Below are positions 1 through 32,973 of a stretch of DNA of 32,973 nt, piece by piece. The stretch is from Bacteroidales bacterium (GTDB lineage: Bacteria; Bacteroidota; Bacteroidia; Bacteroidales; ML635J-15). Every line of letters begins with the position of its first letter. The first letter of the stretch is position 1. A program made the position numbers and the translations under genes. The stretch covers positions 1-32,973 of the forward strand of contig JAQIBY010000161.1 in NCBI GenBank assembly GCA_027858835.1, given 5' to 3'. The notes below the pieces were generated by a model. The model had not been told where the DNA came from, did no database searches, and was given only the letters and a program-made list of their open reading frames with translations.

Positions 1-4
1 GATT

Positions 5-62
5 AACCCCGGCATTTATGTCGGGGTTCTGAATCGAAAAAATAGAATAGGGCTTTAGCCCT
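5..62. repeat. REP-like double hairpin
   Basis: Two palindromes lie side by side. The first pairs 5-14 with 19-28 (AACCCCGGCA against TGTCGGGGTT, one G-T wobble) around a 4-nt loop. The second pairs AGGGCT (49-54) with AGCCCT (57-62). No gene covers them. Paired GC-rich hairpins in AT-rich intergenic DNA are typical of REP/RAYT-type elements in Bacteroidota, but no RAYT gene is visible here and the upstream context is cut off, so the first hairpin could also be the terminator of a gene to the left. Confidence 0.45.
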
Positions 63-101
63 GATATGCATTTATGGATTATAGTTGATAAAGTATTCCA
101 C

Positions 102-170
102 TAAATTTGCAGTAGAACCTAAAAAAATTACAATGGGGCAAAGTGATAATGTGCAATTTTTGTATCTTTC
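102..170 (+). promoter_or_regulatory. candidate promoter(s) for the histidine kinase
   Basis: Two matches to the Bacteroidota -7 element TAnnTTTG lie upstream of the kinase gene: TAAATTTG at 102-109 (exact) and TATCTTTC at 163-170 (one mismatch). Neither has a convincing TTTG 19-21 bases upstream. The second would give a leader of about 20 nt, the first about 80 nt. Confidence 0.35.
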
Positions 171-196
171 GCATAAATTAAGCTAAGAAACAAGAG

Positions 197-2380
197 ATGA
201 TGCACCAAATCACAAAATTAATATTAAGCCTCATACTGCTTATCACATGTATGACTGTATCTTTTGCTGACATTGACAGTTTGAAATACGCATTAATCAC
301 AGAAGATACACCGAAAGAAAGAAAGAAATTAGTTGACGAATACTTACAGAACATAGATACTTACAGTATTGACAGTGTCATTAAGTTCAGCCATGAATTA
401 GTTCAAATTTCACAAAAAACCAACAATCAGTACGGCATCATTAAAGGAAATTATTTTATCGGATTGCAATACGGACTTCAAACTCGCTTTGATGAAGCTT
501 TAATTTGGTATCACGAAGGGCTGCAGTATGCACTTCAACAAAATGACACAACACATATTGTTACGGGATATCGTATGATTGCAAACATATTCTCAAGAAA
601 TAACAAAGAAGATAGTTTGCGATATTATTCAAATAAAGCGGTAAAACTTGCAAAACAAACACAAAACAACATCGAACTGGGAGCTGCATACATTGATTTG
701 GCTATATTTCATAATAATCAAGCAAATCCTGACTCTGCCTTGCAATATTATCAGCTTAGCCTCGATTTTTTTGATAAAGGCAAAAATATTGAAGGTAAAG
801 CCATTTCGCTCGGAAATATTGGAAACCTATTAAACAAAACAGAAAATTATGAACTTGCAAAAGACCACTTATTGAGAGCCATAAAAATCAATAAATCAAA
901 GGATTATCTCTTTGAATTATCAAATAATTACAATAATATCGGAATTTCATACGAATTTCTCTGGCAACTAGATTCTGCCGAACAGGTTTACGAAAAAGCC
1001 ATTGAAATAAATAATAAACTCGGTGATGAGAGGTCGAATGCAGTTGCATATAACAATATGGGGTCATTACTCACGAAAAAAGAGAATTATAAAGGTGCAG
1101 AAAACTATTACCTTCGATCTTTAGCAATTTGCGACTCCATGCAACTAATCATAGGACAACTTTATAATTACCAAGGAATTGGAAATCTCTATTTCAAACA
1201 AAAACAGTATGAAAAATCCATAGAATCCTTAATAAGAAGTATTAAAATTGCTGAGAAATTAAGTTTGAGCGATTTAAAAATAAAAACACTATATACCCTA
1301 TATGAAGTGCATAAAGCCTTAAATGATTATGAAGATGCCTTAATATATCTTGAAAAACACGATGCTCTCTCGGATAGTCTGGATTTAATAAATCAAAAAA
1401 AACGCATTGACCAATACAAGGTGCTTTACGAAACAAAACAAAAAGAAAACGAATTACTCAAACAAAAGGTGAAGTTTGAAAACAAAAGTAAAGAAGTAGA
1501 AATAAGTCGGATAAAATCTCAACGCAGATTAAACATCCTCCTTGGAATTGGCTTAATACTAGTGTTGGTTTTCATTGTCTATATTCGACTCCGTCTAAAA
1601 AATAAAAAAATAAAAAAACAGTCAGAAACCATACGAAAAAGCAATAAACAGCTTAATATCAACGCTAAAGAAATCAAATCACAAACAGAAAAACTCAAAA
1701 TACAAAACACTAAACTTAAAGATTTATCCGAATTCAGAGATAATATCATCAGCACTATGGTGCATGACTTAAAAACGCCCTTAAATTCAATTATCGGACT
1801 AAGCAGTATGGAGCCAAATCAGGAAATGCAATCCCATATTCATTACTCCGGAAAGAATATGATGAATTTAGTATCAAACATCCTTGATGTGCAACGATAC
1901 GAACAAGCTGGTTTAAAAACAAAAATTGAGAAACTGCCTATCAAACCGATTATTCAGTCTGTCACAAAAGATTTGGAACTTGACATCTCCATTAGGCAAC
2001 AACAAATTATTACTAAGTTAGAAACAGAAACTGTTTATGCTGACGAACAATTGCTGCGACGAATTTTTATTAATTTATTAAGCAATGCAATAAAATATTC
2101 ACCAAAAGCATCTACCACAACAATCTCAGCCTCATTAGACATTAATAAAAATCAAGTGATTATCCGAGTTTCTGATCAGGGAGAAGGCATCAAAAAAGAA
2201 CAAATAGCCAAACTTTTCAAGCATTATTCCAACTTCAATCCAAAATCAATGGGAATGAGCTATTCCACTGGCATCGGCTTGTCGTTTTGCAAAATTGCCG
2301 TCGAAGCCATGAAAGGCGAAATCGGCATTCTCTCTATCGAAGGAAATGGAACCGAAGTATGGTTTACATTACCAAACTAA
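197..2380 (+). CDS. TPR-containing membrane sensor histidine kinase
   Basis: This 727-residue protein should autophosphorylate on a histidine in response to a periplasmic or envelope signal. An N-terminal signal peptide (about residues 1-24) is followed by tandem tetratricopeptide repeats (about 60-400), a coiled coil, one membrane segment (about 447-467), a second coiled coil and a cytoplasmic kinase. The H-box HDLKTPLNSI has its histidine at residue 523. The ATPase domain has an N-box (NLLSNAIKYSP), a G1 box (DQGEGI) and a G2 box (GIGLSF). There is no receiver domain and no response regulator in the next genes, so its partner is encoded elsewhere. Two ATGs (197 and 200) are adjacent and either may be used. 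TPR-kinase proteins of this layout are common in Bacteroidota. The signal sensed is unknown. The next gene starts 75 bases downstream and has its own -7 element, so they need not be an operon. Confidence 0.93.
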   Translation: MMHQITKLILSLILLITCMTVSFADIDSLKYALITEDTPKERKKLVDEYLQNIDTYSIDSVIKFSHELVQISQKTNNQYGIIKGNYFIGLQYGLQTRFDEALIWYHEGLQYALQQNDTTHIVTGYRMIANIFSRNNKEDSLRYYSNKAVKLAKQTQNNIELGAAYIDLAIFHNNQANPDSALQYYQLSLDFFDKGKNIEGKAISLGNIGNLLNKTENYELAKDHLLRAIKINKSKDYLFELSNNYNNIGISYEFLWQLDSAEQVYEKAIEINNKLGDERSNAVAYNNMGSLLTKKENYKGAENYYLRSLAICDSMQLIIGQLYNYQGIGNLYFKQKQYEKSIESLIRSIKIAEKLSLSDLKIKTLYTLYEVHKALNDYEDALIYLEKHDALSDSLDLINQKKRIDQYKVLYETKQKENELLKQKVKFENKSKEVEISRIKSQRRLNILLGIGLILVLVFIVYIRLRLKNKKIKKQSETIRKSNKQLNINAKEIKSQTEKLKIQNTKLKDLSEFRDNIISTMVHDLKTPLNSIIGLSSMEPNQEMQSHIHYSGKNMMNLVSNILDVQRYEQAGLKTKIEKLPIKPIIQSVTKDLELDISIRQQQIITKLETETVYADEQLLRRIFINLLSNAIKYSPKASTTTISASLDINKNQVIIRVSDQGEGIKKEQIAKLFKHYSNFNPKSMGMSYSTGIGLSFCKIAVEAMKGEIGILSIEGNGTEVWFTLPN

Positions 2381-2442
2381 TCTCTTTTGCATCGCAAAAA
2401 AGACTCACGACCATCACTCCACCACTTTTCCATAAGTTTTAC

Positions 2443-2450
2443 TAATTTTG
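2443..2450 (+). promoter_or_regulatory. -7 element TAATTTTG just before the GTPase start
   Basis: TAATTTTG is an exact match to the Bacteroidota -7 consensus and ends five bases before the ATG at 2456. A transcript starting at the usual distance would be leaderless or nearly so. No TTTG is found at 19-21 bases upstream, which lowers confidence. Confidence 0.4.
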
Positions 2451-2455
2451 TGCAA

Positions 2456-4411
2456 ATGAGTCAGACGCTGCAAAATATCGGATTGCTTGCACATGTGGAT
2501 GCAGGAAAAACAAGCATTACTGAAAATTTACTTTTTCTTACTCAACAAACTAAACAGCTTGGGTCTGTAGATAAAGGAACCTCGGTAACCGATAGCATGC
2601 AAGTAGAAAAAGACAGAGGAATTTCTGTCCAAGCTGCACAAACATCAATCATGCTTGACAATCATAAAATCAATTTGATTGATACTCCCGGACATGTTGA
2701 TTTTTCTGCAGAACTGGAACGAAGCATTCGCATTATGGACGGTGCAGTCATTATTTTATCGGCAGTAGAAGGCGTTCAAGCACATACTTTTAGTATTTGG
2801 AACGCCTTAAAAACCATGCAAATCCCATGTCTGTTTTTTATCAATAAAAATGACAGAGCCGGTGCCGATACAGATTCTATCACACAACAATTAGAAAAAG
2901 AATTCGGCATTCAAACACTGACTTTTCATGAAGTAATAAATGAAGGTTCAGACAATGCAAACATTCAATCTTTGTGGAATGAAACCTTTCAATCCGATGA
3001 AAATATTGAAACACTCGCTGGCGCGGATGACGAGCTGCTTTCCACATTTCTCGATGGAAAAATTCCCGATTTTGATGTCCTGCAAGAAAAACTAAAAATT
3101 GCAGTACAGAAAAGGAAAATCTTTCCGGTTCTTTGCGGAACAGCTAAATACAGCCTTGGAATTGAGGATTTATTTTCCGCAATCCAAAGCTATTTACCAA
3201 AAGCAAATCATAAAAACACGGAAAAAGCAGCCGGCGGAGTTATTTTCAAAGTAACTCATCACCAGCAACACGGACGCATTGCACACACTCGACTATATCA
3301 GGGAAAACTCAATATCAGAGATAAAATCATTCACAATGGCAATGTTCAGAAAATCAATCAACTTTTTCAAAAAGTCGGTGCAACAGAGCAAACTGTCAAG
3401 CATTTTTCATGTGGCGATATTGCCGGCATTTGCGGCTTGCAGGATGCCATTTCGGGAGACATTATCGGAGAAACGACCACGAACATGCCCGATGCGCTTA
3501 GGATGCACTCCCCGCTCCTAACTGTACAAACAAAAGCGATAAATGACAAAGATTATCCCGCTCTTGCCAATGCACTAACTGAATTAAGTGCTGAAGATCC
3601 GGCGCTCGAATTTGAATGGCTAAAAGACGAGCAAGAGCTGCATATAAAGATCATGGGGTGGATTCAAATTCAGATTCTGGAGTCTGTATTAGAAAGTCGG
3701 TTCGGAATAGCAGCAAGTTTTGAAAATCCAACGGTCATTTACAAAGAAACACCGGCATCACTAGGGGAAGGATTTGTGCGTTATTGGATGCCAAAACCAT
3801 GTTGGGCAATTCTCAAATTCAAAATTGAACCCTTGCCTCAGGGCAGCGGTGTCGTGTATGAATCTGCAATTTCTGTGGATGATGTACATCGGAAATATCA
3901 GAATGAAGTGGAGCGCACGATTCCACAAGCGCTGAAACAAGGCATTAAAGGTTGGGAAGTTACAGATATAAAGATCACACTTATTGAGGGAGAAGACCAT
4001 CCAGTACATTCTCGTCCCGGTGATTTCATCGTAGCAACACCAATGGGAATTATGGAAGGATTGCAACAAATCGGCACAACATTTCTGGAGCCAATTTTGG
4101 ATTTTCGCATTTCTGCAGATGAAAGTTTATTGGGGAACATTGCCGGCGACATCACACAAATGCGTGGAAGTTTTGATGCTCCTGAAATTGAAAATGGGAA
4201 AATTATTTTAAAAGGGAAATTCCCGCTGGCCTCTTCACTCGACTATCCAGTTAAATTGGCATCCCGATCCGGCGGAAAAGCATCTATCCACACAAACTTA
4301 TCGCATTATCAAGCTTGCGACGAAAATTTGGGAGAAATAAGATCCTATCGCGGAATTTCACCACTGGATACAGCAAAATACATTTTAAAAGCAAGGAAAG
4401 CCTTGCAATAA
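2456..4411 (+). CDS. TetM/TetQ-like ribosomal protection GTPase (EF-G family)
   Basis: A 651-residue translation GTPase that should act on the 70S ribosome. The G domain shows G1 AHVDAGKTS, G2 RGISV, G3 DTPGHVDF, G4 NKND and a G5-like CGTA. The length (TetM is about 640 residues) and the C-terminal region with GWEVTDIKI and a domain-V-like end align with tetracycline ribosomal protection proteins rather than with EF-G (about 700) or LepA (about 600). The reading frame is open back to a TTG at 2387, but the first conserved residues (MSQTLQNIGLLAHVDAGKT) begin at the ATG at 2456, which is chosen. Odd point: the domain IV tip that in TetM reads YYSPV is DHPVH here, so the residues that displace tetracycline are not kept. 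Whether it gives resistance or is a housekeeping rescue factor cannot be told from sequence. Confidence 0.85.
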   Translation: MSQTLQNIGLLAHVDAGKTSITENLLFLTQQTKQLGSVDKGTSVTDSMQVEKDRGISVQAAQTSIMLDNHKINLIDTPGHVDFSAELERSIRIMDGAVIILSAVEGVQAHTFSIWNALKTMQIPCLFFINKNDRAGADTDSITQQLEKEFGIQTLTFHEVINEGSDNANIQSLWNETFQSDENIETLAGADDELLSTFLDGKIPDFDVLQEKLKIAVQKRKIFPVLCGTAKYSLGIEDLFSAIQSYLPKANHKNTEKAAGGVIFKVTHHQQHGRIAHTRLYQGKLNIRDKIIHNGNVQKINQLFQKVGATEQTVKHFSCGDIAGICGLQDAISGDIIGETTTNMPDALRMHSPLLTVQTKAINDKDYPALANALTELSAEDPALEFEWLKDEQELHIKIMGWIQIQILESVLESRFGIAASFENPTVIYKETPASLGEGFVRYWMPKPCWAILKFKIEPLPQGSGVVYESAISVDDVHRKYQNEVERTIPQALKQGIKGWEVTDIKITLIEGEDHPVHSRPGDFIVATPMGIMEGLQQIGTTFLEPILDFRISADESLLGNIAGDITQMRGSFDAPEIENGKIILKGKFPLASSLDYPVKLASRSGGKASIHTNLSHYQACDENLGEIRSYRGISPLDTAKYILKARKALQ

Positions 4412-4476
4412 ATCAGATATTCTCATTAGAGCACAAGAAAAGATTGTATCTTGCGTTTGAAAACAAATCGAGAAAA

Positions 4477-6411
4477 TTGAATACGAAAAAAATCATCGGC
4501 TTGTTGCTTTCCTTCTTAGTCTTAATGGGCTGGACAAATATCGCTTACTCACAATTTAACATGAATTATTTTGAGCAAGGCAGATATGAATTTACACAAA
4601 AAAACTACACTGAAGCAATCAGACTCCTCTCCTATGCCTTAGAACGTGATGATGATATTCCGGATGCCTGGTTTTACCGTGGAATTAGCAAATATTTTAT
4701 TGGGGATAATATCGGAGCCGAAAAAGATTTCACAGCTTGTATTCAAAGAGCACCTTACCACAAAAATGCACGCATGTATCGGGCAATTGTTCGTAATCGG
4801 ATGCAGAATTTTGAGCAAGCATTCCGGGATTTTGAAAAAGCAATAGAAATCGCTCCAAATGATCCTTACATTTATCTGCAAAGAGCAACTGCCTACCTTA
4901 CTTTAAACCAATTAAAAAAAGCAGTTAGCGATTGCAATAAAGCCATTAAATTGTCCATAGATGAAATTTCTGTTTATACCGTCAGAGGTGCAGCTTACGC
5001 AGAGTTGGAGCAATTTGAATCAGCCATGCAGGATTTTGATTTTGTCTTAAAAAATGATCCGTCCAATCTATTTACTCTAGTGCAAAAAGGACAAACCTAT
5101 CTCAAAATGGAAATCCCGGATTCCGCCATGATATGTTACAATCAAGTACTGGCAATAGATTCAACCGACGCATTGGCACTTTATCGCAGAGCATTGCTGC
5201 AATTTGAAAATCAAGCGTATAAACTTGCCTTAACGGATATTAATAAAATCCTGCAAGCCAATCATGAGAATCACAGTGCACGATTTACACAAGCAGTTAT
5301 TTACAGCCAGTTAGAGGAAATCCCCAAAGCCATTGAAGATTACAGCGAGATACTCAAAAAAATTCCGGATAATATTTTGACATTGTATAATCGAGCCGGA
5401 CTTTATGCCGCTTCAGAAATGTGGGAAGCCGCAGAGCAGGATTATTCCAAAGCCATTTCCCTCTTTCCCGACTATGCCGATGCGTATCGTAACCGAAGCT
5501 TGGTTCGATTAAAACTCGGAGATAAAGCAGCCGCAGAAAGAGATCAAATCATGGCAAAATCCATCAATCAAATGAATACGCTAAAATCCGAGAAACTAAA
5601 ACACGACCAATCCGTCAAATTACAAAAACTCACAAGTTTAGATTCCGATTTTTCGCAGACTGATGATGATATGCTTAAAGCAAACATACAAAGCGAAACG
5701 GCCTTCATTTTTATCCCCGAAACAATGGAAATCAGCAAATCATTTACCGATGTTTCAAAAATAAAAGGGTACAAAATTTCTACTTTTGCACTAAGCAATC
5801 AGTTTGAAACCCTTACTCCCACTGTCCTGCAAAATAGCATTGATTCATTGAGCCAATTGCTCGAAAAAGAAATAAATCAAATCAATTTGATTCGCAGAGG
5901 ATGCCTTTACAGCATTCAAAATAATTTCAATAAAGCCATGGATGATTTCGCAAGCGCAGAAAAAATCAACGACAAAAACCCGCTCTTACATTTCTGCAAA
6001 GGCAGTACTTATCTGATGCTCGGACAATTTTTAAATGAACTGAACGCGCAAAACAACACCATCATCGGCATGGATTCAAAAACACAAACTGAAACAGCAT
6101 TAGAAAGCACCAATCCTGACTTTGTCAAAGCAATTGAAGCGTTTGATAAAGCAATACAACTCGATGAAAGCGCTGCATTTGTTTATTTCAATCGTGCCAT
6201 TACACACGGACTGATGGGAAATCACAGATCAGCAATTAATGATTACGGAAAATCCATCAAATACAGGAAAAAATTCGCGGAAGCATACTATAACCGAGGA
6301 TTGAGCTTTATCTACACAGGAAAAAACACCTATGGCTGCGAAGACATGGGAACCGCCGGCGAGTTGGGAAAAACTGAAGCTTATTCGGTGATAAAAATTT
6401 ATTGCAATTAA
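4477..6411 (+). CDS. exported TPR-repeat protein, probable TTG start
   Basis: The frame is open from inside the end of the preceding GTPase gene, but there is no ATG before the hydrophobic signal. A TTG at 4477 gives LNTKKIIGLLLSFLVLMGW, an ideal signal peptide start with a cleavage site after AYS, so 4477 is chosen (644 residues). The alternatives are a TTG at 4444, or the first in-frame ATG at 4528, which would destroy the signal. The mature protein is almost entirely tetratricopeptide repeats (about 8-11 units; motifs such as YYNRGLSFIYTGK and ALERDDDIPDAWFYRG) broken by a non-repeat segment near the middle. It probably acts as a periplasmic or outer-membrane scaffold. No catalytic motif is seen. 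It begins 66 bases after the GTPase stop and is likely cotranscribed with it. Function unknown. Confidence 0.8.
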   Translation: MNTKKIIGLLLSFLVLMGWTNIAYSQFNMNYFEQGRYEFTQKNYTEAIRLLSYALERDDDIPDAWFYRGISKYFIGDNIGAEKDFTACIQRAPYHKNARMYRAIVRNRMQNFEQAFRDFEKAIEIAPNDPYIYLQRATAYLTLNQLKKAVSDCNKAIKLSIDEISVYTVRGAAYAELEQFESAMQDFDFVLKNDPSNLFTLVQKGQTYLKMEIPDSAMICYNQVLAIDSTDALALYRRALLQFENQAYKLALTDINKILQANHENHSARFTQAVIYSQLEEIPKAIEDYSEILKKIPDNILTLYNRAGLYAASEMWEAAEQDYSKAISLFPDYADAYRNRSLVRLKLGDKAAAERDQIMAKSINQMNTLKSEKLKHDQSVKLQKLTSLDSDFSQTDDDMLKANIQSETAFIFIPETMEISKSFTDVSKIKGYKISTFALSNQFETLTPTVLQNSIDSLSQLLEKEINQINLIRRGCLYSIQNNFNKAMDDFASAEKINDKNPLLHFCKGSTYLMLGQFLNELNAQNNTIIGMDSKTQTETALESTNPDFVKAIEAFDKAIQLDESAAFVYFNRAITHGLMGNHRSAINDYGKSIKYRKKFAEAYYNRGLSFIYTGKNTYGCEDMGTAGELGKTEAYSVIKIYCN

Positions 6412-6448
6412 TCTCTCTTTCTTGACTCAGAACTAAGCTTTCTCACAC

Positions 6449-6861
6449 GTATGCCAGCGCTTAGTGAAGACCTGAGTGGCATACAAAATGAGTTTGACGA
6501 GGAAAAAACAGCTACAGATGCACGAGAAAACTAAATATTTTATTCGTGCATTCGTGGCTTGGGATCAAGCAAAAAGCCTAGTGAAAATTCTAATATTTTA
6601 TTTTAAAATTGATTATTAAAGGCATTTAAAATATTAATCAAAGGTTCGTCTAATGAACATATTGATACTCACTAAAACTATTGGAAAGTTCTGACCCCGA
6701 AGTGGGTCAAACTATTAATAGCCATGGGTGATAACCCATGGTGATTAAAGTTTATGTAATATTGTTTTGGCGCATATCTTTGAGGCGAAGCAATCAAAGA
6801 TTGTGACAAAACTTTTGACGGAACAATAACGCCCCCCATTTTTTTGCTTGATTCGTGGCTT
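6449..6861. repeat. palindrome-rich non-coding cluster, REP/MITE-like
   Basis: The gap between the TPR gene and the next terminator holds several perfect inverted repeats: GTATGCCA/TGGCATAC (6449-6456, 6477-6484); ATGCACGA/TCGTGCAT (6518-6525, 6544-6551); CCATGGGT/ACCCATGG (6722-6729, 6734-6741); ATCTTTGA/TCAAAGAT (6776-6783, 6794-6801) nested inside GTTTTG/CAAAAC (6764-6769, 6807-6812). A 12-bp inverted repeat ATCAAGCAAAAA (6564-6575, 6841-6852) brackets most of them, and ATTCGTGGCTT occurs as direct copies at 6550-6560 and 6851-6861. No convincing gene is present. This looks like a cluster of REP-like elements or one degraded non-autonomous element. Confidence 0.6.
6693..6741. repeat. paired hairpins resembling a REP unit
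   Basis: GACCC (6693-6697) pairs with GGGTC (6704-6708) over a 6-nt loop. It is followed after a TATTAATA-containing spacer by the perfect 8-bp hairpin CCATGGGT-GATA-ACCCATGG (6722-6741). The two-hairpin layout resembles the pair at 5-62 though the sequences differ, which fits a family of short palindromic repeats. Confidence 0.55.
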
Positions 6862-6893
6862 GTATTATTTATCGTGGCAATTTCAAATAAAAA

Positions 6894-6919
6894 AAGCCGC
6901 TCAAAAAAATGAGCAGCTT
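6894..6919 (-). terminator. intrinsic terminator of the lipoprotein gene
   Basis: AAGCCGCTCA (6894-6903) pairs with TGAGCAGCTT (6910-6919) with one wobble, loop of six A residues. Read on the minus strand the stem is followed by a run of T. It lies 24 bases beyond the stop codon at 6943. Confidence 0.85.
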
Positions 6920-6942
6920 TCCTTTTATCAAATTAAAATGAA

Positions 6943-7995
6943 TTAATCTTTGTATTGGAATACAACAATATTACCAGTTGTTGCATCTCTATGGCCATCA
7001 ATATACTCAACTAATAAGTAATTATCACCAATTTTAGATACGAAATAACGTGTTTCAAAAGCTTTGTTTTGATTGAAAGGTAAATCGTAAGTTGTTAGTG
7101 CTGTACCAGCAGTATAAGCAGCGGCTAAATCAGCTTCAATTGCGAAACCAGTAATATCATCAACTAATACCCAACCATCACAATTATCTGTTTTTGAAAC
7201 AGTAATAGTTGATTCTGTTGTTGCAGTGAAAGAAAAACCAAATTCCTCAGATTCAAAAATGGTTACAGGATTTCCATCATAACTAGCCCAAGCCACCTGT
7301 GACTCAAGAGTTAATGCGATAGGTCCTGTCCAAGCAGTAGGAAGTTCTTCCATTAAAGTTACAGTAAAAGTCGTGTCAAAATCTAACATTTCAAAATCGC
7401 TAACAGTTACAGTCTGGTATCCTGCTTTTTCTACAGTATATTCGAAAGTTCCTTCTTGGATATATTCAAAAGCATAAGGTGCAGCGGTTAATTCAACACC
7501 GTCAAATGTAACTGTAGCATCAGTAATTTCATTACCAGCTTCATCTTCAACATTAATTGTTACGGTGTAAGCTTCATCAACAAAGAAGGTATATTCTTTT
7601 ATTGTTTCTTGAGGAGTTTCACTTGCATCAACAAGTATTACCTCGTAAATAATTTTTGTTACCCCATCTTCAAAATCAGATAATTCATTATTTGTAGTAA
7701 AGTTGTAATCAAAATCAATTAAACCTGAATATCCGGTTGGTGCAACACCAGATGCTTCCCAATCCAAATCTAATCCTTTATAAACAAGTTTGTTAATTTC
7801 AATGTCCGCAATTCCTGCCTCAGCACTGAAAGAAATATCCAAGGTTTTGTTGTAAGTTGACTCATCTCCAATGAATACATAATTTGATAAATCGTTTGGA
7901 GTCCAAGTAATTGTAGGTTCAGCATACTCTTCTGTACAACTACTAAATACTGCTACTAAAGCAGCTAATACTAATAAAATCTTTAAGTTTTTCAT
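6943..7995 (-). CDS. secreted lipoprotein with carboxypeptidase-regulatory/PEGA-like domain
   Basis: The 350-residue product begins with a type II signal peptide with lipobox VFSSC (cysteine at about residue 20), so it should be lipid-anchored, probably at the outer membrane. After an acidic linker there is a beta-rich region, then a segment (about 145-215; YTVTINVEDEAGNEITDATV... with EYTVEKAGYQTV) that has the pattern of carboxypeptidase-regulatory-like or PEGA folds: a short immunoglobulin-like module that often displays surface domains. The C-terminal 130 residues are not recognised; they contain two cysteine-free beta-rich stretches and one NCDGW motif. No enzyme motif is visible. It is monocistronic: its own terminator follows and a candidate promoter lies at 8061-8089. 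Function unknown. Confidence 0.8.
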   Translation of the reverse strand: MKNLKILLVLAALVAVFSSCTEEYAEPTITWTPNDLSNYVFIGDESTYNKTLDISFSAEAGIADIEINKLVYKGLDLDWEASGVAPTGYSGLIDFDYNFTTNNELSDFEDGVTKIIYEVILVDASETPQETIKEYTFFVDEAYTVTINVEDEAGNEITDATVTFDGVELTAAPYAFEYIQEGTFEYTVEKAGYQTVTVSDFEMLDFDTTFTVTLMEELPTAWTGPIALTLESQVAWASYDGNPVTIFESEEFGFSFTATTESTITVSKTDNCDGWVLVDDITGFAIEADLAAAYTAGTALTTYDLPFNQNKAFETRYFVSKIGDNYLLVEYIDGHRDATTGNIVVFQYKD

Positions 7996-8429
7996 AAATT
8001 TATTTCTATTTGGTTTAAAATTACAATTTAGTACTCTTTTTTACAAAATGATTGAGAAAACAAATTTAACAATTAATTTTCAATACAAAATGATTTTAAC
8101 ATTTTTCTAAACATGATTTACATGACCTTTATTGTTTAAAAAGCCAAAATGTTTAAACCTTTTGTCAAAATTTATGCCAAACAGTTTTTTTAATCACTAA
8201 TTATTAAGAAATATTTAGTGATACACTTCAAGAGTAATACAATCAATATTTTAATTCAATCATTCATAATTGATTCGTTTGAAATAAAACTAGCGAATTA
8301 AAATGCATGAAAATTAAATTGCATAGGAATGGATAGAAAAATAATTATGTGATAGCTTTTCAATTGCATTACAAATAAATGCAAGTTTTCATTATCTTGC
8401 CCAAAATATTACAAACTGTTTATTAACCT
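7996..8429. other. 434-bp intergenic region between divergent units
   Basis: Very AT-rich DNA between the minus-strand lipoprotein gene and the plus-strand small membrane protein. It holds the candidate lipoprotein promoter (8061-8089) and, near the right end, TATCTTGC (about 8393-8400), a partial match to the -7 consensus suited to the downstream small gene. No ORF, RNA gene or strong hairpin is recognised in the middle. Confidence 0.5.
8061..8089 (-). promoter_or_regulatory. candidate promoter of the lipoprotein gene
   Basis: On the minus strand TTTG (8089-8086) is followed after 17 bases by TAAATTTG (8068-8061), an exact -7 element. The spacer is two bases shorter than the usual 19. The predicted leader is about 60 nt. 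Confidence 0.45.
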
Positions 8430-8579
8430 ATGGATACATCATGGCAAGTAATTATTGGGATTATTCTAGGCATTGTTTCAATGAAAGGGAAGAAACTTAG
8501 AGCGCCATCATGGATAGGTGTTATTCTCGGAGCTTTAACTCTACTTCCATGGCTAGCTGTTATGATTGCAGGACAATAA
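8430..8579 (+). CDS. small membrane protein of 49 residues
   Basis: Reading from the ATG at 8430 gives MDTSWQVIIGIILGIVSMKG, a basic turn (KGKKLR), a second hydrophobic stretch (WIGVILGALTLLPWLAVMIA) and a stop at 8577-8579. The shape is a two-helix hairpin with a positively charged loop, so the loop is probably cytoplasmic. The stop lies 10 bases before the ATG of the EamA transporter, so the two are very likely translated from one mRNA. A real gene is supported by the clean membrane pattern, position and codon use; it is too short to assign to a family. It could be a partner or regulator of the transporter. Confidence 0.65.
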   Translation: MDTSWQVIIGIILGIVSMKGKKLRAPSWIGVILGALTLLPWLAVMIAGQ

Positions 8580-8589
8580 GATTAAGAAA

Positions 8590-9483
8590 ATGAGCAGATT
8601 GAGGACTATACGTGCTGATGGACTTTTATTAATAACAGCGATCATCTGGGGTTTTGCATTTGTTGCACAACGAGCAGGCATGGATCACGTCGGCCCTTTC
8701 ACCTACAATGCTGTACGCTTTGCGCTGGGCGGACTATCACTCATGCCCTTGCTTCTATTACCAATCAACAAACGGAAAAAGACAGCTCTAGCATCTGATA
8801 TCATAAAATTTGGAGTATTAGCAGGCATCGCTTTATTTTTGGGATCCTCTTTTCAGCAAATTGGACTTCAATATACAACAGCAGGAAATGCAGGGTTTAT
8901 TACTGGTTTATATGTCATTTTTGTTCCTATCATTGCATTATTCTGGCGAAATAAAACAGATTGGTTCACATGGACAGGAGCTATACTCGCAGTCGCCGGA
9001 ATGTATTTTCTAAGCATCACAAAAAACCTCACCATAAATCCTGGTGATCTCTACGTTCTGGTATCCTCCGTATTTTTTGCAGTACATGTACTTATTATTA
9101 GCTGGTTATCTCCACGTTTTAATACAGTACGTTTATCAATAATTCAATTTTTTGCAACTGCCGTTTTTAGTTTAATTATTGCACTTTTTAAAGAAGAAAT
9201 ACTGCTCTCAAGTATTATTGATGCAGCAATTCCAATTTTATATGGCGGCATTTTTTCAGCAGGAGTTGCATACACACTTCAGGTTTTCGCTCAAAAAGAT
9301 GCGCCAGCATCACATGCCGCAATTATATTGAGCTTAGAGTCTGTTTTCGCTGTACTCGGCGGATGGCTAATACTCAACGAAAGCCTAACTGATAGGAGCC
9401 TACTTGGATGTGCATTAATGCTCAGCGGGATGCTCTTTGCTCAAACTGGGAAATATTTATTTGGAAAGAAAAATAATAGATAA
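8590..9483 (+). CDS. EamA/DMT-superfamily transporter
   Basis: A 298-residue inner-membrane protein with about ten hydrophobic helices in two repeated EamA halves. The N-terminal half carries GLLLITAIIWGFAFVAQRAG and YNAVRFALGGL, and the second half ends with the family-typical SLESVFAVLGGWLILNE. Members export or import small metabolites such as amino acids or nucleobases; the substrate cannot be read from sequence. The frame is open to a TTG at 8566 inside the upstream small gene, but the ATG at 8590 (MSRLRTIRADG) fits the family start and follows the small gene by 10 bases. The gene is convergent with the FKBP gene. Confidence 0.92.
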   Translation: MSRLRTIRADGLLLITAIIWGFAFVAQRAGMDHVGPFTYNAVRFALGGLSLMPLLLLPINKRKKTALASDIIKFGVLAGIALFLGSSFQQIGLQYTTAGNAGFITGLYVIFVPIIALFWRNKTDWFTWTGAILAVAGMYFLSITKNLTINPGDLYVLVSSVFFAVHVLIISWLSPRFNTVRLSIIQFFATAVFSLIIALFKEEILLSSIIDAAIPILYGGIFSAGVAYTLQVFAQKDAPASHAAIILSLESVFAVLGGWLILNESLTDRSLLGCALMLSGMLFAQTGKYLFGKKNNR

Positions 9484-9489
9484 AAAATA

Positions 9490-9511
9490 GGGATGCGATT
9501 TCTCACATCCC
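9490..9511 (-). terminator. terminator between convergent genes
   Basis: GGGATG (9490-9495) pairs with CATCCC (9506-9511). On the minus strand the stem is followed by CTATTTTTTA, so it should end the FKBP transcript; on the plus strand it sits 7 bases after the transporter stop but lacks a clear T run. Confidence 0.65.
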
Positions 9512-9535
9512 CACATTTAAAATATGTTTCAATTC

Positions 9536-10003
9536 TTATTTTCCGAGAATCGCATTCAAATCATCCTCAGTAGCAGGACGTTTTTCCAGCAACTCATATT
9601 CGAATGTTAAATCTTTACCTGCCAGTGGATGGTTAAAATCCACAATCACTGACTCTTCTTTAATTTCTTTCACCATTACCGGAATCGGACCTTCAGGACC
9701 CTGTGCCTGCAATTGCATTCCTTCTTCAATTTTCAAGTCCTCAGGAAACTGTGTTTTTGGCACATCCTGAACAGCCTCTTCGTTTACCGAACCGTAAGCC
9801 TTTTCAGCTTCAATTACGGCTTTCCGTTTGTCACCAACATTTGCTTCTTTCACATCAGCTTCCAAACCGGGAATCAACATACCTACATCCATAATAAATG
9901 CGAGTGGCTCACGCTCTAATGATGAATCAAATACAGCCCCATCAGCTAATGAGCCAGTATAATGAATTTTTACAAAATCTTTTCCTTTGATATCAATATC
10001 CAT
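9536..10003 (-). CDS. slyD: FKBP-type peptidyl-prolyl isomerase, SlyD-like
   Basis: The 155-residue product catalyses cis-trans isomerisation of prolyl bonds and acts as a folding helper in the cytoplasm; no signal peptide is seen. It has the split FKBP domain (FVKIHYTGSLADGAVFDSS, then GLEADVKEANVGDKR) with the SlyD insert-in-flap region (EAEKAYGSVNEEAVQDVPK ... QGPEGPIPVMVKEI ... DFNHPLAGKDLTFEYELL). The His/Cys-rich metal-binding tail of Escherichia coli SlyD is absent, so a nickel role is unlikely. An open frame continues 10 codons upstream to 10033, but the ATG at 10003 (MDIDIKGKDF) matches the family start. A consensus promoter lies 54 bases upstream and a terminator follows, so it is a single-gene unit. 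Confidence 0.92.
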   Translation of the reverse strand: MDIDIKGKDFVKIHYTGSLADGAVFDSSLEREPLAFIMDVGMLIPGLEADVKEANVGDKRKAVIEAEKAYGSVNEEAVQDVPKTQFPEDLKIEEGMQLQAQGPEGPIPVMVKEIKEESVIVDFNHPLAGKDLTFEYELLEKRPATEDDLNAILGK

Positions 10004-10056
10004 AATAAAACATTTTTGGGAGATTAACTCCAACTAATTAAAAATCAATTCTGCCA

Positions 10057-10087
10057 CAAAAGTAGGAATTATCATTTGACTTACAAA
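10057..10087 (-). promoter_or_regulatory. consensus Bacteroidota promoter of the FKBP gene
   Basis: On the minus strand TTTG (10087-10084), 19 bases, then TACTTTTG (10064-10057): an exact match to the sigma-ABfr consensus including spacing. The transcript should start near 10050, giving a leader of about 47 nt. Confidence 0.8.
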
Positions 10088-10236
10088 TCAAATTAACTTT
10101 TTTTGGCTTATTCACAAAATTAGAATCTTACCATGCCATTATGCCAACCAAAAATGATTTATAATAAAAAGCAAGCTCCAAATTTCGTAGTTTGCCTCGT
10201 GTTTTCTATCTTTATCTAAAATAAAAAACACAAATC

Positions 10237-11979
10237 ATGGATGATAAACTAAGACAGGAAGTCATGCAGAAAGTTAAACTTTGGCTTAACGCAGATATTG
10301 ATGAGGCAAGTAAAGCAGAAATTCAACACATGATGCAATCGGATGAAAACTTGCTCATAGAATCCTTTTATAAAGAACTTGAATTTGGCACTGGCGGAAT
10401 GCGCGGAATTATGGGAATCGGGCCAAATCGCATGAATAAATACACTGTTGCAATGGCAACTCAGGGCTTGGCTAATTATTTGAACAAACGCAAACCCTTT
10501 ATGGATAAAAAAGCAGCAATAGCTTACGATTGCCGAAACAACTCAAGCTTTTTTGCTCATACTGCCGCAGAAATTCTGAGTGCTAATGGAATTAAAGTAT
10601 ATCTCTTTGACGCACTGCGCCCAACTCCTGAACTTTCCTTTGCAATTCGCGAATTAAAATGCGATACAGGCATTGTAATAACAGCATCACATAATCCCAA
10701 AGAATACAATGGATATAAAGTCTATTGGGAAGACGGCGGACAAATAATTGCACCCCACGACAAAGGCATTATCGATGAAGTTCGAGCAATAAACTCACCT
10801 TCTGATGTAGCTTTTGAAACAAATTCCAAACTTATTCATGAAATTGGAGATGAAATTGACAAAAAGTACATTGCAAAAATCAAGACCTTAAGTTTATCAC
10901 CGAATGCCATCCGAAAACATGCGGATATGCCTATTGTATTTACTCCAATTCACGGGACAAGTGTAAAACTAGGACCGGAAACCTTGCGTACTTTTGGATT
11001 TACAAACATTATCAATGTTCCAGAACAAGACATTTCCGACGGAAACTTTCCGACAGTTAAATCACCGAATCCGGAAGAACCCGAAGCATTTACACTCGCG
11101 CTAAAAAAAGCAAAAGCTACAAATGCCGAACTGGTAATGGGAACAGACCCCGATGCCGACCGGGTTGGGATTATTGTCAGGAAAAAAGACGGAACATACC
11201 AATTACTCAACGGAAATCAAACTGCCACAATTCTCATCTACTATCTCCTCACAAAGTGGAAAGAAGCAGGGAAAATCACCGGAAATGAATATATCGTTAA
11301 AACAATTGTGACGACCGAATTGCTTGGAGAAATTGCCGACAGTTTCGGAGTTGAAAGTTTTGATACCTTAACAGGTTTTAAGTACATAGCGGACAAAATT
11401 CGTGAACTCGAAGGTGAAAAACAGTTTATCGTCGGTGGAGAAGAATCCTATGGATATCTTGCAGGCGATTTTGTGCGTGATAAAGATGCCATTATTTCTT
11501 GCGCACTCATTGCAGAAGCCGCTGCATGGGCAAAGGAAGCCAACAAAACACTTTGGGATGTCCTGATGGATATTTACACTGAATATTCCTGTTTTCATGA
11601 AGCTTTAATCTCGATTAAAAAAGAAGGAAAAACCGGTGCTGAAGCCATTGCCAAAATGATGGATGATTTCCGCTATAACACCCCTGAAAGTTTTAACGGA
11701 CAGCAAATTTTAATGATTCATGACTTTGAAAAACAACAGGCCGTTGACAAAATCAGTGATTTAAGATACAGCTTAACTTTACCAAAATCCAATGTTCTGC
11801 AATTCATACTGGAAGACGGCAGCAAAATTTCCATCCGCCCAAGCGGAACCGAACCAAAAATAAAATTTTACTTCTCTGTCCGAACAAAAATGAACAATCC
11901 AGCAGATTATCCAGAGAAACGTAAACTATTGGAGAAACGAATTGACAGTTTAATCAAGGCATTAAAAATAACCGAATGA
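10237..11979 (+). CDS. phosphoglucomutase/phosphomannomutase (alpha-D-phosphohexomutase)
   Basis: This 580-residue cytoplasmic enzyme interconverts hexose 1- and 6-phosphates through a phosphoserine intermediate, feeding nucleotide-sugar, glycogen and envelope synthesis. All four family loops are present: catalytic [13 protein letters not shown] (serine at residue 151), the magnesium loop TDPDADRVG (304, 306 and 308 Asp), the sugar-binding loop GGEESYG (400-406) and the phosphate loop RPSGTEPK (534-541). Length fits the PgcA/ManB-like long subgroup that often uses glucose-1-phosphate or ribose/mannose phosphates; the exact substrate is uncertain. A -7-like TATCTTTA at 10207-10214 precedes the ATG. 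The stop overlaps the start of the next gene (ATGA), so they are translationally coupled. Confidence 0.95.
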
Positions 11980-12392
11980 AATCACACAGAAAAGAATTAT
12001 GGTTTGATATTCCCGAGCGCCGCATGTTAATTAATATTACACCGGCTGTTCAGGAAGAACTCGAAAAATCAGGCATCAAGGAAGGTTTGTGTTTGGTAAA
12101 TGCCATGCACATTACGGCGAGCGTTTTTATAAATGATGACGAATCAGGTCTGCATCAGGATTTTGAGGATTGGTTGGAAAAACTGGCACCCGAAAAACCA
12201 CACAGTCAATATCGACACAACACCTACGAAGACAATGGGGATGCACACTTGAAACGCACCATCATGGGACGAGAAGTTGTGGTTGCTATTACCGATGGCA
12301 AATTGGATTTTGGACCTTGGGAACAAATCTTTTATGGAGAATTTGATGGCAAACGCCGAAAGAGGGTGTTGCTAAAGATTATTGGGGAATAG
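11976..12392 (+). CDS. YjbQ/UPF0047 family protein (secondary thiamine-phosphate synthase type)
   Basis: The 138-residue product belongs to the YjbQ (UPF0047) family. Family signatures seen are [22 protein letters not shown]-like (split here as NAMHITASV and FINDDESGL), [17 protein letters not shown] and the C-terminal [19 protein letters not shown]. Some members show weak thiamine-phosphate synthase activity, which gave the family its name; the physiological job is not settled. It has conserved histidines suited to metal binding. It overlaps the phosphohexomutase stop by four bases (ATGA) and must share its mRNA, although no metabolic link is obvious. Full family length. Confidence 0.9.
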
Positions 12393-12407
12393 GATGATTA
12401 AGAGACT

Positions 12408-12422
12408 CCTCATCTGATGAGG
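12408..12422 (+). terminator. weak terminator-like hairpin after the YjbQ gene
   Basis: CCTCATC-T-GATGAGG (12408-12422) is a near-perfect palindrome 16 bases after the stop codon. No T run follows, so it may stabilise the 3' end or belong to a small repeat rather than terminate. Confidence 0.35.
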
Positions 12423-12459
12423 GAAGTGGGTGACCGATAGTCGTTGGAGGAGGTTCGTA

Positions 12460-13575
12460 CTATTTCAACAAATCTTGCAGTTTCATGTAATCCCCCACCA
12501 TTTCCAAACCGGCAACATTTGTGCTGTCTGTGAAAACTAAATTTCCCTTTTTATCCCACATGCTAATTTTCAGCTCCGCATCAATGCTTTCTGCAATTCG
12601 ACGATCCATTGAACCGTCTGTCGGAGCTTTAAGCAAGCCGGCATTCTTCGACTTTATATGAATTAAAAAGCTATTTTTTTTATTCTCGATTTTAATCGTC
12701 AAGCCATCAGAATCAAGGCCTTCCAGATGTAATTTCGTATTTCGATAAGTGGAAAAGTGATATAGCTGCTTGTCATGATAGAAAAATCCTAAAAATCCGG
12801 TAAACGATTTTCCTAACCAAGGGATATCTGCAATTGATAGCATAAACGAACTGGTGGTGTCATTAAAATGGTTGCTTTGCATCCAAATCCAAGAGGAGGG
12901 CATACTTGAGCCCCAATCCTTCTCAATATATCCTTTTCCACGAGAGAAGTTATGTAACTTGTCATCAATAATTAATGCTCCGCTCAAGCGATTCGTTAAA
13001 CTTACAACGCCATGATAACATTCCATAAACGGAACGAAACGATACCATCCCATGATTCCGGGATTCAGCAACCTGCCAAATTTATATTCAACATTATCAG
13101 ACATTTCCACCTTACCGGACACAAAAGAAGTACTGTCCTTTAAGTCAAGAATAATCATCTCTTCTGAGAAAAAATTTTCACCAATTTTTATTTGAAATTG
13201 TTTCTTCGAGAATGAAAATTCATCAATCGGAAATGAATAATAGCTTGTTTGAGCTGTAACGCCATTAATTACCTGAACAAAAGCATGTTGCTCACTGCCA
13301 TCATGAGATAAGGAGATGCCGGGAATTACGCTGATAATATCGGAACCGTCTGCTGAAACCATCTTAAAATACCAGCCTTCAAAGTATTTTTTATCCTTTT
13401 TATTTCCTTGGAAAATTGTGGTGTTCCCTACTTTTTTAAGATTGTAGCAGGGCATTATTTTGTGCTGTGAAAAATTGATTTCCTTTTCTAATTTTTGAGC
13501 CTGCACAGCATTAAATCCAAAATATACAAATAGAGCTAGTAAAATACTGAGAACAGGAGTGGTTTTTATCAACAT
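12460..13575 (-). CDS. secreted tocopherol-cyclase-like protein
   Basis: This 371-residue protein has an N-terminal signal peptide (cleavage likely after AVQA) and matches the tocopherol cyclase family: FEGWYFKMVSADG near residue 66, a central YIEKDWGSSMPSSWIWMQSN block and a C-terminal GLEMVGDYMKL. In plants and cyanobacteria this beta-barrel-like fold closes the chromanol ring of vitamin E; related bacterial proteins of unknown activity are exported. Nothing near it belongs to tocopherol or homogentisate synthesis, so a different ligand, for example a quinone or lipid, is likely. The ATG at 13575 is supported by the signal peptide and by a perfect promoter with a leader of about 40 nt. It is monocistronic. 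The family assignment rests on motif recognition. Confidence 0.75.
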   Translation of the reverse strand: MLIKTTPVLSILLALFVYFGFNAVQAQKLEKEINFSQHKIMPCYNLKKVGNTTIFQGNKKDKKYFEGWYFKMVSADGSDIISVIPGISLSHDGSEQHAFVQVINGVTAQTSYYSFPIDEFSFSKKQFQIKIGENFFSEEMIILDLKDSTSFVSGKVEMSDNVEYKFGRLLNPGIMGWYRFVPFMECYHGVVSLTNRLSGALIIDDKLHNFSRGKGYIEKDWGSSMPSSWIWMQSNHFNDTTSSFMLSIADIPWLGKSFTGFLGFFYHDKQLYHFSTYRNTKLHLEGLDSDGLTIKIENKKNSFLIHIKSKNAGLLKAPTDGSMDRRIAESIDAELKISMWDKKGNLVFTDSTNVAGLEMVGDYMKLQDLLK

Positions 13576-13623
13576 GACTAAAGCATTTCATTCATTAAAA
13601 CAAGGATTAGCAATCATCCAAAC

Positions 13624-13654
13624 CAAAGGTAAGAAAAAGTGGCTGATTACCAAA
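13624..13654 (-). promoter_or_regulatory. consensus Bacteroidota promoter of the tocopherol-cyclase-like gene
   Basis: On the minus strand TTTG (13654-13651), exactly 19 bases, then TACCTTTG (13631-13624). Predicted start near 13617. Its presence argues against the overlapping plus-strand reading frame. Confidence 0.8.
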
Positions 13655-13734
13655 TTGTTGGATATCATCGCAAAGGCTGAAAACGATTATTTCCACCTGT
13701 CAGGTCTGCCGGGTATAACTGTAGGATCTCCCTT

Positions 13735-13771
13735 CTCCGAAGACTATTTGAGGAGACAGATAGTCGTCCGA
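13735..13771. repeat. imperfect palindrome
   Basis: CTCCGAAGACTAT (13735-13747) and ATAGTCGTCCGAG (13760-13772) form an imperfect stem with a core of six perfect pairs (GACTAT/ATAGTC) around a 12-nt loop. GATAGTCGT recurs at 12436-12444, on the other side of the tocopherol-cyclase-like gene. It lies 17 bases downstream of the preceding minus-strand gene but lacks a T run. Confidence 0.35.
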
Positions 13772-13787
13772 GGCGTGAAGAGAATGC

Positions 13788-15887
13788 CTACTTTTGCGAA
13801 GAAGCTTGCTGATACTGCGCAAACCACTGATTGGCGGCATCAATATCACCCAAGTTTTGATAGGTTACTGCAATATTGAACATCGCCTGCGCATCATCAG
13901 GATTAATTTCCACTACCTTTTTAAAGGCTTGCAATGCTTGCCCAAATTGATTGGATTGTCCGTAAATAACACCTAAATCCTTCCATGCATCAGCATCTTT
14001 CGGATTAATTTCCAGTGCCTTCTCATAATACGGAATGGCAGTTTCAAAGTCACTTTTATAGCGGGCATACATTAATCCGATAATTCGATAAACTTCAGGC
14101 ACTCCAGGCTTAACTGAAGCAAATTTTTCACATGCTGCAATGATTTCATCCGCTGTGTTGGGCGTTTTTTCATCAGCAAATAAGCCCACTGTCTGAGGTA
14201 AAATTAATCGTGTGTTTTTCACGGCAAGTTCGTGATACGGCCTAATTTTTAATATCTCAGCATACCAGTTAACTGCTTCTGCAATGTTTCTGTTCTTCTG
14301 ATAATTAGCATTTCCCAAAAGCAACATGGGATCGACATACGAAGGGTGAATTTCTATTGCACGATTTAAATATTTTATCGCCAAATCCACATATTCATCG
14401 GCAAGTTGCGGGTCATAATCTTTTGATGTTTGATTATCGAGCAATTTAGCGCGTTCAAGCAGCTTCCCTCCTGCTGTGGTATTCGCTTTAGCAGAATTCA
14501 CAGAGGTTTTCACATCGGTGGTAAACAGCATAAAATCATTTTCCCAAGCAGCATTTCTGGCAATGGTTTTTCCCGAATATAAACCAATCACAATAAAGAG
14601 AAAGATAATGCCAAATGATTTTACAGATTTTACAGGAAACCGCTTTGGCAAGGCATCAAACAAGCCCCAGGCAAGCAATAACACAAAACCCAAAGATGAG
14701 AAATACACAAAACGCTCAGCCATAAACACACCTACCGGGAAGAAAAGATTGGATACCACCGACAAAGGTGCGAGATAAAGGATTATAATAAATGCCCACA
14801 TCCGCAAAGAAAAAGATGCAGTTTTTCTCGCATAGCGATACATTGCATAAAGCATAAGAATAAACATGCCGGCGTACAGAATAATCATTGCGATTGGAAT
14901 AAAACTATCCACACCGGTTAATGGAATATGATATGGATAATAATCATAAGTTAAAGGATGCGGGAATACCAATAAACGCAAATACATAAATAATGTGAAC
15001 AATATTGTCCCGATGCGTTCACTCCCTTCGGCGGCAAGAAATGGATTGTTCATTAATTCCTGAGCAATTTGCTTCTCACCAATTCCCCAGCCCAACACAG
15101 ATTGCCTGATTAAAAGAAAAATAAGCGTAGGTACCAAGATGCTTAAAAATGGCGCTACATGTTTGTTCAGATTTTTTTCTTTAAAAAACCAAGCACCTAC
15201 CGGAATAACTGCCAGCCATGTAATGGTAATTTCTTTAGATAGCAATCCGAAAAGCATAGCAAAAAAGGCAATCACAAGATGTTTAATGGCTTTTTTATCA
15301 AGATATTTCAAATATGCCCATGCGGCAAATATTGCTCCAAGCAAAGACAAGAGTTCATCCCTGCCCTTAATATTTGCAACCGCCTCACTATGAATAGGAT
15401 GCGCCATAAACAGCAAAACCGCAAGCAAAGGAAAATTCAGAATTGTTCGACTATTTTCCAAGGGGAACAAAGCAATTAGAACCTTATAAAGTAGCATTGC
15501 AGTTAAAATATAAATCAAAATATTGATGACATGATGCACAGCCGGATTATCGCCAAAAATGCTCTTTTCAATTGCAAAAGTCGCAATGCTAAAGGGGCGA
15601 TAGCGTCCTCCGGCAACCAATTTTTTCTCTTCCTGAATTTGCTCCGCGGTTCTTCCCTGATAGGAATTCATCCAAAATCCGACAAAAGAATCATATTTAA
15701 AAATCTCATCAACCCCTTGAATTCCTTGTTGTGTAAACACATTTTGGGTAATGACAATGGCATCATCCAGCGCATAATCATGAGAAATTGTATTTCCGTA
15801 AAGTAAAAAACCAAAAACTAGAAAGATGGCATAAATTAACCCTTTGTTTTGCTTTGATTGAATCTTTTTTCCGTTTTGCTTCGCCAT
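13788..15887 (-). CDS. TMTC-like polytopic glycosyltransferase with C-terminal TPRs
   Basis: The 699-residue product has about 10-12 membrane helices (residues about 15-430) followed by a soluble part with tetratricopeptide repeats (about 470-695; e.g. AIPYYEKALEINPKDADAW). The first extracytoplasmic loop carries an acidic pair in YALDDAIVI (Asp 41 and 42), and GRYRPFSIATFAIE follows; both are hallmarks of GT-C lipid-phosphate-sugar transferases of the TMTC/PMT group. Family members move mannose or another sugar from a polyprenyl phosphate onto proteins. In Bacteroidota O-glycosylation of exported proteins is known, so that role is plausible, but donor and acceptor are not shown. The gene follows a terminator and has TATTTTTG (15911-15904) 17 bases before its ATG, so it is its own unit. 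Confidence 0.82.
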   Translation of the reverse strand: MAKQNGKKIQSKQNKGLIYAIFLVFGFLLYGNTISHDYALDDAIVITQNVFTQQGIQGVDEIFKYDSFVGFWMNSYQGRTAEQIQEEKKLVAGGRYRPFSIATFAIEKSIFGDNPAVHHVINILIYILTAMLLYKVLIALFPLENSRTILNFPLLAVLLFMAHPIHSEAVANIKGRDELLSLLGAIFAAWAYLKYLDKKAIKHLVIAFFAMLFGLLSKEITITWLAVIPVGAWFFKEKNLNKHVAPFLSILVPTLIFLLIRQSVLGWGIGEKQIAQELMNNPFLAAEGSERIGTILFTLFMYLRLLVFPHPLTYDYYPYHIPLTGVDSFIPIAMIILYAGMFILMLYAMYRYARKTASFSLRMWAFIIILYLAPLSVVSNLFFPVGVFMAERFVYFSSLGFVLLLAWGLFDALPKRFPVKSVKSFGIIFLFIVIGLYSGKTIARNAAWENDFMLFTTDVKTSVNSAKANTTAGGKLLERAKLLDNQTSKDYDPQLADEYVDLAIKYLNRAIEIHPSYVDPMLLLGNANYQKNRNIAEAVNWYAEILKIRPYHELAVKNTRLILPQTVGLFADEKTPNTADEIIAACEKFASVKPGVPEVYRIIGLMYARYKSDFETAIPYYEKALEINPKDADAWKDLGVIYGQSNQFGQALQAFKKVVEINPDDAQAMFNIAVTYQNLGDIDAANQWFAQYQQASSQK

Positions 15888-15903
15888 GACAATTGATTTT
15901 TTT

Positions 15904-15911
15904 CAAAAATA
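15904..15911 (-). promoter_or_regulatory. -7 element of the TMTC-like gene
   Basis: TATTTTTG on the minus strand is an exact -7 match 16 bases before the ATG at 15887. No TTTG is present at the expected spacing because that stretch is taken by the terminator of the upstream gene. Confidence 0.45.
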
Positions 15912-15914
15912 GTA

Positions 15915-15943
15915 TTTTACCGGAAAAACCCGGCATGGTAAAA
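15915..15943 (-). terminator. terminator of the DksA/TraR-type gene
   Basis: TTTTACC (15915-15921) pairs with GGTAAAA (15937-15943), with a further inner CGG/CCG pairing. It starts right at the stop codon of the zinc-finger gene and is AT-rich on both arms. Confidence 0.6.
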
Positions 15944-15944
15944 A

Positions 15945-16268
15945 TTATCTTGCACAACGCATACAGAGCAAGCTTTCAGGACGAAACAAAATACGTCCTA
16001 CCGGAATTTCAGCACCACATTTCATGCATTTTCCAAATTTATCTGTCCCGATTTGTTGCTCAACCCGACGTAATGCTTTCAATTTTTCTTCTGCTTGTCG
16101 CAAAGATGCTGCAGTAACGGCATTATTATTTATTGCATCCATGCGGGATACTCTCCCGATTGCATTATCCGGGGAAACCGGTTGCGTCATATCCTTATAA
16201 TCAATAATTAGTTCTTCTGTTTTCTTTATTGCTGCTGTTATTTTTTCACGGATCTCCTGCTCATTCAT
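15945..16268 (-). CDS. DksA/TraR-family C4 zinc-finger protein
   Basis: A 107-residue protein with a helical coiled-coil N-terminal half and a C-terminal four-cysteine zinc finger: CMKC (81 and 84) and CMRC (102 and 105) around GAEIPVGRILFRPES. DksA-like proteins bind in the RNA polymerase secondary channel and alter initiation, often with ppGpp. It is shorter than E. coli DksA (151) and nearer in size to TraR-like or Bacteroidota short forms. The DxxDxA-type acidic tip of DksA is not clearly kept: the coiled-coil turn reads SRMDAINNNAV, which includes one Asp-Ala pair. Regulatory targets cannot be inferred. It has a terminator after it and an inverted repeat (16295-16337) upstream. Confidence 0.88.
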   Translation of the reverse strand: MNEQEIREKITAAIKKTEELIIDYKDMTQPVSPDNAIGRVSRMDAINNNAVTAASLRQAEEKLKALRRVEQQIGTDKFGKCMKCGAEIPVGRILFRPESLLCMRCAR

Positions 16269-16294
16269 AACGTTTTATTTTATTGCAAGATAAT

Positions 16295-16337
16295 AAAAAT
16301 GCCACAGACAGTCATAAATGAAATTTCAGGCATTTTT
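16295..16337. other. 9-bp inverted repeat upstream of the zinc-finger gene
   Basis: AAAAATGCC (16295-16303) and GGCATTTTT (16329-16337) are perfect inverted copies with a 25-nt spacer. The sequence could be a terminator-like structure, or an operator lying over the likely promoter region of the zinc-finger gene. TATCTTGC, a partial -7 match, lies between this repeat and the gene. Confidence 0.4.
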
Positions 16338-16361
16338 GGATCAAGCAAAAAATTATAAAAA

Positions 16362-16385
16362 AAGCCTGCCCCGAAAGGCAAGCTT
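16362..16385 (-). terminator. terminator of the M3 peptidase gene
   Basis: AAGCCTGCC (16362-16370) pairs with GGCAAGCTT (16377-16385) with a single mismatch. Runs of A before and T after make it able to act in both directions; it sits 28 bases past the stop at 16413. Confidence 0.85.
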
Positions 16386-16412
16386 TTTTCACAATTTTAT
16401 TTTAAAATGAAT

Positions 16413-18542
16413 TTATTTCAACCCACGACGCTCTAAAAGCGGATCTTCTGATGGTGCTTGACCACGGAATTTAATATATTGTTCCATTGCAGGACCTTCA
16501 CCAACTTCAGCCAAACAATGTTTTCTGAATTTAGCAGCCAACTCCGGATTAAAGATATCTCCACTTTCTTTAAATGCATTAAACGCATCAGCATCAAGCA
16601 CGGCAGCCCAGATATAAACATAATATCCTGCAGAATAACCACCACTGAAAATATGTTGGAAATAGGTACTGCGATAACGTGGTGCAATCTCAGGAATCAA
16701 CCCAATATTATCCATAGATGCTTTTTCAAAAGCGAGAACATCTTCTACCGTTTCACCGGTTTGGAGACTATGCCAATCCATATCGAGAATTGAAGCTGCA
16801 AGATATTCAACGGTAACAAAGCCCTGATTGAAGTGTCCTGATTTATTCAGTTTTTCAATTAACTCATCCGGAATGACTTCACCGGTTTGGTAATGTTTTG
16901 CATATTGCTTCATGACTTGTGGTTCACCGGCAAAATTCTCCATAATTTGTGATGGCAATTCCACATAATCTCTAGGCACAACACCAGCAGTACGTTGATA
17001 TTTTCCGTCAGTGAACAAGCCGTGTAATGCATGTCCAAATTCATGGAACATGGTTGTGGTTTCATCCCAACTTAACAAAGAAGGTGTTTCCTCAGTTGGT
17101 TTTGGGTAATTCATTACGATCGTAGATATGGGCTCTACACGGTTTCCGTCAGCATCGTAAGTAGCTTCACGGAAACTTGTACACCAAGCACCGCCACGTT
17201 TACTGTCGCGTACAAAATAATCGGCGTACAACAATCCGACAAGCGTACCGTCAGCCTCTGTTACTTTAAAAACCTCAGCATCCGGATGATAAACCGGCAC
17301 ATCGTCGAGTTTTTCAAAATTGATTCCATAGAGTTGATTTGCTACCCAAAACATTCCGTCACGAACATTTTCAAGTTTCAGATAAGGTTTCAATTCATTT
17401 TCATCAAGATCGTATTTCTCTTTTCTCAACTTTTCGGCATAATACCACCAATCCCAGGGAGCAAGCTGAAAATCGCCACCTTCTCTGTCAATAATTTGCT
17501 GCATATCATAAACTTCAGATTTCGCAACCGGCAAAGCAGCATCCCAAAGTTTCATTAAAAACGCATTTACATTTTCGGGAGTTTTTGCCATGTTAACATC
17601 AATCACAAAATCAGCATGTGTTCCATATCCTAACAATTCAGCTTTTTCAGCACGTAGCGGCACCATTTCACTGATAATTGCTTTATTGTCATGTTCGTTG
17701 TCATTATTACCACGCATAATGTAACCCATGTAAATTTTCTCGCGCAAATCACGATTTTCAGCGTATTGCAAGAAGGGAGTCATTGATGCTCTGGATAATT
17801 GAAACACCCATTTGCCTTCCATATCCAAATCGGCAGCAGTTGCAGCAGCGCCATCAATTGCAGATTCAGGCAATCCAGCAAGATCTGCTTCATTATCAAC
17901 AACCAAACGGAAATTTTTATTGGTTTCAGCCAACAAATTGTTTCCAAAATCTAAACTTAACATTGAAAGTTTATTATTAATTTCACGCATACGGTCTTTT
18001 TCATCCTCATTTAGATTTGCCCCGCTGCGTTCAAAATCCTGATAGATTTTTTCTACAACACGAATTTGGCTTTCGTCTAAATCTGCATCAAATCGATTGT
18101 CGTAAACGTCTTTAACACGTTTAAACAAATCCGCATTCAACATCATGTTGTTGCTATGTTCAGAAATCAAAGGAGTTACCTCTTTGGCTATTTCCTGCAA
18201 TTCGTCACTGTTGTCAGCTGAAGAAATATTAAAAAATACCTGGGAAACCCGTGTAAGCAAATCACCGGAACGGTCGAATGCTAAAATTGTATTTTCAAAA
18301 CTTGCTGGATCTTCGCTATTTGCAATTGCCTGAATTTCTTCATGCTGCAGTTTTATTCCCTCTTTAAATGCGGGTAAATAGTGTTCGTTCTCAATTTTAT
18401 CAAAAGGAGGAACATCATAGGGAGTGTCATAAGTTTGGAAAAAAGGGTTATCAACAGATGTAGCATTTTCGCCTTTCTGTTTGTCATTGCAAGCCGTTAT
18501 CAATAAAATTACCGGCAAACTCAATAAAAGGATTTTCTTCAT
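16413..18542 (-). CDS. M3-family zinc metallopeptidase lipoprotein (peptidyl-dipeptidase Dcp type)
   Basis: The 709-residue protein begins with a lipoprotein signal (lipobox ITAC, cysteine at 18), so it should sit at the outer or inner membrane facing the periplasm. The catalytic zinc site is HEFGH at residues 500-504 with the third ligand in VELPSQ (Glu 528), as in thimet oligopeptidase and Dcp. The glycine-rich substrate loop SGGYSAGYYVYIWAAVLDAD is intact, and the length fits Dcp (about 680). It should trim short peptides, most likely removing C-terminal dipeptides. E. coli Dcp is cytoplasmic or periplasmic; lipoprotein forms are usual in Bacteroidota. A terminator follows and it is transcribed alone. 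Confidence 0.93.
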   Translation of the reverse strand: MKKILLLSLPVILLITACNDKQKGENATSVDNPFFQTYDTPYDVPPFDKIENEHYLPAFKEGIKLQHEEIQAIANSEDPASFENTILAFDRSGDLLTRVSQVFFNISSADNSDELQEIAKEVTPLISEHSNNMMLNADLFKRVKDVYDNRFDADLDESQIRVVEKIYQDFERSGANLNEDEKDRMREINNKLSMLSLDFGNNLLAETNKNFRLVVDNEADLAGLPESAIDGAAATAADLDMEGKWVFQLSRASMTPFLQYAENRDLREKIYMGYIMRGNNDNEHDNKAIISEMVPLRAEKAELLGYGTHADFVIDVNMAKTPENVNAFLMKLWDAALPVAKSEVYDMQQIIDREGGDFQLAPWDWWYYAEKLRKEKYDLDENELKPYLKLENVRDGMFWVANQLYGINFEKLDDVPVYHPDAEVFKVTEADGTLVGLLYADYFVRDSKRGGAWCTSFREATYDADGNRVEPISTIVMNYPKPTEETPSLLSWDETTTMFHEFGHALHGLFTDGKYQRTAGVVPRDYVELPSQIMENFAGEPQVMKQYAKHYQTGEVIPDELIEKLNKSGHFNQGFVTVEYLAASILDMDWHSLQTGETVEDVLAFEKASMDNIGLIPEIAPRYRSTYFQHIFSGGYSAGYYVYIWAAVLDADAFNAFKESGDIFNPELAAKFRKHCLAEVGEGPAMEQYIKFRGQAPSEDPLLERRGLK

Positions 18543-18646
18543 AATTGCATTTATTTTTAAAGATTACAAACGAATTTTCTGCAAATTAATGATTTTGCAG
18601 AAAATAATAAAATATAACTAATAAAAATAATAGAAATTAGGACGAC

Positions 18647-18673
18647 AGCCTAATTCAAAAAGACAATTAGGCT
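18647..18673 (-). terminator. hairpin terminator after the shorter T9SS protein
   Basis: AGCCTAATT (18647-18655) and AATTAGGCT (18665-18673) are perfect inverted copies with a 9-nt loop, 37 bases past the stop at 18710. The following minus-strand sequence is only moderately T-rich. Confidence 0.65.
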
Positions 18674-18709
18674 AACTTTAACATTTGAAAACAACCGATT
18701 AAACTTGAT

Positions 18710-20869
18710 TTATCGAATGAGAGTAACTCTCCCCTGAGAAACATTATCCACCCCGGCAGCGTCCTGATATTTCACGAACCAAACGTACTCTCCGGGCTCA
18801 CAAAGTTCATCGCCTTTAACGTAAGATCCATTATAGGTTCCATCCCATGATCCTTTTCCACAGGCGTCACAATCTTGATCGTTTTCAAAATCTTCGGTTT
18901 CAAAAACAATGCCTCCGTATCGGTCGTAAATTGTCAGGTAGTATTCTAATTCATCAACACCATGTCCGCAAAGGCGGAAACAATCGTTCACACCATCATT
19001 ATTTGGAGTAAAAGCAGTAGGTGCAGAAAATGTATATTCATCAAAAATTCGGATTTTTTTGTAAGTTGTATCAATACAGCCGAAACGATTTTCTGCAACC
19101 ATTTTCACATTGTACCATCCGACAGCATCAAACTCATGCCATGGATTTGCATGACTATAAAGGGTTGAATCTCCATCGCCATAATACCAATAAATGCTAT
19201 CTGCATCCGAAGACACATTAAAAAACTGAACGACAGGGTTTAAGATTGAGGCATGATTTGAGCTCACATAAAATTCAGCATCGGGTTTTGGATCGATGGT
19301 AATTAAGGATTCTCTTGTTCTGCTTACGGAACAACCAAAATCAGAAGTCGTTGTTAAGCTGACATCATATACGGCACTTTCAGTGTAAATGTGCACCGGT
19401 GTTTTATCGAAAGAGAACTGTCCATCGCCAAAACTCCACTGATAAGATTGTCCAAAATCTGGAGAAAATTCATTAAAATAGAAAGTTCCCGGAGGACATG
19501 AGCGTCGTTTATCCACAGTAAAACCAATTGGAGGATCAGGCATTACGGTCACATCAAAACTCACTTCAACCGGAGGGGTTGAGCAAGCATCTGAAACGCG
19601 CAAAGTATAAGTTTGAGTTTGCTGCGGATAAATTATAAAAGGAGAAGGGACGACTTGTCCGTTATTTTGATTAATGATTTGATATGGACCTCCGTTTCCG
19701 CCTTCAATATCCAACTCCACATGCAAGGCATCACCTTTACAGATACTATCAGCACTGATTTGCAAATCGCTGACTGTAATTTCCGGATAAACATTCACGG
19801 TTGAATTCACAATATTTGAGCGACATCCATTCATATCCTCAGCAAAGAAAATATAAGAAGTTGTTACTATTGGTGAGACAGTCATTGAATTAGAAAAGAC
19901 AGTATCATTTGTTTGTGGATTTATCCAATAGAAAAAATAAGGTGCAGTTCCGCCCGTAAGTTGAGATGTTAATGTGGCATTGCCACCGATACAAATTTGT
20001 CGGTTTCCCGCTTGAATTGCAAAAACCTGCGAAGGTTGGTCAATAGTAAATGGCACAGTTGCAACACATCCGTTTGCGTCGCCAACACTCAGGTTATGAG
20101 TTCCTCCGTACCATGTAATTGTATCATTATCCACGCCATTCGGCCAAAAGTAATTATATTCAAATCCTGCAGGAGTTGTGTCTGGAGGTACACCACCGCT
20201 AACTTCAACCCATGCAGAACCATCCATTGATCCGTAGCAGGATGCTGGCGATGTATTCACATCAAGAATAATCGTATCCGGTTGATTGATTGTAATTACC
20301 GTATCAAACTCGCAAGTGTATGCATCGGAAACCGTAAAGCTATAATCTCCGGCTGTCAGGTTATCAATAAATCCTGTTGAAGCACCAGTACTCCAAACAT
20401 AAGAATAGGGTGCCGTATTATTTAAAAAACTCGTTGCAATTGAGCCATCGCTCCCACTATGACAATTTACATTTTCAACATCAAGCACTAATTGAGAACC
20501 CATATACGGTAATTCTTCAAGGGTTGCAGTTTCAATAACTTCTGCACCTGTCCCGTCAGTAACAGTAACTTCATAATCTCCTGGTGGCACATTAGAAATA
20601 TCTTGACTTGTTGCGCCGTTGCTCCATTGAAAATCGTATGGAGGTGTTCCGTCCTGGATAAACAAGCGTATTATTCCATTTTCTCCGAAACAAACTTTAT
20701 CCATATAGATAAGATATATATCCAGCATGACATCACGCTGTGAATTTTCTAAAGCAATTTCCTTGATTTCAGATTCTGTTTGTTGAGCATAGGATTTTTC
20801 TGCATTCATCATAAAAAGCATGAGTGCAAATCCCAATAAAACGATAATATCCTTTCGGTACATTGCCAT
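18710..20869 (-). CDS. T9SS-exported surface protein with SprB repeats, PKD domain and gliding-type sorting domain
   Basis: About 719 residues. After a signal peptide come three SprB-like repeats (pattern GG.PPY.Y.WSNG...GDY..TVTD; residues about 65-260), two immunoglobulin-like units (one with EGGNGGPYQI), two PKD domains (YQWSFGDGQFSF, IYWYYGDGDSTLY) and a C-terminal domain starting at FSAPTAFTPNNDGVNDCF and ending in TLIR, the gliding-motility-associated (CHU_C, type B) sorting signal. It should be secreted through the T9SS and attached to the cell surface; the cargo role may be adhesion or gliding. The frame is open to a TTG at 20878; ATGs at 20869 and 20863 are both reasonable and 20869 is used here. 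Its whole length is collinear with the C-terminal half of the neighbour upstream, so they are duplicates. Confidence 0.9.
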   Translation of the reverse strand: MAMYRKDIIVLLGFALMLFMMNAEKSYAQQTESEIKEIALENSQRDVMLDIYLIYMDKVCFGENGIIRLFIQDGTPPYDFQWSNGATSQDISNVPPGDYEVTVTDGTGAEVIETATLEELPYMGSQLVLDVENVNCHSGSDGSIATSFLNNTAPYSYVWSTGASTGFIDNLTAGDYSFTVSDAYTCEFDTVITINQPDTIILDVNTSPASCYGSMDGSAWVEVSGGVPPDTTPAGFEYNYFWPNGVDNDTITWYGGTHNLSVGDANGCVATVPFTIDQPSQVFAIQAGNRQICIGGNATLTSQLTGGTAPYFFYWINPQTNDTVFSNSMTVSPIVTTSYIFFAEDMNGCRSNIVNSTVNVYPEITVSDLQISADSICKGDALHVELDIEGGNGGPYQIINQNNGQVVPSPFIIYPQQTQTYTLRVSDACSTPPVEVSFDVTVMPDPPIGFTVDKRRSCPPGTFYFNEFSPDFGQSYQWSFGDGQFSFDKTPVHIYTESAVYDVSLTTTSDFGCSVSRTRESLITIDPKPDAEFYVSSNHASILNPVVQFFNVSSDADSIYWYYGDGDSTLYSHANPWHEFDAVGWYNVKMVAENRFGCIDTTYKKIRIFDEYTFSAPTAFTPNNDGVNDCFRLCGHGVDELEYYLTIYDRYGGIVFETEDFENDQDCDACGKGSWDGTYNGSYVKGDELCEPGEYVWFVKYQDAAGVDNVSQGRVTLIR

Positions 20870-20980
20870 AGTAATCAATCTAATATTACTTCATTCATTA
20901 TTAACAGACAAAGTTGTTAAAATATTTGGAAGATTTCATGAAAAATCAAAAAAATCATCCACAGTCTGCTGTTCATTATT

Positions 20981-23900
20981 TTATCGTGCAAGCCTGACAT
21001 ATCCGTTGTATTCGTGCCAGTTGCCAAAATTATCTTTGTATTTTGTAAACCAAGTGTATATGCCAGGTTGCAAATAGGTATCTCCTTTTACACGCGTACC
21101 ATAATATGTTCCGTCCCAAGATCCCTCGCCACATTGGTCACAATCAGCATCTAAATTATATAGATCAGTTTCAAAGACCATTTCTCCCCAGCGATTGTAA
21201 ACTGCGAGATAAAATTCATTCGCATCAATACTATTTCCACATAGGCGGAAACAATCATTATCGCCATCTCCATTTGGTGTAAATGCATTTGCCGCCCAGA
21301 AAGTTGGTTCATCAACAATTCGGATAAATTTAAATGCAGTATCGGTACAACCAAAGGAATTTTCACCAACCATGGTTATACCATACTCTCCTTTCGCACG
21401 ATAAAAATGCACAGGCTTAGTAACTTGCCAAATTGAGGAGTCGCCATCTCCAAAATACCAGAATATACTATCGGCAAATTCGGATATCCCTGTAAACTGA
21501 ATTTGTGGATCAAGAATAGTGGCTTCATTCGGGGTTGCATAAAAATCAACATACGGTTTTGGAAAGGCCTCAATCATATTATTGATTGTCTGTGTGTTTT
21601 CACATCCGTATTGATTGCGAATCAAAAGCGTAATATCGTAAAATCCTGATTCGTTGTAAACATGAGATGTATTATGACCATATCCAAAGCGATTGTCACC
21701 AAATGCCCATTGATATGTATTTCCATCGTTCGTATTCAATTCGTTAAATGTCACACGCAATGGAGGACATCCTTCAACAATATCTGAAACGAAATGATTT
21801 TCAGGAATTGGCCACACGGGAATATAAATTGAATCTGTAACGGCTGGAGTTTCACAATCGTCTGTTAAGGTAATATACCACATTTGTGATTCCTGAGGAT
21901 AAATTGTAAACGGAGACGGGATTACCTGTCCATCCTGCAATTGCATTGTGTAAGGACCACCGTTACCGCCTTCAACATCAACGAACAAGCGTACCGGAGC
22001 ATTTTCACAAACCGTATCCTGATTAATTGTGACGGAAAGTATCTCTAATGGAGGTTTTACGTTCACGGTAAACTCATGATAGGCCTCGCACCCATTATCA
22101 TCAGTAACGGTAAGGTAATAATCGGTTTCACTTTCAGGTGATGCATAAAAGACATGATCAAAACCGCTAGTGCCATCATCGCCTAGCCAAGTATAATTGT
22201 AAGGATCAGAACCACCCATAACATCTGCGCCAAGGGCTGCGGTTCCACCGACACAAATCGACCCCACATTATCAGGAATAATTTGAATATCCTGAGGTGC
22301 ATCTACTACAACCTGAGTTTCTTCGCGACAGCCTTTGGCATCGGTGATTGTTAATGAATAGGTTCCACCGGTTACCTGAATGCTATCATTAGTTGTACCA
22401 TTCCCCCATACATAAGCATAGGGAGGTGTTCCGCCACCAACTTCAACATATGCCAGTCCGTCATTAATTCCGGGACAGGATGCTGTTTCCGTGTAAGTAT
22501 TATAATATAATGGTGAAGGCTCATCAATAAAGAAAACGGTATCAGTATTACAACCAATTTGATCAACAACTGTTACATCATATAGTCCTGAACACAGGTT
22601 TTCCATAATTCGGTTATCGGATGCCCAAGAGAAATTAAATGGAGGAATTCCACCGTGTACGGTTAATTCAGCGCTTCCATCACAAGATGCATTGCAAGAA
22701 TTATTTTCCGTCAATAAATCAAGTGACATTTCAGGGCTCACTGTTAAAGTCATATCTTGTATTGGAGAAATACAATTATGTGCATCTTCAACATACACAC
22801 TGTAAGTTGTTGTTTCAGATGGTGACATTGATTGCACTTCCGGTCCAGCAACATAATCGCCACCATCACTCCAATAAATTGTATAAGGCATGGTTCCACC
22901 GGACGGTGTTGCCATTAAATTCAAAATTTGTCCTTCACAAATTGCCATATCCTCCGTAAAGGAAATGTTTAAAGCATTAGGTTGTGTAATATTAAAAGTT
23001 TCGGTAACCCAACAATCATTCGCATCAGAAACAGTTACGTTGTAAACTCCCGCGATAATACCATTCAATTCAGCGGTCGATGCTCCATTTGACCAAACAT
23101 AAGTGTATGGAGGAGTTCCACCATTCATAATCATTTGTGTATTTCCCGTAGCATTCCCGAAACAATCAACATGATTAAAGGTCGTATCATAAACCAATTC
23201 TGTAGGTTGACCAATCGAAAATTGCTCATCTGTGATACAGCCATTTCCATCGGTTACTGTAATCCCATAATCGCCGACACATAAATCGCCTGCGTATGGG
23301 GTTCCACCTGTCCATGAATATGAGTAAGGTAAAGTACCACCTGTGACAACAATCTCTGCTTCTCCATTACATGAATTATAACAGGGATCATCAGTCACTG
23401 TAAGCACATGTTCTAAAAGTTGTGGAACTAATACTGTATTTGTTTCACTCACGGCATAGCCCATTTCATCAACAGTCAAGCTGATTTCATGTTGTCCAGG
23501 CATAGGATAAGTGATTACAAATGGACCTTGGTCAGTTCCGCTAATGATGGTTGCACCATCAAAATCCCAATCAAAAATCGCCCAATCGTATGCGTCTCCA
23601 ACAAAAGTAACTGTTAACTCATCACCGTAACAGAGGGATTCTGAAATGGTGAAATCAGCAGTCGGGATATGATAAAATTCAATTTGCAAAGTATCAGAAT
23701 TACTACAATCAGGGGGAAGACTAATTTCATTCCAAACCAATTCATAGGTTCCCAATTCATCGACAGTAAAATTGGTTACTGAAGCAGTTTCATCATCAAA
23801 AACACCCGTTCCGGGGCCACTGATTACTTCCCAGTTACCGGTGTTTCCGCCGGCCATACCTGCATCTAAAGGCGTATCAAAACCTGCGACTGTGAAGTCA

Positions 23901-25714
23901 GGTCCGAGATCAATATCCGGTGGGGGCACAACTGTCACTGTACTGGTGACTTCAATGGTTTGGCAAGGGTGTGTCCATTCCAAAGTATATGTTGTCGTTT
24001 CGTCGGGTGTGACATCAAGCGTATATCCAGTGCTATTATCAAATTGCCATTCCCAATCAGCTAAAGCCAAATCGATACCAGCAGGCAATTCGAGTGTAAT
24101 GGTCGCAGTTTCACCTTGACAAATTGGACCTGAATTCGACAATGTCGGCATCCATTCAATTTCATCAATTACATCGATTGTAATTGTCATACTGCCAATA
24201 TCACAAGGGCAACCATCATCAAAAGTAAAGGTAATTGTTTCATTTTCTCCGGGGATTGCATCTTCATATACATCAATAAATAAGGTATCTTCCATTTCAC
24301 CTGCCGGAATTGTAAAAGTATCCGGCAAATCATTATAATCTACACCTATTTCTGCTGTACCACTTATATCCAAAGGGATATCTATTGCGACACCCATTGC
24401 ACTGGCATCCAAACGAGTAAATGTAATATAAGTTTCACAACCCTCATAGACATCATCCGTTGAGTACCATGAATTAAAGGCCATAGCAGTAAAAGTGGCA
24501 CCTGAAGTAAAAGAACCTGCTCTCAAGAACACGCCGGAATCATAAGAACTATCGCCTGCATCACCAATTGCAAGTTTAATGTGATAGGTTTCACAGGCAG
24601 TCACATCCGCTGTGGCTGTTAAAGGAATGGTGGCTCCATCGTATTCAATATCATCATTATAGGCCTGCCCTGAAGCGGTACTCCAATCGGTAGAACCAAC
24701 ATAATAAGCCGCATTGTTGTATGTATCATCAATGGTTACCGGATCACCGTTGGGCAATAAAGCAATATTTATGGCATTATTGGAGTATGGACCACTTATT
24801 CCGGGACCGGAGAGAAAAAAACCAAATACATCATTGAAACTTGAATTTGCAAATTCATGAAATTCTTCTGAGCCAAAAATGTATTCAAAGACTAATTCAT
24901 CCGTAGCCGGAATAAAATCAAACTCAAGAACAGCGGCATCATTAATCGTAAAGCCCGGGTTCAAAGCTACCAAATCCGGATCACTTCCTCCAGAGGTTGA
25001 GCTTCCTGTCGAAGTTGATGCATCAGGTCCTTCAGCATCCAACGCATCTCCGGATGACAAGACAATTCCCTCATCAAAACCTGAGGTGCCAATATTTCCT
25101 AAAAAGTATCCAATGCTGATGGGATCGCCGTTATACGTTACATTAAACGCTTGTAAACAACCGGTAACCAAAATATCTTCTACCAATTCCTGAGCAGTAT
25201 ATGTTCCTGTTTCAACATTAATCGCTTTAGGTAAAAGCAAGGGATCTCTTTTTTCCAATCCAATTTGCACCGTATTTCCGGCAGATGGTTCAGAAAACCA
25301 CAAACGCACAATCACTGCCTGTCCTGCAGAAGCTTCAATCTGATTGATATCAAAACTCCCGGGGGAATTTTTCAAATGCGCCATATCCACAACGCTCAAT
25401 TGCAATCCCTGCTCAACATAAGCTGCCATCCCGGCCGTCATGTTATCCGGAAACTGAATAAGCGCAGTCACATCATTAGTCTCCGGCATCACAAACCGAA
25501 AATAATAATTTTGATTATGATAGGCTCTCATCCCATCAGGATTAACCAACTCATTATTACTAAGCGGATTAAGATAAAAAGATTTTACCGTTAGATGATC
25601 GCTTGGTTTTATAGTGGTTGCCGAATAAGGATCAGTGCTTAATTCAAGCACCTGAGCTGACAATACAAAACCCGAACAAAAAAAGATAATTAGACTTAAA
25701 AATATAGTTTTCAT
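20981..25714 (-). CDS. giant T9SS-exported surface protein: choice-of-anchor L, Calx-beta-like, SprB and PKD domains
   Basis: The 1577-residue protein has a signal peptide (cleaved after LSAQ), an N-terminal beta domain, a choice-of-anchor L domain (about 175-400; VTGCLQAFNVTY ... YIFGSEEFHEF ... GDAGDSSYDSGVFL), a Calx-beta-like domain (about 415-515), immunoglobulin/PKD-like units (about 525-770), four SprB-type repeats (about 780-1130) with one immunoglobulin unit between them, further Ig and PKD units (YQWAFGDNRFGY, IFWYFGDGDSS) and a gliding-type C-terminal sorting domain (WAANAFTPNGDGDNDCF to VRLAR). The acidic Asp/Gly-rich repeats probably bind calcium. It should be exported by the T9SS as a filamentous adhesin-like surface protein. 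The sorting domain has CX3C and CX2C cysteine pairs shared with its paralogue. A -7 element (25787-25780) gives a leader of about 60 nt; the paralogue follows after 111 bases. Confidence 0.92.
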   Translation of the reverse strand: MKTIFLSLIIFFCSGFVLSAQVLELSTDPYSATTIKPSDHLTVKSFYLNPLSNNELVNPDGMRAYHNQNYYFRFVMPETNDVTALIQFPDNMTAGMAAYVEQGLQLSVVDMAHLKNSPGSFDINQIEASAGQAVIVRLWFSEPSAGNTVQIGLEKRDPLLLPKAINVETGTYTAQELVEDILVTGCLQAFNVTYNGDPISIGYFLGNIGTSGFDEGIVLSSGDALDAEGPDASTSTGSSTSGGSDPDLVALNPGFTINDAAVLEFDFIPATDELVFEYIFGSEEFHEFANSSFNDVFGFFLSGPGISGPYSNNAINIALLPNGDPVTIDDTYNNAAYYVGSTDWSTASGQAYNDDIEYDGATIPLTATADVTACETYHIKLAIGDAGDSSYDSGVFLRAGSFTSGATFTAMAFNSWYSTDDVYEGCETYITFTRLDASAMGVAIDIPLDISGTAEIGVDYNDLPDTFTIPAGEMEDTLFIDVYEDAIPGENETITFTFDDGCPCDIGSMTITIDVIDEIEWMPTLSNSGPICQGETATITLELPAGIDLALADWEWQFDNSTGYTLDVTPDETTTYTLEWTHPCQTIEVTSTVTVVPPPDIDLGPDFTVAGFDTPLDAGMAGGNTGNWEVISGPGTGVFDDETASVTNFTVDELGTYELVWNEISLPPDCSNSDTLQIEFYHIPTADFTISESLCYGDELTVTFVGDAYDWAIFDWDFDGATIISGTDQGPFVITYPMPGQHEISLTVDEMGYAVSETNTVLVPQLLEHVLTVTDDPCYNSCNGEAEIVVTGGTLPYSYSWTGGTPYAGDLCVGDYGITVTDGNGCITDEQFSIGQPTELVYDTTFNHVDCFGNATGNTQMIMNGGTPPYTYVWSNGASTAELNGIIAGVYNVTVSDANDCWVTETFNITQPNALNISFTEDMAICEGQILNLMATPSGGTMPYTIYWSDGGDYVAGPEVQSMSPSETTTYSVYVEDAHNCISPIQDMTLTVSPEMSLDLLTENNSCNASCDGSAELTVHGGIPPFNFSWASDNRIMENLCSGLYDVTVVDQIGCNTDTVFFIDEPSPLYYNTYTETASCPGINDGLAYVEVGGGTPPYAYVWGNGTTNDSIQVTGGTYSLTITDAKGCREETQVVVDAPQDIQIIPDNVGSICVGGTAALGADVMGGSDPYNYTWLGDDGTSGFDHVFYASPESETDYYLTVTDDNGCEAYHEFTVNVKPPLEILSVTINQDTVCENAPVRLFVDVEGGNGGPYTMQLQDGQVIPSPFTIYPQESQMWYITLTDDCETPAVTDSIYIPVWPIPENHFVSDIVEGCPPLRVTFNELNTNDGNTYQWAFGDNRFGYGHNTSHVYNESGFYDITLLIRNQYGCENTQTINNMIEAFPKPYVDFYATPNEATILDPQIQFTGISEFADSIFWYFGDGDSSIWQVTKPVHFYRAKGEYGITMVGENSFGCTDTAFKFIRIVDEPTFWAANAFTPNGDGDNDCFRLCGNSIDANEFYLAVYNRWGEMVFETDLYNLDADCDQCGEGSWDGTYYGTRVKGDTYLQPGIYTWFTKYKDNFGNWHEYNGYVRLAR

Positions 25715-25779
25715 TTTTACCCTTAATTTCTATGTATTAAACTGACGATAAAACCCCCTTTGAGTTGCCTCTATGATGT

Positions 25780-25787
25780 CAAAAATA
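25780..25787 (-). promoter_or_regulatory. -7 element of the giant T9SS protein gene
   Basis: TATTTTTG on the minus strand, exact -7 match, 65 bases before the ATG. No clear TTTG at 19-21 bases upstream. Confidence 0.4.
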
Positions 25788-25972
25788 CAAAAAATATTGT
25801 AATTTTTATTATTAATCAAAAATAAGAGCTTTCCACGGGTTAAAACACCGCATGCATAAGCTTAGCAGATGAAATTGCATGGAAAATTAAAACAAACGCA
25901 TTTTACGTTGAATTAAGATTAAATATTTGTGAATAATACGGGATAAATGACCTCAAATTCATTAATTTTCAC

Positions 25973-25980
25973 TATTTTTG
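25973..25980 (+). promoter_or_regulatory. -7 element of the ppdK gene
   Basis: TATTTTTG is an exact -7 match 69 bases before the ATG at 26050. The -33 position is not conserved, so activity may depend on an activator. Confidence 0.45.
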
Positions 25981-26049
25981 GAACTCGAAAAACGAAATAT
26001 TTTTAAGTAGTTAACTATCAAATTATTAACAAATAAAAGTTACGAACAC

Positions 26050-28758
26050 ATGGCAAACGTAAAACGTGTTTACACCTTTGGAAACAAAGAAGCAGAAGGA
26101 CGCACTGACATGAAAAACCTCTTGGGAGGAAAAGGTGCAAATCTGGCAGAAATGAATCTGGTCGGCGTACCGGTACCTCCGGGATTTACAATTACCACCG
26201 ACGTATGTACAGAGTACAATGAAATTGGAAGAGAAAAAGTGACTGAGCTGTTAACCGAAGAGGTAAAACAGGCGGTAAAGCTTCTTGAAGATATTATGGG
26301 AACTGAATTCGGAAGCAATGAAAACCCCTTGCTCCTCTCAGTACGCTCCGGCGCACGTGTATCCATGCCAGGTATGATGGACACCGTTCTCAACCTTGGT
26401 TTGAATGATGCAGCAGTAGAGGGTTTGATTAAAAAAACCAACAATCCACGCTTTGCATGGGATTCTTACCGTCGTTTCATTCAAATGTATGGTGATGTAG
26501 TAATGGACATGAAACCTGCATCAAAAGAAGAAATTGATCCTTTCGAACTCATCATTGAGGCAATTAAAGAAGAGAAAAATGTTGAGTTAGATACTCAGCT
26601 TGAAGTTGAGGACCTGAAAGAAATGGTCGCTCGCTTCAAAAAAGCTGTTAAAGAAAACACAGGCAAAGAATTCCCGAACGACCCATGGGAACAATTATGG
26701 GGTTCAGTAATGGCTGTGTTCGATTCATGGAACAACGACCGTGCAATTTATTATCGCAACATGAACCGCATTCCTCACGAATGGGGAACCGCTGTAAATG
26801 TTCAGGCAATGGTATTTGGTAACATGGGCGAAAATTCTGCCACAGGTGTTGCCTTTACCCGCGATGCCGGTACCGGAGAAAACATTTTCAATGGGGAATA
26901 TCTAATTAATGCACAAGGTGAAGATGTCGTTGCAGGTGTGCGTACTCCGCAGGAAATTACCTTAGAAGGTTCTAAACGTTGGGCTAAACTTGCCGGTGTT
27001 TCTGAAGAAGATCGCAAAGCGAAATTCCCTTCATTGGAAGAAACCATGCCAAAACTTTACACAGAGCTTTTTGATATTCAGGAAAAATTAGAACAACATT
27101 ATCATGACATGCAGGATCTTGAGTTTACCATTCAGGACGGAAAACTCTGGTTGCTCCAAACCCGTAACGGGAAACGTACCGGTGCTGCAATGGTGAAAAT
27201 GGCTGGTGATATGCTTCGCGAAGGCATGATTAATGAGAAACAAGCACTGCTAAGAGTTGAGCCGAACAGACTTGACGAACTCTTGCACCCAATATTTGAT
27301 ACTACTGCATTGACCGAAGCCAGAACAATGGCAAAAGGTTTGCCTGCATCTCCCGGTGCTGCAACCGGTCAAATCGTTTTCTTTGCGGATGAAGCAGAAA
27401 AATATGAACAATCAATGCTCGTTCGTATCGAAACTTCACCTGAAGATTTAGAAGGAATGAACATTGCTCGTGGTATTCTTACCGCTCGCGGCGGAATGAC
27501 CTCTCATGCTGCGGTTGTTGCTCGCGGAATGGGTAAATGCTGTGTTTCCGGTGCCGGAACCATCAAAATTAATTATAAAGAGCGCACCCTCCTAATGGAT
27601 GGAAAAGCGTATAAAGAAGGTGATTGGATTTCATTGAACGGTTCTACCGGTGAAGTATATGACGGACAAATCGCTACTCAAAAACCGGAACTCAGTGGTG
27701 ATTTTGCCGAACTGATGAAACTTGCTGATAAATTCACAAAAATGGATGTCCGCACCAATGCCGACTCACCAAAAGATGCAAAAATTGCACGTGAATTTGG
27801 TGCTCAGGGAATCGGACTTTGCCGTACAGAGCACATGTTCTTTGAAGGAGAAAGAATTAAAGCCGTTCGCGAAATGATTCTATCGGATGATGAAGCAGGT
27901 CGTCGTAAAGCACTGGCGAAAATCTTACCATATCAACGTGAAGATTTCGAAGGCATTTTCGAAGCAATGCAAGACCTTCCTGTTACTGTTCGCTTGCTTG
28001 ATCCACCGCTGCACGAATTTGTTCCTCATGAAGAAGCCAATCAAAAAGACATGGCTGACGAAATGGGAATTTCCGTAGAAGAAGTTAAAGCAAAAGTTGA
28101 AGAGCTAAGCGAATTTAATCCGATGCTCGGACATCGCGGTTGCCGTCTTGGAAATACATATCCCGAAATTACAGAAATGCAGGCTCGTGCGATTATTGAA
28201 GCAGCACTGAATCTGAAAGCTAAAGGCATTACTGCAATTCCTGAAATTATGATTCCGTTAACCGGAACCCTCACTGAAATGAAAATGCAGGAAGAAATCG
28301 TACGCAATACGATTAAAACTGTTTTCGAAGAGAAAAACGACAGCATCGAATATCTCGTCGGTAGTATGATTGAAGTTCCTCGTGCAGCATTAACTGCTGA
28401 TGAGATTGCTCAGTCTGCTGAATTCTTCTCATTCGGAACCAATGACTTAACTCAGATGACTTTCGGTTATAGCCGTGACGATGCAGGGAAATTCCTTCCT
28501 GTTTATCTGAAAAAAGGCATCCTGAAAGATGATCCGTTCCAAGTATTGGATCAAACAGGTGTTGGTCAATTAGTAAAAATGGGAACCGAAAAAGGTCGTC
28601 AAACCAATCCGAAACTCAAAGTTGGAATTTGTGGAGAACATGGTGGAGAACCTTCATCGGTAGAATTCTGCCACAATGTTGGAATGAACTACGTTTCATG
28701 CTCACCATATAGAGTGCCGATTGCTCGCCTTGCAGCAGCACAGGCAAATGTGAAATGA
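26050..28758 (+). CDS. ppdK: pyruvate, phosphate dikinase
   Basis: The 902-residue cytoplasmic enzyme interconverts pyruvate, ATP and phosphate with phosphoenolpyruvate, AMP and diphosphate, in glycolysis or gluconeogenesis. The N-terminal ATP-grasp domain (about 1-350) begins KRVYTFGNKEAEGR and includes KNLLGGKGANLAEM. The swivelling phosphohistidine domain carries GGMTSHAAVVARGMG with the catalytic histidine at residue 486. The C-terminal TIM barrel has the PEP-binding FSFGTNDLTQMTFGYSRDD and the catalytic cysteine in GICGEHGG (residue 861). Spacing between histidine and cysteine matches the Clostridium symbiosum enzyme within one residue. It is full length, transcribed alone, and ends in a strong terminator. 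Gluconeogenic use is usual in Bacteroidota but direction cannot be read from sequence. Confidence 0.97.
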   Translation: MANVKRVYTFGNKEAEGRTDMKNLLGGKGANLAEMNLVGVPVPPGFTITTDVCTEYNEIGREKVTELLTEEVKQAVKLLEDIMGTEFGSNENPLLLSVRSGARVSMPGMMDTVLNLGLNDAAVEGLIKKTNNPRFAWDSYRRFIQMYGDVVMDMKPASKEEIDPFELIIEAIKEEKNVELDTQLEVEDLKEMVARFKKAVKENTGKEFPNDPWEQLWGSVMAVFDSWNNDRAIYYRNMNRIPHEWGTAVNVQAMVFGNMGENSATGVAFTRDAGTGENIFNGEYLINAQGEDVVAGVRTPQEITLEGSKRWAKLAGVSEEDRKAKFPSLEETMPKLYTELFDIQEKLEQHYHDMQDLEFTIQDGKLWLLQTRNGKRTGAAMVKMAGDMLREGMINEKQALLRVEPNRLDELLHPIFDTTALTEARTMAKGLPASPGAATGQIVFFADEAEKYEQSMLVRIETSPEDLEGMNIARGILTARGGMTSHAAVVARGMGKCCVSGAGTIKINYKERTLLMDGKAYKEGDWISLNGSTGEVYDGQIATQKPELSGDFAELMKLADKFTKMDVRTNADSPKDAKIAREFGAQGIGLCRTEHMFFEGERIKAVREMILSDDEAGRRKALAKILPYQREDFEGIFEAMQDLPVTVRLLDPPLHEFVPHEEANQKDMADEMGISVEEVKAKVEELSEFNPMLGHRGCRLGNTYPEITEMQARAIIEAALNLKAKGITAIPEIMIPLTGTLTEMKMQEEIVRNTIKTVFEEKNDSIEYLVGSMIEVPRAALTADEIAQSAEFFSFGTNDLTQMTFGYSRDDAGKFLPVYLKKGILKDDPFQVLDQTGVGQLVKMGTEKGRQTNPKLKVGICGEHGGEPSSVEFCHNVGMNYVSCSPYRVPIARLAAAQANVK

Positions 28759-28780
28759 TTTTAATTACATAGATAATCTA

Positions 28781-28806
28781 AAAGCGGAGTCTGAAGGCTC
28801 CGCTTT
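28781..28806 (+). terminator. strong intrinsic terminator of ppdK
   Basis: AAAGCGGAG (28781-28789) pairs perfectly with CTCCGCTTT (28798-28806) over an 8-nt loop and runs into eight or more T residues, 23 bases past the stop. Confidence 0.95.
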
Positions 28807-28902
28807 TTTTTATTTCATTCTTGTCCTGTATTTTTTTGAGGCTACTCTACGGCACACAATGACCGGGTATTCAGAGAATTTTGTTGGGGAGTATTTGAAA
28901 CA

Positions 28903-30267
28903 TCAAATCCGCATACCGATATCAATTCCTTTGATGCGACGGTATAAATCAGTGGCGTAATTATCGGTCATTCCAGAAACGTAATCCAACACGCCCATTA
29001 CGCGTTCATAAGGAGTTTCTCCGTCGTAATTGAAATTATCGGGTAATAATCGCAGGGATTTTTTATCAAACCCGTCCCGATCAGCTATTGGTTTCAACAA
29101 GGGCGGCACAAAATGATTCAGCAACTCATACATCACATTGTATCCGGCATTTTCAATTTCCAAAACCGAACGATGATTATAAATATGCTTTACAGAGAAA
29201 TTTGCAATATCCTGCAAGGCAGAATTATCGGATTTAATGATATCAAACAGCGGCTCTTGCAATTCTCCTTTCATAATCATATCAAAGTGATTTATATATT
29301 GCGCAACCACTTCATTCAGCAAACTATTAATGGCAATCGCTCGCAAATAGGTGATTTTCTCATTTTTATCCGCTGTTTTAGCCAATTTTTCTTCGATGAG
29401 CGGTAAATTATTGTTCCCAGTATGCTCTACCACAGAAAATAACAAATCATAACATTGCTTATGCTCAACAATTCCGAGCCGATGCGCATCCTCAAAATCA
29501 ATAATATTATAACAAATATCGTCTGCAGCTTCAACCAACCAAACAAAAGGATGTCTAAAATAACGTAAAGGATTTTCAGTATCCTGTATCATACCAGTAT
29601 CGGAGGCAATGCGTTTGAAATCGAGTTTTTCTGATTGAAAAAAGCCAAATTTCTTACGATGCAGTTGTTTCTTTTCGCTGCCAATCGACTCGCAAGGATA
29701 TTTTGCGATTGCGGATAATGTTGAGTTTGTCAGGCGCAAACCGCCTTCTATTTTCCCTTTTTGAGAATGTGTTAATACACGAACTGCATTGGCATTTCCC
29801 TCAAATTGCATAAAATCAGACCATTGTGCTTCAGAAAAGAAGGGTTTTAAACCGGATGCGTTTTTTCGAAAAAATGCAGACATGGCATCTTCACCGGAAT
29901 GTCCAAAAGCAGGATTTCCGATGTCGTGACAAAGACAAGCCGATGCAATGACACTTTCCAATCCGAATTGATAAAATTCCATCGCGCACTCACTCAAATC
30001 GGACTGATAAGTTTTAACGATATGTTGTCCGAGCATGGCGCCTAAAGAGCGTCCTACCGAAGAAACCTCAAGTGAGTGTGTTAAACGATTATGCACAAAT
30101 ACAGAGCCCGGCAAAGGAAAAACCTGAGTTTTATTTTGTAAACGGCGAAACGCAGATGAGAAAATCACTCTGTCATAATCCTTCTGATATGCTGTTCGCT
30201 GCTGGTCAACTCTTGAATCAGACTGTTTCCCAAGTCGGCTCTCTGAAAATATTGTGTTTAAATCCAT
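28903..30267 (-). CDS. dgt: deoxyguanosinetriphosphate triphosphohydrolase (dGTPase)
   Basis: The product (454 residues from the second ATG) hydrolyses dGTP to deoxyguanosine and triphosphate, and so controls nucleotide pools. The HD-domain metal ligands are visible: His 65 in NRLTHSLEVS, the His-Asp pair at 115-116 in CHDIGNPAFGHSGE, and Asp 250 in VEAADDICYNIIDFE (numbered from the first ATG). The N-terminal SSAFRRLQNKTQVFPLP block is the family signature. Two ATGs are adjacent (30270 and 30267); because the -7 element ends five bases before the first, the transcript would start at or beside the codon and the second is preferred slightly. It is a lone gene; no terminator is obvious downstream. 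Confidence 0.94.
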   Translation of the reverse strand: MDLNTIFSESRLGKQSDSRVDQQRTAYQKDYDRVIFSSAFRRLQNKTQVFPLPGSVFVHNRLTHSLEVSSVGRSLGAMLGQHIVKTYQSDLSECAMEFYQFGLESVIASACLCHDIGNPAFGHSGEDAMSAFFRKNASGLKPFFSEAQWSDFMQFEGNANAVRVLTHSQKGKIEGGLRLTNSTLSAIAKYPCESIGSEKKQLHRKKFGFFQSEKLDFKRIASDTGMIQDTENPLRYFRHPFVWLVEAADDICYNIIDFEDAHRLGIVEHKQCYDLLFSVVEHTGNNNLPLIEEKLAKTADKNEKITYLRAIAINSLLNEVVAQYINHFDMIMKGELQEPLFDIIKSDNSALQDIANFSVKHIYNHRSVLEIENAGYNVMYELLNHFVPPLLKPIADRDGFDKKSLRLLPDNFNYDGETPYERVMGVLDYVSGMTDNYATDLYRRIKGIDIGMRI

Positions 30268-30274
30268 CATATTG

Positions 30275-30306
30275 CAAAGATAACAAACAAAAATTTACAG
30301 CCGCAA
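30275..30306 (-). promoter_or_regulatory. promoter of dgt, likely leaderless
   Basis: On the minus strand TTG (30306-30304), 21 bases, then TATCTTTG (30282-30275), an exact -7 match. Only four bases separate it from the first ATG of dgt, so the mRNA should begin at about the start codon. Confidence 0.65.
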
Positions 30307-30430
30307 GGGGTAAATAAATGATAAAATAGGTGTCTTATTGTTGGCCTCACTACATTTCACTTGGTTTCAACTCAGTCCCAAGGTCTGGAATACACACCTA
30401 AGATCGTAAATTTTCAAAGCATAAATTCAC

Positions 30431-31996
30431 TTACCAAAATTTGGGATTTCCGGCTTCATTAATGGTAAAAATCCGTTCTTCTTCTCTCCCATCCTTTGCT
30501 TTCAACCAATATACCGCATTTTTCGATAAATTATCAAAATGCAATTCCTTTCCTTCATACACTTTTTCCTCGAATAAAACCCAGTCATCATTCCAGAAAA
30601 ACAATTCATAGGTTACATCAGACTTCAATTCATCTAATCTGACATTATCAGTGGTCGCAAAAGTAGTTCTATAAGTGGTTTCACCAATCATAAGTGTAAC
30701 TATCTCATCCTCAGCACTTAAAGAATACATATTTCCATCAACATCCAAAATAAATGGATTTCCGGCGGGCAGGATTTCTTTGTTATGATAATATGCCGGC
30801 AGATAGACAATATCTCTGGCCATATCAGTAAACACCGCTTCCCCATTTTGGATTTCAGCCCAATGAATCGCCTTCCACTCACCTGAATTGAACACACAGA
30901 TGTAAGCAATATTTTCATCGGAAGCATCCAGGTTCACATGCACATCCGACACATCGCCATATTCCGCAGTCACATCTGTGTAGTACGAGCGATTGATATA
31001 AGCAGGCAGGCTATCAACCGGTTTTCCTGATGCATCAACAAGTGATGGTTTTTGTGCGGCATAAGTTTTACGATAGACTTTTGCCCAGCGGTTGGTCAAT
31101 TCATATTCTCCGGGATTGGCTTCGGCTCCCATAAAAATTGACACATTGCCATTTTTATCAAGAATCGCATTCCAGGCGTGATTATTTCCGGTATTTGCCC
31201 AGTAGGGTGTGTAATCGGAAGTAACGGCAATTCCATTGGCGCGCATGGCAAAAATGGCCAAATTGGTCATGTCCTCGCAGCGACCTTTTTTTCCCTCCAA
31301 CATTTCAGTGTACGATTGATCAGCCGGATGCTCATAAAATCGCGGGTCAAAACGAAACCACGAACGGATGTCGTTATTAATCAACACGGCAGCCTCAACC
31401 GGATTATGGGAATCAGAAACAGAATCCAATACCCAAGCATATTCCTCCATGAAAAACTCACGCCAATTTCCTACCGGCTCATTGGTTGAACGATGCGGCA
31501 AAATATATGCACAAAATTCATCGAATGATAAATGCGTTGTCCACGGTTTATTCAGCCATGCACCAAATGCCAGATCAATATTTTGAATAAGAAATTCAGA
31601 TGTCAGTGTATCGTAATCATACACATATTCATTGGTTTTGAAGTTTAGCTCACCGTGTATATTTTCCAGACTGTCCCAAGCATCAAGTAAAGCCTCATAA
31701 TTTTCATAATCTAATACATTGAATGAAATGGGATTTTTGTTTTCATCCTGCAATTCGAAATTCACCCAAGCATGTTTTTCTCCCATATTTCCAATCAAAA
31801 AACAAGCTGCACGATATTTCAAACTATCCTCCGGATTATTTGAATAATGCTGCAATACCTTTTCTAATTCGGGGGCATTATCGCCGGCTTTTGTTAAAGT
31901 CTGTTTAACGTTCTCAGGATAATTAGACTGAGAGTTGTTTTGACATGCAAAAAATGGGATAATCAATAAAATAAGGGGTAGAATGAACTTTCTCAT
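30431..31996 (-). CDS. transglutaminase-like lipoprotein
   Basis: The 521-residue protein has a lipoprotein signal (lipobox FFAC, cysteine 18) and should face the periplasm or cell exterior. A transglutaminase-core domain sits at about 200-285: the nucleophile in KKGRCEDMTNLAIFAMRANGI (Cys 240), the histidine in NNHAWNAILD (His 273) and an aspartate seven residues later. Such domains act as proteases, amidases or cross-linking enzymes. The long N-terminal part (20-195) is largely helical and unrecognised; the C-terminal 200 residues look like a beta-sandwich. The active-site triad appears intact, so it is probably active; its substrate is unknown. The upstream sequence has TACTTTAG, a near -7 match. 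It is alone between two terminator-like structures. Confidence 0.82.
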   Translation of the reverse strand: MRKFILPLILLIIPFFACQNNSQSNYPENVKQTLTKAGDNAPELEKVLQHYSNNPEDSLKYRAACFLIGNMGEKHAWVNFELQDENKNPISFNVLDYENYEALLDAWDSLENIHGELNFKTNEYVYDYDTLTSEFLIQNIDLAFGAWLNKPWTTHLSFDEFCAYILPHRSTNEPVGNWREFFMEEYAWVLDSVSDSHNPVEAAVLINNDIRSWFRFDPRFYEHPADQSYTEMLEGKKGRCEDMTNLAIFAMRANGIAVTSDYTPYWANTGNNHAWNAILDKNGNVSIFMGAEANPGEYELTNRWAKVYRKTYAAQKPSLVDASGKPVDSLPAYINRSYYTDVTAEYGDVSDVHVNLDASDENIAYICVFNSGEWKAIHWAEIQNGEAVFTDMARDIVYLPAYYHNKEILPAGNPFILDVDGNMYSLSAEDEIVTLMIGETTYRTTFATTDNVRLDELKSDVTYELFFWNDDWVLFEEKVYEGKELHFDNLSKNAVYWLKAKDGREEERIFTINEAGNPKFW

Positions 31997-32071
31997 ATCT
32001 TTTTTCGTCTAAAGTAAACATTTTTGAGAAAATTTAGAATTCAAATAGCAAATTCGGGAAGTTTAAACCAA

Positions 32072-32110
32072 AAAAGCTTCTCTAAAACGATCTGTTTCAA
32101 AGAAGCTTTT
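32072..32110 (-). terminator. terminator of the rubrerythrin-like gene
   Basis: AAAAGCTTCT (32072-32081) and AGAAGCTTTT (32101-32110) are perfect 10-bp inverted copies with a 19-nt loop, 27 bases past the stop at 32137; T-rich sequence follows on the minus strand. Confidence 0.8.
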
Positions 32111-32136
32111 CTAATGATAAAAAGTTTATTGAGAGT

Positions 32137-32634
32137 TTAAAACGGCCAGAACTGATTGTCATTCCAAACGCGTTGTTTCAAGTCTTCATCTAATTCATGT
32201 AAAATTCTATGATGTGTTTTTTCCCAATCAGATAACCATTCATACAATGCTTTTTCTTTTGAGTCAGTAGCAGCTTGAGCCTGATCGGCATACACTTTAA
32301 TTGCTTTGGTTTCCATATCGATGGCCGCTGAAATTGCAGCTGCTTCAAAGCCGGCAGCTTCGATGGATTTTTTCATATCCTTACTCAAAACCATATTGGC
32401 AATGCCGTCATTATCTTCGTTTGGAAGCTCAAGATTAGCAAATTTACCATCTTTTTCATAGGCTTTGTACTGATCTGAAAGAAATTTTTCATGCAAAACC
32501 TCTTCTTTTGCCATTATTTCAAATATGTTTTGCACATCCGGGTTATCTGTTTGTTTTGCAACCTGATTGTAAAATGCTTTTCCGCGTCGTTCTAAAAGAA
32601 TCGCTTGTTTTAAAATGTCAAGAGTTTTGTTCAT
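32137..32634 (-). CDS. rubrerythrin-like ferritin-family diiron protein
   Basis: A 165-residue four-helix bundle protein with the classic diiron ligand set: Glu 15 (AILLERRGKAFY), Glu 45 and His 48 (KEEVLHEKF), Glu 108 (AIDMETKAIKVY), and Glu 138 and His 141 (DWEKTHHRIL). Rubrerythrin-type proteins reduce hydrogen peroxide in the cytoplasm and protect against oxygen. The usual C-terminal rubredoxin domain is absent, so electrons must come from a separate partner; the related erythrin or Dps-like ferritin subgroup is the alternative. The C-terminus ends in an aromatic WNDNQFWPF tail. The gene is alone, ended by its own terminator. Confidence 0.88.
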   Translation of the reverse strand: MNKTLDILKQAILLERRGKAFYNQVAKQTDNPDVQNIFEIMAKEEVLHEKFLSDQYKAYEKDGKFANLELPNEDNDGIANMVLSKDMKKSIEAAGFEAAAISAAIDMETKAIKVYADQAQAATDSKEKALYEWLSDWEKTHHRILHELDEDLKQRVWNDNQFWPF

Positions 32635-32795
32635 AGTAATTTTACTTTTGTTTGTTTGTTAAAGAAACAGAATATGCTCGATAATGTTTAAAATTTCCGC
32701 ATTTTAATTAAGCACTTAAATTCTGACATAGAACGCTCAAGAAACGTCTAACACACAAAAATCAAATTAAATTTACACAAAATAAATAAATGTAT

Positions 32796-32803
32796 TACCT
32801 TTG
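32796..32803 (+). promoter_or_regulatory. promoter of the tRNA-like gene
   Basis: TACCTTTG is an exact -7 element ten bases before the mature tRNA end. TTTA about 20 bases further upstream approximates the -33 TTTG. Transcription should start around 32809. Confidence 0.6.
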
Positions 32804-32812
32804 CATGCATAA

Positions 32813-32884
32813 GCGGGAGTAGCTCAGTGGTAGAGCATAAGCTTCCAAAGCTGAGGGTCGCGGGTTCGATCCCCGTTTCCCGCT
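32813..32884 (+). tRNA. tRNA-Gly-type gene with ambiguous anticodon (TCC or CCA)
   Basis: The cloverleaf folds fully over 72 nt: acceptor GCGGGAG/TTCCCGC, D-stem GCTC/GAGC, T-stem GCGGG/CCCGT with loop TTCGATC, variable loop GGGTC. G1-C72, C2-G71, G3-C70 and discriminator T73 are glycine identity elements. The anticodon arm is odd: TAAGC/GCTGA (one A-G mismatch) closes the loop TTCCAAA, which places CCA (Trp) at positions 34-36 (32845-32847), while TCC (Gly) would require an unpaired stem shift to 32844-32846. The 3' CCA is not encoded. It is followed after two bases by a GIY-YIG nuclease start codon. It may be a functional tRNA-Gly, a decayed copy, or a tRNA-like part of a mobile unit. Confidence 0.75.
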
Positions 32885-32886
32885 CA

Positions 32887-32973
32887 ATGAAGACAGGGGT
32901 ATATATTTTGACATGTAGTAATGGAAGATTTTATGTCGGCAGTACGAATAATCTTGAACGTAGGTTAGAGCAA
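32887..32973 (+). CDS. GIY-YIG nuclease-domain protein (5' end only)
   Basis: From the ATG at 32887 the frame reads 29 codons without stop to the window edge: MKTGVYILTCSNGRFYVGST then NNLERRLEQ. GVY and YVG, ten residues apart, are the two halves of the GIY-YIG motif, and the arginine in ERRL fits the conserved helix residue. Small stand-alone proteins of this family (about 80-100 residues) are annotated as putative endonucleases. The start lies two bases after the tRNA-like gene, so the message is likely released by tRNA end processing. The remainder is outside the window, so length and intactness are unknown. Confidence 0.85.
   Translation, partial: MKTGVYILTCSNGRFYVGSTNNLERRLEQ

Follow-up and report, generated by a model that had tools for sequence, protein, structure and literature searches.

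A tRNA gene abutting a GIY-YIG nuclease gene in a Bacteroidales genome: candidate left end of a minimal tRNA-seated nuclease element with relatives across Bacteroidota

Integrative elements with tyrosine recombinases are well known at the 3' ends of tRNA genes, where the tRNA is kept whole by an element-borne end, a displaced fragment is left at the far end and tandem accretion occurs. Group I introns with GIY-YIG enzymes are also found in tRNA genes. The UPF0213 and SLX1 proteins, which have the same catalytic domain, are known as structure-specific enzymes or as proteins of unknown role, not as tRNA-seated elements. The accessible portion of PMC13096335 describes SegB as a free-standing GIY-YIG homing endonuclease of T-even phages, which adjoins tRNA genes and can drive the amplification of segments by recombination; mobility and arrays of tRNA-seated units, such as those considered below, are therefore plausible. 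No title or abstract opening among the open-access papers listed in the literature search describes a tRNA-seated unit of this kind. The part of PMC1564403 available contains no mention of Bacteroidetes and three of tRNA, none of them concerning tRNA-seated nuclease genes.

The window analysed here is the whole 32,973-nt stretch of contig JAQIBY010000161.1 (C135) from a Bacteroidales genome (G000). A single tRNA gene was detected in it by ARAGORN, near the right end (Table 1), and Rfam model RF00005 recognised the same gene with 60.8 bits (32813-32884). The start codon of a GIY-YIG gene follows after 1 nt if the ARAGORN end is taken and after 2 nt with the Rfam end. The nuclease frame, MKTGVYILTCSNGRFYVGSTNNLERRLEQ, is open to the contig end and matched PF01541 with an E value of 2.8e-7, covering model positions 2-29 of 78. 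Of the GIY-YIG motif residues, this truncated copy shows both Tyr and the Arg only. The sequence-only reading, in which a tRNA ended two bases before the nuclease ATG and left no room for a separate nuclease promoter, was confirmed on both points. As in group I introns, a GIY-YIG enzyme is combined with a tRNA target; unlike in those introns, the tRNA is uninterrupted and the nuclease gene lies outside it. When the window end and four loci were scanned, Rfam reported tRNA and Flavo-1 only, and no group I intron ribozyme.

Table 1. Features located at the right end of the window
Feature	Positions	Strand	Basis
Promoter-like motif TACCTTTG (TAnnTTTG)	32796..32803	+	motif count; known consensus
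tRNA, Gly(CCC)-type body with CCA anticodon; intact copy of the putative element	32813..32885	+	ARAGORN, Rfam, relatives' loci
tRNA 3' part, 31 bp; exact second copy on C171 (55-85) after a hairpin	32855..32885	+	sequence match
GIY-YIG nuclease gene, first 29 codons, truncated by the contig end	32887..32973	+	PF01541, frame

The anticodon of the window tRNA was read by ARAGORN as CCA (Trp). Among the 29 tRNA loci of relatives, 27 are Gly(CCC), one is Gly(TCC) and one, from a genome of the same genus (G001), has CCA. The window tRNA is therefore taken as a Gly-type tRNA with an altered anticodon, so that the earlier assignment to tRNA-Gly stands for the body of the molecule but not for its anticodon. 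The CCA anticodon on a Gly(CCC)-type tRNA was seen in both genus genomes compared, G000 (32813-32885) and G001 (L019, 1502-1574). Each has one mismatch in the anticodon stem, at differing positions (by eye; that of G000 is flagged by Rfam). In G001 the tRNA is followed by a terminator-like hairpin and there is no nuclease, hence the anticodon change is separate from the nuclease. The CCA-bearing Gly-type tRNA may be decaying, dispensable or serving another use.

A search with the tRNA and the nuclease start revealed, in addition to relatives of the tRNA, an exact match on contig C171 of the same genome to the final 31 tRNA bases only. C171 opens with the final codons of a small ORF (ICKLIEKHSL) and its TAG; the perfect hairpin CTCCGATGCAATCGGAG comes next, then the 31-mer, and beyond it the flank is a different one. 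Agreement with this stretch reaches just 92% and 88% in two further tRNA genes of the genome. From its order of parts, C171 would be the right end of the window's element, or of an array of such elements; if C135 and C171 are joined in this way, an estimated ~46 codons are absent between them. A second tRNA-seated GIY-YIG unit of G000 lies at tRNA-Asn(GTT) on C181 (L007, 1440-1866), with a short decayed anticodon-arm piece of the tRNA recognisable by eye 3' of the nuclease. In this genome 2 of 7 GIY-YIG genes are tRNA-seated; across the window's own family, 17 GIY-YIG loci include a single tRNA-adjacent one, the window locus itself. On C25 of G000 (L001, 850-1500) a small GIY-YIG gene was observed between GGTGCCTTCGAG-type repeat copies, with no tRNA found nearby.

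Complete relatives were found in L065 and L089, from the same order and another family, where tRNA-Gly(CCC), A, ATG, nuclease, TAG, CTCCGATTCCATCGGAG and a repeated 31-nt tRNA end follow one another. The best match of the window nuclease (P0001, 29 residues) was the L065 nuclease, with 20 identical residues and a score of 105, compared with 77 for the runner-up among the units compared. The same complete layout is present at tRNA-Lys in L086, at Lys with a broken nuclease frame in L082, and at tRNA-Val with repeated units in L085. In a scan of 84,980 species the hairpin pattern was found in 12 stretches, and in five of them (L082, L083, L085, L086 and L089) a tRNA part follows it; the record titles of these five name Bacteroidetes or Ignavibacteriota, and in L083, at a contig end, the intact tRNA is missing. 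The window hairpin was also considered as a family-wide tag, and this was rejected, as the pattern occurs in just 1 of 395 class genomes and other loci have other stems.

Viral and plasmid records were also searched. Five viral records showed the hairpin pattern, and no tRNA was found in any of them in the 420 nt preceding it; a longer hairpin pattern had no match in viral records. On a viral contig (L092, 2526-2590) the hairpin CTCCGATTCCATCGGAG is followed by a tRNA 3' part, with no tRNA called by ARAGORN. One unit protein gave no match in plasmids. Among 50,697 phage records, tblastn with P0002 picked out 10 from Rhizobium phages only. In G066, 11 matches of a repeat with CTCCGATGCAATCGGTG were noted, with no tRNA in the four loci scanned (L064, L071, L074 and L076).

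A single-seed protein search that did not use profile A1 yielded 19 matches, which fall into 16 separate loci in 15 of 345 genomes. A same-strand tRNA was located just upstream at 11 of these, downstream at one (L106) and nowhere at four; in L100, one of the 11, there was no repeated tRNA piece. Profile A1, built from 12 proteins, of which 11 adjoin tRNAs and one (L097) lies at a contig start, matched 222 of 395 sampled phylum genomes at E <= 1e-12. The tRNA survey covered the highest-ranking A1 clusters, 123 among the matches listed; with G550:C29 omitted (the same as L113) and L130 dropped (a duplicate of L150), 122 clusters were left. Among these matches listed, a same-strand tRNA lay within 600 bp upstream in 89 clusters and only downstream in 19, and none was found in 14, of which 5 begin ~130 nt or less from a contig end; an opposite-strand tRNA occurred in one of the 122. 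The units are hosted by 20 kinds of tRNA isotype/anticodon among the matches listed. Weaker-scoring GIY-YIG genes were mostly away from tRNAs. In five named-record genomes a same-strand tRNA was found at 12 of 21 GIY-YIG loci, mainly the stronger-scoring ones, and an opposite-strand tRNA additionally at 2 of the 21 (L273 and L277 overlap).

The units show two mirror forms. Class A, the commoner one, runs from the intact tRNA through the nuclease and a pseudo-tRNA without its 5' end to the native flank, and the anticodon arm or the T-loop of the pseudo-tRNA is usually swapped for a perfect hairpin. In class B a tRNA 5' piece with a hairpin is followed by the nuclease and the intact tRNA. The gene content is one nuclease gene of ~80-90 aa, comprising the GIY-YIG catalytic domain only. 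Among the matches listed, 73 of 89 class A units have a tRNA piece reaching the 3' end after the nuclease (the other 16 had none reaching that end) and 84 of 89 have a tRNA piece of any kind there, compared with some match in 26 of 89 on the other side of the tRNA at the same threshold. The class B fragment began at tRNA nt 1-5 in 16 of 19 units among the matches listed. Class A pieces started at tRNA nt 42-47, just past the anticodon arm, in 25 of 73 units, at nt 56-61, in the T-loop, in 36 of 73, and elsewhere in 12 of 73, including a whole second tRNA-Val in L161 (counts among the matches listed). The hairpin stem directly before the fragment had a mean length of 6.6 bp and was at least 7 bp long in 37 of 73 units among the matches listed, whereas the controls gave means of 4.1 bp for ORF windows (at least 7 bp in 1 of 73) and 4.0 for shuffled sequences. 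The hairpin sequence before the tRNA pieces differs from locus to locus. Two class B units, L175 and L236, also have a repeated upstream flank.

Tandem arrangement was frequent. Two or more copies were found in 36 of 122 clusters, 9 of these having three or more, and the unit spacing was 300-420 bp in 40 of 48 cases among the matches listed; three further two-match clusters, each a single copy in pieces, were excluded from the tandem count. The array of G361 contains 4 units of 322 bp with a 99% match. After its last tRNA piece a different terminator-like hairpin is present, as expected if that hairpin is native.

The motif TAnnTTTG, which we take to be the Bacteroidota -7 type promoter motif, stands 9 nt 5' of the window tRNA. 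Among the matches listed, it was found within 32 nt 5' of 21 of 87 class A tRNAs, where shuffled letters would give 2.2, and 5' of the nuclease match in 1 of 87 units. A promoter belonging to the tRNA had been proposed from the window alone; 66 of the 87 class A tRNAs among the matches listed lack the motif in the preceding 32 nt. Expression of the window nuclease probably starts at the tRNA promoter and gives an almost leaderless mRNA, which would be freed by tRNA 3' processing. Such reading from the tRNA transcript fits the window, but genes that abut in this way are the smaller part of the class: among the matches listed, 9 of 89 class A units have a nuclease match starting 10 nt or less from the tRNA, and 70 of 89 one starting 70 nt or less from it, and in several others a terminator-like hairpin is seen by eye between the two genes.

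Regarding the enzyme, the 12 proteins of A1 show no variation at the Tyr, Tyr, Arg and Glu positions. All 12 are matched by PF01541, placing them in the GIY-YIG superfamily, and 6 of the 12 by the group I intron endonuclease model, with P0002 under its cut-off. The nearest solved relatives by profile were UPF0213 (E 5.7e-17) and SLX1 (E 1e-7), and I-TevI was found at 0.0068. The nuclease model had a pLDDT of 84, and Foldseek ranked UPF0213 first, with a weak E value of 1.4e-3. No recognisable DNA-binding part was found in the nuclease, which consists of the catalytic domain alone. Judged from these comparisons, it may be structure-selective rather than a classical long-site homing enzyme.

Orthologous loci with and without the unit, a comparison that had been proposed on the basis of the window, were found at tRNA-Ala(GGC) in genus g184. 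The unit is present in G827 and absent from the syntenic G212 and G932; such presence and absence at orthologous sites is what is looked for in a homing gene. Both flanks of G827 align with those of G212 and G932, and the right-flank homology restarts at tRNA nt 45, which is the start of the displaced piece. A distance of 356 bp separates the two nt-45 positions of G827. On the left side there is an extra 71 bp, a 5' pseudo-tRNA piece with a hairpin, and the sites thus differ by two pieces. The displaced piece carries ATCGG, as do the empty sites, and the intact copy ACCGG. This suggests that the end of the intact copy arrived with the element, although at its far end the displaced piece has CCGGT, the same as the intact copy. 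In the units the displaced tRNA copy is spoiled by the hairpin, and the intact tRNA keeps its sequence and with it the presumed target. The tRNA-Ala search gave 30 loci, 12 filled and 18 unfilled; of these, just L246 and L248 were aligned for synteny. The idea that the element brings a cleavage-resistant tRNA allele was rejected at tRNA-Ala, the stem alleles being mixed in the 12 filled and 18 unfilled loci.

The relationship between nuclease and host tRNA was evaluated on a tree of 105 of the 108 tRNA-labelled clusters among the matches listed, with 81 columns and with matches shorter than 60 residues left out. The tree is weakly resolved, 54 of its 102 inner forks being open. For these matches listed, the isotype label changed 41 times, compared with 78.2 after shuffling, and a value as low was reached in 0 of 200 shuffles. 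The nearest nuclease in another genome shared the isotype in 74 of 105 cases (shuffled mean 9.1, maximum 20) and the nearest in another family in 36 of 105 (expected ~6), among the matches listed. Among the matches listed, 43 elements had both kinds of neighbour, and for 41 of them a same-isotype element in another genome was closer than an other-isotype element of the same genome. The units therefore seem to pass between genomes at the same tRNA far more than between tRNAs within a genome. Ser-TGA and Met showed no isotype grouping on the tree of the matches listed, and the isotypes do not all form one clade each. Homology between the tRNA copies at the flanks could by itself produce the grouping.

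The window is best explained, with a probability of about 0.65, as the left end of a minimal tRNA-seated nuclease element that consists of one nuclease gene and a partial copy of the host tRNA. From the layout, the recurrence, the tandem arrays, the empty and filled sites and the isotype grouping, we infer cutting and mobility as follows. The nuclease would cut the same tRNA gene where it stands unoccupied, and repair from the donor would use the two tRNA copies on either side of the element as homology arms. Repair would then insert the element, leaving one tRNA whole, and the hairpin would mark the old cut site and spoil re-cutting. The compact, perhaps mobile tRNA-nuclease unit envisaged in the sequence-only reading gains support from the partial tRNA on C171, the recurrence in the phylum, the empty and filled sites and the isotype grouping. 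Leader, processing site and target had all been suggested as roles of the tRNA; that of a recombination or insertion target fits best.

With SegB the units share a GIY-YIG gene beside tRNA genes, many isotypes and tandem amplification of segments, as far as the available part of PMC13096335 goes. In contrast, SegB is phage-borne, that part describes no partial tRNA copies with hairpin-replaced arms, and it reports no favoured isotypes (PMC13096335), whereas the Bacteroidota nucleases group by isotype; the Bacteroidota protein also differs in being a catalytic domain alone, nearest to UPF0213 and SLX1. We group the tRNA-seated units with free-standing homing-type elements, as a variant. The odds are even that the combination of a single-domain nuclease with tRNA homology arms, a rebuilt tRNA, a hairpin over the displaced arm, two mirror forms and isotype-bound lineages across families amounts to a new class.

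Insertion could alternatively be led by structure: a branch or hairpin cutter similar to SLX1 and UPF0213 would act on extruded hairpins (tRNA arms and the palindromes of the units themselves) and the tRNA copies would steer by homology, with no sequence-specific homing. We regard this as unlikely, though it deserves weight in view of the closest solved relatives, which are UPF0213 and SLX1 ahead of I-TevI, the weak Foldseek agreement, the ORFs made up of a catalytic domain only and the palindrome at the junction of most units among the matches listed. However, the junction keeps one position at Asp (T-loop in 12 of 14), Gly-GCC (T-loop in 9 of 9) and Pro-CGG (anticodon arm in 6 of 7) among the matches listed, a regularity that hints at something beyond generic structure; both positions are in use at Ala, Val, Lys and Met. 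It is very improbable that the units are remnants of tyrosine-recombinase islands at tRNA 3' ends with the GIY-YIG gene as leftover cargo. The whole tRNA, the tandem copies and the displaced far-end fragment are common to both, and islands of that kind usually show their att duplication as a 3' tRNA fragment at the far end, but the units mostly span 300-420 bp and contain no recombinase, and the nuclease is the sole gene in the fully read ones (L065, L085 and L116). A hairpin replaces an arm in the displaced copy, a mirror form with 5' fragments exists, and the difference of 356 bp plus 71 bp between empty and filled sites gives no space for an integrase. An ordinary integrase island was rejected on the lack of room and the mirror form.

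A device useful to the host, guarding tRNA genes from tRNA-carrying or tRNA-integrating islands and phages or changing their dosage, is likewise very improbable. SegB, situated by tRNA genes, amplifies them under defence pressure according to the portion of PMC13096335 consulted, and tandem copies are frequent here as well among the matches listed; against this, the fully read array multiplies the unit and not the intact tRNA, and the patchy presence at one site looks selfish. Finally, a housekeeping GIY-YIG gene standing beside a tRNA by chance is scarcely credible. It would agree with the position of most weaker-scoring GIY-YIG genes, away from tRNAs, but a same-strand tRNA accompanies 108 of 122 clusters against one with an opposite-strand tRNA among the matches listed, and partial tRNA copies are present. 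Chance neighbourhood was rejected for the clade on these strand-specific counts; a single syntenic tRNA with a nuclease next to it by chance, which had been named as the finding that would speak against the unit, was not what was observed.

Should the preferred reading hold, the tRNA-seated unit would be a mobile element of very small size that carries a nuclease and is common in the phylum, given the proportion of genomes matched by A1. It would account for many small GIY-YIG genes, for tRNA fragments near tRNA genes and perhaps for contig breaks at such places. One enzyme fold matched to so many isotype/anticodon kinds, 20 among the matches listed, would offer a natural series for studying the origin of target choice. 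A further question is how cells withstand a nuclease that presumably targets a tRNA gene they need.

Nuclease-free pieces consisting of tRNA-Ala nt 1 to ~27 and a hairpin were also observed upstream of the intact tRNA, in L243, L249, L252, L253, L255, L260, L264 and others. Where read, they form units of ~70-85 bp, single or in tandem, and are possibly non-autonomous forms.
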